NCBI GenBank assembly: GCA_002307375.1
Contig: NTJI01000003.1
Span: 62,001 to 126,000 of the forward strand
DNA: 64,000 nucleotides
From: Lysobacteraceae bacterium NML93-0399
GTDB lineage: Bacteria > Pseudomonadota > Gammaproteobacteria > Xanthomonadales > Xanthomonadaceae
Reading direction: 5' to 3'
Shown here: piece after piece, positions 1-64,000 of the stretch
Layout: every line of letters begins with the position of its first letter
Numbering within the stretch: the first letter of the stretch is position 1
Made by a program: the position numbers and the translations under genes
The notes under the pieces: generated by a model
Told to the model about the DNA's origin: nothing
What the model saw: only the letters and a program-made list of their open reading frames with translations
The model's database searches: none

Positions 1-434
1 ATCGCGTGCTTGCGGGTGCGCATCACGTCGTGGCAGGCGCGAACTTCCGGCAGCAGGCGCACGACGATCTCGCGGGCAGCCGGCGGAGTGTCGGCATCGC
101 GCGAGGCTTCGTCGAAGGCTTCGAGCAGACGGTCTTCCGACTCCTCCAGCTCGGCCACGTAGCCATATTCCTTGTCGCCCAGCGTGGCGCGGATCTTGCC
201 GTACATCTGCTGCATGCTGCCGACGAAGGTGCCGGAATCTTCGGGCTTGCCACCGGCCGACTGCACGGCTGCGCTCAGGTCGTTGACGATCTGCGCCTTG
301 GTCGTGGCGATGCGGGCGAACAGCGTGCGCAGCTCGGTGTCTTCAACCTTCTGCGCGGCTTCCTCGTAGAAGTCCTTGCCGTCGCGGGCGATGGCGATGA
401 GGTCGTTGAGGGTGTGCGCGGTCTTGTTGGACAT
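1..434 (-). CDS. PA2169-family four-helix-bundle protein (DUF2383), 3' end cut by window
   Basis: Read from the ATG at 434 the protein begins MSNKTAHTLNDLIAIARDGK and runs about 144 residues to the window edge, where the last codons and stop are missing. It is largely helical and rich in Glu, Ala and Asp, with regularly spaced acidic and His residues. This matches my memory of the ferritin-like PA2169/DUF2383 family (about 150 residues), so only a few residues should be lost. A GGAG sits 6 bases before the ATG. The family is often linked to stress or stationary phase; the exact role is unknown and nothing here adds to it. Confidence 0.75.
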   Translation of the reverse strand, partial: MSNKTAHTLNDLIAIARDGKDFYEEAAQKVEDTELRTLFARIATTKAQIVNDLSAAVQSAGGKPEDSGTFVGSMQQMYGKIRATLGDKEYGYVAELEESEDRLLEAFDEASRDADTPPAAREIVVRLLPEVRACHDVMRTRKHA

Positions 435-749
435 GGGGTTCTCCAGTCGGGTTGTGCGGGGAAATTCCGGGCGGAGGCGCGGTGCCTGCCGCATCGTCCT
501 GGGCACCTCGCACCGGCGGTACGGCGCCGGTGACAGCCGTTGGAGTGGCGGTGCGGATCGATGGGCACGACCCTATCGACGCGGCGCGCAACGAGGCGTG
601 ACGCGCAGGCGACGGCGGCGTGAATGCGCGTGGCGGACTCGCGCAGCGGTCTCTGTGCGCCCTCGCTTCCAGACTTAGTCGTGCGCGTGACACGCGCGCA
701 TGCGGCGCCAACCCTGCCGCAGCGGGCACGCGGGCGAACACACACAAGA
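435..749. other. Intergenic stretch with no recognised gene
   Basis: About 315 bases between the four-helix-bundle gene and the terminator of the S9 peptidase. Frames are open on both strands because of the GC content, but none has a convincing start, ribosome binding site or family-like sequence. The upstream promoter of the PA2169-like gene should lie in its left part; I cannot place -35 and -10 boxes with confidence. Confidence 0.4.
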
Positions 750-779
750 AGGCCGCGCCGGAAAGGTCCGGCGCGGCCT
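750..779 (-). terminator. Rho-independent terminator of the S9 peptidase gene
   Basis: A perfect 13-bp inverted repeat (arms 750-762 and 767-779, 4-base loop) starts 20 bases after the stop of the peptidase gene. On the minus strand it is followed by TTCTTGTGTG, a modest U-tract. Confidence 0.75.
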
Positions 780-799
780 GTCGAATGCCCTGGCGCGTG

Positions 800-2842
800 T
801 CAGCGCGCCTCGGTCTTCTCCGGCAATCCGTAGTCGATCTCATACGCCGGCGGCTCGCCGCCCGGTCCGGTCAGGTAGTGCGTCATCCACTGCATCAGGC
901 GCAGTGAATAGTCGTAGCGCGACGCGCCGCGGGTGTTGCCGTGGCCCTCGCCGGGATAGAGCACCAGACGCACGGGTGCCTGCCCGGCAAGTTGCAGATA
1001 GCGGTAGAGCATGTAGGACTGCATCACCGGCACGCGCGGGTCGGCCTCGCCGTGCAGGATCAGCGTCGGCGTTTTCGACTTCTGCGCATGCGTGATCGGG
1101 CTCTGCTGACGGTACATGTCCGGGCTTTCCCACGGCCAGGTCTGCATGTGCACGTTGTACTGCTCCCAGGGAATGTCGCCGGTGGTGACCAGGCTGGCCT
1201 GGTCGGAGATGCCGACGAACATCACCGAGGCCGCGAAGCGCTCGCTGTAATACGTCGCGCCCCAGGCGCTGGCGTAGCCACCGTATGACCCGCCGGTGAT
1301 GCCGACCTTGTCGCGATCCACCAGGCCCATTTCGACGAGGTGGTCGACGCCGTCGACGAGATCGTCGAACTCTTCCATGCCCGGCCGGCCGTGGCCGAGT
1401 TTGGAGAAGGCCACGCCGCGCCCGGTGCTCGACCGGTAATTGGGGAAGAACAGCGCGAAGCCCTGCGCCGCCGCGACCTGGGCCGGCTGCGAATAGCCGG
1501 TCAGCCAGTTCTGCGAGAAGTGCGCCTCCGGGCCGCCATGCACCACCAGGATCAGCGGCACGCGCGCATTGCCGCGGCGTTCCAGCGGATGCACCAGCAG
1601 GCCCTCGAGTTCCAGCCCGTCGCGGGCGCTGTAGCGCACCACTTCCTGACGGGCCTGGCGGACGTCGGCCAGCCACGGATTGCTGTCGGTGAGGCGACGA
1701 GCCTCGCTGCCCCCCGCAGGCAGATGGAACACTTCGGACGGATGCGCCGGCGTGCTGCCGACCAGGGCGACGTCGCCCGTCGGCGCCACGCTCAGGCCCA
1801 TGTGGACGGCTCCTTCCGCCGGCAGCAGCGTGCGCTGGCCGCTGCCGTCCACCTGGATTTCGCCCAGGCGGCTGTACACGCCCTCGTGGCTGAGAAACAC
1901 CAGCGTCGTCGCATCGCGCCAGGCGACGTTGCGCACGTGGCCATCGAGGCCGGGCAACAGGTCGCGCTGCGCGCCGCCGTCGCGCGACACCACCGTGAGG
2001 CGACCTTCGCTGGGGTCGTTTTCGTCTTCGGCCGAGATGATCGCCAGGTGCGCGCCGTCCGGGCTCCAGGCCATGTCGCCGAGCTTGCCGGGATTGTCCA
2101 CACGACCCAGCTCGCGGCCTTCGACCGAGTAGATGCGCACGCGCGCCTCGACCATGGTGTCGTCAGTGAGCTGGCGCGGGGCGACCACGACCGCCAGGCG
2201 ATCTCCGGCCGGGCTCCACTTCACCGCTTGCACGCTGCCGTCGATGTCGACCTTGCGCGGTTCGGACGTGCTGCCGAGTTCGGTGATCCAGAGTTCGACC
2301 GGACGCCAGTCTTCCTCGTAGACCTTCTGCGAGAAACCCTTCTCGCGCAGCGCCTTGCGCGCGGCGCTCTCGCGCTGCGCCGACAGCAGTGCGGCGCGCC
2401 GGCCGTCCGGCGACAGGTCGTAGCTGGTGATGTCGCCGGCCAGCTTGGCCACGCGCGTTGATTCACCGCCACGCAGGGGAATCGTGTACAGGCCGCGGGT
2501 CTCGTCGCCCTCGCGCTTGGACAGGTAGGCCACGCGCTGCCCGTCGGGCAACCAGCGCGGCGAGGCCACGGCGACGTTGCCGGTGATGAAACCGCGGCTG
2601 TTGCCGCTGCGATCGACGACGTGCAGCTCGGTGCGGGCCGGTCCGTCGGGGTCGACCCCGAGCGCACGCGGCACCGACAGCACGTAGGCGACCTCGCCGC
2701 CGTCCGGGCTGAGCTGCGCCTGTGTGACCGTGCGCGTCTGCGCGACCTGCTCGAGCGTCATGCCCCCATTCGCGGCCGTCGCGAACGGCGCCACCGTCGC
2801 AAGCGCCAGCGCGCAGGCGAGCTTCCAGAACCAAGCGTGCAT
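800..2842 (-). CDS. S9 family (prolyl oligopeptidase/acylaminoacyl-type) serine peptidase, exported
   Basis: Protein of 680 residues with an N-terminal signal peptide ending in ATAA. Residues about 30-400 form a WD/TolB-like beta-propeller with repeated LSPDGR, WLPDGQR and WSPAGDR turns. The C-terminal alpha/beta-hydrolase domain carries GGSYGG (Ser519), DPRVP (Asp601) and GEGHGN (His634), the expected catalytic triad order. Family members cleave short peptides, often after proline or by removing blocked N-terminal residues; this one probably acts in the periplasm. The ATG at 2842 is preceded by a GGGGGA purine run. The gene stands alone and ends in a clear terminator. Confidence 0.9.
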   Translation of the reverse strand: MHAWFWKLACALALATVAPFATAANGGMTLEQVAQTRTVTQAQLSPDGGEVAYVLSVPRALGVDPDGPARTELHVVDRSGNSRGFITGNVAVASPRWLPDGQRVAYLSKREGDETRGLYTIPLRGGESTRVAKLAGDITSYDLSPDGRRAALLSAQRESAARKALREKGFSQKVYEEDWRPVELWITELGSTSEPRKVDIDGSVQAVKWSPAGDRLAVVVAPRQLTDDTMVEARVRIYSVEGRELGRVDNPGKLGDMAWSPDGAHLAIISAEDENDPSEGRLTVVSRDGGAQRDLLPGLDGHVRNVAWRDATTLVFLSHEGVYSRLGEIQVDGSGQRTLLPAEGAVHMGLSVAPTGDVALVGSTPAHPSEVFHLPAGGSEARRLTDSNPWLADVRQARQEVVRYSARDGLELEGLLVHPLERRGNARVPLILVVHGGPEAHFSQNWLTGYSQPAQVAAAQGFALFFPNYRSSTGRGVAFSKLGHGRPGMEEFDDLVDGVDHLVEMGLVDRDKVGITGGSYGGYASAWGATYYSERFAASVMFVGISDQASLVTTGDIPWEQYNVHMQTWPWESPDMYRQQSPITHAQKSKTPTLILHGEADPRVPVMQSYMLYRYLQLAGQAPVRLVLYPGEGHGNTRGASRYDYSLRLMQWMTHYLTGPGGEPPAYEIDYGLPEKTEAR

Positions 2843-2938
2843 TCGATGTCCCCCGTGGACGTGTGCAGTCGACCGGCGACTGTGCAGGGGACGGCGCGCA
2901 GACGCAACGGCGTCGGCAGATCCGGGCTTGCCGCGCCG

Positions 2939-3709
2939 CTAGCGTGCGGCGAGCGTCCGGTGCCGGATGATCCGTACCGCGATCCGGGAAAACACTTCCG
3001 GCAGCAATGTCCGCACGCCGATCGGCACCCGCTCGGCGAGCGCTTCGGCGTCCAGTGCCGGCAGCGCGCCGCGCCAGGCGAACGCCACACGATTGCTCAT
3101 CTTCGGCTCGTCGACGACCAGCACGTGGTCGGCGCCGAATGCGGCCTGCAGCCGGGCCACGTGCACCTGGGGGTCGCGCACGTAGAGATTGCAGGCGACG
3201 ACGCCCCGCTCGGTCAGCGCATCGCGGCAGGCATCGTAGAACGTCTGCGTGGACAGCTCGGCGGGAATGCCATGCTCGTCGTAGCCGTCGACCAGCAGGA
3301 CGTCGAAGCGGCCGCAGTGCGCCTCGACGAAACGCACCCCGTCATCGACCGTGACCGCCAGCCGCGCATCGTCGTCGGGAATGCCGAACGCACCGCGCAA
3401 TGCGACCACGTGCGGATTGTTCTCCACCACTTCGATGCGCGTACCCGGCAGGCGCCGGTAGGCGAACTTCGTCTGCGAACCACCGCCGAGTCCGACCATG
3501 CCCAGCACCGCGGGCGCCGGCTGCCACAACAGCGCGGCGAACATGGTGCGGGTGTAGTCGATCAGCAGGCGGTCGGGGTCGCCGTCGACCATGCGGCTCT
3601 GGGTCTGCCGACGCACGAACTGCAGCGAGACCAGGCCATCGTGACGGCGCACGTAGGGCTTGCGCGGTCCGCGGTCGCGTCCCAGCAGGCGGTCGAGCCA
3701 GCGCGCCAC
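2939..3709 (-). CDS. Spermidine-synthase-like (polyamine aminopropyltransferase fold) protein
   Basis: 256 residues with the Rossmann methyltransferase fold of spermidine synthases: glycine-rich loop GLGGGS near residue 75, acidic strand end VVENNP, then VDDGVRF and the DVLLVDGYDEHG segment. The catalytic Asp region (YDEHG) resembles but does not exactly match true SpeE, so the substrate is uncertain. Many such proteins are annotated as spermidine synthase without proof. The GTG start lies 2 bases after the stop of the upstream 5'-nucleotidase gene, so the two are almost certainly cotranscribed and translationally coupled. Confidence 0.75.
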   Translation of the reverse strand: MARWLDRLLGRDRGPRKPYVRRHDGLVSLQFVRRQTQSRMVDGDPDRLLIDYTRTMFAALLWQPAPAVLGMVGLGGGSQTKFAYRRLPGTRIEVVENNPHVVALRGAFGIPDDDARLAVTVDDGVRFVEAHCGRFDVLLVDGYDEHGIPAELSTQTFYDACRDALTERGVVACNLYVRDPQVHVARLQAAFGADHVLVVDEPKMSNRVAFAWRGALPALDAEALAERVPIGVRTLLPEVFSRIAVRIIRHRTLAAR

Positions 3710-3711
3710 GC

Positions 3712-4617
3712 TCAGCGGTTCGACCAGCCGTGCGGCACGTGGCCGGCGGCGACGTGCGGGCGCGCCGACTCGATGTTGTGCTGCGAATCGTCGAAGAAGA
3801 TGTCGGCGCCGAAGGCATCGAGAAACGGCCCCTTCGGGCGCCCGCCGAGAAACAGCGCCTCGTCCAGACGCACACCCCAGGCACGCAGCGTGCGGATCAC
3901 CCGCTCGTGCGCCGGCGCCGAGCGCGCGGTCACCAGCGCGGTGCGGATGGGCGCGTCCTTGCCGGCCGGATACGCGGCCTGCAGATCGTGCAGCGCCGAC
4001 AGGAAGCCGCGGAACGGCCCGCCGGTCATCTCTTCGCGCGCACGCTCGCGCTCGTGCTTGTGGAAGGCGTCGAGGCCGCCCTCCTGCGACAGGCGCTCGC
4101 CCTCGTCGCCGAAGATCACCGCATCACCGTCGAACGCGATCCGCAGCTGGTCGTTGCGGTGCGCGGGTGCGCGTGCTGGGATGATCGTCGCCGCGGCGAT
4201 GTTGTGCTCGAGCGCACGACGCACCGAATCGGGATTGGCCGACAGGAACAGCTGCGTGCCGAAGGGCTTGATGTAGGGCCAGGTCGGCTCGCCGGAGGTG
4301 AACGTCGCGCGGCTGATCGCAAGACCGTGGTGCTGGATCGAGTTGAAGATGCGCAGGCCCGTGTCGGCGGAATTGCGCGACAGCAGGATCACCTCGACAT
4401 GCGGCGCCTCGGGCGCGGCATCGACATTGAGCGCCAGCAGCTTGCGCACCAGCGGGAACGCGATGCCCGGCTCGAGAATGTCGTCCTCATGGGCACGCTG
4501 GTGTTCGGAATAGGCATCGATGCCGTCACTTTCGAACAGCGCATGGCTGTCCTCGAGATCGAACAGGGCGCGCGAGGTGATCGCGACGGTCAGCGTGGGA
4601 ACGGACAGATCAGGCAT
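3712..4617 (-). CDS. 5'-nucleotidase (cytosolic NT5C1-like family)
   Basis: 301 residues beginning MPDLSVPTLTVAITSRALFD. Recognisable segments are FDLEDSHALFE, VEVILLSRNSADTGLRIFNS, RIAFDGDAVIFGDE (the HAD-like DxD nucleophile region placed late), TALVTARSAPAHERVI and IFFDDSQHNIE. This matches my memory of the bacterial 5'-nucleotidase family related to cytosolic 5'-nucleotidase 1, which dephosphorylates nucleoside monophosphates. The frame is open further upstream, but the ATG at 4617 gives the family N-terminus; no strong Shine-Dalgarno is visible. It is divergent from the exported hydrolase gene and forms an operon with the spermidine-synthase-like gene. Confidence 0.8.
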   Translation of the reverse strand: MPDLSVPTLTVAITSRALFDLEDSHALFESDGIDAYSEHQRAHEDDILEPGIAFPLVRKLLALNVDAAPEAPHVEVILLSRNSADTGLRIFNSIQHHGLAISRATFTSGEPTWPYIKPFGTQLFLSANPDSVRRALEHNIAAATIIPARAPAHRNDQLRIAFDGDAVIFGDEGERLSQEGGLDAFHKHERERAREEMTGGPFRGFLSALHDLQAAYPAGKDAPIRTALVTARSAPAHERVIRTLRAWGVRLDEALFLGGRPKGPFLDAFGADIFFDDSQHNIESARPHVAAGHVPHGWSNR

Positions 4618-4776
4618 GGCGTGGCGGAGTTCGGAAACGGACGCGCCGGGCGTCGCATGGCCTAGATTATGCGCGATCCGTGCGGCATGGCCTGCAGAGG
4701 CAGACGACGTGATGGCTCCTCGACTGGCATCCGGGGAGACTGGTGCCCGTCCACATGTGTATTTCCGGAGTCGTCG

Positions 4777-5895
4777 ATGGGCCTGTTCCGACTGCTTGTC
4801 ACTGCGCTGCTCGTCACCGGCGTCCCGCACGCGGCAGCATCGACGCCGGGCTTCGTGCCGGATGACATCGGCCGCGCCATCATCGGCAACGTGCAACGTG
4901 TAGTCGCGCCGACCGGTGTACAACATACGCACGCCTTGCGGATCGGCGGGCTCGAGCAGACGTTGACGGTCCGCGGCATGGATCACGCGAACCCGGTTTT
5001 GCTGTATCTGCACGGCGGTCCGGCCGCACCGATGATGCCGGCGTCCTGGACATTCCAGAAGCCGTGGGAGGATTTCTTCACCGTGGTCCAGTGGGACCAG
5101 CGCGCCGCAGGGCGAACGATGCGCGCCAATGATCCCGATGCGGTCGCACCGACGATCGCGATCGACCGCTACGTCGCCGATGCGATCGAACTGATCGAGT
5201 GGCTACGCGGCGCCTACGGCAAGCGCAAGGTGGTGCTGGTCGGCCACAGCTGGGGATCCGTCATCGGCATGCGCGTGCTGGCCGAACGCCCCGACCTGTT
5301 GCATGCCTACGTCGGTATTGGCCAGATCATCCACCCTTGGACCGACGAGCGCGTCGGCTACGACTATGCGCTCGACGCCGCGCGCGCGGAGGGCAACGCA
5401 GTGGCGATCGGCGAGCTCGAAGCGCTGATGCCCTACCCCGGCGACGACCTGCGCGGCGGACGCATCGATGCGCAGCGCAAATGGGTGATCCACTACGGCG
5501 GCCACAGCGCCTACCGCGACAATTCGGACTACTATTTCCGCGCGCAGCGGCTGTCGCCCGACTACACGCCCGCAGACCGTCGCGCGATCGCAGCGGGCAG
5601 CGCGCTGACGCTGGACCGCATCCTCGGACAGTGGAACACCGTGGATTTCCGCGGTCTGCGCCGGGTCGAGGCGCCGGTGTTGATGCTGATGGGCCGTCAC
5701 GACTACACCACCCCCTCGCAGCCGGTGGCCGACTGGCTCGCCTCGGTGCAGGCGCCGTCGAAACGCGGCGTTTGGTTCGAGCATTCGGCGCACTTCGCGC
5801 CGATCGAGGAGCCCGGCCGCACGCTGATGGCCCTGGTGACGCACGTGCGCCCGCTGGCGGTAGCAGCCGGCGACGGCCGGCAGCTCGACGACTGA
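4777..5895 (+). CDS. Exported alpha/beta hydrolase, proline iminopeptidase-like
   Basis: 372 residues from the ATG at 4777, with CCGGAG 6 bases upstream. The frame extends upstream, but only this start gives a clean signal peptide (MGLFRLLVTALLVTGVPHAAA). The core has LYLHGGPAAP (oxyanion HGGP), VVQWDQRAAGRT, the nucleophile elbow GHSWGS and late LMGRHDYTTP and FEHSAHF segments supplying Asp and His. These are hallmarks of peptidase family S33. A role in trimming N-terminal residues from peptides in the envelope is inferred; the substrate is unknown. Confidence 0.85.
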   Translation: MGLFRLLVTALLVTGVPHAAASTPGFVPDDIGRAIIGNVQRVVAPTGVQHTHALRIGGLEQTLTVRGMDHANPVLLYLHGGPAAPMMPASWTFQKPWEDFFTVVQWDQRAAGRTMRANDPDAVAPTIAIDRYVADAIELIEWLRGAYGKRKVVLVGHSWGSVIGMRVLAERPDLLHAYVGIGQIIHPWTDERVGYDYALDAARAEGNAVAIGELEALMPYPGDDLRGGRIDAQRKWVIHYGGHSAYRDNSDYYFRAQRLSPDYTPADRRAIAAGSALTLDRILGQWNTVDFRGLRRVEAPVLMLMGRHDYTTPSQPVADWLASVQAPSKRGVWFEHSAHFAPIEEPGRTLMALVTHVRPLAVAAGDGRQLDD

Positions 5896-5901
5896 CGCCG
5901 C

Positions 5902-6672
5902 TCAGGCCACGAACTGTTCGCTGAGGATGCGCTCTTCGAGATTGTGTTCGGGATCGAACAGCAGCGTGACCGTGCGCTCACGCGATTCGCGGATGGTGAC
6001 CTCGACCACGTCGCGCACCTCATGCGAATCGCCGGTGACGCTGACCGGGCGCTTGTAGGGGTCGAGCACGCGGAAACGCACCTGGGTGTCGGCACGCAGG
6101 ATCGCGCCACGCCAGCGCCGCGGACGGAACGGTGCGATCGGCGTCAGCGCCACCACGCCCGCGCCCAGCGGCAGGATCGGTCCGTGCGCGGAGAAGTTGT
6201 AGGCGGTGCTACCCGCGGCCGTCGACAAGATCACGCCATCGGCGACCAGTTCCTCCAGCCGGGTGATGCCGTTGAGATCGATGCGCAGATGCGCGGCCTG
6301 ACGGGTCTGTCGCAGCAGCGAGACTTCGTTGTAGGCCAGGGAAGTGATCGACGTGCCCGATTCGGTTTCGGCCGTCATCTCCAGCGGACGCAGCACCGCA
6401 GGCTCGGCGCGCGCAATGCGCGACAGCAGATCCTGCAGGCGATGCTGGTTCATCAGAAACCCCACGGTCCCGAGCTTCATGCCGTAGACCGGCTTGCCCA
6501 GCTGGCCGTGGCGATGCAGGGTCTGCAGCATGAAACCGTCGCCGCCCAGCGGCACCAGTACGTCGGCATGCTCCGGTTCGCACTGCCCGTGCAGCGCGGT
6601 CAACTCGGACAGGGCGCGCTGCGCCGCGTCGGCCTGGCTGGCGAGGAAGGCGATGCGGGGCGTTGCGGTCAT
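5902..6672 (-). CDS. nadK: NAD kinase
   Basis: 256 residues. The GGDG motif ([13 protein letters not shown], near residue 45), [23 protein letters not shown] and [23 protein letters not shown] are diagnostic of NAD kinase, which phosphorylates NAD to NADP with ATP. The length is a little short compared with E. coli NadK (292), as in other xanthomonads from memory. The ATG at 6672 gives [12 protein letters not shown]. It converges on the exported hydrolase gene with only 6 bases between stops. Confidence 0.92.
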
Positions 6673-7318
6673 CGGCAGGCCGGTGCGTGAACGTCGGCGC
6701 GCAGCTTAGCGCAGGCGGCCGCACGACGCGTGTGGTCCGGGGGTGCGAATGCGAACGCGCTGGGCGGCGACTGTAGGAGCGCGCTTGCGCGCGATGGCGC
6801 CTTGTCGGGAGAGCCCGATCGCGCGCAAGCGCGCTCCTACAGAAGAGCACGCTCGAACCATACGCCGTGCACGATTCCGCACCAGAAAAAGGCGCTGATC
6901 CGGCAATGACCTGACCTGTAGGAGCGCGCTTGCGCGCGATGGGGCCTTGTCGGGAAAGCCCCATCGCGCGCGAGCGCGCTCCTACAGCAGGACGCGCTCG
7001 AACCATACGCCGTGCACGATTCCGCACCAGAAAAGAAAAAGGTGCTGCTCCGGCAATGACATGACCTGCAGGAGCGCGCTTGCGCGCGATGGGGCCTTGT
7101 CGGGAAAGCTCGATCGCGCGCGAGCGCGCTCCTACAGAAGGACGTGCTCGAACCATACGGCGTGCACGATTCCGAACCGGAAAAGAGAAGCCGCTTCCGG
7201 CAATGACATGACCTGTAGGAGCGCGCTTGCGCGCGATGGGGCCTTAGCGGGAAAGCTCGATCGCGCGCAAGCGCGCTCCTACAGAAGGATGGGATTGCAC
7301 CGTGTTCCTGCGCTGGAA
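6673..7318. other. Gene-free region filled by a tandem REP array
   Basis: Apart from about 95 bases upstream of nadK, this stretch consists of four REP-type palindromes and the near-identical spacers between them. Open frames through it on both strands (repeating RSALARDGA or VGARSRA) are translations of the repeat and are not genes. Confidence 0.8.
6771..7284. repeat. Tandem array of four REP-type palindromic units
   Basis: Four 72-base palindromic units at 6771-6842, 6916-6987, 7066-7137 and 7213-7284. Each starts CTGTAGGAGCGCGC (third copy CTGCAGG) and ends GCGCGCTCCTACAG around a GATGGxGCCTTGTCGGGA core. The spacers (about 73-78 bases) are also repeated: each contains CTCGAACCATACGCCGTGC and a GATTCCGCACCAGAAAA-like segment, then CGGCAATGAC. 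The repeat period is therefore about 145-150 bases. Imperfections include short A-tract indels and CGCGAG/CGCAAG swaps. Confidence 0.9.
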
Positions 7319-7342
7319 GAGAGGGCGCGCACGCGCCCTCTC
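7319..7342 (-). terminator. Hairpin downstream of gdhB
   Basis: 11-bp perfect inverted repeat GAGAGGGCGCG/CGCGCCCTCTC (7319-7329 and 7332-7342), 6 bases past the gdhB stop. It lacks a long U-run on the minus strand (TTCC), so efficiency is uncertain. Confidence 0.5.
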
Positions 7343-7348
7343 CTGCCG

Positions 7349-10300
7349 TCAGCTGCGCTGTACCAGCTGCGAGACGCGCTGCACCGCGACCGATGCGGTC
7401 GGGTAGTCCAGCGAATTCTGCGCGGCGAGTTCGCCCAGCATCGCGAGCGTGAAACGCAGGATGGAATCGTCACGCTCCAGCCATGCCTGCACCTTGGCTT
7501 CGGGCGTCGCGCCGGGCATCGACAGCACCTGTCCGACGAGGGCGCGGTGCTGCTGGCCCAGTTCCTCGCGCAGCACGCCGCGCGCGACCGCATGCCAGCG
7601 GCCGTCGACTTCCAGCGCGTCGATCTGCTCGGTCAGCCACGGCAGGTTGAGCGCTTCGCCGAGGCGGAAGTACAGCCGTGCGACATCGACCGGCTTCTGC
7701 CGGCGTTCGCTGGCGACCTCGATGATGTCCCAGGCCGACTCCAGATACGGCAGTGCGGCCAGTTGCCCCGCGAGATCCTCGGGCACGCCCTTGTCGCGCC
7801 AGGTCTGCAGGCTGGCATCGTGCGCGGCGCGCTGGCCGTCGGCGATGATCTGCCGACCGTTGCGGATCGCGTGGAAGCCGTCGTGGTAGCGCTCGACCGC
7901 GGTGGTGATGTCCGGGATCGCGCCGGGGCGCGCCAGCAGCCAGCGGGTGAACGCACGTTGCAGGTTCCAGATCACCTGCAGCGCATCGACCTGCACCGCT
8001 TCCGGCACCGCGCCGTCGAGCGCGTCGATGCGGTTCCACAGCGTGCGCGCCTCGATCGTCTCGCGGGTGATCGTGAACGCCTTGGCGACCTCGCCCGGCG
8101 TGCGTCCGCTGTCCTCCTGCATGCGCATCAGGAACGTCGCGCCCATGCGGTTGATCATCTGGTTGGTCACCGCGGTCGCGATGATCTCGCGCTTGAGGCG
8201 GTGGTCCTCCATGAACGCGGCGTACTTCTTCTGCAGCGGCTGCGGGAAATAGCGCTGCAGTTCGCGCGACAGGTACGGGTCTTCCGGGATGTCGGAGGCC
8301 AGCATCTGGTCGAACGCGACCAGCTTCGAATACGACAGCAGCACCGACAGCTCCGGCCGGGTCAGCCCCTGGCCCTTGGCCTTGCGTTCGGAGATCTCGG
8401 CATCCGACGGCAGGAACTCGATCTGCCGGTCGAGCAGGCCCTGCGCCTCGAGCGTCCGGATGAAATGCCGCTTGGAGCCGAGCCGGGTGACGCTCATCCG
8501 CTCCATCAGGCTCAGCGCCTGGTTCTGGCGGTAGTTGTCCCACAGCACCAGGTCGGCGACCTCGTCGGTCATCGACGCCAGCAGCTTGTTGCGTGCCGGC
8601 ACGGTCAGCTTCTTCGACTGCACGACGGCGTTGAGCAGGATCTTGATGTTGACCTCGTGGTCCGAGGTGTCCACGCCGGCCGAATTGTCGATGAAGTCGG
8701 TGTTGAGCAGCACGCCGTGCAGCGCGGCCTCGATGCGGCCAAGCTGGGTCATGCCGAGGTTGCCGCCCTCGCCGACGACCTTGCAGCGCAGGTCGCGGCC
8801 GTCGACGCGCAGCGGGTTGTTCGCCCGGTCGCCGACGTCGGCGTTGCTCTCGCCCGAACTCTTGACGTAGGTGCCGATGCCGCCGTTCCACAGCAGGTCG
8901 ACCGGCGCGCGCAGGATCGCCGACATCAGTTCGTTCGGGCTCATCGCATCGACGGCGTCGTCGATGCCGAGCGCGGCCCTGGCCTGCTTCGACAGCGCGA
9001 TCGACTTCGCACTGCGCGGCCACACGCCACCGCCCTTGGCGATCAGCGCGCGGTCGTAGTCCTCCCAGCTCGAGCGCGGCAGCGCGAACATGCGCTGGCG
9101 CTCGACGAACGAGCGCGCGGCATCCGGGTCCGGATCGATGAAGATGTGGCGGTGGTCGAACGCCGCGACCAGGCGGATGTGCTCGGACAGCAGCATGCCG
9201 TTGCCGAACACGTCTCCGGACATGTCCCCGACGCCGACGCAGGTGAAGTCCTGGGTCTGCGAGTTGCGCCCCATCGCGCGGAAGTGGCGCTTGACCGACT
9301 CCCACGCGCCGCGCGCCGTGATGCCCATGCCCTTGTGGTCGTAGCCGACCGAGCCGCCCGAAGCGAACGCGTCGTCGAGCCAGAAGCCGTGCTCGCGGGC
9401 GATGCCGTTGGCGGTGTCGGAGAACGTCGCCGTGCCCTTGTCGGCGGCGACGACCAGATAGGGGTCGTTGTCGTCGTGGCGCACGACGTCGCGCGGCGGC
9501 ACGATCTCGCCGTCGACGATGTTGTCTGTGATCTGCAGCAGGCCATTGATGAACAGCGTGTAGCAGGCGACGCCCTCGGCGAACAGCGCGTCGCGGTCGC
9601 CGCCGGCCGGCGGCCGTTTGACGATGAAGCCGCCCTTGGAGCCGACCGGCACGATGACGGTGTTCTTGACCATCTGCGCCTTGACCAGCCCCAGCACCTC
9701 GGTACGGAAGTCCTCGCGGCGGTCGGACCAGCGCAGGCCGCCGCGCGCGACCGGACCGAAGCGCAGGTGCGTGCCCTCGATGCGCGGGCCGTAGACGAAG
9801 ATCTCGCGGTAGGGCTTGGGCTTGGGCAGGTCGGGCACACGCGCCGAGTCGAACTTGAAGCTGATCGTCTCGAGCAGGCTGCCCGACATCGTGCGCTGGT
9901 AGTAACTGGTGCGCAGCGTCGCGTCGATGACGCCGAGGTAGCTGCGCAGGATGCGGTCCTCGTCGAGGCTCGACACCCGGTCCAGCAGGCCCTTGAGCGC
10001 GTCGCGCGCGGCGTCGTACTGCGTGCCGCGGGCCTTGCCGCGCGCGGCGACCACCGGTTGCAGCAGCGACCACGTCGCCTCGTCACCCGACGACAGCGCC
10101 TGCAGCTGGGTCGCGAGCGCCTCGGCACCGGCGTCGATCTGCGCCCGGCTCTCGTGTCCGGTCCTGGGATCGAAGCGCGCTTCGAACACCTCGACCAGCA
10201 GCCGCGCGAGCAGCGGATAGCGGCCCAGGGTGTCCTCGACGTAGGCCTGCGAGAACGGCACGCCGACCTGCAGCAGGTACTTGCAGTAGCCGCGCAGCAT

Positions 10301-12343
10301 CGCGATCTGGCGCCAGTCGAGATCCGCGGCCAGCACCAGGCGGTTGAAGCCGTCGTTCTCGGCGTCGCCCTGCCACGCGCGCGCGAAGGCCTCGGTGAAC
10401 GCGGCCGCGCGCGCCTCGACGTCGATCGCGCCGGTCAGCGCCTCGACATGGAAGTCCTGGATGTACAGCGGCGTGCCGTCGACCTCGATGCGCGTGGGAT
10501 GCTCGGTGAGCACGCGCAGGCCGAGGTTCTCCATCACCGGCAGCACGTCCGACAGCGGGATGTCGTTGCCGCGCCGGTAGAGCTTGAGGTGCAGCACGTC
10601 GTCGCCGTCATCGACCGACGACCGGGTGTAGAAGCTCAGCTGCAGCGTCTCCGACGACGCCAGCGCGGCCAGCTTCTCGACGTCGGTCGCGGCCACGGCC
10701 GGCGACGCCTGCTCGATGTAGGCCGGCGACAGCATCCGCCCGATCCGCCCGGCCAGGCGCAGGCCCTCGCCTTCGCCGTGCCGCGCGACCAGTTCGTCGC
10801 GCAGGTTGTCCTGCCAGTTGCGCACGATCGCCTGCAGCGCCTGTTCCAGCGCGCCGACGTCGACGTCGACCTGCGCATCGGCGCGCGGACGCACGATCAG
10901 GTGCAACTGGGCCAGCGGCGATTCGCCGAGCACCACGTTCGCGTCGACGTGGTCGGCGTGCATGACCTCGCGCAGCAGTTGCTCGATGCGCCGGCGCACG
11001 TCGGTATTGAAGCGGTCGCGCGGGATGTAGACCAGCACCGAGTAGAAGCGGCCGTAGCGATCCTTGCGCAGGAACAGCCGGCTGCGCACACGCTCCTGCA
11101 GGCCGAGGATGCCGGTGCCGAGCCGGAACAGCTCGTCGGACGTCGACTGGAACAGCTCGTCGCGCGGCAACGTCTCCAGCAGGTGGCGCAGCGCCTTGCC
11201 GCTGTGGCCGGTCGGCTTGAGCCCGGATTCGCGCATCACGTACTCGAAACGCTCGCGCACCAGCGGGATGTCCCACGGCCGCCGCGTGTAGGCGCTGGAC
11301 GTGTACAGGCCCACGAAGCGCTGCTCGCCGACGACGTTGCCCTTGGCGTCGTAGCGCAGGATGCCGATGTAGTCCATGTAGCCCGGCCGGTGCACGGTCG
11401 AGCGCGCACTGGTCTTGGTCAGGATCAGCGCGTCGACCTCGCCGGCGCGGCGCAGCGCGTCCGCGCCGAGCTCACTGAGCGGGCGTGACTTCACCGTTCC
11501 CGGCGTGCGCAGCAGGCCGAGGCCGCTGTCGGGCACCGCCTCGAGCACCTCGTCGCCGCCCTTGCGGCGCACCTGGTATTCGCGGTAGCCGAAGAACGTG
11601 AAGTGGTCATCCGCCGCCCAGCGCAGGAACTCCTGGGCTTCGCGCCGGCTGTCCTCGGCGACCGGGCTCGGCTGGGCGACCAGCGCCTCGGCCGCGCCTT
11701 CCATCGCGCCGCGCATGTCGCGCCAGTCGGCCACGATCACGCGCACGTCGTCGAGCACGCGACGCACCAGCGATTCGATGCGGCCGTTCTCTTCGGGCGT
11801 CTGGCGATCGATCTCCAGGTGCATCACCGACTCGGCTTCGCCCTCGCCCACGCCGGCCAGACGGCCGGCGCGATCGCGCGTGATCGACAGGACCGGATGG
11901 CCCAGCACGTGCACGCCGATGCCCTGCTCGGCCAGCGCCATGGTCACCGAATCGACCAGGAACGGCATGTCGTCGTTGACGATCTGCAGCACGGTGTGCG
12001 GCGATTCCCAGCCGTGGCTCTTCATCGCCGGATTGAACAGGCGCACGTTCGCCGTGCCGGGCTTGCGCCGGCTCGCGAAGTCGAACAGGTCCGCGGCGAG
12101 CGCTGCCCAGCCATCGGCGCTGTGCAACGGCAGCTCTTCTTCGGTCATGCGTCGGTAGAACGCCTGTGCGAACGCGCTGGCGTCCTCGTGCGCACCCTTG
12201 CCGGCGCGGCGCCGGACGGCGTCGAAGATCGGCGCGAGCAAAGCGCTGGGGGCGCTGGCGCTTGCGCCCTTCTTCTTCGAAGAGACAGCGGTCTTGGTCG
12301 ATTTCGCCGGCGCGGTTTTACCGGTCTTGCGGGATGAGGTCAT
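7349..12343 (-). CDS. gdhB: NAD-specific glutamate dehydrogenase, large (180-kDa class) type
   Basis: 1664 residues, the size of the bacterial large GDH class. A Lys/Ser/Ala-rich N-terminal tail (residues 1-35) precedes a long regulatory region with ACT-like segments (about 50-700). The dehydrogenase core (about 730-1250) contains GPVARGGLRWSDR, VIVPVGSKGGF, NNPLRVDGRDL and VVGEGGNLG. The enzyme deaminates glutamate to 2-oxoglutarate with NAD and works mainly in catabolism. The ATG at 12343 opens a convincing N-terminus; the gene follows the acyl-CoA dehydrogenase gene on the same strand 179 bases away. Confidence 0.93.
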   Translation of the reverse strand: MTSSRKTGKTAPAKSTKTAVSSKKKGASASAPSALLAPIFDAVRRRAGKGAHEDASAFAQAFYRRMTEEELPLHSADGWAALAADLFDFASRRKPGTANVRLFNPAMKSHGWESPHTVLQIVNDDMPFLVDSVTMALAEQGIGVHVLGHPVLSITRDRAGRLAGVGEGEAESVMHLEIDRQTPEENGRIESLVRRVLDDVRVIVADWRDMRGAMEGAAEALVAQPSPVAEDSRREAQEFLRWAADDHFTFFGYREYQVRRKGGDEVLEAVPDSGLGLLRTPGTVKSRPLSELGADALRRAGEVDALILTKTSARSTVHRPGYMDYIGILRYDAKGNVVGEQRFVGLYTSSAYTRRPWDIPLVRERFEYVMRESGLKPTGHSGKALRHLLETLPRDELFQSTSDELFRLGTGILGLQERVRSRLFLRKDRYGRFYSVLVYIPRDRFNTDVRRRIEQLLREVMHADHVDANVVLGESPLAQLHLIVRPRADAQVDVDVGALEQALQAIVRNWQDNLRDELVARHGEGEGLRLAGRIGRMLSPAYIEQASPAVAATDVEKLAALASSETLQLSFYTRSSVDDGDDVLHLKLYRRGNDIPLSDVLPVMENLGLRVLTEHPTRIEVDGTPLYIQDFHVEALTGAIDVEARAAAFTEAFARAWQGDAENDGFNRLVLAADLDWRQIAMLRGYCKYLLQVGVPFSQAYVEDTLGRYPLLARLLVEVFEARFDPRTGHESRAQIDAGAEALATQLQALSSGDEATWSLLQPVVAARGKARGTQYDAARDALKGLLDRVSSLDEDRILRSYLGVIDATLRTSYYQRTMSGSLLETISFKFDSARVPDLPKPKPYREIFVYGPRIEGTHLRFGPVARGGLRWSDRREDFRTEVLGLVKAQMVKNTVIVPVGSKGGFIVKRPPAGGDRDALFAEGVACYTLFINGLLQITDNIVDGEIVPPRDVVRHDDNDPYLVVAADKGTATFSDTANGIAREHGFWLDDAFASGGSVGYDHKGMGITARGAWESVKRHFRAMGRNSQTQDFTCVGVGDMSGDVFGNGMLLSEHIRLVAAFDHRHIFIDPDPDAARSFVERQRMFALPRSSWEDYDRALIAKGGGVWPRSAKSIALSKQARAALGIDDAVDAMSPNELMSAILRAPVDLLWNGGIGTYVKSSGESNADVGDRANNPLRVDGRDLRCKVVGEGGNLGMTQLGRIEAALHGVLLNTDFIDNSAGVDTSDHEVNIKILLNAVVQSKKLTVPARNKLLASMTDEVADLVLWDNYRQNQALSLMERMSVTRLGSKRHFIRTLEAQGLLDRQIEFLPSDAEISERKAKGQGLTRPELSVLLSYSKLVAFDQMLASDIPEDPYLSRELQRYFPQPLQKKYAAFMEDHRLKREIIATAVTNQMINRMGATFLMRMQEDSGRTPGEVAKAFTITRETIEARTLWNRIDALDGAVPEAVQVDALQVIWNLQRAFTRWLLARPGAIPDITTAVERYHDGFHAIRNGRQIIADGQRAAHDASLQTWRDKGVPEDLAGQLAALPYLESAWDIIEVASERRQKPVDVARLYFRLGEALNLPWLTEQIDALEVDGRWHAVARGVLREELGQQHRALVGQVLSMPGATPEAKVQAWLERDDSILRFTLAMLGELAAQNSLDYPTASVAVQRVSQLVQRS

Positions 12344-12368
12344 GGCGACAAACGGTCCGATGCAATGA

Positions 12369-12390
12369 GGCCCGCGTTTTCACGCGGGCC
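12369..12390 (-). terminator. Hairpin between the acyl-CoA dehydrogenase gene and gdhB
   Basis: 9-bp perfect stem GGCCCGCGT/ACGCGGGCC with a 4-base loop, about 130 bases past the acyl-CoA dehydrogenase stop and 26 bases before the gdhB start. There is no strong U-tract. It may be a terminator or a leader structure of gdhB. Confidence 0.4.
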
Positions 12391-12522
12391 GACGGGAAAG
12401 GAATGGGCACGACGGTGCGGCCGGACGGCCGACCGGGTCGGGCAGAACGGACGCCGCGTGCCCACGGGGGCGACGCAGGCGGCGGACACGCGCGGTGCTG
12501 GCGTGGAGACACGGCATGCGGA

Positions 12523-13671
12523 TCAGCGCAGGCCGGTCTCGTTGCGGGCGATCACCAGCCGCTGGATCTCGCTGGTGCCTTCATAGATTTCGGTGATCTT
12601 GGCGTCACGGAAATACCGCTCGATCGGCATTTCCTTCGAATAGCCCATGCCGCCGTGGATCTGCAGCGCCTGGTGAGTGATCCACATCGCGGCTTCCGAC
12701 GCAGTGAGCTTGGCGATCGCGGCCTCGTTGCTGAAACGCTTGCCTTCGCCCTTGAGCCAGGCCGCGCGCAAGGTGAGCAGCAACGCCGCATCGAGCTTGC
12801 ACTTCATGTCGGCGATCTTGGCCTGGGTCATCTGGAACGCGCCGATCGGCTGGCCGAAGGCCTTGCGCTCCTTGACGTACCCGACCGTGGCCTCGTACGC
12901 GGCGCGAGCGATGCCGATCGCCTGCGAGGCGATGCCGATGCGGCCGGCGTCGAGTACGCCCATCGCGATCTTGAAGCCCTGGCCTTCCTGGCCGAGCACG
13001 TCGGAGGCCTGCGCCACGTAGTCCTGGAACTCGATCTCGCAGGTGGCCGAGGCGCGGATGCCGAGCTTGGGCTCGGTCTTGCCACGGTGGAACCCGGCGC
13101 GTTCGCCGTCGATGACGAATGCGGTGACGCCGCGCGCGCCCTGATCGGGGTCGGTCATCGCGAACAGCACGAAATACCTGGCGACGGGGCCGGAGGTAAT
13201 CCAGCTCTTCTTGCCGTTGATGACGTAGCTGCCGTCAGCCTGCTTGACCGCGCGGCACTTCATCGCCGTGGCGTCGGAACCCGACTGCGGCTCGGTCAGC
13301 GCGAAGGCGCCGATCTCGCGGCCTTCCGCGATCGCGCGCAGGTATTGCTGCTTCTGGTCTTCGGTGCCGTGGGTCAGGATGCCGTTGCAGAACAGCGAGT
13401 TGTTGACCGACATGATCGTCGAATGCGCGGCATCGGCCGCCGCCACTTCCACCATCGCCAGCACATAGGACACCGGGTCCATGCCGGCGCCGCCGTATTC
13501 GTCGGGCACTTCGATGCCCATCAGGCCATTCTCGCCGAGGACCTTCATGTTCTCGACGGGGAACTCGCCGGTGCGGTCGTGGTGTTCGGCGCTGGGGGCG
13601 ATCCGTTCCTGTGCGATCCGTCGCGCGATGTCCTGGATCATCAACTGCTCTTCGCTGAAACCGAACTCCAC
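12523..13671 (-). CDS. Acyl-CoA dehydrogenase (short-chain/butyryl type)
   Basis: 382 residues, normal for the family. FAD/substrate segments FALTEPQSGSDA and WITSGPVARYFVLFA are present, as is the C-terminal LQIHGGMGYSKEMPIERYFRDAKITEIYEGTSEIQ region (given here as overlapping short motifs HGGMGY, RYFRDAK and YEGTSE). The Glu of YEGTSE (about residue 364) is the catalytic base of short- and medium-chain enzymes. It oxidises acyl-CoA to enoyl-CoA using an electron transfer flavoprotein. The GTG start at 13671 has AGAGG about 9 bases upstream. No other fatty acid gene is adjacent. Confidence 0.9.
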   Translation of the reverse strand: MEFGFSEEQLMIQDIARRIAQERIAPSAEHHDRTGEFPVENMKVLGENGLMGIEVPDEYGGAGMDPVSYVLAMVEVAAADAAHSTIMSVNNSLFCNGILTHGTEDQKQQYLRAIAEGREIGAFALTEPQSGSDATAMKCRAVKQADGSYVINGKKSWITSGPVARYFVLFAMTDPDQGARGVTAFVIDGERAGFHRGKTEPKLGIRASATCEIEFQDYVAQASDVLGQEGQGFKIAMGVLDAGRIGIASQAIGIARAAYEATVGYVKERKAFGQPIGAFQMTQAKIADMKCKLDAALLLTLRAAWLKGEGKRFSNEAAIAKLTASEAAMWITHQALQIHGGMGYSKEMPIERYFRDAKITEIYEGTSEIQRLVIARNETGLR

Positions 13672-13875
13672 GGGCTACAACCTCTGTGCGGAAACGATCC
13701 GGCAATTGTAGCGTCGGCCCGCGCGAAAGACCCGCAAAGTCGTTCCCGCGCTGCAACATGACGGGGCTCGGCCACCTCCCGGCGTGACCGTTGCATGACG
13801 CCGTGAATTCGCCGCCTTGACCCTCTCCACGGCCGCGCCGACAATTCATCCTTGCATCGCGATATGGAGATATTC

Positions 13876-14805
13876 ATGGATCTGGAGGCCTGGTCCGCGC
13901 GCCTGAAGGTGCTGGCCGATCCCACCCGCGTGCGCCTGCTCGCGCTGCTCGAAGTCGAGGAACTCACGGTCGCCGAACTGTCGTCGATCACCCGGCTCGC
14001 CCAGCCCCGCGTTTCCACGCACCTGGCCCGCCTCAAGGACGCGAACCTGGTGCGCGACCGCCGCGCCGGTGTCTCGGCCTACTACCGCTTCGACCATGCC
14101 GCGCTCGACCCCGCGCAACGTGCGCTGTGGCAGGCGCTGAGCACCGGCAGCGACGATCCGCTGCTGCGCCAGGATGCCGAGCGCGTGCCGGCGGTGCTGG
14201 CGATGCGCGCCGCCGACCAGAGCTGGGCCGACACCGTGGCCGGTGACATGGAGCGGCATTACTCGCCCGGCCGGACCTGGGAGGCGCTCGCGCGTTCGGC
14301 ACTGCCGCTGCTCGAAACCGGCGACGTACTCGATATCGCGTCCGGCGATGGCGTGCTGGCCGAGCTGCTGGCGCCGCATGCGCACCACTATGTGTGCCTG
14401 GATGCCAGCCGCCGCGTGGTCGCGGCGTCCGCCGAGCGGCTCAAGCGATTCTCCAACGTCGAAGTGCGCGAGGGCGACATGCATGCCCTGCCCTTCGAGG
14501 ACGCCAGTTTCGACCTGGTCGTGCTGATGCACGCCCTGACCTACGCCACGCGGCCGGCGCAGGCGGTCAATGAAGCGGCGCGCGTCCTGCGCCCCGGCGG
14601 CCGCCTGCTGCTCTCGAGCCTGGACAAACATGGCCACGAAGCCGCGGTGCAGGCCTATGGCCACGCCAACCTGGGATTCACCGACAAGGAACTGCGCCGC
14701 TTCGTCACGAAGGCAGGCCTGGAAATCCACAGCGCCGAAACCGTGACCCGCGAGAAGCGCCCCCCGCATTTCCAGGTGATCTCGATCATCGCGAGAAAGC
14801 CGTGA
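13876..14805 (+). CDS. ArsR-type winged-helix regulator fused to a SAM-dependent methyltransferase domain
   Basis: 309 residues. Residues 1-90 form an ArsR-like winged helix ([14 protein letters not shown], then [15 protein letters not shown]). Residues about 130-309 form a class I methyltransferase with motif [23 protein letters not shown] and a post-motif [13 protein letters not shown]. The ATG at 13876 is chosen over upstream TTG/ATG codons because GGAG lies 6 bases before it. Its last codons overlap the GTG start of the metH N-terminal gene (GTGA), so it is translationally coupled to methionine synthesis. I infer a regulator that reads SAM or SAH; enzyme activity is unproven. Confidence 0.85.
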
Positions 14806-15899
14806 CGACGTGGCTGCATCCGGCACGGGTCGAGGCGCTCGAGCGTGCGCTGGCCACGCGCATCCTCGTCCTCGACGGGGCCATGGGCACGATGATCCAG
14901 CGTTTCGGTCTCACCGAGGCCGATTATCGTGGCGAGCGCTTCGCCAGCGGATACGACGCGCTGCATGCAGCTCAGGGGCACGCCCACGGCGCGGACTGCG
15001 GCTGCGAATCGCACGACCAGCGCGGCAACAACGATCTGCTTACGCTCACGCGGCCGGACATCATCCGCGGCATCCACGCCGAGTATCTCGCCGCCGGCGC
15101 GGACATCGTGGAGACCAACACCTTCAACTCGACGGCGGTGTCGCTCGCCGATTACCACCTGCAGCATCTGGTACAGGAGCTCAACCGCGAAGGTGCCGCA
15201 CTGGCACGCGCGGCGTGCGACGAAGCCGAGGCGGCGACCCCCGAGCGTCCGCGCTTCGTTGCCGGCATCCTCGGCCCGACCAGCCGCACCGCCTCGATCA
15301 GCCCGGACGTCAACGACCCCGGTTACCGCGCGGTGACCTTCGACGAGCTGGTGGCGATCTACCGCGAAGCGAGCTTCGGCCTGATCGATGGCGGCGCCGA
15401 CATTCTGATGGTCGAAACCGTGTTCGACACGCTCAACGCCAAGGCCGCGCTGTACGCGATCGAGACCGTGTTCGACGAGCGCGGTGGCCGACTGCCGGTG
15501 ATGATCTCCGGCACGATCACCGACGCGTCCGGCCGCACGCTCTCGGGGCAGACCGCCGAAGCCTTCTGGTACTCGCTGCAGCATGCGCGTCCGCATGCGC
15601 TGGGCCTGAACTGCGCGCTCGGCGCCAAGGATCTGCGGCCGCACGTCGAGACCCTGTCACAGGTCGCGCAGACGTCCGTGTCCTGCCATCCGAATGCCGG
15701 CCTGCCGAACGCTTTCGGCGGCTATGACGAAACGCCGGAGGATATGGCCGAAGTGCTGCGTGAATTCGCGACCGCCGGTCTGCTCAACATCGTCGGTGGC
15801 TGCTGCGGTACGTCGCCGGCGCATATCCAGGCGATCGCCGCGGCGGTCAGCGATGTCGCGCCGCGGGTGCCCGGGCGCGACATGGAGACAGCGGCGTGA
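14802..15899 (+). CDS. metH: Methionine synthase N-terminal half: homocysteine-binding zinc module
   Basis: 365 residues covering only the first module of cobalamin-dependent methionine synthase. It has [30 protein letters not shown], and zinc-ligand cysteines at Cys271 (LGLNCALG) and Cys334/335 (GGCCGT). The spacing of 63 and 64 residues equals that of E. coli MetH Cys247/310/311. The protein activates homocysteine for methylation. It starts at GTG 14802, overlapping the ArsR-methyltransferase stop, and ends with a proper TGA. The remaining three modules are encoded by a separate downstream gene, so the two proteins must form a complex. Confidence 0.9.
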
Positions 15900-15923
15900 T
15901 CGTCGCGATGACGCAAGTTCCCC

Positions 15924-15995
15924 CTGTAGGAGCGCGCTCGCGCGCGAAGGGCCTGCACCGGGAACGCCTCATCGCGCGCGAGCGCGCTCTTACAG
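15924..15995. repeat. REP-type palindrome between the two metH genes
   Basis: Single 72-base unit CTGTAGGAGCGCGCTCGCGC...GCGCGCTCTTACAG (right arm has T for C in CTCTTAC). It lies between the stop of the first metH gene and the start of the second and can form a long hairpin in the shared transcript. Confidence 0.85.
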
Positions 15996-16044
15996 AAAAG
16001 CGGCGTTGCGCCGGAATTGACTCGGCAGACAAAGGCTTCGCCCC

Positions 16045-18723
<2,679 letters not shown>

Positions 18724-18737
18724 CCGCGTCGACACGA

Positions 18738-18758
18738 AGCCGCCACGCCATGGCGGCT
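18738..18758 (+). terminator. Hairpin downstream of metH
   Basis: 8-bp perfect stem AGCCGCCA/TGGCGGCT with a 5-base loop, 14 bases past the metH stop. There is no U-run after it, so it may be only a weak terminator or an RNA-stabilising stem. Confidence 0.4.
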
Positions 18759-18794
18759 ATGCTGGCGCGTCCTTTTCAATGCAGGGACTCCCGC

Positions 18795-20216
18795 ATGTTC
18801 CGACGTCTCGGCTCCACCGCCGCGCTCGCCAGCGCCGTCTGCCTGGCCGCCTGCGGCGGCACCGCCCCCACGTCCACGACCGGTGGCGCCGACACGCCAT
18901 CTCCACCCGAGGCAGGCGTGACCATCATCGAGAACGCCCGCGTGTTCGATGGCGAACGCGACCTGGGCGAAGTCTCGCTGGTGATCCGCGATGGCCTGAT
19001 CGAACGCGTCGCCGATGCCGGCGCGAACGATCTGCCCGAAGGCGCCGAACGCATCGACCATCGCGGCCGTTTCATCATGCCCGGCCTGGTCAACGACCAT
19101 GCCCACGTCGGTAACACACGCGGCACCGAACACGGCGACCGCTTCTACACACAGGACCAGGTGTCCGCCGACCTGCGCCAGTTCCAGGCCTATGGCGTGA
19201 CCACGGTGGTGTCCCTGGGCATGAACGGCAGCGCGTTCGGCGAGATCCGCAACGCGGTCAACGCTGATCCAATGCAGGGCGCGCAGCTCTTCGGCGCCGG
19301 AGGCGGCGTCGGCACGCCGGACGGTGCGCCGCCGGCTGCGAACATGGGGCTGCAGGACGATCCCGTCGCGCGTCCCGCCGATGCCGAGGCCGCACGCGCC
19401 GCCGTGCGCGCACAGGCCGAAGCCGGCGTCGACATGATCAAACTCTGGGTCGACGACCTCGGCGGCAAGGCGCCGCAGATGCAGCCGGAGATCTACAAGG
19501 CCGCGATCGAAGAAGCGCACCGTCACAATCTGCTCGTCGCCGCGCATATCCACGATCTGGCGCCGGCCGCGGACCTCGTCGCCAGCGGCGTCGACATCCT
19601 CGCGCACGGCATCCGCGACCAGGCCATCGGCGACGATCTCGTCGACGACATGCGTAGTGCCGGCACCGGCTACATCGCGACCCTGCAGATCGACGAGGCC
19701 AACTACATTTATGCCGAACAACCCGGCTGGCTGGACACGCCGTTCCTGCGCAACGCCCTGCCCGCCTCGGTGCTGGCGCAATGGTCGGACGCGGCGTGGC
19801 GCGAGAACAAGCTCGCCGACCCTGCGACGCAGGACCATCGCGACGCACTTGCCACCAACCTCGCCAATCTCTCGACGCTGCGCGAGGCCGGCGTGCGCAT
19901 CGGTTTCGGCACCGATGCCGGCGCACTGCCACACCGCGTGCCGGGCTTCGCCGAGCATCGCGAACTGGAACTGATGGTCGATGGCGCAGGCTTCACCGCC
20001 GAGCAGGCCCTGGTGACTGCAACGAGCGCCGCCGCGCAGCTGCTGCGCTTCGACGACCGCGGTGTGCTGCAGCCCGGCAGGCGTGCGGACTTCATCGTGC
20101 TGTCGGCGAACCCGCTGGAAGACATCCGCAACACCCGCAGCATCGAGGCGGTGTGGCAGGCCGGCCGCAGGGTCGCGGGCCCTGTCGCCGAGTACGACGC
20201 GCAGGCACGCGACTGA
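18795..20216 (+). CDS. Amidohydrolase-family lipoprotein (imidazolonepropionase-like)
   Basis: 473 residues from the ATG at 18795. The N-terminus is a lipoprotein signal with lipobox LAAC (Cys21) followed by a Thr/Pro/Ser-rich linker. The amidohydrolase domain shows VFDGER, IDHRGRFIMPGLVNDHAHV (HxH metal ligands NDHAHV), HIHD, DILAHGIRD, IGFGTDAG (late Asp) and C-terminal RADFIVLSANPL. The enzyme family hydrolyses amide or cyclic amide bonds with a metal centre; the substrate cannot be told from sequence. The frame extends upstream, but the lipobox fixes this start. Confidence 0.85.
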   Translation: MFRRLGSTAALASAVCLAACGGTAPTSTTGGADTPSPPEAGVTIIENARVFDGERDLGEVSLVIRDGLIERVADAGANDLPEGAERIDHRGRFIMPGLVNDHAHVGNTRGTEHGDRFYTQDQVSADLRQFQAYGVTTVVSLGMNGSAFGEIRNAVNADPMQGAQLFGAGGGVGTPDGAPPAANMGLQDDPVARPADAEAARAAVRAQAEAGVDMIKLWVDDLGGKAPQMQPEIYKAAIEEAHRHNLLVAAHIHDLAPAADLVASGVDILAHGIRDQAIGDDLVDDMRSAGTGYIATLQIDEANYIYAEQPGWLDTPFLRNALPASVLAQWSDAAWRENKLADPATQDHRDALATNLANLSTLREAGVRIGFGTDAGALPHRVPGFAEHRELELMVDGAGFTAEQALVTATSAAAQLLRFDDRGVLQPGRRADFIVLSANPLEDIRNTRSIEAVWQAGRRVAGPVAEYDAQARD

Positions 20217-20227
20217 TCGAAACAAAG

Positions 20228-20257
20228 TCGCGACCCGCGCGTCGGCGCGGGTCGCGA
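20228..20257. terminator. Bidirectional terminator between convergent genes
   Basis: 12-bp perfect stem TCGCGACCCGCG/CGCGGGTCGCGA with a 6-base loop, between the amidohydrolase and the beta-barrel-like gene. On the minus strand it is followed by CTTTGTTT, a fair U-tract; on the plus strand only by TTC. Confidence 0.7.
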
Positions 20258-20270
20258 TTCGGCCACCGGC

Positions 20271-21038
20271 TCAGGGCAACAGAAACGACACGCCGAAGCC
20301 GCCGGACCAGTCGTCCTCGTCGTCGGCGAAGCCGCGCAACACCGACAGATCGAGCTGCACCGCGGGCGCCACCCGCCAGGTCACGCCGGTGCCGAGCGCG
20401 CGCGAACGCTGCGCACCGGTGCCCAGCCCCGCTTCCAGGTACGCGCCGATGGAGTCGGTCGACACGAATGTCCAGCTCGGTGAAAGCGTCCAGCCGGTGC
20501 CGTCTTCGTCGCGCGTGCCATTGACATAGAACGCGACGTCACCCGTGGCGAGACTGACGCCCAGATCCTGCTGCGCGCGTCCGGCGCGGATGTCGGATGC
20601 ACCGGTCAGCACGCCCTGGCGCGCGAGCAGCGCCCACTGCATGTCATCGTCGGAACCGGGCAGCACCCACTTCAGCGCCACGCTGCTGTCGCCGCCGCCG
20701 TGCACGCGTTCGCGTGCATCCCCGCTGCGCGTGTGTTCCCACACGTGGCTGTCGCTGTCGAGCTGCAGTTCGAGCGCCGCGCCCAGGCCGATACGCAGCA
20801 GACTCGCGGCGGCGTAGCGCGTGCTGCGCACACCGTCGCTGTCGTCGCGGGCGATGTCCGGCAGGCCCTGCTCCCAGGCGATCTGTCCGGGCGCAAGGAC
20901 CGATGGCGAGAACCCGATGCCGGGCCGGTCGAACTCCACGTCGGCCGCGTCCTGTGCCCACGCTTTCGTGCACGCGCAAAGCAGCAGACCCAATACGCCG
21001 ACACGCGTGGCGAACCGCGCGGAAACGAGCGCGTTCAC
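20271..21038 (-). CDS. Probable outer-membrane beta-barrel/transporter-like protein
   Basis: 255 residues with a signal peptide ending AWAQ. The rest alternates hydrophobic and polar residues in short strands and ends in a typical outer-membrane terminus (GFGVSFLLP). The pattern (FDRPGIGFSP, TRYAAASLLRIGLGAALELQL, DLGVSLATGDVAFYVNG) resembles the PF13557 phenol-degradation/transporter barrel family, as I recall it. The GTG start overlaps the stop of the DUF2058 gene by 4 bases, implying coupling. The function is unknown. Confidence 0.6.
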   Translation of the reverse strand: MNALVSARFATRVGVLGLLLCACTKAWAQDAADVEFDRPGIGFSPSVLAPGQIAWEQGLPDIARDDSDGVRSTRYAAASLLRIGLGAALELQLDSDSHVWEHTRSGDARERVHGGGDSSVALKWVLPGSDDDMQWALLARQGVLTGASDIRAGRAQQDLGVSLATGDVAFYVNGTRDEDGTGWTLSPSWTFVSTDSIGAYLEAGLGTGAQRSRALGTGVTWRVAPAVQLDLSVLRGFADDEDDWSGGFGVSFLLP

Positions 21039-21721
21039 CAGACCAGATCGTCCGGCACCTGGTACTTGGGATCGCTGTACGGATCGTCGGCGGGCGGCGC
21101 CGTGGGGTCGATGCGCAGCGCCACGGATGGCGCGAAGATCGTCTCGGCCTCGGCCAGTACCTCGGCCATGACCAGCAGGTAGCGGCCATTGAGCTGGACC
21201 ACCCCCAGCTCACCCGCATTGAGCGCCTTGAGCTGGTCTTCGTCGACGTGGATGCGCTTGATCTTGCCGCCGTATTCGAAATGGCGGGCGATCTCGGCCT
21301 CGGGCTTGTTGAGTGACTTGCCGGCGAGAAACGCTTCGAGCTTCGCACGCGCCTCGCGGCGCAGCCGGGCTTCTTCCTGCTTCACGCGCTCGGCCTCGAT
21401 GCGCTCTTCCTTCTCGCGCTGGGCGCGGATGGCGAAGGCCTTGGCCAGATCGATGTCGCCTTGTGGGCGCTTGCCCGGGGGCGCACCACGACGGTCGTTC
21501 GCACGCGACTTGCCGTCACCGCGCGGCGCACCACTGTTGCGGGCCTGCGGACGTTGCGCATTGTCGCCACGCGGTGCACCGCCCTTGCGGTCTGCATTGC
21601 GCGGGCCGCGACGGTCATCGGGACGCGGGCCTCGACGCTCGTCACGGCGCGGTTTGGGCGCGGCGGGCGTCGGCGCCTTGAATCCGAGGCCGAGCAGCTG
21701 GTCGCGGAGGGAATCGGTCAT
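21035..21721 (-). CDS. DUF2058 family protein (YaiL-like)
   Basis: 228 residues starting MTDSLRDQLLGLGFK, the conserved N-terminus of DUF2058/YaiL. Residues 20-85 are a highly basic Arg/Gly/Pro/Asn-rich linker with repeated RRG, APRG and DDRRG units that looks disordered and nucleic-acid-like. A charged coiled coil follows (AIRAQREKEERIEAERVKQE region, about 93-135), then the conserved C-terminal domain with HFEYGGKIKRIHVD and YQVPDDLVW. The family is linked by annotation to nucleoid or polynucleotide association. It lies just downstream of slyX. Confidence 0.85.
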   Translation of the reverse strand: MTDSLRDQLLGLGFKAPTPAAPKPRRDERRGPRPDDRRGPRNADRKGGAPRGDNAQRPQARNSGAPRGDGKSRANDRRGAPPGKRPQGDIDLAKAFAIRAQREKEERIEAERVKQEEARLRREARAKLEAFLAGKSLNKPEAEIARHFEYGGKIKRIHVDEDQLKALNAGELGVVQLNGRYLLVMAEVLAEAETIFAPSVALRIDPTAPPADDPYSDPKYQVPDDLVW

Positions 21722-21730
21722 TGCGCGTAC

Positions 21731-21958
21731 TCAGTAATGCGGGGGTGGCGGTTCTTCCGACGCATCGGGGAAATGCACGGTGCGCGCCTGGCGTAGATCG
21801 TCCATCACCCGGCGCAACAGGCCGGTCTGCGCACTCAGTTCCAGCCGGGCCTGGGTCAGCGCGTCGTTGAGTTCGCCGATGGTCTGTTCCTGGAATGACA
21901 AGCGCATTTCCAGTTCGGTGACGCGCGCTTCGAGCGCGTCGTGTCCGGTGTCGTTCAT
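21731..21958 (-). CDS. slyX: SlyX protein
   Basis: 75 residues from the ATG at 21958. It is one short coiled coil (ARVTELEMRLSFQEQTIGEL) ending in the family signature PPPPHY. SlyX is a small conserved protein of unknown role, first noted beside slyD, an FKBP isomerase gene, in E. coli. Here too an FKBP gene lies immediately upstream. Confidence 0.9.
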   Translation of the reverse strand: MNDTGHDALEARVTELEMRLSFQEQTIGELNDALTQARLELSAQTGLLRRVMDDLRQARTVHFPDASEEPPPPHY

Positions 21959-22010
21959 TGCATTCCCGATCGGCTGGCGCGCCGCGACGTCGCGGCGCGC
22001 CACAAGGGTC

Positions 22011-22778
22011 TTACTCGACGATGTCCTGCAGCTCGACCTCGAACACCAGCGCCTGGTTCGGACCGATCGGGCCCGAGCCCATCTCGCCGTAACCCAGCGC
22101 GGCAGGAATCCACAGCTCGTACTTGCTGCCGACGCTCATCAGCTGCAGGCCTTCCTGCCAGCCCGGCACGACCTGGTTGAGCGCGAACTGCGCCGGCTCG
22201 CCGCGGTCGTAGGAGCTGTCGAACGTTTCGCCGTTGAGCAGCGTGCCCTTGTAGTGCACGCGCACGGTGGCGTTCGGGCCGGGCTTGGCACCCGTGCCTT
22301 CGGTGATGACGCGGTACTGCAGGCCCGACGCCGTGGTCTGCACGCCTTCGCGCTTGCCGTTCTCGGCCAGGAACTTCTCCGCCTCGGCGGCGTTGGTCTT
22401 GGCCTGCTCCTGCATTTCGGCCATCTGCTTGGCCTGCATGCGTTCGCCGAATTTCTGCATCACGCCCATGGCCTGCTCGTCGGAGATCTCGATGGCCTTG
22501 TCGTCGAGGGTTTCGGAAATCGCACGCTGCAGCGTCTTGACGTCGATCTCGTCCTTGATCTGCTTGAGCTGCTCGCCCATCTGGTTGCCGATGATGTAGC
22601 TGATCTGCTCGCGCTCGCCCTCAAGGCCGGCGATCTCGTTGCCGCCTTCGGCGGACGTCTCGGCGGCGGCGCCTTCGACCGGCTTGCCGGTCTCCTTGTC
22701 GATCGGCTTGCAGGCGATCATCGCCAGCGGCAGGACGGCGACGAGGCCGGCAACGGCGATGCGCTTGGTGTTCTTCAT
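22011..22778 (-). CDS. FKBP-type peptidyl-prolyl isomerase, lipoprotein (FkpA/Mip-like)
   Basis: 255 residues from the ATG at 22778 (GGAG about 9 bases upstream; a TTG three codons earlier is less likely). A lipoprotein signal ends MIAC. Residues about 50-145 are the helical dimerisation arm typical of Mip/FkpA (ISYIIGNQMGEQLKQI, FLAENGKREGVQT). Residues about 150-255 form the FKBP domain with VHYKGTLLNG, FDSSYDRGEP and GYGEMG. It assists proline-limited folding in the envelope. It sits next to a second FKBP gene. Confidence 0.9.
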   Translation of the reverse strand: MKNTKRIAVAGLVAVLPLAMIACKPIDKETGKPVEGAAAETSAEGGNEIAGLEGEREQISYIIGNQMGEQLKQIKDEIDVKTLQRAISETLDDKAIEISDEQAMGVMQKFGERMQAKQMAEMQEQAKTNAAEAEKFLAENGKREGVQTTASGLQYRVITEGTGAKPGPNATVRVHYKGTLLNGETFDSSYDRGEPAQFALNQVVPGWQEGLQLMSVGSKYELWIPAALGYGEMGSGPIGPNQALVFEVELQDIVE

Positions 22779-22846
22779 ACGGGACAACTCCGGGATCGAA
22801 GGGTTTCGGGGTGACCGGCCGCGGCGCGGTCGGTGAAACGGTGGGC

Positions 22847-23767
22847 CTAGAGGATATCGATCAGTTCGACATCGAAGACCAGCGTGGCGTTGGGCGGAAT
22901 GTTCGGCGGGCTGCCGCGCACGCCGTAGGCCAGCTCGCCGGGAATCCAGAACCGGTACTTGCCGCCGATGGGCATCAGCTGCATGCCCTCGGTCCAGCCG
23001 GCGATGACCTGGTCGAGGCCGAATACCGACGGCTCGCCGCGGCTGTAGGAACTGTCGAACTCGGTGCCGTCGAGCAGCGTGCCGCGATAGTGCACGCGCA
23101 CCCGGTCGCTGGCGCGCGGACGCGGGCCCTGGCCCTGCTTCTCGACGCTGTACTGGATGCCCGACGCAGTCGCGAAGACGCCCGGCTTGCCGCGGTTGGC
23201 CGCCATGAAATCCATGCCGGCCTGACGGTTGTCGTCGGCCACGCGCGTAGCGCGGGCCTGGCCGCGGGCGATCATCGCCTGTCGCGCCTGTGCGACCTGG
23301 GCCTCGTCGAGCGTCGGCGCCCTGCCCTCGACACGATCACGTACGCCGCGCATCAATGGCGCGAGCGCGATCTCCTCGCGCATCGCCAGCAACGAGCGGC
23401 CGACGTCGGCGCCGATCATGCGGCCGACCTGGACGCGATCGACCTCCGGCGCCTCGCTGCCCGGCGGCAGACCCGGGACCGGCCGGCCGCTGCGTGCGGC
23501 GATCCGCTGCGCGAGGGCCTGGCCGAGGCGCTGGGTCTGGGCCTGGTCGAGCGCAGGCGGCTTGCCGGCAAGCGCATCGGCCACAGCAGCCTCGAACGCG
23601 GCCAGATCCAGATCCGGCGCGACCTGCGCCAGCTGCGCGGCCATGTCCATGCCGACCACATAACTGCTGGTGTCGCGATCGGCATCGTCGGCAGCGATCG
23701 CCATGCCGGCGACGGGTGCCAGCAGCAGGGCCAGCACGGCGGCGCGCATCTGATTGAACATCCGCAT
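22847..23767 (-). CDS. Second FKBP-type peptidyl-prolyl isomerase, exported
   Basis: 306 residues from the ATG at 23767 (AGGAGA just upstream; an ATG two codons later is also possible). A signal peptide ends MAIAAD. The N-terminal helical region (SSYVVGMDMAAQLAQ, then FMAANRGKPGVFATASG) and C-terminal FKBP domain (VHYRGTLLDG, FDSSYSRGEP, VIAGWTEGM, AYGVRG) match Mip/FkpA. It parallels the downstream isomerase gene in organisation, so the two probably arose by tandem duplication. The helical arm is longer and more diverged. Confidence 0.88.
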   Translation of the reverse strand: MRMFNQMRAAVLALLLAPVAGMAIAADDADRDTSSYVVGMDMAAQLAQVAPDLDLAAFEAAVADALAGKPPALDQAQTQRLGQALAQRIAARSGRPVPGLPPGSEAPEVDRVQVGRMIGADVGRSLLAMREEIALAPLMRGVRDRVEGRAPTLDEAQVAQARQAMIARGQARATRVADDNRQAGMDFMAANRGKPGVFATASGIQYSVEKQGQGPRPRASDRVRVHYRGTLLDGTEFDSSYSRGEPSVFGLDQVIAGWTEGMQLMPIGGKYRFWIPGELAYGVRGSPPNIPPNATLVFDVELIDIL

Positions 23768-23850
23768 AGGTCTCCTGCCCGGGGCCGGGCGATGCAGCCG
23801 GCTATTGTCGCGGCCGCGCGGCGGCGGAGCAATCGCGGCGCAAGCGGCCT

Positions 23851-24453
23851 TCAGCGCGTGGCCGGCCTGGGCGCGGCCAGTGCGCGCTCGATCGCGGCGA
23901 CGATCGCCGGATCGTCCGGCGCCGTGCGGCTGCCCCACTGGCCCAGCACCCGTCCGTCGCGCCCCACCAGATACTTGTGGAAGTTCCACTGCGGCGCCTG
24001 CCCGGTCGCCTGGGCAAGCTGGCGGTACAAGGGCGTGGCGTCCGGCCCGGTGACGTGCACGCGCTGGAACATCGGGAACTTGACGCCATAGGTCAGCGTG
24101 CAGAATTCCTGGATCGCCGCCTCGTCCTCGAATTCCTGGTCCTTGAAGTCGCCCGACGGGAAACCGAGCACTGCGAAGCCCCGCGACCGCAGACGCGCAT
24201 GCATCGCTTCGAGCGCTTCGTACTGCGGCGTGAACCCGCATTTGCTGGCGGTGTTGACGATCAGCAGTACGTCGCCGCCATAGGTCTGGCGAAGGTTGAC
24301 GTTCTCGCGCGCAGCCAGCTGGCGGTACGTGTGATCCAGCACGTCTCCGCGGGTCGGCGACTGCTGCGCGAGCGCCATGCCAGCCAGGAGCGTCAGCCCC
24401 AGCGCCAGCGCGGTGCCTGCCAGACGGGACGCGGATCGGAACCTGCACACCAT
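23851..24453 (-). CDS. Exported glutathione-peroxidase-family protein
   Basis: 200 residues with a signal peptide ending ALAQ, so probably periplasmic, unlike E. coli BtuE. The peroxidatic Cys72 is in NTASKCGFTPQY, and Trp156/Asn157 lie in the late QWNFHKYLV segment. The usual FPxNQF motif reads FPSGDF here (Gly101-Asp102), so the catalytic Gln is absent. It would reduce peroxides with thiols, possibly thioredoxin-like donors instead of glutathione; this is inference. Confidence 0.85.
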   Translation of the reverse strand: MVCRFRSASRLAGTALALGLTLLAGMALAQQSPTRGDVLDHTYRQLAARENVNLRQTYGGDVLLIVNTASKCGFTPQYEALEAMHARLRSRGFAVLGFPSGDFKDQEFEDEAAIQEFCTLTYGVKFPMFQRVHVTGPDATPLYRQLAQATGQAPQWNFHKYLVGRDGRVLGQWGSRTAPDDPAIVAAIERALAAPRPATR

Positions 24454-24519
24454 GTTGGACGCTCCCGGCCGGGTGGACGACCCGTGCCATCAGTTGGGTG
24501 GATTTTCTGGTCGAGCGCG

Positions 24520-24547
24520 TTGACACCCGCTGCGGTGGTGTTATAGT
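24520..24547 (+). promoter_or_regulatory. Near-consensus sigma-70 promoter of the YtrA-type operon
   Basis: TTGACA (24520-24525) and TATAGT (24542-24547) are separated by 16 bases. They lie 38 bases before the first start codon of the operon. This is the clearest sigma-70 promoter in the window. Confidence 0.75.
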
Positions 24548-24560
24548 TGCCTACAACACC
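24537..24560. promoter_or_regulatory. Inverted repeat over the -10 box, candidate GntR/YtrA operator
   Basis: GGTGTT (24537-24542) and AACACC (24555-24560) form a perfect 6-bp inverted repeat with a 12-base spacer, overlapping the -10 element. A GntR-family repressor gene is second in the operon, so autorepression at this site is a natural inference. Confidence 0.6.
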
Positions 24561-24584
24561 TACCCACTAGAGCAGGACGGTCCC

Positions 24585-24857
24585 ATGAACCGCAGGCTCC
24601 AAACCCCGATCATCGCATGCACCGCCGCGGCCCTGGCGTTGTCGGCCGGGTTGCTGTTCGCCGCCCCTGTACTGTCCGGCAGCGGTGTCGCGCCGGCCGC
24701 CGCGGCCGCCGTCGCCAAGACCCGAGTCCAGACCGAACGCCCATCGGCAACCACCGAGGCGGAGGTCGAATCCCCGCGCCCGCGCGCCCGACGTGCCCGA
24801 AGCGGCTTCGCCCTGCCCTATTTCTCGTTCGCCCGGGGCGCTGGTGGAAGGAGCTGA
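24585..24857 (+). CDS. Small exported or membrane-anchored protein, first gene of the YtrA-type operon
   Basis: 90 residues from the ATG at 24585. It has an N-terminal hydrophobic segment (about residues 8-30), an Ala-rich stretch, a Thr/Glu/Pro linker, a basic patch (RPRARRARS) and an aromatic C-terminus (ALPYFSFARG). I do not recognise the family. It is transcribed from the strong promoter and ends 4 bases before the GntR gene. The position suggests an envelope partner, sensor or leader of the ABC system; this is inference. Confidence 0.6.
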   Translation: MNRRLQTPIIACTAAALALSAGLLFAAPVLSGSGVAPAAAAAVAKTRVQTERPSATTEAEVESPRPRARRARSGFALPYFSFARGAGGRS

Positions 24858-24861
24858 GGTC

Positions 24862-25233
24862 ATGGCCAATATCGAATGGAGCGACGGCGCTCCCATCTAC
24901 CGGCAGTTGAAGGAGCGCGTCATCGCGATGATGCTCGACGGCGTGCTCAAACCCGGCGACGCGTTGCCCTCGGTGCGCCAGGTGGCCGCCGACTACCAGC
25001 TCAACCCGATCACCGTGTCCCGCGCCTACCAGGAACTCGCCGACGAGGCGCTGGTGGAGAAGCGCCGCGGCCTGGGCATGTTCGTCACCGAGGAAGCGTC
25101 GAAGAAGCTGCGCAGCAGCGAGCGCGAGCGCTTCCTCACCGACGAGTGGCCGCAGGTGGTCGAACGGATCGAACGCCTGGGGCTGTCGGCCCGGGATCTG
25201 CTGCAGTCCATCGGCAATGGAGCCAACGAATGA
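24862..25233 (+). CDS. GntR-family transcriptional regulator, YtrA subfamily
   Basis: 123 residues from the ATG at 24862 (GGAG and GAGGT just upstream). The winged helix occupies residues about 8-75, with IYRQLKERVIAMML and LPSVRQVAADYQLNPITVSR followed by the wing GLGMFVT. The short C-terminal tail of about 45 residues, with no large ligand domain, is typical of the YtrA subfamily, whose genes usually sit beside ABC transporters. Its stop overlaps the ATPase start (ATGA). It probably represses its own operon through the inverted repeat over the promoter. Confidence 0.88.
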   Translation: MANIEWSDGAPIYRQLKERVIAMMLDGVLKPGDALPSVRQVAADYQLNPITVSRAYQELADEALVEKRRGLGMFVTEEASKKLRSSERERFLTDEWPQVVERIERLGLSARDLLQSIGNGANE

Positions 25234-26105
25234 ACGCCGTCCCAGATGTTCCGGTGATCACCGCGCGCAATCTGTCCAAGGTCTACAAGGGCGCGCGCGC
25301 GCTCGACGGCACCAGCTTCCAGATCCCGGCCGGCCGCATCGTCGGCCTGATCGGCCCCAACGGCGCCGGCAAGACCACTGCGCTCAAAGCGCTGCTGGGC
25401 CTGATCCGCTTCGATGGCGACATGTCGGTACTCGGCCGTGACCCGCGCACCGAGCGCGACGCGCTGATGAACGATGTCTGCTTCATCGCCGACGTCGCGG
25501 TGCTGCCGCGCTGGATGCGGGTGCGCGATGCGATCGACTTCGTCGAGGGCGTGCATCCCCGCTTCGACCGTGCCCGCTGCGAGCGCTTCCTGGCCAACAC
25601 CAAGCTGTCGCCCAAGCAGCGCGTGCGCGAAATGTCCAAGGGCATGATCGTGCAGCTGCACCTCGCACTCGTCATGGCGATCGACGCCAAACTGCTGGTG
25701 CTCGACGAACCGACCCTGGGCCTCGACATCCTCTACCGCAAGCAGTTCTACCAGCGTCTGCTGGAGGACTACTTCGACGAGCAGAAGACCATCATCGTCA
25801 CCACGCACCAGGTCGAGGAGATCGAGCACATCCTCACCGACGTGCTCTTCATCCAGAACGGCAAGATCGTGCTCGACGCGCCGATGGACGAGGTCGGCGA
25901 CCGCTTCGTTGAAGTGCTGGTCAACGCCGACCAGCTCGAGGCCGCCCGCGCCCACCGCCCGATCGACGAGCGCGCCCTGCCCTTCGGCAAGACCGTGATG
26001 CTGTTCGACAACGTGCCCGTCACCACCCTGTCGGCGTTCGGCGAGACCCGCACGCCGGGCCTGGCCGACCTGTTCGTGGCCACGATGAAAGGAGCCTACG
26101 CATGA
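25230..26105 (+). CDS. ABC transporter ATP-binding protein (YtrB-like)
   Basis: 291 residues. Walker A GPNGAGKTT is at 42-50, Walker B is LLVLDEPTLGLD and the H-loop is TTHQ. The signature motif reads MSKGM instead of LSGGQ, as in some YtrB-like ATPases. The C-terminal 70 residues form an extra domain. It overlaps both neighbours by ATGA, so regulator, ATPase and permease should be made in step. Export or envelope-stress function is inferred from the YtrA context. Confidence 0.88.
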   Translation: MNAVPDVPVITARNLSKVYKGARALDGTSFQIPAGRIVGLIGPNGAGKTTALKALLGLIRFDGDMSVLGRDPRTERDALMNDVCFIADVAVLPRWMRVRDAIDFVEGVHPRFDRARCERFLANTKLSPKQRVREMSKGMIVQLHLALVMAIDAKLLVLDEPTLGLDILYRKQFYQRLLEDYFDEQKTIIVTTHQVEEIEHILTDVLFIQNGKIVLDAPMDEVGDRFVEVLVNADQLEAARAHRPIDERALPFGKTVMLFDNVPVTTLSAFGETRTPGLADLFVATMKGAYA

Positions 26106-27151
26106 ATGCCTCCATCGATTCGGTGAACGTGGCCGCGCCCACGCGCACGCCGCCGCATGCCACGCACCGGTTCCGTCTGCTGTTGCGGCGCGAGTACTGG
26201 GAGCACCGTGGCGGCATCCTGTGGGCGCCCATCATTGCCGGCCTGGTGTCGACCCTGCTCTCGGCCGGCCTGCTGATCGCGGGCATCTGGTTCGCACACA
26301 AGTCGGTCGCCGAAGGCGGCACGATCCAGCACAACGGGGTCAGCCTCAACGGGCTGGATCTCGCCGGCCTGGCGCAACTGATGAGCCAGGACGACATCCG
26401 CCAGATCAGCGAAGGCCTCGCCGCCACCCTGCTGTTGTCGGCCAGCTGGCCCTGGCTGGTGATGATCTTCGTCGCGTTCTTCTATTGCCTGGGCGCGCTG
26501 TACGACGACCGCCGCGACCGCAGTGTGCTGTTCTGGAAATCGCTGCCGATCTCCGACACCTCGACGGTGCTGTCGAAGGTCGTCACCGCTACGCTGACCA
26601 TCCCGATCGTCGCCACGGTCGCCGCTGTGCTGACCGCCTTCCTGTTTCTGCTGATGCTCAGCATCGCGATCGCCGCGCACGGCGCCAATCCGCTGCCGTT
26701 CCTGTGGACCAATGGCGTCTTCGTGCGGTTCGCGATGGTGATGTTCGCGGTGATTCCGGTCTACGCATGCTGGGCGCTGCCGACAGTCGGCTGGCTGCTG
26801 ATGTGTTCGGCATGGGCCAGGAGCAAGCCGTTCCTGTGGGCGGTGCTGATCCCGGTCGGGCTGGGCGTGGCGACCTCGATGACCGGCATCCTGCAGGTCT
26901 TCGGACTGGAGCGTCACTGGCTGTGGCCGAACGTGATCACGCGCATGCTGCTGGGCACCGCGCCGCTGACCGGCAGCGATCTCAACGCCCTGGGTGAGGC
27001 GATCGAATCGGGCGCCCGACCGCTGGATCTGATGACCGTGCAGGCCTTCTACAGCAACTTCGCCGAGCCCTCGATGTGGATCGGCATGGCCGTCGGCGCG
27101 GTGATGATCGCCATCGCCATCCGCCTGCGCCGCTGGCGCGAGGAAGGCTGA
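26102..27151 (+). CDS. ABC transporter permease (ABC-2-like)
   Basis: 349 residues with about six predicted membrane segments: near residues 38-62, 105-130, 155-185, 205-235, 240-265 and 325-343. A cytoplasmic N-terminus (RFRLLLRREYWEHRGG) resembles ABC-2 permeases, with a large loop after the first segment. It overlaps the ATPase gene by ATGA. It forms the membrane half of the YtrA-type transporter; the substrate is unknown. Confidence 0.82.
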   Translation: MNASIDSVNVAAPTRTPPHATHRFRLLLRREYWEHRGGILWAPIIAGLVSTLLSAGLLIAGIWFAHKSVAEGGTIQHNGVSLNGLDLAGLAQLMSQDDIRQISEGLAATLLLSASWPWLVMIFVAFFYCLGALYDDRRDRSVLFWKSLPISDTSTVLSKVVTATLTIPIVATVAAVLTAFLFLLMLSIAIAAHGANPLPFLWTNGVFVRFAMVMFAVIPVYACWALPTVGWLLMCSAWARSKPFLWAVLIPVGLGVATSMTGILQVFGLERHWLWPNVITRMLLGTAPLTGSDLNALGEAIESGARPLDLMTVQAFYSNFAEPSMWIGMAVGAVMIAIAIRLRRWREEG

Positions 27152-27183
27152 GCCCACCCGCCCGTCTTCTCGGAGATCCGCAG

Positions 27184-27849
27184 ATGAAATCCGCAATTGC
27201 TGCGCTTGCCTTCGCCTTGTGTCTGCCAACGTCCGCCTGGGCGTCCGCTTCCGACGACGGCGGCGTGCGCGCCGAGATCGCCCGTGACATGGAGGAGGCG
27301 CGGCGCGAGATCCGCGCCGACATCGCCAGATCCCGTGCCCGGCTCGACATCGACAACCTCGACGTGTCCAACAGCCTGCAATTCAATGGGTCGGCGCGGC
27401 GCAGAACCGATGCCGATGCCCGCCCCGTGCTGCCGAAAGCCGAGATCACGCCGCAAGGCGATTTCCTGATCGACGGCGCCGCGGTCGAGGTGGATGCCGC
27501 GCAACGCCGCCAGTTGCAGGCCTACCGCGAGCAGGTGATCGCGGTCGCCCGCGCCGGCATCGACATCGGCGAGATCGCGGCGCTGGCCGCCGTGGACTCG
27601 GTCGATCGTGGACTGGGCTCGCTGATCGTCGGTTCGATGACCGGCAGCGTGCAGCGGCAGGTGCAGAAAACCGTGATGCAGTCCGTGGGGCCGGGCGTGG
27701 AGAAGATCTGCGCGGCCATGCCGGCCCTGCACGCCTCGCAGCAGCAGCTCGCCGCCAGCGTCCCGGAGTTCGGTCCCTACGCGCGGATCGAAGCCAGCGA
27801 CGGCGAGCGCTGCGTCCGCGAGGTCCGGCAGCAGTTCGCCCGTTCCTGA
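27184..27849 (+). CDS. DUF2884 (YggN-like) periplasmic protein
   Basis: 221 residues with a signal peptide ending AWAS. The core has the YggN-like block GDFLIDGAAVEVDAAQR followed by LQAYREQVIAVARAGIDIG and a Cys pair near the C-terminus (Cys179 region EKICAAM and GERCVRE). The start has GGAG 8 bases upstream. It is 32 bases after the permease gene, so in the same operon. It is a clear relative of the last gene of this cluster. The function of the family is unknown. Confidence 0.72.
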   Translation: MKSAIAALAFALCLPTSAWASASDDGGVRAEIARDMEEARREIRADIARSRARLDIDNLDVSNSLQFNGSARRRTDADARPVLPKAEITPQGDFLIDGAAVEVDAAQRRQLQAYREQVIAVARAGIDIGEIAALAAVDSVDRGLGSLIVGSMTGSVQRQVQKTVMQSVGPGVEKICAAMPALHASQQQLAASVPEFGPYARIEASDGERCVREVRQQFARS

Positions 27850-27952
27850 TGCTCAGGACAGGACCTTCGCGTCACGCCTAGGCCGACCGTTTCGACCGTT
27901 CACGCACGGGCGCCCGTGCCCGACAACGCCGCACTTCGAGGAGATTCGCCAG

Positions 27953-28807
27953 ATGCCGTCTTCCGCCCTCGTCCGTCGTCCTTTCGTGCTCGCACTGGCC
28001 GCCCTGTCCGCGCTACCGCTCCTGGCCAGTGCACAGAACGGGCCGCAATGCCGCCACAGCCAGCCCCGAGAACTCGCACTGCAGCTCGACGGCGTGCGCA
28101 CGGTCCGTTTCGACATCGGCAACAGCAAGCTGCGCGTCGACGGTGCCTCGCACGCCGATCCCGTGCTGCGCGGCCGCGCCTGCGCGTCGACCGAATCGGG
28201 ACTGGACGCGCTGGTCCTCGAGCAGCGGCGCGATGGCGACACGTTGCACGTCACGATGCGTCGTCCGACCGGTACCAGCGGCTGGATGGGCAACCAGTAC
28301 GCCTACCTCGATCTCGCCGGCCAGGTGCCGGCGAACGTGCTGGTACAGGCGGTGATCGGCTCGGGCGACGCCTGGGTCACGGGTGTGGCCGCGGCCAGCG
28401 CCGATGTCGGCTCGGGCGACGCCGAACTGCGCCGCATCGCCGGGCGCGCCACGCTCAAAGTCGGTTCGGGTGACATCACCGTCGATGAGGTCGGCGCGCT
28501 GAAGGTGCTCTCGATCGGCTCGGGCGATGTCGAAGCACGCAACGTCCGCGGTCCGGTCGAGGCCGGCAGCGTCGGCTCGGGCGATCTCGCGGTCGACGGC
28601 GCCGCGGGCGATGTCCGCATCGGCAGCCTGGGCTCGGGCGACATCGACCTGCGTGCAGTGCGCGGCAATGTGCATGTGGGCTCGATCGGCTCCGGCGACC
28701 TCGACGTGCGCGACGTGGACGGCGGCCTGCAGGTCGACTCCAAGGGCAGCGGCGACATTTCCCACCGCGACGTCCGCGGCGACATCAGCCTGCCCCGCCG
28801 CCGCTGA
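27953..28807 (+). CDS. Exported beta-repeat protein with eight GSGD repeats (DUF4097-like)
   Basis: 284 residues with a signal peptide ending ASAQ. From residue 136 to the end eight repeats each contain G-S-G-D, spaced 17, 18, 18, then 19 residues four times. Hydrophobic residues alternate between them (VxSVGSGDLxVxxxxG pattern). This predicts a right-handed beta-solenoid like the DUF4097/GIN-domain adhesin-like proteins. GAGGAG precedes the ATG. The gap from the upstream gene is 103 bases. Being exported and placed in the YtrA operon, it is probably an envelope protein. Confidence 0.75.
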   Translation: MPSSALVRRPFVLALAALSALPLLASAQNGPQCRHSQPRELALQLDGVRTVRFDIGNSKLRVDGASHADPVLRGRACASTESGLDALVLEQRRDGDTLHVTMRRPTGTSGWMGNQYAYLDLAGQVPANVLVQAVIGSGDAWVTGVAAASADVGSGDAELRRIAGRATLKVGSGDITVDEVGALKVLSIGSGDVEARNVRGPVEAGSVGSGDLAVDGAAGDVRIGSLGSGDIDLRAVRGNVHVGSIGSGDLDVRDVDGGLQVDSKGSGDISHRDVRGDISLPRRR

Positions 28808-28828
28808 ATTTTTTTTCCGGAGCCGAAC

Positions 28829-29560
28829 ATGCGCAAGCCCATCTTTCGTCCCCTCGTCCTGGCATTGGCGATCTGCAGCTTCGCCACGCTGACGGCCTGC
28901 GGTCGCGACGCCCCGGCGCCGGAGGCCGGCGCTGACGCACAGTCGGCCGAGGCGGCCGACGACGGCTTCATCGCCCGCTCCACCCGCCGTGCGCTCGAAA
29001 GCGCACGGCGTGACCTGGCGCAGAAGAACATCAGCGTCGGCGGCACCGGCAGCGGTGGCCTCGACGTCAACGGCTTCCGCTTCGGCGGCAACGACGCGCG
29101 CACCGCCGGCCTGCCCAGGGCCGAGATCAGTCCTGCCGGCGACCTGCTCATCGATGGCGAACCGGTCACCGTCGACACGGCGCAGCGCGACCTGCTGCTC
29201 GCCCATCGCGCCAACATCGTCGCGATCGCCGAAGCCGGCATCGTGATCGGCGTGCAGGGCGCGCAGCTCGGCGCAGAGGCTGCGAGGGGCGCTGTCACCA
29301 GCCTGCTGGCCGGCAATGCCGAAGCGTTCGAACAGCGCATGCAGGCTGAAGCAAAGAAGATCGAAGCCGAAGCACAGACACTCTGCGGCCACCTGCCCGA
29401 CCTGCTCGCCTCCCAGCAGGCGCTCGCTGCCGCGCTGCCCGCCTTCCGGCCTTACGCGACGATGGATGCCGGCGACGTCGAGGAGTGCCGAAAGGATGCC
29501 GGCAGTGGCGACAACCCCGCTGCCGAGGCGGACGCGGCGACGGAAATGGCTTCGCGATAG
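28829..29560 (+). CDS. DUF2884-like lipoprotein, paralogue of the gene two upstream
   Basis: 243 residues with a lipoprotein signal (lipobox LTAC, Cys24). The family block GDLLIDGEPVTVDTAQRDLL and following AEAGIVIG match the earlier DUF2884 protein (GDFLIDGAAVEVDAAQR). The C-terminal Cys-containing segments (TLCGHLP, VEECRK) also correspond. A soluble and a lipidated version therefore flank the GSGD-repeat gene. It is last in the operon and is followed by REP units. Confidence 0.7.
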   Translation: MRKPIFRPLVLALAICSFATLTACGRDAPAPEAGADAQSAEAADDGFIARSTRRALESARRDLAQKNISVGGTGSGGLDVNGFRFGGNDARTAGLPRAEISPAGDLLIDGEPVTVDTAQRDLLLAHRANIVAIAEAGIVIGVQGAQLGAEAARGAVTSLLAGNAEAFEQRMQAEAKKIEAEAQTLCGHLPDLLASQQALAAALPAFRPYATMDAGDVEECRKDAGSGDNPAAEADAATEMASR

Positions 29561-29594
29561 GGGAAAGGCGGTCCGTACGACGCGGAACGTCGCT

Positions 29595-29663
29595 CGCAGG
29601 CGCGCATTTGCGCGAGAGTGGCTTCGCCGAGAAAGCCTTTCGCGCGCAAGCGCGCTCCTACAG
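29595..29663. repeat. Degenerate REP-type unit
   Basis: The right arm GCGCGCAAGCGCGCTCCTAC is intact. The left arm is altered (CGCAGGCGCGCATTTGCGCG), so the hairpin is imperfect. Confidence 0.7.
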
Positions 29664-29738
29664 GAGGAGGGAGCCTCTCCGAGGCTTGTCCCGCATTTCG
29701 CGCTGACCGCCGCTCGGGACGGCGCCGCGCTCGCATTG

Positions 29739-29814
29739 TTTTTGTAGGAGCGCGCTTGCGCGCGAGGGGCGTCACCTAGAAGGCCCTTCGCGCGCAAGCG
29801 CGCTCCTACAAAAA
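29739..29814. repeat. Perfect REP-type palindrome with T-tract flanks
   Basis: Arms TTTTTGTAGGAGCGCGCTTG and its complement ending CTCCTACAAAAA. The long stem with flanking T and A runs would work as a bidirectional terminator between the convergent YtrA operon and fumC. Confidence 0.85.
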
Positions 29815-29896
29815 CCCCGGGGGCACGGCCTGGAGCGGCCTGCTTCGCATCTCGCATCGACGGCCGCAGCGGCTGTGCCCGCGCCCGCCTTTCTCT

Positions 29897-29962
29897 CTGT
29901 AGGAGCGCGCTTGCGCGCGAGGCGCTCTACCGAGACGGCCTGTCGCGCGCACTCTCGCAGGC
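29897..29962. repeat. REP-type unit with decayed right arm
   Basis: The left arm CTGTAGGAGCGCGCTTGCGC is intact. The right arm is CGCGCGCACTCTCGCAGG, so the pairing is partial. It lies 40 bases beyond the fumC stop. Confidence 0.7.
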
Positions 29963-30002
29963 ACGCGAGGCGATCGCCTGCGGGATCGCCCCTGCGCCCG
30001 AC

Positions 30003-31418
<1,416 letters not shown>

Positions 31419-31600
31419 GTGACCGGCTCCGGAAAATCGGGGAAGACCGCGGCCCGCGGACGCGGGGCATCGATGAGGTGATCTTCCGGCGAAGGCCGTG
31501 TGCGTGGCGCGTTGGAACGACGGCGGAACGGGGGAAGATCCGGCTGGCGGAAGGCGCTGGCGTCGTGCGGATCAGGATACGCGAGGCGGCCGCAGGCTAA

Positions 31601-33016
<1,416 letters not shown>

Positions 33017-33037
33017 CGTTCGGCACCGGGACGCGAC

Positions 33038-33442
33038 ATGGACCTGCTGGTCAATCTCGACGTCCCGGACCTCGCCCGCGCCGAGGCGCTGTATGTCGAG
33101 GCGTTCGGCCTGACGGTCGAACGCCGCTTCGGCGACGCGGTGGTGGAGCTGACCGGCCTGCCGGTGCGGCTGTACCTGCTGCACAAGCCGGCCGGCAGCA
33201 TCGGCGCGGATATTGCGCCGCGTGACTACGCGCGGCACTGGTGTCCGGTGCATCTGGATGTCGTCGTCGACGATCTCGATGCGGCGCTGACGCGCGCGCA
33301 GGTCGCCGGATTCGTCTGCGAAGGCGACGTTCGCAACGAAGCCTTCGGACGCATCGTGCAACTGGCCGACCCCTTCGGGCACGGCTGGTGCCTCATCGAG
33401 TTCAGCGGCCGCGGTTACGACGCCATCGCCACGCGCACCTGA
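33038..33442 (+). CDS. VOC-superfamily (glyoxalase/bleomycin-resistance fold) protein
   Basis: 134 residues with two betaalphabetabetabeta modules: LVNLDVPDLARAEALYVEAF at the start and HLDVVVDDLDAALTRAQ in the middle, ending FGHGWCLIEFSGRGYD with a metal-ligand-like Glu. Single-domain VOC proteins bind small molecules or act as lyases, isomerases or resistance factors; no specific substrate is evident. The gene follows purB closely and may share its transcript. Confidence 0.75.
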   Translation: MDLLVNLDVPDLARAEALYVEAFGLTVERRFGDAVVELTGLPVRLYLLHKPAGSIGADIAPRDYARHWCPVHLDVVVDDLDAALTRAQVAGFVCEGDVRNEAFGRIVQLADPFGHGWCLIEFSGRGYDAIATRT

Positions 33443-33502
33443 TGCCCCCGCGGGCCGCGCAAGGCGACGCGGCCACCGGATTTTGGCGTAGGCTCCCCGC
33501 CC

Positions 33503-34717
33503 ATGAGCACACGCCCCCTCCCCTTCGAAATCGATGCCGCCCAGGCCGGCGGCCCGCTCGGCATGCCCGCCGAACAGTTCCTGCGCGACTACTGGCAGAA
33601 GCGTCCGCTGCTGATCCGCAACGCATTTCCGGAATTCGACTCCCCTTTGCAGCCCGAAGACCTCGCCGGCCTGGCCTGTGAGGAGATCGCGCTGTCGCGG
33701 CTGATCCGCCACGACCGCAGCCGTGATGGCTGGCAGGTCGAGACCGGCCCCTTCGACGAAGACCTGTTTCCCGGTCTGGGGGAGCGCGACTGGACGCTGC
33801 TGGTGCAGGACGTCGACAAGTGGGATGCCGATGTCGCCGCGCTGCTGCCGCAGTTCGCATTCCTGCCGCGCTGGCGTATCGACGACATCATGGTCAGCTT
33901 CGCCGCGACCGGCGGTTCGGTCGGCGCCCACGTCGACCAGTACGACGTATTCCTGCTGCAGGGCCAGGGTCACCGCCGCTGGCAGATCGACGCCTCCGAG
34001 GCGATGGGTCGCGGCGTGCCGCCGCAGGATTTCCGCGACGATGTCGAGCTGAAGCTGCTGCGCGAGTTCACGCCGACCCACGACTGGGTGCTCGGCCCCG
34101 GCGACATGCTCTATCTGCCGCCGATGGTGCCGCACCACGGTGTCGCCGAAGACCCCTGCCTGACGTTCTCGGTGGGCATGCGCGCGCCGTCGGTCAGCGA
34201 ACTGATGGGCGACTACGTCGACACGCTGGCTGCCGAAACCGACGAATCGGTGCGCTATCGCGATGCCGACCTGCAGCTGCCGGCCGACCCCTACGAGATC
34301 GACGACGGCGCGATGACGCGCGTGGTCGAGGCGATCGAGGCGATGCGGATGCAGGATCCCGAGCGGCTCGGCGACTGGTTCGGCAGCTTCATCACCGGCT
34401 ACCGCAATGCGCAGCAGGTCGTGGCCGGGGAAGCGCCGCCGCCGCGGATCGAACTCGAATGGCTGCTGTCGCAGGGCCAGGCGGCGCTGCAGCGCAATCC
34501 GTTCACGCGCATGGCCTGGCGCCGCGCGCACGACGGCGCGCGTCTGTTCGCTTCGGGCACCGCATGGCCGATGCCGGCGACTGATGCGCGCATGCTGGCC
34601 GCCTGCGCGCAACTCGACGGCGATGCCTACGGCGCGCTGTCGGAAGCCGCGCGCGAGGCGGTGCTCGAGCTGCTGGCCCAGGGCCATTACGTCCTCACGG
34701 AGCCCGACGCCGCATGA
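33503..34717 (+). CDS. roxA: Ribosomal oxygenase, 50S L16 arginine hydroxylase (RoxA/YcfD-like JmjC cupin)
   Basis: 404 residues. The Fe(II)/2-oxoglutarate site shows HxD at His143/Asp145 (GAHVDQYDVF) and the distal His211 in VPHHGVAED. A C-terminal winged-helix-like extension (about 260-404) matches YcfD, which dimerises through the middle region and hydroxylates an arginine of ribosomal protein L16. The sequence WQKRPLLIRNAFPEF is the typical N-terminal JmjC entry. The stop overlaps the next gene (ATGA). Confidence 0.9.
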   Translation: MSTRPLPFEIDAAQAGGPLGMPAEQFLRDYWQKRPLLIRNAFPEFDSPLQPEDLAGLACEEIALSRLIRHDRSRDGWQVETGPFDEDLFPGLGERDWTLLVQDVDKWDADVAALLPQFAFLPRWRIDDIMVSFAATGGSVGAHVDQYDVFLLQGQGHRRWQIDASEAMGRGVPPQDFRDDVELKLLREFTPTHDWVLGPGDMLYLPPMVPHHGVAEDPCLTFSVGMRAPSVSELMGDYVDTLAAETDESVRYRDADLQLPADPYEIDDGAMTRVVEAIEAMRMQDPERLGDWFGSFITGYRNAQQVVAGEAPPPRIELEWLLSQGQAALQRNPFTRMAWRRAHDGARLFASGTAWPMPATDARMLAACAQLDGDAYGALSEAAREAVLELLAQGHYVLTEPDAA

Positions 34718-35625
34718 GCGGCGCGGCGCCGGTCACGGTGCAGGTCGTCGTCGATGCCGACGATCTCGCTGTCGCGCACGCCCTGCGCACCCGCGTCTTC
34801 GTCGACGAACAGGGCGTGCCGCCCGAACTCGAACGTGACGCGCTCGATGCGGTCAGCACCCATGTGCTGGCGCGCGATGCCGCAGGCACCGTCGTCGGCG
34901 CAGGTCGCCTGACGCCCGATGGCCGCATCGGCCGGCTCGCGGTGCACGCCGATCATCGCGGCCGCGGCGTTGGCGCTGCGATGCTCGACACCCTGCTCGA
35001 CGCGGCGCGCCGGTCAGGCCTGCGCCAGACCTGGCTGCACGCGCAGTTGCAGGCCATGTCGCTGTACGCCCGCGCCGGCTTCGTCGCCGAAGGGCCGGTG
35101 TTCGAAGAGGCCGGCATTCGCCACCGCACGATGCGCCGGACCGCCGCGGCAACATTCCCGGTGGACGACCTCGACCATGCCGTCGATGCGACGGTGACGC
35201 TGGTGGCCTGCGCCCGTCGCGCCCTGTGGCTGCGTACCCGCGATCTCGATCCGGGGCTCTACGACCATCCCGATGTCCTCGCGGCATTGCGCGGTTTCGC
35301 CACCGGCCGCCGTGGCGCACAGGTGCAGATCCTGCTGCACGATCCGCTCACCGTGCAGCGTCGCGGCTCGGCCCTGCTGGCGCTGTCGCAGCGGCTGAGC
35401 AGCGCATTCGCGATCCGCGCGGTGGAAGACCCGGTCGATCGCGAGTTCGCCGGCGCCTTTCTCGCCAACGATGTCGGCGGCTTCCATGTCCGCACGCTGG
35501 GCCACCGGCTCGACGGCGAGGCGGCCACCGACCTGCCCGGTCGCGCGCGCCAGCTGGCGCAGCAGTTCGCGCCGGTGTGGGAGCGTTCACGCGTGTGCAG
35601 CGAGTTCCGCGCACTGGGCATCTAG
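34714..35625 (+). CDS. GNAT acetyltransferase with an additional C-terminal domain
   Basis: 303 residues. Residues 1-145 are a GNAT domain: RTRVFVDEQGVP, GRLAVHADHRGRGVGAAML (acetyl-CoA loop RGRGVG) and LYARAGF. Residues about 155-303 form a separate alpha/beta domain (VQILLHDPL, FAIRAVEDP, DVGGFHVRTLGH) that I cannot name with confidence; it resembles DUF7931-type or phospholipase-D-like domains. It overlaps roxA by 4 bases, suggesting a linked role in modifying translation components, which is inference. Confidence 0.82.
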   Translation: MSGAAPVTVQVVVDADDLAVAHALRTRVFVDEQGVPPELERDALDAVSTHVLARDAAGTVVGAGRLTPDGRIGRLAVHADHRGRGVGAAMLDTLLDAARRSGLRQTWLHAQLQAMSLYARAGFVAEGPVFEEAGIRHRTMRRTAAATFPVDDLDHAVDATVTLVACARRALWLRTRDLDPGLYDHPDVLAALRGFATGRRGAQVQILLHDPLTVQRRGSALLALSQRLSSAFAIRAVEDPVDREFAGAFLANDVGGFHVRTLGHRLDGEAATDLPGRARQLAQQFAPVWERSRVCSEFRALGI

Positions 35626-35818
35626 CGCGGCGTCGCACCGACGTGGTGTCCACGCGCCGGGATGCATCGTTCGCCTGGCCGCACCGGCGTCATGGTGCAT
35701 CGCGGCGAACGACGCGCGTATACTGTTGAACGTCGTTTCGCGCCAGATCCGACCTGTTTTTCCGGTCATTCTGCCGGGTGCGGCCCCGCCCCTTCCCAAA
35801 GAGTCCGAATCACCCGAC

Positions 35819-38659
35819 GTGGACAGTCTCCTGAAGCAGTTTGCGCAGTCCTCCCAGTTCGGCGCCAATGCCGCCTTTATCGAAGATCTGTACGAGCAGT
35901 ATCTCGTCGATCCCGACAGCGTCGGGACGGACTGGAAACGGTGGTTCGATGCCTTCAAGGGCCGCGAGGCCGGAGATGTGCCGCACTCCGCGGTGCTGTC
36001 TTCGGTCGCCGAAGCCGGACGCAAGGCGGCACGCGGCGTGGTCGCCGCGCAGGCGGGCGGCTCGGGCGACGAACGCGAACGCCATGTCGGCAGGCTGATC
36101 ACCGCCTACCGCTCGCGCGGCCACCTCGGCGCCCGCCTCGACCCGCTCGATCTCTCGCCGCCGGTCAACCCGCCCGATCTCGGCCTGCCCTTCCACCAGC
36201 TCACCGATGCCGATCTCGACGACGAGTTCAGCACCGGCGGCGTGGGCGGCCAGCCGCGCATGAAGCTGCGCGACCTGCTCGCGTTGCTCAAGACCACCTA
36301 CTCCAGCCAGATCGGCGCGGAGTTCATGCACATTCCGGATTTCGAACAGCGCAGCTGGTTGTATCAGCGCCTGGAGAAGGCCGGTGGCCGCTTCGCGCGC
36401 AGCGAGACGGAAAAGAAGCGCATCCTCGAGCGGCTCACCGCCGCCGAAGGTCTCGAGCGCTACCTGCACACCAAGTACGTCGGCCAGAAGCGCTTTTCGC
36501 TCGAAGGCGGCGATGCGCTGATTCCGCTGCTCGACAGCGTGATCCAGCGCGCCGGCAAGGAAGGCGTCAAGGACATCGTGATCGGCATGGCCCACCGCGG
36601 CCGCCTCAACGTGCTGGTCAATACGCTCGGCAAGAACCCGCGCAAGCTCTTCGACGAGTTCGAGGGCAAGTTCGACCACCACGACAACGATCGCGCCCAC
36701 ACCGGCGACGTGAAGTACCACATGGGCTTCTCGGCCGATCTGGCCACGCCCGGCGGCGCTGTCCACCTGGCGCTGGCGTTCAACCCCTCGCACCTCGAGA
36801 TCGTCAATCCGGTGGTTGCCGGCAGCGTCCGTTCGCGCCAGCACCGCCGCCGCGACACCGAGCGCAAGGTCGTGCTGCCGGTGCTGCTGCACGGCGACGC
36901 GGCATTCGCCGGCCAAGGCGTGAACATGGAGCTGTTCCAGATGTCGCAGGCCCGCGGCTTCGCGGTCGGCGGCACGGTGCACGTGGTCATCAACAACCAG
37001 GTCGGCTTCACCACCAGCGACCTGCAGGACTCGCGCTCCACGCTCTACTGCACCGACGTGGCCAAGATGGTCGGCGCGCCGATCCTGCACGTGAATGCCG
37101 ACGATCCGGAAGCGGTCGTGTTCTGCGCCGAACTCGCCTACGACTTCCGCCAGCAGTTCGGCAAGGACGTGGTCATCGACCTGGTCTGCTACCGCCGCCA
37201 CGGCCACAACGAGGCCGATGAGCCGGCCGCGACCCAGCCGCTGATGTACCAGGTGATCCGCAAGCACAAGACCCCGCGCGAGCTCTACACCGCGCAGCTG
37301 GTGTCCGAAGGCGTGCTCACCGAAGACGCGGCCAAGGCCATCGTCGACGGCTATCGCAACAAGCTCGATGCCGGCGAAGTCACGGTGGAACTGGCCGACA
37401 GCAAGCCGAGCGATTACGAGCTCACGATCGACTGGGATCCGTATCTGGCCGGCCGCCTGACCGACACGCTCGACACCACCGTGTCGGTCGACAAGCTCAA
37501 AGCGCTGGCGACGCAGATCACCACCCTGCCCGAGTCGCTGAGCCTGCAGGCGCGCGTTGCCAAGATCTACGACGACCGCCGCAAGATGGCCGCCGGCGAG
37601 ATTCCGGGCGACTGGGGCTTTGCCGAGAACCTCGCCTACGCCACCCTGCTCGATGCCGGCAATCGCCTGCGCCTGGTCGGCCAGGATTCGGGCCGCGGCA
37701 CGTTCTTCCATCGCCACGCGGTGCTGCACGACCAGAAGACCGGCGACAACTACATGCCGCTGCGCGAACTGGTGCAGAACCCGGAAGACGCGACGATCAT
37801 CGACTCGCTGCTCAGCGAAGAAGCGGTCATGGCCTTCGAGTACGGCTACGCGTCGTCCGAGCCGGGCACGCTGTGCATCTGGGAAGGCCAGTTCGGCGAC
37901 TTCGCCAACGGCGCCCAGGTCGTGATCGACCAGTTCCTGTCGTCGGGCGAGGCCAAGTGGGAGCGCCTGTGCGGTCTGGCGCTGTTCCTGCCGCACGGCT
38001 ACGAGGGCCAGGGCCCCGAGCACAGCTCGGCGCGTCTGGAGCGCTTCCTGCAGCTGTGCGCGCTCGACAACATGATGGTCTGCGTGCCGACCACGCCGGC
38101 GCAGGCCTTCCACATGATCCGCCGCCAGCTGTGCATGACCACGCGCAAGCCGCTGGTCGTCATGACGCCGAAGTCGCTGCTGCGCCACAAGCTGGCCGTC
38201 TCGACGCTCGAGGAACTGGCCAATGGCGAGTTCCAGCACCTGATCCCCGACGACGCTGCCGACCCGAAGAAGGTCAAGCGCGTGGTCGTGTGCTCGGGCA
38301 AGGTCTACTACGACCTGCTCGAAGAGTCGCGCAAGCAGGAACTGGACAACGTCGCGCTCGTCCGCGTGGAGCAGCTCTACCCGTTCCCGCGCGAACTGCT
38401 GACCGCCGAGCTCAAGCGCTTCTCCAAGGCCACCGAGGTTGTCTGGTGCCAGGAAGAACCGCAAAACCAGGGCGCGTGGTACCAGATCAAGCACCACCTC
38501 GAGTATTGCTCGGGCGCGAAGCAGTCGCTGCACTACGCCGGTCGTTCGCGCTCGCCCTCGCCTGCCGTCGGTCACTTCAACGATCACGTCGCCGAGCAGC
38601 AACAACTCATCGCCGATGCGCTGGTCAACGATCTCGCCGGCAAGGTCCTGGCCGAGTAA
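35819..38659 (+). CDS. sucA: 2-oxoglutarate dehydrogenase E1 component
   Basis: 946 residues from GTG 35819, giving the familiar N-terminus DSLLKQFAQSSQFG. The frame is open far upstream, but this start matches the family length. It contains AHRGRLNVLVN, the TPP-binding motif region with VVINNQVGFTTS, the YRRHGHNEADEP segment, GQDSGRGTFFHRHAV and LPHGYEGQGPEHSSAR. It decarboxylates 2-oxoglutarate and passes the succinyl group to the lipoyl E2. It is first gene of the sucA-sucB-lpdA cluster. Confidence 0.95.
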   Translation: MDSLLKQFAQSSQFGANAAFIEDLYEQYLVDPDSVGTDWKRWFDAFKGREAGDVPHSAVLSSVAEAGRKAARGVVAAQAGGSGDERERHVGRLITAYRSRGHLGARLDPLDLSPPVNPPDLGLPFHQLTDADLDDEFSTGGVGGQPRMKLRDLLALLKTTYSSQIGAEFMHIPDFEQRSWLYQRLEKAGGRFARSETEKKRILERLTAAEGLERYLHTKYVGQKRFSLEGGDALIPLLDSVIQRAGKEGVKDIVIGMAHRGRLNVLVNTLGKNPRKLFDEFEGKFDHHDNDRAHTGDVKYHMGFSADLATPGGAVHLALAFNPSHLEIVNPVVAGSVRSRQHRRRDTERKVVLPVLLHGDAAFAGQGVNMELFQMSQARGFAVGGTVHVVINNQVGFTTSDLQDSRSTLYCTDVAKMVGAPILHVNADDPEAVVFCAELAYDFRQQFGKDVVIDLVCYRRHGHNEADEPAATQPLMYQVIRKHKTPRELYTAQLVSEGVLTEDAAKAIVDGYRNKLDAGEVTVELADSKPSDYELTIDWDPYLAGRLTDTLDTTVSVDKLKALATQITTLPESLSLQARVAKIYDDRRKMAAGEIPGDWGFAENLAYATLLDAGNRLRLVGQDSGRGTFFHRHAVLHDQKTGDNYMPLRELVQNPEDATIIDSLLSEEAVMAFEYGYASSEPGTLCIWEGQFGDFANGAQVVIDQFLSSGEAKWERLCGLALFLPHGYEGQGPEHSSARLERFLQLCALDNMMVCVPTTPAQAFHMIRRQLCMTTRKPLVVMTPKSLLRHKLAVSTLEELANGEFQHLIPDDAADPKKVKRVVVCSGKVYYDLLEESRKQELDNVALVRVEQLYPFPRELLTAELKRFSKATEVVWCQEEPQNQGAWYQIKHHLEYCSGAKQSLHYAGRSRSPSPAVGHFNDHVAEQQQLIADALVNDLAGKVLAE

Positions 38660-38713
38660 TCGCGCCGCACTCCCGTTCTCATTCCCACATTCAACGCTTT
38701 TCCAGGAAGCCAC

Positions 38714-39949
38714 ATGGCCACTGAAATCAAAGTCCCGGTCCTTCCCGAATCCGTCTCCGACGCGACCATCGCCACCTGGCACAAGAAGGCCGGCGATGCG
38801 GTCAAGCGCGACGAGAACATCGTCGACCTGGAGACCGACAAGGTCGTCCTCGAAGTGCCCTCGACCGTCGACGGCGTGATCCGCGAGATCAAGTTCGAGG
38901 AAGGCGCGACGGTCAACAGCCAGCAGGTCATCGCGATCATCGAGGAAGGCGTCGCCGCCGAAGCACCGGCCGCCGAATCGGGCAACCAGGACAAGCAGGC
39001 GCCGGCCGCCGGCGCCGAGGAAGTGCAGCCCAAGGCGGAGGCCAAGCAGGCCGACGACAAGGCGCCGTCCTCGACCAAGCCGCAGGCTTCGGGCAAGAAC
39101 GACAATCTGCCGCCGGGCGCGCGCTTCACTGCCGAGACCAAGGGCATCGATGCCTCGCAGGTCGAAGGCACCGGGCGCCGTGGCGCCGTCACCAAGGAAG
39201 ACCTGCTCAACTACGCCTCGGGCAAGACCAAGGGCGTTTCGGGCGGTGCACGTCCGGAAGAGCGCGTGCCGATGACCCGCATCCGCAAGACCATCGCGGC
39301 GCGCCTGATGCAGTCGAAGGAATCGATCGCGATGCTGACCTCGTTCAACGAGGTCAACCTGGGCAAGGTGATGGCGCTGCGCAAGGAACTGGGCGAACAG
39401 TTCCAGAAGGACCACGGCATCAAGCTCGGCTTCATGAGCTTCTTCGCCAAGGCCGCCGCCAATGCACTGGTCAAGTACCCGGTGATCAACGCTTCGGTCG
39501 ACGGCACCGACATCATCTATCACGGCTACGCCGACATCTCGGTCGCCATCTCGACCGATCGCGGTCTGGTGACGCCGGTGCTGCGCAACGTCGAGCGCCA
39601 GTCCTTCGCCGAGATCGAACAGGGCATCGCCGACTACGCCAAGAAGGCGCGCGATGGCAAGCTGGGCCTGGACGATCTGCAGGGCGGCACGTTCACGATC
39701 ACCAACGGCGGCACCTTCGGCTCGCTGATGTCGACGCCGATCGTCAACCCGCCGCAGTCGGCGATCCTGGGCATGCACGCCATCAAGGAGCGCGCCATCG
39801 TGGAGAACGGCCAGGTGATCGCCGCGCCGATGATGTACCTCGCGCTGTCCTACGACCACCGCATCATCGACGGCAAGGAAGCGGTGCTGTTCCTGGTCGA
39901 CATCAAGAACCAGCTCGAGAATCCGCACCGCATGCTGCTCGGGATGTAA
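38714..39949 (+). CDS. sucB: 2-oxoglutarate dehydrogenase E2, dihydrolipoyllysine succinyltransferase
   Basis: 411 residues. The lipoyl domain has its attachment Lys43 in [10 protein letters not shown]. An Ala/Pro/Glu/Lys-rich linker follows, then the E3/E1-binding domain ([28 protein letters not shown]) and the catalytic domain ending SYDHRIIDG with catalytic His382 and Asp386. It transfers succinyl to CoA. It lies 54 bases after sucA. Confidence 0.95.
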
Positions 39950-39958
39950 GGCCGTGCC

Positions 39959-40057
39959 GTGATTGGTGATTCGTGATTGGTGATTCGTAACAGCGGGTCA
40001 CCTCACGAACCGGAGCTCTGCTCCTTCCAATCACGAATTACCAATCACGAATCACGT
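39959..40057. repeat. Fold-back element of GATTGGT/GATTCGT heptamers before lpdA
   Basis: The left arm 39961-39990 alternates GATTGGT and GATTCGT four times. The right arm 40027-40056 carries the inverse (CCAATCACGAATTACCAATC and so on). The imperfect arms enclose about 36 bases, so transcripts between sucB and lpdA can fold. Base composition differs sharply from the surrounding GC-rich coding DNA. Confidence 0.8.
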
Positions 40058-40059
40058 GA

Positions 40060-41511
<1,452 letters not shown>

Positions 41512-41519
41512 CGTTGGCC

Positions 41520-41643
41520 GTGATTGGTGATGTGTGATGGGTGATTCGTAAGAGCGCTGTCGCCACCAGTCACTGATCCCAGACGCCGGGCCATGCCCGG
41601 CGTTTGCCTTTCCGAATCACCAATCACCAATGACGAATCACGG
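41520..41643. repeat. Second GATTGGT heptamer fold-back, after lpdA
   Basis: The left arm about 41520-41550 (TGATTGGTGATGTGTGATGG then GTGATTCGTAAG) and right arm 41613-41643 (CGAATCACCAATCACCAATG then ACGAATCACGG) are inverted copies of the same heptamers that precede lpdA. A GC-rich terminator hairpin lies between the arms. The element ends 7 bases before the LOG-protein start. Confidence 0.8.
41583..41603 (+). terminator. Rho-independent terminator of the sucAB-lpdA cluster
   Basis: 9-bp perfect stem ACGCCGGGC/GCCCGGCGT with a 3-base loop followed by TTGCCTTTCC. It lies 72 bases after the lpdA stop. Confidence 0.7.
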
Positions 41644-41649
41644 CTCCCT

Positions 41650-42243
41650 ATGAAAAGCATCTGTGTCTATTGCGGTTCCAACGCCGGCAGCAAGCCCGTT
41701 TACGCCGAACGCGCGACCGCGCTGGGCGATCGCCTCGCGAGGGACGGCCTGCGCCTGGTCTACGGCGGCGGCAATGTCGGCCTGATGGGCACCGTCGCCA
41801 ATGCCGTGCTCGAGGCGGGTGGCGAAGTGACCGGCGTCATTCCGCAGCAGCTTGCCGACTGGGAAGTCGCGCACCGCGGCCTGACCGAACTCGAGGTCGT
41901 CGATTCGATGCACGCCCGCAAGATGCGCATGTTCGAACTGTCGGATGCCTTCGTCGCCCTGCCCGGCGGCTTCGGCACGATGGAAGAGATCTTCGAGATG
42001 CTGACCTGGCGCCAACTCGGCATCGGCAACAAGCCCTGCGCGTTTCTCGACATCGACGGTTTCTACGCGCCGCTGATCGGCATGATCGACCGCATGGTCG
42101 AAGAACGCTTCCTGCATCCCGACCAGCGCGCCGACCTGTGGTACGGCAGCGACATCGATCAGATGCTCGCGTGGATGCAGGCCTATACGCCGGCGCGCGC
42201 GGAAAAGTGGATCGACGAGAAACGCCGCAGCGCGTTGAAGTAG
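41650..42243 (+). CDS. LOG family protein (TIGR00730 Rossmann fold, nucleotide 5'-monophosphate phosphoribohydrolase type)
   Basis: 197 residues from ATG 41650. Key motifs are YCGSNAGSKPVYA, LVYGGGNVGLMG and the family signature PGGFGTMEE. LOG proteins hydrolyse nucleoside (cytokinin) monophosphates to free base and ribose phosphate; many bacterial ones act in nucleotide salvage or homeostasis. It is the only gene between the lpdA terminator and the response regulator and probably has its own promoter within the AT-richer repeat. Confidence 0.9.
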   Translation: MKSICVYCGSNAGSKPVYAERATALGDRLARDGLRLVYGGGNVGLMGTVANAVLEAGGEVTGVIPQQLADWEVAHRGLTELEVVDSMHARKMRMFELSDAFVALPGGFGTMEEIFEMLTWRQLGIGNKPCAFLDIDGFYAPLIGMIDRMVEERFLHPDQRADLWYGSDIDQMLAWMQAYTPARAEKWIDEKRRSALK

Positions 42244-42396
42244 AGGCTGCTGCCGCGCGGGCCGTGTGCAATGCGCAGTCGCCGCGCCGCGTCCTCGCGT
42301 CAGGCGCGGACTGTCGTCACGATTTGATCACGGCCACATAGGCGGCGTGCCGGGCGCCTCGCTAGAATCGCGTCTCGCAAGCAGGGGGAACACACG

Positions 42397-42780
42397 ATGG
42401 CACGCATTCTGATCGTCGACGACTCACCGTCGCAGCTGATGGGCATCCGACGCATCGTCGAGAAACTCGGCCATCAGGCACTGACCGCCGAGGATGGCCA
42501 GGCCGGTGTGGAAGCAGCCAAGCGCGAGCTTCCCGACCTGATCCTGATGGATGTCGTGATGCCCAACCTCAACGGGTTCCAGGCGACGCGTTCGATCACC
42601 CGCGAGCCGACGACCGCCCACATCCCGGTGATTCTGGTGACCACGAAAGACCAGAACACCGACCGCGTCTGGGGCATGCGTCAGGGTGCGAAGGCCTATC
42701 TCACCAAGCCTTTCAGCGAAGTCGAACTGTCCGAGGCCATCCTCAAGACGATCGGCGGCGGCGCACAGCCCGCCGCCTGA
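42397..42780 (+). CDS. Single-domain response regulator, PilH-like
   Basis: 127 residues, receiver domain only. The phosphoacceptor Asp52 is in LILMDVVMP, with acidic pair Asp8/Asp9 (VDDS), Thr82/83 and Lys104 (YLTKPF). MARILIVDDSPSQ and LNGFQATRSIT closely resemble P. aeruginosa PilH, a chemotaxis-like regulator of twitching motility. No kinase or pil gene is nearby, so assignment to the Pil-Chp system is by similarity only. A TAGAAT -10-like box lies at 42363-42368. Confidence 0.82.
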   Translation: MARILIVDDSPSQLMGIRRIVEKLGHQALTAEDGQAGVEAAKRELPDLILMDVVMPNLNGFQATRSITREPTTAHIPVILVTTKDQNTDRVWGMRQGAKAYLTKPFSEVELSEAILKTIGGGAQPAA

Positions 42781-42807
42781 GATCCGACGCCACGATCTTC
42801 GACGCGG

Positions 42808-43710
42808 TCAGGCCTTCTGCGCGGCAAACGCGTCGCGCAGCGCCTCATAGGCCGCGATCTGCTTCGCATCGCGTGCCACCGGCGCCTGGATTTCCAGTTC
42901 GACGAGCTGGTCGCCGTCCGGCGCCCCACCGTTGCCCGGCAGACCACGACCGCGCAGGCGCAACTTGCGCCCGGCTTCGGAGCTCGGCGGAATCTTCAAC
43001 TCAACGGGTCCGCCGAGCGTCGCCACGCTGAGCGTCGCGCCCAGCGCGGCGTCCCACGGGGCGATCGGCAGGGTGTGGATGATGTTGCGGCCGTCGACCT
43101 CGAAGTCCGGGTGCGCTGCGTATTCGATTTCCAGCAACAGGTCACCGCCCTGCTGGCCCTGTCGCGGCAGACGCACGATCTGGCCGGGACGGATCCCGCG
43201 CGGAATCTTCACCTCGAACGTCTTGCCCAGTACCGGTACGCGCACGCTGTCACCGCGATAGATTGTCTCCAGCGTCACCGCCAGTCGTGCGCGCGTGTCG
43301 CCGCGCGGCTGCGGACCGCCACGCCCCGGACCACCCGAGTAGCCCGCGCCGGCCCGACGGCCGAACATCTGCTCGAAGAAGTCACTGAAGCCGCCGCCCG
43401 CGCCACCACTGGCGAAAATCTCGTCGAAATCGACGCCCCCCGGGCCGCCGCCGAAGCCACCAGGCGGCGGTTGCACATCATCGCCGGGCCGGTAACCGCG
43501 CGCGCGCAGGCCGTCGTAGGCCTTGCGCTTCTCGGGATCACGCAGCGCCTCGTAGGCCTCGTTGACCGATTTGAAGGTGTCTTCCGCGCCCGGCTCCTTG
43601 CTGACGTCGGGGTGGTACTTGCGCGCCAGGCGCCGATACGCGGTCTTGATCTCGGCGTCGCCCGCGTTGGGCTCCACGCCGAGAATTCCGTAGTAATCCT
43701 TGAACTGCAT
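42808..43710 (-). CDS. cbpA: DnaJ-family co-chaperone, CbpA-like
   Basis: 300 residues. J domain at 1-70 (DYYGILGVEPNAGDAEIKTA, HPD in ARKYHPDVS), Gly/Phe-rich linker (about 78-130), then two C-terminal peptide-binding domains (LGKTFEVKIPRGIRPGQIVR, LRLRGRGLPG). There is no zinc-finger domain, so it is CbpA/class-B type and not DnaJ. It stimulates DnaK. It lies downstream of the Hsp20 gene on the same strand, a protein-quality pair. Confidence 0.9.
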   Translation of the reverse strand: MQFKDYYGILGVEPNAGDAEIKTAYRRLARKYHPDVSKEPGAEDTFKSVNEAYEALRDPEKRKAYDGLRARGYRPGDDVQPPPGGFGGGPGGVDFDEIFASGGAGGGFSDFFEQMFGRRAGAGYSGGPGRGGPQPRGDTRARLAVTLETIYRGDSVRVPVLGKTFEVKIPRGIRPGQIVRLPRQGQQGGDLLLEIEYAAHPDFEVDGRNIIHTLPIAPWDAALGATLSVATLGGPVELKIPPSSEAGRKLRLRGRGLPGNGGAPDGDQLVELEIQAPVARDAKQIAAYEALRDAFAAQKA

Positions 43711-43777
43711 CTGCGAATGTCCGATGCGGGCAGCGCGCCCGCGAGCAATGAAACGCCGGAGGAGGTTCGCCGAAATG

Positions 43778-43810
43778 GCGCCGGCCCGCAGGATACCTGC
43801 AGGCCGGCGC
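43778..43810 (-). terminator. Hairpin between hsp20 and cbpA
   Basis: Arms GCGCCGGCC (43778-43786) and GGCCGGCGC (43802-43810) with an inner GCAGG/CCTGC stem give a 14-bp stem with one mismatch. It lies 43-75 bases past the hsp20 stop and is followed on the minus strand by CATTTC, a short U-run. It may terminate or attenuate read-through into cbpA. Confidence 0.55.
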
Positions 43811-43852
43811 GGCGTCGTGTCCGTTGGCTCAAGCGCGGCCAACGGACGGCGG

Positions 43853-44359
43853 TTACTGGCGCGTCGGCGCAGCGGGGCCGTCGACCTGGATGCGCCGCGG
43901 GGTGGTTTCGGGGCGCTTGGGAATGCTGATCTGCAGCACACCGTTGTGGCCGCTGGCGGTGACGCCGTCGGCGTCCGCGCTGTCGGGCAGGGTGAAACGG
44001 CGATGGAAGCGGCCGGTGCTGCGCTCGATGCGCGAGAACCGCACTTCGCCGCCCTCGCCTTCGCTCGACTCGCCGCCGGCGGCCTTGCGCTCGCCCTTGA
44101 GGCTCAACACGCCCTTGTCCATCCAGACCTCGACCTCGCCGGGCTCGATACCGGGCAGATCGGCCAGAATCACGAACCGGTCGCGCTCCTCGCGAATGTC
44201 GACGCGGGGTGTCCACTGACTGGTGACCACCGACGAGGCGTCCGCGGATTCACCGTGCACGAACTGGCTCAGCAATTGGCGCATCTCGTCGTGCAGGCTG
44301 TTGCCGCGCTCGACACGGGCAGGATGACGGACGACGGGACGCAGTGCTTCGTTACGCAT
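43853..44359 (-). CDS. Small heat-shock protein, Hsp20/alpha-crystallin family
   Basis: 168 residues from the ATG at 44359. The N-terminal arm is short and polar. The alpha-crystallin domain spans about residues 50-145 ([52 protein letters not shown]) and ends with a short tail. It is an ATP-independent holdase. It is divergent from the peroxiredoxin gene and followed by cbpA. Confidence 0.88.
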   Translation of the reverse strand: MRNEALRPVVRHPARVERGNSLHDEMRQLLSQFVHGESADASSVVTSQWTPRVDIREERDRFVILADLPGIEPGEVEVWMDKGVLSLKGERKAAGGESSEGEGGEVRFSRIERSTGRFHRRFTLPDSADADGVTASGHNGVLQISIPKRPETTPRRIQVDGPAAPTRQ

Positions 44360-44406
44360 GGGAAGAACTCCGAACTTGGGGCGGCGCCACGGCCGCGATG
44401 GCGCAG

Positions 44407-44434
44407 ACGTAGGTCCCCACGACACGCTTTCAAG
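44407..44434 (-). promoter_or_regulatory. Possible heat-shock (sigma-32 type) promoter of hsp20
   Basis: On the minus strand CTTGAAA (44434-44428) matches the sigma-32 -35 consensus exactly. A CCTACGT (44413-44407) follows after 14 bases as a weak -10. The -10 match is poor, so only the -35 is convincing. Confidence 0.45.
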
Positions 44435-44497
44435 CATCACCCGCCAGCGCCTGCACGACCGGATAGACTTTGTTCACCATCCCCACGAGCCCGCGCC

Positions 44498-44977
44498 ATG
44501 ACCATCCAGATCGGCGACACCATCCCCGAAGTCGCGCTCAAGCACATCCACGATGGCGTGCGCGTCATCGATACGCCGACGTTGTTCTCCGGCAAGCAGG
44601 TCGTACTGTTCGCGGTCCCCGGTGCGTTCACGCCGACCTGTTCGGAACATCACCTGCCCGGCTTCGTCGAGCACTTCGACAGTTTCCGCAAGCGCGGAAT
44701 CGACGTGGTCTGCGTCGCGGTCAACGACCCGTTCGTGATGCAGGCCTGGGGCGACAGCGTCGGCGTGCCGGATGGCCTGAAGATGATCTCCGACGGCAAC
44801 GGCGACCTGGTCAAGGCCATGGGCCTGGCCATGGACGCAAGCGCCTACGGCATGGGACTGCGCGCCAAGCGGTTCGCGCTGTACGCCGACGACGGGGTGG
44901 TCAAGCAACTGTTCGTCGAGGCGCCGGGCGAGTTCAAGGTGTCGTCGGCCGAGCACGTGCTGGCGAATCTGGACTGA
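44498..44977 (+). CDS. Peroxiredoxin, Prx5 (AhpE/PMP20-like) type
   Basis: 159 residues from the ATG at 44498. The peroxidatic Cys48 is in PGAFTPTCSEHHLPGF, the hallmark of Prx5. VCVAVNDPFVMQAWG and the C-terminal FKVSSAEHVL are also typical. It reduces peroxides, usually with glutathione/glutaredoxin or thioredoxin. It is divergent from hsp20, so both stress genes share a 138-base intergenic region. Confidence 0.92.
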   Translation: MTIQIGDTIPEVALKHIHDGVRVIDTPTLFSGKQVVLFAVPGAFTPTCSEHHLPGFVEHFDSFRKRGIDVVCVAVNDPFVMQAWGDSVGVPDGLKMISDGNGDLVKAMGLAMDASAYGMGLRAKRFALYADDGVVKQLFVEAPGEFKVSSAEHVLANLD

Positions 44978-44989
44978 GCTCCCGCCCAC

Positions 44990-45056
44990 TGAGGAGCGCG
45001 CTCGCGCGATGGCGCGTTGCCGGTCAGGCCCCACCGCGCGCGAGCGCGCTCCTGCA
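44990..45056. repeat. Degenerate REP-type unit between the peroxiredoxin gene and pbpC
   Basis: Arms TGAGGAGCGCGCTCGCGCG and CGCGAGCGCGCTCCTGCA. GTAG has become TGAG at the left end. It separates two convergent genes and may help terminate both. Confidence 0.7.
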
Positions 45057-45066
45057 TGTGCCGCCC

Positions 45067-47421
45067 CTACTCCGCCACGCGGAACTCCACACTGCGCCAG
45101 GCGCCATCGTCTGCCAGCGCGGTCAGCGTATGCGCGCCAGGCGTGTCGAACTCGTGGCGCAGCCATTGCGTGCCGCGGGTTTCGCCGATCCAGCGCCCGT
45201 CCAGCAGCCACTGCACGCGACCGTCACTGCCGAGTGCGCGCAGCTGTAGCCGCACGCCGTGTGCGGCGTTGGGGGGACGCGCCAGCAGCGTGCCGGGCGC
45301 AAGTCCCTCGATGTGCAGAACTTCGACCGCGTCGCGGCCATCGGGCGCGCAGTCGGGGGCAAGCATCGGCAGGCGTGAGGCCTCACGCAAGGCCGCGGGC
45401 AACCAGGGTGCTGCGAGCGCCGGCCACCGGGCGACCTCGCGCGTACGGCGCACATGCGGCGCACTGCAATCGGGCGACAGCCGTCGCCCCGTGTCCGCGT
45501 CCACGTCGAAGCGCACGCGCCCGCTGCCCCAGCGCCGCGCATCGCGTTCGGCGAACGTGGGTGGCACGTTGCCGTCCAGCGTCCAGGCATCGCGACGGCG
45601 CTGGCACAGCGCCGCGTCCTGCGCATCGGCTGCGGTGCCGAGCGGCCAGCAGACCGCGGCCTCGCGCACGTTGCGTGGCGGCGGCGTACGCATTGCATCC
45701 CCGCGCGCGCGCGGCAGGCTGTCGATGGTTTCGAACAGCAAGGGCAATGCGGTGACCACGCCGTACTGGCCCGGCAACGGCGTGCCGTCCGGCCGCCCCA
45801 CCCACACACCGACCGTGTAGCGACGCGTGCCACCGATCGCCCAGGCATCGCGATAGCCGTAGCTGGTGCCGGTCTTCCAGGCCACGCGCGGACGGCCGCC
45901 GGTGTCAAAGGTGTCCGCGCGTTCGCCCGGACGCGGATTCGATTCGAGAATCTCGCGCACGATCCACGCCGCGCCCGGCGACATCAGCCGACGCTCCACC
46001 CGGGGCGCATCACTTGTGAGGCGCACCCGGCCGGCGATGCCGGCGCGATGCAGCGCGGCGTGTGCGCCGACGAGTTGTTCGAGTGTCGCGCCGGTGCCGC
46101 CGAGGATCAGCGACAGGTTGGGCACCGCGCCGCGCGGAAAACGCAGCGTCACCCCGGCATTGTCCAGACGCGCCGCGAATCGCGCCGCGCCGACGCGGTC
46201 GAGCAGATCGACGGCGGGCACGTTGAGCGACAGGCGCAAGGCATCGTCGGCACCGACCGGCCCGTTGAAGGCCGCATCGAAGTTGCCCGGCCGGTAGCCG
46301 TCGAACGACTGCGGCGCATCGACCAGCAGGCTGCCCGAGTGGATCAGTCCGTCGTCGAGCGCCATGCCGTAGAGGAACGGCTTGAGGGTGGAGCCCGGCG
46401 AGCGCCACGCGCGGACCATGTCGACATGCCCCAGCCGTGCGCGATCGCCGAACGCGACCGAGCCGACGTAGGCACGCGCTTCGAGCGTGTCGTTGTCGAC
46501 CACGAGCAGCGCGGCCGAGGTGCGCTCGGGCAGTTGCGAGAAGTAGCCGGCCAGGCGCTGTTCGAGTACGCGCTGCAGATCCATGTCGATCGTCGACACG
46601 ATGCGGGCCGCATACCGTGCTTCGTCGCGCAGACGCTGGGCGAGCAGCGCGGCATGCAACGGCGTGCGCAGACTGCGTGCGACCACCGCCTCAACCTTGG
46701 CATCGTCGACTATATGCTGCGGCCAGATGCCGCGCACGGCCATGCGGTCGAGCACCTTGTCGCGCGCCGCGCGGGCGGCCTCGGGCGCGCGGTCCGGACG
46801 CAGGCGGCTGGGCGCCTGCGGCAGGACCGCGAGCAGCGCGGCCTCGGCATGCGAGAGGTCGGTGGCGGACTTGCCCAGGTATGCCCAGCTCGCCGCCTCG
46901 ACACCTTCGATGGTGCCGCCGAACGGCGCGCGGTTGAGATACAGCGCGAGTATCTCGTCCTTCGACAGATGCACCTCGAGCTGCACGGCGCGCAGCATCT
47001 GCACCAGTTTCGCGCCGAGCGTGCGGCCACGCGGCTGCGGGTCGAGAATCCGTGCAACCTGCATCGTCAGCGTCGATCCGCCCGACACGATGCGTCCGCC
47101 GTGCAACCACTGCCACGCGGCGCGCGCCATCGCCGGCGGATTGATGCCCGGGTGCCGGCGGAACCAGCGGTCCTCGTAGCCCAGCAGCGCCTGCAGATAC
47201 AGCGGCGACACGCTGTCCGGCGTCGCCGGATGCCGCCACACGCCGTCGGCATCGGCGAATGCGCGCAGCGGCGTGCCGTCGCGCGCGACCACGACCACGC
47301 TGGTATCGGCGCGCGCCGGCAACTGTGGCGGAAACGCAAGATCGAGCGCGAGCAGCGTCAGCAGGACGACGACCGTCCCCCAGCGCAGCCACGGCGCCAC
47401 GACGCGCCACGCGCGCCCCAT
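45067..47421 (-). CDS. pbpC: Penicillin-binding protein 1C (peptidoglycan glycosyltransferase/transpeptidase-like)
   Basis: 784 residues from the ATG at 47421; a GTG at 47463 would add 14. A membrane anchor lies near residues 10-35. The glycosyltransferase domain has EDRWFRRHPG and GGSTLTMQVAR. The transpeptidase domain has SPGSTLKPF (SxxK Ser) and the late KTGTSYGYRDAW (KTG). A C-terminal BiPBP_C beta domain ends the protein. It lies next to a thioester alpha-2-macroglobulin gene, the standard PbpC/YfhM pairing, thought to repair peptidoglycan where attacking proteases breach the envelope. Confidence 0.92.
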   Translation of the reverse strand: MGRAWRVVAPWLRWGTVVVLLTLLALDLAFPPQLPARADTSVVVVARDGTPLRAFADADGVWRHPATPDSVSPLYLQALLGYEDRWFRRHPGINPPAMARAAWQWLHGGRIVSGGSTLTMQVARILDPQPRGRTLGAKLVQMLRAVQLEVHLSKDEILALYLNRAPFGGTIEGVEAASWAYLGKSATDLSHAEAALLAVLPQAPSRLRPDRAPEAARAARDKVLDRMAVRGIWPQHIVDDAKVEAVVARSLRTPLHAALLAQRLRDEARYAARIVSTIDMDLQRVLEQRLAGYFSQLPERTSAALLVVDNDTLEARAYVGSVAFGDRARLGHVDMVRAWRSPGSTLKPFLYGMALDDGLIHSGSLLVDAPQSFDGYRPGNFDAAFNGPVGADDALRLSLNVPAVDLLDRVGAARFAARLDNAGVTLRFPRGAVPNLSLILGGTGATLEQLVGAHAALHRAGIAGRVRLTSDAPRVERRLMSPGAAWIVREILESNPRPGERADTFDTGGRPRVAWKTGTSYGYRDAWAIGGTRRYTVGVWVGRPDGTPLPGQYGVVTALPLLFETIDSLPRARGDAMRTPPPRNVREAAVCWPLGTAADAQDAALCQRRRDAWTLDGNVPPTFAERDARRWGSGRVRFDVDADTGRRLSPDCSAPHVRRTREVARWPALAAPWLPAALREASRLPMLAPDCAPDGRDAVEVLHIEGLAPGTLLARPPNAAHGVRLQLRALGSDGRVQWLLDGRWIGETRGTQWLRHEFDTPGAHTLTALADDGAWRSVEFRVAE

Positions 47422-47552
47422 GCGCGCGCTGATCGCGTGCGATCGCACGGTGTCGTGGGGCACGCCCTGCCCGGCCTACGCAGTGGAGACGCGAACCGTC
47501 TCCACCATTGCACCCATCTCCATCGAGCGCTCCGCTGCAGAGCTGGGCCCGC

Positions 47553-50500
47553 TCACGGCTGCACCACGGTGATCCGCGTCGGCACCGAGGTGCCCACGCC
47601 GCGCAGCTGCGGGCGGTAAATGTCCTCGACCAGCGGCGGAGGTGCGGTGTAGCTGCCCGGGCTGACCGCGCGCACGAGATAGAACACGCGCGCGATGCGG
47701 CCGCGGTCGAGCTTGAGCGCGGCGACGTAGCGGTCGTCGCGGTATTCCTCGTGCTGCACCGTCGCCGCAGCGCCGCGTTCGGTGAGCTGGACGCCGTCGA
47801 CGACGACGTCAGCCCACTGCTTGGCATCGGACAGATTGAAGTTCTCCACCTCCAGCCCCGCCGGCAGCAGGTCGGTCAGCAGGGCGTCGGGCATGTCGCG
47901 ATCCGATACGACCGACACCGCGACGATCAGCGCCTCGCCTTCCTTCAATGGTGCCGGCGTCCAGGGCTTGCCATCGGTGCCGTAGAGCCTGCGCTCGACC
48001 TTGAGCACACTGAAATCCGCCGTGGGTGCGCCGCGCGGCACGCCGGCGATGTCGATGTTGGCGTACATCGGCGGTTCGCCGCTGGGCATGAAACGCACGC
48101 CGCGGCGCAGGCCGGCCTCGTCGTAGCTGCGACCCACCATCGTGGCCGCAGGCACCGCTTCCTCGACATCACCCTCGCGCAGCGTGCCGCCGACACGCTT
48201 GCGCTGGTCGGACGACAGTGCACTGCCCAGGCGCGCGAGTGCGATCTGTTCCTGCGTGCTCAGATACATCCAGCCGCGGTTGCGACGCGCATCGACCTCG
48301 CGGCCGATGTCGACCGCGCGGGCGTCGAACGCGGCCTTGGCCACCCCGCGCTCGTGCGTCAGCGCGACCATCAGCGAGGCATCGCGCAGCGGCGTGCCGT
48401 AATCCCACAGGTAACCCGGGCGGTCGCTGCGGAAATCGAAACCGGCCTGCACCGCTTTGTCGCCGCGTGCCTTGTCGCCCTGCAGCGACAGCGCCAGCCC
48501 CAGGTGCACCAGCGGCAGACCGGTGCGCGTGCTGCCGCGCTCGTTGTCGAACATCGCCCGCAGCGTGCCCAGCGGCGCACGGTTCACGCGTGCGAGCACG
48601 TAGCCGGCGTAGGCGCGATAGGCGAAGCGCAGGTGCTCGCGCTCGTTCTGGCCGTAGAACGCGTGGCCGCCCGACAGCAGGTCCTCGCCCAGTCGTTCGA
48701 GCGCTTTCTGCAACACCGCATCGGGCACTGCGAAACCGGCGTCGCGTGCGTCGAGCAGGAACTCGACGATGTACGGGGTCAGCATCGGATTGACGTAGCC
48801 GTCGCTGCCCCACATCGAGAAGTGCCCCGTGCCCACCTGCATCGACGCCAGTCGGCCGAACGCCGCCTCGACGAATTGCCGGCGCTTGCCCGCATCCACG
48901 CCCTCGATACCCAGCATCGATACCGTGGCATCGTCGAGCTGCAGCGCCGCATAGCCACGGCTGGTGGTCTGCTCGGCGCAGCCGTAGGGATACGACAGCG
49001 CGCCGGTGATCGCGGCGGCGAAGGGGATCGGCGGCAATGCACTGACGGTGAAGCGGGCGTTGACCGAGCCCTCCATCAGGCCATCCATCAGGCCGGCGTC
49101 GAGCGTCACCGGCGTGCTGCCGTCGAGCACCCGGGTGCTCGAGCGCAGCACGGAAGGCCAGGCCGCGCGCACGGGCAGATCGTAGCTGCGGTCGACGCGC
49201 ACGCCGGGGCCGGACACGCGCACTCGCACCTTGGCCACCGAATGGCCTTCGCGCGCGGTCAGAGGAAAGTTCAGCGTGGTCTTGCCGTCGACAGCCAGCT
49301 GCACCGTACGCGCGCCCTCGCCGACCGCGACCGGACCGATGCCATCGACGCGGACATCGAAGCTGCCGGCACGTCCGCTGAAGTTGGTCAGATCCAGCGT
49401 GACCGTGCTGGTGTCGCCCGGCGCCAAGACCCGCGGCATGCTCGCTTCGGCCACGAGGGGCGCGCGCACGACGGTTTCGACATCGCGGCTGCCGTAGCGG
49501 TCGGCCGACCACACCAGGGCCGACACCCGCAGCGTGCCGTTGAAATCGGGCAACTGCAGCGGTACGCGGGCGTTGCCGCGCGCGTCGAGCTTCACCGGCC
49601 CTGCGAACAGGTCGACGGTCTGCACGCGCGCGGTGGGGCGCCGCGCCTGCGGCAGGGCCGCCAGCGGTGCATCGCCACCGAAACGCAAACGCGCGGTGCC
49701 GCCTTCGAAACTCTCGATCACACGACCGTAGAGATCGTAGGCATCCACGCCGAAGCGGCGCTGCGCGAAGAAGTGCGTCCACGCATCGGGCACCGGGAAC
49801 CGGGTGATGTTGAGAATGCCGACATCCACCGCCGACACCGTCACCCAGGCCTCCTGACCGGCGAGCTCGGGCGCGGCGACGGTCACCTGCAGCGGCGTCT
49901 CGGGACGCACCATAGTCGGCGCCTTGAGGCCGACGGCGACGCGGCGGTCGCGCCGCTCCATCGGCACGTGCGACACGCCGACCGCGCGCGCAGGCGTGAC
50001 CGTGCTGGCGGCGCTGCCGCCGCGGAACACCAGTGCGGTCACGTAGACGTCGTGCCGCTCCCAATCCTCGGTGACGGGAATCTCGAAGGTGCTGCCGGGT
50101 TTCGCATCGATTTCGTGCATGTAGAGCATGCGGTCGCTTTCGACCATCAGCAGGCCGCGTCCCGGGTGCGGCGGCGTCACCGTCACGCGCATGGTGTCGC
50201 CGGCGCGGTAACCGGCCTTGTCGAGCGCGACCTTGACCTTGTCCGGGCGCGCGTCGAGACCGCGGTTGCCGTCGTCCCAGCTCCAGCCGGCGCGGAACGG
50301 GTAGCGCGAGACCAGCTTCGTCGCCGGGTCCTCGACATCGATGCGGTACTCGCCCCACTCCACCGGAACATCGAAACGCGTGGCATCGCTGCCGGCGTCG
50401 AGCGTGCGCGTCTCGACGGTCTCGAAGCGCCGGGTGAACTCGTAGCGCCAGCCGGCGTCGTCGTTGCGCCAGTGGTAGTCGCGGTGTTCGCGGATCAGCG

Positions 50501-52478
50501 AGACCTTGAGGCCGGCCTGCGGCCGCGACTTGCCGTCGGCGCCGACGCGGACCAGTTCGAAACGCGCATTGGTGTTGGGGTCGGCGCCGTCCTGCGGCTC
50601 GAACAGCGGACGTACGCCGACGAGTGCATCGGCCGGCCACAGCACGCGCTTGAGCGTGCGGTTGACGCTGCGACCGCCGGTTTCGTACAGGCTGCCACTG
50701 ATGATGGCGGCGATGGGCGTGGTCGGCTTCGCTTCCTCGGGCAGCGGGATGTCGGCGCTAAACCGGCCCTGGTCATCGAAATTGCCGTCGGCGACGTCTT
50801 TGGCCACGCGCGGCAGATCCACCGTCGCGTCGCCGAACACGAAGCCCGGCAGGCCTTCGACCGGCGAACGCTCCACCGCCAGTGCCAGGCGCGCGGTGAA
50901 GCGGTTGCCGCTGGCCGGCGCGCCGTAGAGATAGGCGCCGGTCGCCTGCAACTTCAACGGCTCGTCCGGACGCAGCACCGCCTGCGCGTCGAGATCGAGC
51001 TTCATGCGTTCGGGCAGGAATTCTTCGATGCGCAGGGTCATGCCCTGCACCGCCTCGCGCGCGGCCGGGTCGGTGCGGAATTCGACGCGCCAGCTGCCCG
51101 TCGGGGCATCGACCGGAATCTCGCGTTCGAAACGGAAGTAGCCGCCCTCGCCCGGCTCGACGCGGGTTTCATGGAACGTCTTGCCGTCGGGCTGGCGCAG
51201 GCGCGCGAACAGCGCCTGCGAGCGGCCGTTCTTCGCCTGCACCGGACGACCATCCTGGTCGCGCAGCAGTGCCGAGACACGGACCGTCTCACCGGGGCGA
51301 TAGAGATCGCGTCCCGACCAGGCGAAGACATCGAACCAGGCCTGCTCGCGCCCGCTGACCGCGAACTCCGACAGATCCAGCGCCGGCTGGTTGAACGGCA
51401 GCAGCGAGACGTCGCTGCCGCGGCTGGCGACCAGCACGTGGCCGGCGTCGAGGGTGTAGTCGAGCATCGCACTGCCGCGCGCATCGGTGCTGGCGCGATA
51501 GACGGGCGCGCCCTTGGCATCGAGCACGCGCAGCTCGGTGCTCCCGATCGGCGCGCCGCTCTGCAGCGACGCGGTGTGTACGAACAGTGTTTCGCCGTAG
51601 GCACGCACGTGCAGGCCGATGTCGCTGACGGTGAAGTACGCGGTCTCGTACTGGTCGGCAAACGCGCCGGTACGCTTCATCACCGCGAAGTACAGGCCGG
51701 GCTGCTGCAGCTCGCGGATGTCCTGCAATGGCAGATAGGTGAGCACGCGTTCGTTGCGCGCGCCATCGATGGCGAAGCGGTTCACGTAGACCGGCGTGGC
51801 CAGCTTCGACAGTGGCGTGCTGTTGCCCCAGCGGTTGTCGAGTTCCCAGCTGCCGCGCCGTCCGCCGCGCTGGTACTGGGCCAGGAACGCCGGCAGCGCT
51901 TCATCATCGACGCGCAGGAATTCGACATCGACCTCGTCGACGTTGATCGACACGATCGGAAGGCCGCGCGATTCGCGCGCCGGCAGCACACTGCCCTGCG
52001 AGGCGAAGCCGACCACAGGGTCGAGCTCGCCGGTGAACACCTTGCGCTCGATGTCGCTGCCGAGCGTATCGCCACCGGCCGAGGCCAGGGTGCCGGCGAT
52101 CCGGATCGTGTATTCGCGGTTGGCCTCCACGTGTGGAAAGCGCAGCACGCGGGCTTCGTCGTCGAGCGTCCAGCTGCCTTCGCGCTCGGTGCCGTCGGTG
52201 AAGGTCAGCAGCGCGTCGAAATCCTGGGTGCCGACCAGGGCTTCCGAGAACTCCAGCGCCAGCGACAGGGCGCCGTCGGTCTGATCGGGAAACGCGCGCA
52301 CCAGGCCGAAGCCTTCGACCGTCTCGCGCTCGGTGGCGATCGCCTCGCCGCTGACGCCCGGCGTCTGCCCGGTCGCGTCGCGCTTGCAGCCCACTGCACC
52401 GATGGCCAGCACGAGGCAGACGAGCGCCGTCATCAGACCGCGCAGGCGCCGCGACGCGCGAGAGTGTTCGAAGGACAT
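47553..52478 (-). CDS. Bacterial alpha-2-macroglobulin, thioester type (YfhM-like), lipoprotein
   Basis: 1641 residues from the ATG at 52478 (GGAG about 9 bases upstream). The lipobox AVGC (Cys31) anchors it to a membrane. Successive MG domains occupy about 60-1150, including ETVRVSALLRDQDG and FDSSYD-free macroglobulin strands. The thioester motif GCAEQTTSR has Cys1167 and Gln1170, so the protein should trap proteases covalently. A bait region is not obvious by eye. It is cotranscribed with pbpC; together they are a periplasmic defence against host or rival proteases. Confidence 0.92.
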   Translation of the reverse strand: MSFEHSRASRRLRGLMTALVCLVLAIGAVGCKRDATGQTPGVSGEAIATERETVEGFGLVRAFPDQTDGALSLALEFSEALVGTQDFDALLTFTDGTEREGSWTLDDEARVLRFPHVEANREYTIRIAGTLASAGGDTLGSDIERKVFTGELDPVVGFASQGSVLPARESRGLPIVSINVDEVDVEFLRVDDEALPAFLAQYQRGGRRGSWELDNRWGNSTPLSKLATPVYVNRFAIDGARNERVLTYLPLQDIRELQQPGLYFAVMKRTGAFADQYETAYFTVSDIGLHVRAYGETLFVHTASLQSGAPIGSTELRVLDAKGAPVYRASTDARGSAMLDYTLDAGHVLVASRGSDVSLLPFNQPALDLSEFAVSGREQAWFDVFAWSGRDLYRPGETVRVSALLRDQDGRPVQAKNGRSQALFARLRQPDGKTFHETRVEPGEGGYFRFEREIPVDAPTGSWRVEFRTDPAAREAVQGMTLRIEEFLPERMKLDLDAQAVLRPDEPLKLQATGAYLYGAPASGNRFTARLALAVERSPVEGLPGFVFGDATVDLPRVAKDVADGNFDDQGRFSADIPLPEEAKPTTPIAAIISGSLYETGGRSVNRTLKRVLWPADALVGVRPLFEPQDGADPNTNARFELVRVGADGKSRPQAGLKVSLIREHRDYHWRNDDAGWRYEFTRRFETVETRTLDAGSDATRFDVPVEWGEYRIDVEDPATKLVSRYPFRAGWSWDDGNRGLDARPDKVKVALDKAGYRAGDTMRVTVTPPHPGRGLLMVESDRMLYMHEIDAKPGSTFEIPVTEDWERHDVYVTALVFRGGSAASTVTPARAVGVSHVPMERRDRRVAVGLKAPTMVRPETPLQVTVAAPELAGQEAWVTVSAVDVGILNITRFPVPDAWTHFFAQRRFGVDAYDLYGRVIESFEGGTARLRFGGDAPLAALPQARRPTARVQTVDLFAGPVKLDARGNARVPLQLPDFNGTLRVSALVWSADRYGSRDVETVVRAPLVAEASMPRVLAPGDTSTVTLDLTNFSGRAGSFDVRVDGIGPVAVGEGARTVQLAVDGKTTLNFPLTAREGHSVAKVRVRVSGPGVRVDRSYDLPVRAAWPSVLRSSTRVLDGSTPVTLDAGLMDGLMEGSVNARFTVSALPPIPFAAAITGALSYPYGCAEQTTSRGYAALQLDDATVSMLGIEGVDAGKRRQFVEAAFGRLASMQVGTGHFSMWGSDGYVNPMLTPYIVEFLLDARDAGFAVPDAVLQKALERLGEDLLSGGHAFYGQNEREHLRFAYRAYAGYVLARVNRAPLGTLRAMFDNERGSTRTGLPLVHLGLALSLQGDKARGDKAVQAGFDFRSDRPGYLWDYGTPLRDASLMVALTHERGVAKAAFDARAVDIGREVDARRNRGWMYLSTQEQIALARLGSALSSDQRKRVGGTLREGDVEEAVPAATMVGRSYDEAGLRRGVRFMPSGEPPMYANIDIAGVPRGAPTADFSVLKVERRLYGTDGKPWTPAPLKEGEALIVAVSVVSDRDMPDALLTDLLPAGLEVENFNLSDAKQWADVVVDGVQLTERGAAATVQHEEYRDDRYVAALKLDRGRIARVFYLVRAVSPGSYTAPPPLVEDIYRPQLRGVGTSVPTRITVVQP

Positions 52479-52747
52479 CCGCTGTGCTCCGCTGGTGAAG
52501 GCCGCGAGTATAGGCCGCTGCAACTTCCGGCTGTGGGCGCCTGCGCGCGCTTCCGCGTCACATGGTTCCGCGAGGCGAGAATGTGACCGTCTGAAGCGCT
52601 GCCGATCGCGTCCGCGTCGTGGGTTCGGCCGATCCGCAAGCCTCGCTTCGCGTCGGCGCGCGAACGAACCGCTGCCGCTCCCGCCCGCGTAACCGGCATC
52701 GCTTGCCGAAATCCGCAGACACGGGCCGGATCGCTTCGCAAAAAAAA
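52479..52747. other. Intergenic stretch between the A2M gene and the gyrA terminator, nothing recognised
   Basis: About 270 bases, holding the unseen promoter of the A2M-pbpC operon. No gene, repeat family or RNA structure is evident. Confidence 0.4.
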
Positions 52748-52768
52748 AGGGCCGGCGATGCCGGCCCT
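52740..52768 (-). terminator. Strong rho-independent terminator of gyrA
   Basis: 9-bp perfect stem AGGGCCGGC/GCCGGCCCT with a 3-base loop. On the minus strand it runs straight into nine T residues (complement of the A-run at 52740-52748). It is the best intrinsic terminator in the window. Confidence 0.9.
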
Positions 52769-52791
52769 CCTTCTGTTGCGTCGCCGCTGGA

Positions 52792-55491
<2,700 letters not shown>

Positions 55492-55753
55492 CGACGGCGC
55501 TTGCATCCTGGTTGTTCGAAGTCTGCTCCCGCACCGGACGACACCTGCGGCAGCCGGCCCCGGAACGTGGCGACGGGGCCTGACAGCCCCGTCGGAAACA
55601 GACCGTCGAGCGTAGCACGAAAGGCGGTTTTAATCCAGCATTTTCCACCGCAAAAACAAGCACTTGCGTGCACACACTCCGCCGGATGACAGACGTCAGT
55701 TCCGGTCCGCGCCCGGACGGTCGACAATCGCGCATCGTTCGCTGGAGATGCGC

Positions 55754-56539
55754 ATGGCGACCCTGCCGATCGCAGCGAGGCTTGCACTGGTGACGGTCGG
55801 CGCCGCGCTGCTGTGGCGCGGCGCACTGCTGCTTCGCGTCTTCGACACCGCGCCGCTCTGGAACCGCATCCTGCAGGGCGCGGTGGTCACGCTCGGCGTG
55901 CTGGCACTGATTGCGGCGCTGCGCGCACGCACGACCCGGCTCGGCCGCTCGATGGGCATGCAGGACACAGCGTCGAACCTGCGCGCCTGCCTGCTCGGCG
56001 CTGGTCTGTGGCTGGTGCCCGCCGCACTGGGCACGACCGTCTGCATGGCGCTCGGCTGGACCTCGATCGAAGTGCGCGCGTCCCTGGGCGCGCTGATCCT
56101 CGCGGCATCGACTGTGGCGCTGGGCGTCATGCTGATCGAGGCGCTGCCCGAGGAACTCCTGTTCCGGGGTTTCATGCAGGGCGCAGTCGCGCAGCACCAC
56201 CCGGCCTGGATCGCATTGCTCGCACAACTGGCCTTGTTCGTCGCATTCGCCTGGGTGATTGGCGCGCTGCACTCGCCCTGGCAATGGATGTTCATCCCCG
56301 GCTTCGCGCTGATTCTCGGCTACGCCCGCGCGTTGTCCGGAAATGTCTGGACGTGCATCGGCATCCATTTCGCATGGATGACAACGACGCAGACGCTGGC
56401 CACGCCGCACTTCGCCGTGGAGGGCCTGCAGACACTGCAGTTCATCGCGTTCGCGCTGTTGCCCTCGGCGACGATCGGCGTCCGACTGGGCATGCGACGT
56501 CCGCATTTCGACTGGCGCCAGCGGGCACCGCGTGCGTGA
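55754..56539 (+). CDS. CPBP-family intramembrane protease (CAAX/Abi type)
   Basis: 261 residues from the ATG at 55754 (GGAG 6 bases upstream; another ATG lies two codons before). About seven hydrophobic segments. The CPBP motif 1 is EELLFRG (EExxxR), followed by an ALHS motif 2 and GIHFAWM as motif 3, where the usual Asn after His is replaced by Met. Family members are membrane proteases or bacteriocin self-immunity proteins. It is divergent from gyrA; the target is unknown. Confidence 0.78.
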   Translation: MATLPIAARLALVTVGAALLWRGALLLRVFDTAPLWNRILQGAVVTLGVLALIAALRARTTRLGRSMGMQDTASNLRACLLGAGLWLVPAALGTTVCMALGWTSIEVRASLGALILAASTVALGVMLIEALPEELLFRGFMQGAVAQHHPAWIALLAQLALFVAFAWVIGALHSPWQWMFIPGFALILGYARALSGNVWTCIGIHFAWMTTTQTLATPHFAVEGLQTLQFIAFALLPSATIGVRLGMRRPHFDWRQRAPRA

Positions 56540-56547
56540 ACGCCCTG

Positions 56548-56608
56548 CAGTAGCGCGCGCACGACAGGGTCTTCCGAGGAAGCCTTCGCGCGCAAGCGCG
56601 CGCCTACA
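56548..56608. repeat. Degenerate REP-type unit between the CPBP gene and mtnA
   Basis: The right arm TTCGCGCGCAAGCGCGCGCC then TACAC is close to consensus. The left arm (CAGTAGCGCGCGCACGAC) is decayed. It separates the convergent CPBP and mtnA genes. Confidence 0.6.
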
Positions 56609-56638
56609 CGGGAGTCGCCGTCTTCGGAGGTCCCGCGT

Positions 56639-57697
56639 TCAAGCGAACAGCTTGCGCATGGATTCGGTGGTCGGATGCTCCACCACACCCTGTTCGGTCA
56701 CGATCGCGTCGATCAGCTCGCCCGGCGTCACGTCGAACACCGGATTCCACGCCTGGATGCCTTCGGCCACGGTGCGACTGCCGCCGACGCCGAACAGTTC
56801 ACCCGGGTCGCGCTGTTCGATCTCGATCAGATCGCCCGAGGCAGTGTCCATGTCGACGGTCGACGACGGCGCGACGACCATGAACTTCACCCCATGGTGG
56901 CGCGCGGCGATCGCCAGCTGATAGGTGCCGATCTTGTTGGCGGTATCGCCATTGGCGCAGATGCGGTCGGCGCCGACGACGATCCACTGCACCAGTCCGC
57001 TCTTCATCAGGTGCGAGGCGGCGGAGTCGGCAATCAGCGTCGCATCGATGCCATCCTGCTGCAGTTCCCACACCGTCAGCCGCGCGCCCTGCAGCCACGG
57101 CCGTGTCTCGCCGGCGAAGACCTTGCCGATGCGGCCCTGCGCCATGCCGGCGCGGATCACGCCCAGGGCGGTGCCGAACCCTGCCGTCGCCAGCGAGCCT
57201 GTGTTGCAATGGGTCATCACACCACTGCCCGGCGCGATGAGATCGGCACCCAACGCGCCCATATGCCGGTTGGCTGCGAGATCTTCTTCGGCGATCGCCT
57301 GCGCCTCGCGCGCCAGCACCTCGCGCCAGTCCGCGCCCGACGTCGCCAGCACCCGCCGCATCCGCGCCAGCGCCCAGGCCAGGTTGACGGCCGTGGGCCG
57401 CGCCGCATTGAGCCGCTGCAGCGCTGGCTCGAGCTTCATCAACGCCGCTTCGCCGTTCTCGGCCTCGATATCCCGGGCCCCCAGCACCGCGCCCCACGCC
57501 GCCGCGATGCCGATCGCCGGCGCACCGCGCACGGTGAGGGCATGAATCGCCTCGGCGACCTCATCGCTGGTCGTGCAGGTGACGTGCTCGACCACGAAGG
57601 GCAGCTTGCGCTGATCCAGCAGTTCGAGCGTGTCGCCGGTCCACAGGATCGGACGGATGTGGTCGTAGCGGTCGAAATCGAGGGGGGAGGTGTTCAT
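56639..57697 (-). CDS. mtnA: S-methyl-5-thioribose-1-phosphate isomerase
   Basis: 352 residues from the ATG at 57697. [13 protein letters not shown], catalytic Cys164 in [13 protein letters not shown] and catalytic Asp244 in [16 protein letters not shown] define MtnA, which converts methylthioribose-1-phosphate to the ribulose form in methionine salvage. The frame stays open upstream through a hexanucleotide repeat for about 150 codons. The family-like protein starts here, so any N-terminal Lys/Ala/Pro/Glu extension is unlikely but not excluded. Confidence 0.93.
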
Positions 57698-57773
57698 GGA
57701 GCTATTGTAATTCGGGGGCGCTGGATTGCTGTTGCGCGGCTCGATCTGCCGTCGCTTGCGATTCCCGTCGCTC

Positions 57774-57924
57774 AGATTTGGATTTGGCTTCGGCTTCGGC
57801 TTTGGCTTTGGCTTCGGCTTTGGCTTCGGCTTTGGCTTCGGATTTGGCTTCGCTTCGGCTTCGGCTTCGGCTTTGGCTTCGGCTTTGGCTTTGGCTTTGG
57901 CTTTGGCTTTGGCTTTGGCCTCCA
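57774..57924. repeat. Hexanucleotide microsatellite GGCTTC/GGCTTT
   Basis: About 25 consecutive six-base units, mostly GGCTTC and GGCTTT with a few GGATTT variants and one dropped triplet near 57855. It lies upstream of mtnA on the opposite strand (complement GAAGCC/AAAGCC). The six-base period keeps all reading frames open. Confidence 0.9.
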
Positions 57925-57949
57925 GCTTTTGATCTGCGAGCCGTAAAGC

Positions 57950-58250
57950 GAGCCGAGCATCGCAGGACGACGGGGTCGAAGAGCAGCCCATGTCTGAGCG
58001 CAGCGAGTTTGGGCTGCGGGCCCCGTCGTCCGAGAAGCGCAGGGGACCGCCGCGGCTGTATCGCGGCGGATCGTGTCCGGCGAAAGGACCTTTTGGTTCC
58101 TTTTGGGTCCCTCCAAAAGGAACTCGCACGCGTAGCGGGCGAAAGCCCTGCACTTGCCTTGGCAGTGGCTTCTGCGCTCATGCACAGCAGCAACGAGCCA
58201 GAGCAAGCAACAGCAACGGCATCGCCACCAGCGAAGCAGCGCTCGCTGCC
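57950..58250. repeat. Structured intergenic element with GTTCCTTTTGG hairpin
   Basis: Contains GTTCCTTTTGG (58096-58106), a 6-base loop and CCAAAAGGAAC (58113-58123), an 11-bp perfect stem. A second possible pairing is between the CAGCCCATGTCTG and GGGCTGCGGGCC segments near 57983-58020. The conserved look (AAAGGACCTTTTGGTTCC, GTCTGAGCGCAGCGAG) resembles an intergenic element I recall from other xanthomonad genomes; this is memory and not checked. Confidence 0.5.
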
Positions 58251-58280
58251 TAGGCGTGCGCTCGACATCGCTCTCACTCG

Positions 58281-59252
58281 CTACGCACGCGAAAAATCGA
58301 ACGCGATGACATCGCCGATCCGCCCGGTCCCCAGCATCGCCATCATCAACCGGTCCACCCCGAGCGCCACGCCCGCGCAATCCGGGAAGCCCGTATCGAG
58401 CGCGGTCAGCAAGGCCTCGTCGATCGCCGGCAGATCGCTTCCGCGTTCGGTACGCACCGCGTGGTCGCGCTCGAACCGGGCGCGTTGTTCGGGCGCGTCG
58501 GCGAGTTCGTGATAGCCGTTCGCCAGCTCCAGCGCGCCCAGGTACAACTCGTAGCGCTCGGCGACCGGCACGCCTTCGCGTTCGACGACGCGGGCCAGCA
58601 TGCATTGCGAGGCCGGGTAGTCGTGCACGACGAGGATGCGGTTGTCGGGGTTGGACGGCTGGATGCGATGGGTCATCAGCAGGTCCAGCCAGTCGTCACG
58701 CGTAAGCCCCTGGGGATCGATCCGCACGTCGCCCAATGCGGCCTGCAGCATCGCTTCGTCGGCGGTCATCGGATCGATGCCGAGCGTGTCGAGGTAGAGC
58801 GCGCGATAGCTGGTCTGCACGACTTCCGCACGCCGCTCGACGAGCGCGAGCGCGTCCTGCACCAGAGCCACGGTTTCGTCGGCCAGCTGGAACTGGTCCC
58901 AGCCCACGCGATACCACTCGAGCATTGTGAACTCGGGGTTGTGGCGGCCACCGGCCTCGCCGTCGCGGAACACGCGGCCGAGCTCGTAGCAGTCGCCGAA
59001 GCCTGCGGCCAGCAGACGCTTGAGCGGAAACTCCGGCGAGGTGCGCAGCCAGCGCGTGCGCGGACCGGCCGAGACGTGACCGCCGAATGTGGTGCGGAAA
59101 CTGGCGACGTTCGGATCGGTGTTGCCGGCCTGCGAGAGCATCGGCGTCTCGACTTCCGGCACGCCGCGTTCGGCGAAAAAGCCACGCAGCGCGCCATTGA
59201 GACGCGCGCGCAGACGCAGCGCGTCGAAGCCGGCCGAGGGGCTCATCGTCAT
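58281..59252 (-). CDS. epmA: Elongation factor P--(R)-beta-lysine ligase
   Basis: 323 residues from the ATG at 59252 (the next ATG is at 59246). It is a class II lysyl-tRNA-synthetase-like catalytic core without an anticodon domain: FFAERGVPEVETPML (motif 1), RTSPEFPLKRLL and ELGRVFRDGEAGGRHNPEFTMLEWYR (motif 2 region) and GVALGVDRLMMAML (motif 3). EpmA attaches beta-lysine to EF-P to relieve stalling at proline runs. The start is 2 bases after the ligA stop, so it is cotranscribed. Confidence 0.92.
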   Translation of the reverse strand: MTMSPSAGFDALRLRARLNGALRGFFAERGVPEVETPMLSQAGNTDPNVASFRTTFGGHVSAGPRTRWLRTSPEFPLKRLLAAGFGDCYELGRVFRDGEAGGRHNPEFTMLEWYRVGWDQFQLADETVALVQDALALVERRAEVVQTSYRALYLDTLGIDPMTADEAMLQAALGDVRIDPQGLTRDDWLDLLMTHRIQPSNPDNRILVVHDYPASQCMLARVVEREGVPVAERYELYLGALELANGYHELADAPEQRARFERDHAVRTERGSDLPAIDEALLTALDTGFPDCAGVALGVDRLMMAMLGTGRIGDVIAFDFSRA

Positions 59253-59254
59253 GC

Positions 59255-62088
<2,834 letters not shown>

Positions 62089-62095
<7 letters not shown>

Positions 62096-62449
62096 GACAC
62101 GCGGGCATATGCAGCCAACCGCTCGTCCAGCGTGCCGGCATGCAGTTCGAACAGATGGTCGTCGAAGTCGTAGAAATAGAGCGATGCACCCTCGCCTTCG
62201 ATCCGCGGCCGCCGCGGGCGGATCTCCACACCCAGCGCTTCGAGCCGCGCGCGGTATCCCGGCAGGTCTTCTGCGTCGATCGCAAACGCGACATGGCCAA
62301 ACGAGCGCCCGCGAAGCGGATCGCCCTCCATCGTCGCGATCCACACCCCACCGAGCATGAAGAACTTCTCGCGCGACAGAGAAAGCGACCGGTCACCGCT
62401 GTCGTAGACCCACGCGCGCCCAGGCCTTCGACCAGCAGACGCGCCGGAT
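62089..62449 (-). pseudogene. Truncated, frameshifted fosX/fosA-like (VOC) remnant
   Basis: Read on the minus strand, one frame gives VYDSGDRSLSLSREKFFM and then LGGVWIATMEGDPLRGRSFG, FAIDAEDLPGYRARLE, YFYDFDDHLFELHAGTLDER and AAYAR, a close match to FosX-type fosfomycin hydrolases. The preceding LLVEGLGAR segment, expected just before, is in another frame near 62412, so a frameshift is needed. The first about 20 residues, which should include the first metal-ligand His, are absent, because the sequence runs into the end of zipA. His of FGHVAF and Glu of LFELH remain. A stop is supplied by the adjacent REP unit. It is probably non-functional. Confidence 0.7.
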
Positions 62450-63202
62450 TCACCAGCGCGGGCTGCGTGTCACCGGCGGGACTTCGTGCTCGCGGTCCCA
62501 GCTGCGCAGTTCGTCGCGCAGGCCGGCGATGCGCTGGCGGCCGAGCGCGTTGCGCTGTTCGTCAAGCAGTACACCGTCGAGCAGCTCGGCCATGCGTTCG
62601 GCGGTCGGCAGCATCGCGTCCCAGGCATCGAGGGCGCGGACCGGGGCCGGCAGGGTCAGGAAGAATGCGATCGCAGGGGTTTCCAGCGTCTGGATCTCGC
62701 TCATGTCGAAGCTGCCGGGGCTGCGGATGTTGGCGACGCTGAAGATCGGACCGCGCTCGGGATGGCCGTCGACGAGGCGGTGGAACACGTTCATGTGGCC
62801 GTAAGTCAGGCCGGTCTTCTCGGCGGCGACGACAATGTCCGGGCCGCGCAGCACATTGCCGGCACGCGCGGCGATGTAGAGCGTGACGATCTTGTCGAAA
62901 TCCTCGGTGTTGCGCTTGCCCAGCTCGCTGTTGGGCGAGACGGCGCCGACAGTGGCATCGAGCAGATCCATCTCGGCCTGCACCGCCTGGGTATCGCCTT
63001 CGGCGCGCGGCACACCCGCTTCACCGATATCCTGTTCGAGCTGGGCGCCCAGCGTGGGCTCGAGCCGCTGTTCGCGCTCGTCGCTGCTGGCGACGCGGCG
63101 GCCCTGCCCGTTGCGCGGGCGGGTGCCGAAGTACCACATCGCGATCATCAGCAGGCCGCCGGCCACGATGATCCCGATCCGCAACATCCACTCGTCGGTC
63201 AT
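62450..63202 (-). CDS. zipA: Cell division protein ZipA
   Basis: 250 residues from the ATG at 63202 (AGGAG about 10 bases upstream). The N-terminal membrane segment MLRIGIIVAGGLLMIAMWYF leads into a charged linker. The C-terminal FtsZ-binding domain (about 110-245) has VTLYIAARAGNVLRG, TGLTYGHMNVFHRL, FSVANIRSPGSFD and AFFLTLPAP. The protein tethers FtsZ to the membrane. It sits between smc and ligA, the usual xanthomonad/pseudomonad order. Confidence 0.92.
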   Translation of the reverse strand: MTDEWMLRIGIIVAGGLLMIAMWYFGTRPRNGQGRRVASSDEREQRLEPTLGAQLEQDIGEAGVPRAEGDTQAVQAEMDLLDATVGAVSPNSELGKRNTEDFDKIVTLYIAARAGNVLRGPDIVVAAEKTGLTYGHMNVFHRLVDGHPERGPIFSVANIRSPGSFDMSEIQTLETPAIAFFLTLPAPVRALDAWDAMLPTAERMAELLDGVLLDEQRNALGRQRIAGLRDELRSWDREHEVPPVTRSPRW

Positions 63203-63218
63203 TCGTAGAACACTCCTC

Positions 63219-64000
63219 TCAGGCGGCGCCGGCCAGTCGCGTGGCCTCGGCAAGATCGACGGACACCAGGCGGCTGACGCCCGGCTCGCGCATGGTAACG
63301 CCGCTGAGCTGCGATGCGGCCTCCATCGTCGCCTTGTTGTGGCTGACGAACAGAAACTGCACGGCCTCGCTCATCTCCTTGACCATCGCGGTGAAGCGAC
63401 CGACGTTGGCCTCGTCGAGCGGGGCATCGACCTCGTCGAGCAGACAGAACGGCGCGGGGTTTAGCTGGAAGATCGAGAACACCAGCGCAACGGCGGTCAT
63501 GGCCTTCTCGCCGCCCGACAGCAGCGAGATGTTGGACACGCGCTTGCCCGGCGGGCGCGCCATGATCGCCACGCCGGTGTCGAGCAGGTCGTCGCCGGTG
63601 AGTTCCAGATACGCATGGCCGCCGCCGAACAGGCGCGGATACAGCGCCTGCACGCCGGCGTTGACCTTGTCGAAGGTGTCCTTGAAACGGCCGCGGGTTT
63701 CGCGGTCGATCTTGCGGATCGCCTCTTCGAGCGTTTCGAGTGCCGAGTTGAGGTCGGCATCCTGCGCGTCGAGGTATTCCTTGCGCTGCGCGGCCTCGGC
63801 GTGCTCGGCGATCGCGGCGAGATTGACCGGCTCCAGGCGGCGCAGGCGCGCGTCGAAGTCGGTGACGATCTTCTCCCAGGCCTTGGCGTTGGCCGAGTCG
63901 TCGAGGCCGCTCAGCACATCGTCGACGACGAAGCCGGCCTCGACCACCTGCGCGGCGAGCTGGTCGGCCGCGATCACCAGCGCCTGCTGGTCGAGCCGGC
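63219..64000 (-). CDS. smc: Chromosome segregation protein SMC, C-terminal part
   Basis: About 260 C-terminal residues; the rest lies beyond the window. A coiled coil (LRRLEPVNLAAIAEHAEAAQ, YLDAQDADL) leads to the C-terminal ATPase half: the signature LLSGGEKAMTAVALVF and Walker B CLLDEVDAPLDEANVGRF, then FLFVSHNKATMEAA. The entering sequence RLDQQALVIAADQ is in frame up to the window edge. The stop is 16 bases before the zipA start. Confidence 0.93.
   Translation of the reverse strand, partial: RLDQQALVIAADQLAAQVVEAGFVVDDVLSGLDDSANAKAWEKIVTDFDARLRRLEPVNLAAIAEHAEAAQRKEYLDAQDADLNSALETLEEAIRKIDRETRGRFKDTFDKVNAGVQALYPRLFGGGHAYLELTGDDLLDTGVAIMARPPGKRVSNISLLSGGEKAMTAVALVFSIFQLNPAPFCLLDEVDAPLDEANVGRFTAMVKEMSEAVQFLFVSHNKATMEAASQLSGVTMREPGVSRLVSVDLAEATRLAGAA

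Follow-up and report, generated by a model that had tools for sequence, protein, structure and literature searches.

Seven neighboring genes on the forward strand, spanning positions 24585 to 29560 of the window (the whole 64,000-nucleotide stretch of DNA that was analyzed), form a real operon behind one promoter-like site, and most likely they act as one self-repressed unit that couples an inner-membrane exporter to several proteins located outside the inner membrane. The regulator encoded in this operon is very probably, judging from sequence comparison, the orthologue of HpaR1/YtrA of Xanthomonas. The gene grouping is not new, with both the grouping and the regulator already described; what the present analysis adds is that the ABC operon and an RND efflux operon elsewhere in the genome appear to carry the same kind of operator.

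Organization of the operon

The first gene (24585 to 24857, 90 aa) encodes a small exported or membrane-anchored protein and is followed by a GntR-family regulator of the YtrA subfamily type (24862 to 25233, 123 aa; Pfam GntR 53.7 bits, cut-off 27), an ABC ATPase (25230 to 26105, 291 aa; Pfam ABC_tran 74 bits, cut-off 25), and an ABC-2-like permease (26102 to 27151, 349 aa), which has seven hydrophobic stretches and for which a weak ABC2_membrane_5 hit (17 bits, below the cut-off of 25) is the only Pfam match. Behind the permease lie three genes for exported proteins, namely, a DUF2884-like protein with an apparent signal peptide (27184 to 27849, 221 aa), a toastrack beta-helix protein with GSGD repeats and an apparent signal peptide (27953 to 28807, 284 aa), and a DUF2884 lipoprotein with the lipobox LTAC, assigned by eye (28829 to 29560, 243 aa). 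The junctions are, in gene order, a gap of 4 bases, two overlaps of 4 bases, and gaps of 32, 103, and 21 bases. This agrees with the overlaps, near-contacts, and three gaps given in a first-pass annotation of this DNA, whose count of six genes is corrected to seven by the coordinates. A site TTGACA-16-TATAGT (24520 to 24547, forward strand) is the sole promoter-like match between 24300 and 30100 (shuffled sequences gave a mean of 0.4), and this, together with the gene spacing, suggests that one transcript would carry all seven genes.

Both Pfam domains and gene order support the earlier reading of a YtrA-type regulator beside an ABC exporter. The GntR winged-helix match covers residues 13 to 75 of the 123-residue regulator and leaves 48 residues behind the helix-turn-helix (HTH) match, in line with the short C-terminal part (about 50 residues) of the YtrA subfamily. 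ABC transporter genes in the operon and a long palindrome with outlying GT/AC, which are described as hallmarks of YtrA (PMC4494728), are found here as well. The same source gives a single ABC operon as the regulon in most cases.

The operator and its link to HpaR1/YtrA

The palindromic operator GGTGTTATAGTTGCCTACAACACC (GGTG-N16-CACC; 24537 to 24560, forward strand) covers the -10 element of the promoter-like site and is the only site in its own genome with three or fewer mismatches to the operator pattern. Its arms are exact in 74 of 76 named family loci with sufficient upstream DNA and one base off in the other two (for example, exact at locus L134 and one base off at L144), and they carry zero to two mismatches in all 22 loci from other families of the order. 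Among the 61 genomes searched, 7 gave no operator match at up to three mismatches; the pattern is exact in all four Xanthomonas genomes searched. It is identical to the GGTG-N16-CACC motif published for HpaR1/YtrA of X. citri, which is, like the window regulator, a YtrA-type GntR protein and has been studied as a virulence regulator. Each of five Xanthomonas genomes contains one strong match to the window regulator (84% identity, 205 bits), with all other matches at or below 39.8 bits; the proposed orthology rests on these genome homologues and on the operator.

Negative autoregulation has been described for HpaR1 of X. oryzae (PMC8546981), and from the operator over the -10 element and this published orthologue we infer that the window regulator probably represses its own promoter. 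In an X. campestris mutant of hpaR1 (XC_2736; PMC8995066), a neighboring gene, XC_2740, is up 13.8-fold and acrA (XC_3861) is up 3.2-fold, in a table restricted to genes common to the HpaR1 and Clp regulons (PMC6430473). The reading of XC_2740 as the DUF2884 gene and of XC_3861 as the adaptor of the RND operon comes from the order of the locus tags and from the name of the gene rather than from a sequence match. HpaR1 is also described as activating genes such as gum and engXCA and is thus more than a repressor. The published HpaR1 footprint at gumB differs from the operator at 7 of 21 positions, a match equaled in 1 of 5,000 shuffles and in 2 of 2,064 31-mers of the window, and the engXCA footprint is a poor match (9 mismatches).

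A second operator site in front of an RND efflux operon

With a looser operator pattern, the genome yields two sites (zero for the backwards control), and the second, which has four mismatches to the strict pattern and is visible only with the looser one, fronts a gene for an HlyD-type adaptor followed by an AcrB-type pump. All 19 of the same-genus second sites fetched adjoin the adaptor, and so do 10 of 14 extra operator sites in other families, the remaining 4 not being near one. In the DNA upstream of the adaptor, the best operator match has three to six mismatches in 30/30 genus-level loci, against at least eight in 348 control windows, a comparison that covers 30 of 37 genomes and uses mostly coding DNA as its control. 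As far as sequence matches tell, the pairing of the operon with an operator at the RND genes is therefore kept in all 30 genus-level genomes examined.

Four Xanthomonas or Stenotrophomonas genomes have three operator places each, versus two in the genome studied here, with the third preceding a small repeat protein and a SpoU/TrmL-type methylase. In the abstract of Zhou et al. 2017, YtrA of X. citri is reported to repress three operons directly, including one with trmL and XAC0231. This would agree with the third operator place, and parts of the regulon may thus already have been published there.

A conserved core and a shuffled tail

Regulator, ATPase, and permease genes are adjacent in all 58 relative loci fetched, taken from a first search of 60 relatives with G040 and G053 (weak GntR matches only) left out, a grouping that exceeds chance. 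In the named loci, the permease lies downstream in 79/80, the exception (L109) stopping 0.4 kb past the start of the GntR gene.

The three exported genes behave differently within the family and beyond it. Toastrack and/or DUF2884 genes stand behind the permease in all 79 named family loci that reach past it, so the proposal that the exported genes stay with the transporter holds in the family, and their absence or displacement in most relatives, which the first-pass annotation had named as evidence against its proposal, is not what we observe there. The order DUF2884-toastrack-DUF2884 is found in just 12 of these 79 loci, with the tail genes shuffled, so that exact gene order is not conserved across the family. 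In other families of the order, tail genes were detected near the core in 1 of 22 loci (the downstream scan took in 34 of 54 listed reading frames, from 20 of the 22 loci), and one other-family genome has pspA and pspC downstream of the core. Given this variable order and the lack of tail genes close to the core in most other families, the exported tail is a reshuffled addition peculiar to this lineage rather than an indispensable part of one device. We therefore reject an obligate seven-gene device, and the earlier idea that exported proteins, small protein, and transporter form a single envelope device is weakened; the tail's tie to transport may be loose.

It is a nearly even call whether core and tail are functionally separate, the core exporting and the toastrack and DUF2884 proteins serving as general envelope stabilizers on a stress-responsive promoter. 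Such a separation is favored by tail genes that have been rearranged, duplicated, or lost without matching changes in the core, by other families in which the tail is mostly absent and the core keeps its operator, and by the genome with pspA and pspC in the downstream place. However, each of the 79 family loci has one or more tail genes immediately after the permease, which suggests more than convenience, and the short gaps of 32, 103, and 21 bases in the window also speak against a separation.

Toastrack and DUF2884 proteins

The "GSGD solenoid" of the first-pass annotation is indeed a solenoid with GSGD repeats, of a fold that already has a name, toastrack (DUF4097/DUF2807). Both Pfam models score above their cut-offs (DUF4097, 34.1 bits versus 22.9; DUF2807, 28.4 versus 24.2), and the predicted structure is a beta-helix (pLDDT 95) that matches solved toastrack-type chains such as 4qrk, 3jx8, and 3lyc (Foldseek E values of 8e-8 to 8e-4) as well as 4opw (E = 1e-3, TM 0.62/0.66). 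A loose A-x-A signal peptide pattern is present in 63 of 64 toastrack proteins, and a conserved cysteine pair is present in 42 of 43 toastrack and 72 of 73 DUF2884 proteins, which is compatible with an oxidizing periplasm. By its sequence, the toastrack solenoid thus looks periplasmic.

Two DUF2884 proteins had been proposed for this locus. The second is above the Pfam cut-off (38.3 bits versus 30.6), whereas the first scores below it (26.5 bits) and is yet its homologue (39% identity, E = 7e-24). A lipobox-like pattern occurs in 61 of 95 DUF2884 proteins. The model of the lipoprotein is mostly helical (pLDDT 86); Foldseek returned no PDB match at an E value of 0.001 or lower, and a profile search of solved structures gave nothing below an E value of 0.83. 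VIA-align gave only helical-bundle rows with Z scores of at most 8.4, which are not interpretable.

Operons combining Toastrack, ABC ATPase, permease, GntR, and DUF2884 lipoprotein have been described by Ravi et al. 2024 (PMC11237479), and all five gene kinds lie side by side in the window, including the membrane-associated DUF2884 lipoprotein. The first-pass annotation is right that no textbook function exists for this grouping, but the grouping itself was already published in that work. The second DUF2884 protein and the leading small protein go beyond the description of the neighborhood in the part of that paper considered here. The same authors describe the GntR protein as having a distinct helical C-terminus, put forward solute binding for DUF2884, and argue that Toastrack is generally intracellular, in contrast to the apparent signal peptide and cysteine pair of the window toastrack.

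The small leading protein

The small protein has a hydrophobic N-terminus (hydrophobicity above 1.6 in 61 of 73 proteins), a variable middle, and a conserved C-terminal P-[YF]-F-S-F, found in 72 of 73 proteins and encoded in the window within the PYFSFA codons at 24816 to 24833 (forward strand). No Pfam or NCBIfam family matched it, and its own HMM finds it in 36/36 genus loci and in 78 of 80 named loci, with the upstream sequence cut short in both exceptions. By eye, P-[FY]-[FY]-x-F is also seen in 10 of 22 other-family loci, and in 9 of these 10 no toastrack or DUF2884 gene was detected close to the core. If the motif has a partner, it would accordingly be sought in the core rather than in the tail.

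In nearly all loci examined, the stop codon of this gene lies 1 to 12 bases ahead of the regulator start, which, along with the highly variable middle, would fit a leader that makes no protein and has no role beyond helping the regulator gene to be translated. This is quite improbable, since the C-terminal motif is conserved at the amino acid level, with third codon positions varying over the five core columns (0.46 to 1.57 bits) and first and second positions nearly fixed, and since the hydrophobic N-terminus is usual. As a tentative and rather doubtful proposal, the small protein could be an undescribed exporter part, anchored by its N-terminus and facing the periplasm, whose P-[YF]-F-S-F-A would dock on the permease or sense its state and so signal the need for export to the repressor.

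A probable auto-repressed export operon for the cell envelope

The best explanation, which we consider fairly probable, is an auto-repressed envelope-stress export operon. A dimer of the YtrA-type repressor would occupy the palindrome over the -10 element of the operon promoter and also, at a second and weaker palindrome elsewhere in the genome, the RND efflux promoter, until a cell-envelope or drug signal relieves repression. The one-ATPase, one-permease ABC exporter would then be made alongside the small protein, its partner in the membrane or periplasm, and this family would add periplasmic toastrack and DUF2884 proteins, one DUF2884 protein being lipid anchored. The exporter would carry a compound over the inner membrane, with the toastrack possibly serving as a rigid platform for docking in the periplasm and the DUF2884 proteins possibly acting as binding partners in the periplasm or on the outer-membrane side. 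The envelope-stress link, which was raised in the first-pass annotation, gains indirect support from the operator before the RND pump and from pspA and pspC behind the core in one genome.

Efflux of a specific antibiotic or toxic peptide that is sensed directly by the regulator, as for the staphylococcal Pmt exporter, seems unlikely. It could draw on the NCBIfam results, in which PmtA ranks first for the ATPase and PmtR second for the regulator, and on an RND pump within the regulon. Both scores are far below their cut-offs (PmtA, 132.7 bits versus 350; PmtR, 57.4 versus 200), and we reject Pmt family membership; the single ATPase and single permease also argue against it, as does the C-terminal part of the regulator, which, with about 48 residues behind the HTH domain, leaves little space for a ligand pocket. 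Membership in the NCBIfam family LiaG was likewise rejected (27.2 bits versus a cut-off of 285).

Like the ytr operon of Bacillus subtilis, in which YtrA stands with several ABC genes (as cited in PMC4730234), the auto-repressed export operon proposed here would control itself, pairs its regulator with an ABC exporter, and has a long palindrome. It differs from the ytr operon in having one ATPase, one permease, an exported toastrack/DUF2884 tail, and a two-operon regulon. An Acinetobacter GntR-ABC efflux operon with a stress and drug phenotype (PMC13104710) likewise joins GntR and ABC genes. It is described as carrying a dehydrogenase, a ferredoxin, and a substrate-binding protein, unlike the window, and its regulator as an activator, and we reject it as the same system.

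These results connect two lines of work that the papers considered here keep apart, namely, the comparative-genomic prediction of a Toastrack-ABC-GntR-DUF2884 envelope system and the studies of HpaR1/YtrA as a virulence regulator in Xanthomonas, and they yield an unstudied small protein family with a clear motif as well as a toastrack of periplasmic appearance. If the orthology holds, the primary, ancient targets of this regulator would be the ABC exporter operon and the RND pump, and envelope change could underlie part of the broad effect of HpaR1 on virulence.

Operon organization

The plus strand between 24585 and 29560 holds seven genes, one more than the first-pass annotation had counted, although its intergenic gaps of 32, 103 and 21 bases are confirmed by the gene coordinates. 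The first gene (start 24585) encodes a protein of 90 residues whose N-terminus is hydrophobic and is followed, in order, by genes for a GntR regulator, an ABC ATPase and a membrane permease (the core), and then by a tail of DUF2884-like, toastrack and DUF2884 lipoprotein genes, whose products all carry apparent export signals. The GntR regulator, ATPase, toastrack and second DUF2884 pass the Pfam cut-off, and the permease and first DUF2884 score under it; by sequence comparison, the first DUF2884 is a clear homologue of the second. The sole promoter-like site within 24300 to 30100 lies upstream of the first gene (24520 to 24547), with its -10 falling within the palindrome GGTGTTATAGTTGCCTACAACACC (24537 to 24560), a putative operator.

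A divergent glutathione-peroxidase-like gene (23851 to 24453, minus strand) starts about 80 bases from this operator and stays next to the operon in many loci, so that it might share its regulation. Immediately 3' of the operon lies one cluster of the REP-like sequence GTAGGAGCGCGCTTGCGCGCGA, which has 20 matches in the window versus 0.05 expected, as paired, inverted copies (6773 to 7282, 15926 to 15993, 29640 to 29920 and 61851 to 62092) and as single copies (45034 and 56586).

Conservation of core, tail and small protein

The regulator search returned 80 named loci from Luteimonas, Pseudoxanthomonas, Lysobacter, Vulcaniibacterium, Stenotrophomonas, Xanthomonas and unnamed Lysobacteraceae. 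GntR, ATPase and permease genes stand side by side in all 58 relative loci fetched (36 from the genus, 22 from other families), which do not include 2 of the 60 relative genomes, with weak GntR matches only. A tail follows the permease in 79/79 named loci, with toastrack in 64 and/or DUF2884 in 77; two strong DUF2884 matches occur in 31 and the window's tail order in 12. Within the genus set, 35/36 loci have a tail gene, the exception (L045) being a contig end. Among the other families, where some loci stop shortly past the permease, only 1 of 22 has one (L068, two DUF2884 genes), and no toastrack turned up among the 34 downstream reading frames scanned. L085, the locus of a single genome from a different family, has pspA (121.7 bits) and pspC (72.7 bits) after the core, at about 5352 to 6694. 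The ATPase frame is broken into two in one Luteimonas genome (L094 8375 to 9207, the same place as L036), either a sequencing error or a broken gene.

The small leading protein has an HMM match in 78/80 named loci (both exceptions are truncated on the upstream side), and P[YF]FSF lies close ahead of the stop in 72 of the 73 proteins with a placed start. Codon third positions of this motif are variable and first and second positions nearly invariant, indicating that selection acts at the protein level. In a search of 61 genomes, 39 matched, almost always at this operon, with three weak extra matches at other places; no Pfam or NCBIfam model matched the protein.

The toastrack is predicted with high confidence (pLDDT 95) to form a beta-helix, and the model matches solved toastracks in structure searches. 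Ravi et al. 2024 (PMC11237479) hold Toastrack to be generally intracellular; in contrast, the branch found here is probably periplasmic, since its homologues show a loose A-x-A signal pattern (63/64) and a cysteine pair (42/43). The DUF2884 model is chiefly helical (pLDDT 86), with a cysteine pair kept in 72/73 sequences, and gave no useful fold match against solved structures.

Operator sites across the order

Of the 76 named loci with enough upstream DNA (L125, L150, L156 and L165 begin too near the regulator and are excluded), 74 carry perfect operator arms and 2 differ at a single base. Among the 22 loci of the order's other families, the best-matching arms show no mismatch in 9, one in 10 and two in 3. 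At up to 3 mismatches, the strict pattern matched our genome at this operon only; across 61 genomes it matched in 54 and had no match in 7, the backwards control giving 2 matches overall.

A looser pattern found exactly two places in our genome (backwards control, 0), this operon and a site upstream of an HlyD-type adaptor gene, after which comes an AcrB-type pump. Extra operator sites adjoin the adaptor gene in 19/19 fetched cases from the genus and 10/14 from other families. An adaptor-based scan, taking in 30 loci out of 37 genus genomes, found best upstream matches with 3 mismatches in 19 loci, 4 in 5, 5 in 2 and 6 in 4, versus at least 8 in all 348 control windows from the same loci; in three Stenotrophomonas-type genomes, the adaptor site has 5 mismatches. 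The looser search also found a third place in four Xanthomonas or Stenotrophomonas genomes (e.g., L254 994 to 1470; L261 1554 to 2517), ahead of a small exported protein, which carries VQVRPSADQ repeats and matched no Pfam family, and a SpoU/TrmL-type methylase.

Relation to HpaR1 and known YtrA systems

Each of five Xanthomonas genomes has one full-length regulator homologue (84% identity), remaining matches scoring at most 39.8 bits; this is very probably the orthologue HpaR1 (XC_2736; PMC8995066), of the YtrA subfamily (PMC4730234), whose autoregulation in X. oryzae is negative (PMC8546981). In the hpaR1 mutant, XC_2740 rises 13.84-fold, the top increase of the published table, and acrA XC_3861 3.21-fold (PMC6430473); judging from locus-tag order and gene name, these would be the DUF2884 gene and the RND adaptor. 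The X. citri YtrA motif is GGTG-N16-CACC, as cited in PMC6746942. The published gumB footprint of HpaR1 differs from the operator at 7/21 positions, an equally good fit arising in 1/5000 shuffles and 2/2064 window 31-mers; its engXCA footprint is a poor match, with 9 mismatches. HpaR1 is also reported to activate gum and engXCA (PMC4730234), which simple repression does not explain.

The passages covered by our literature search hold no description of an RND pairing conserved across the order, for which supplementary tables and the study of Zhou et al. 2017 would be the likeliest sources, nor of the small protein family or a periplasmic toastrack. The gene grouping itself is already described by Ravi et al. 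2024 (PMC11237479), whose suggestion for the DUF2884 lipoprotein is a role as solute-binding partner, and YtrA regulons mostly comprise a single ABC operon (PMC4494728). On these accounts, the operon is therefore of a known kind, with an operator of a known type.
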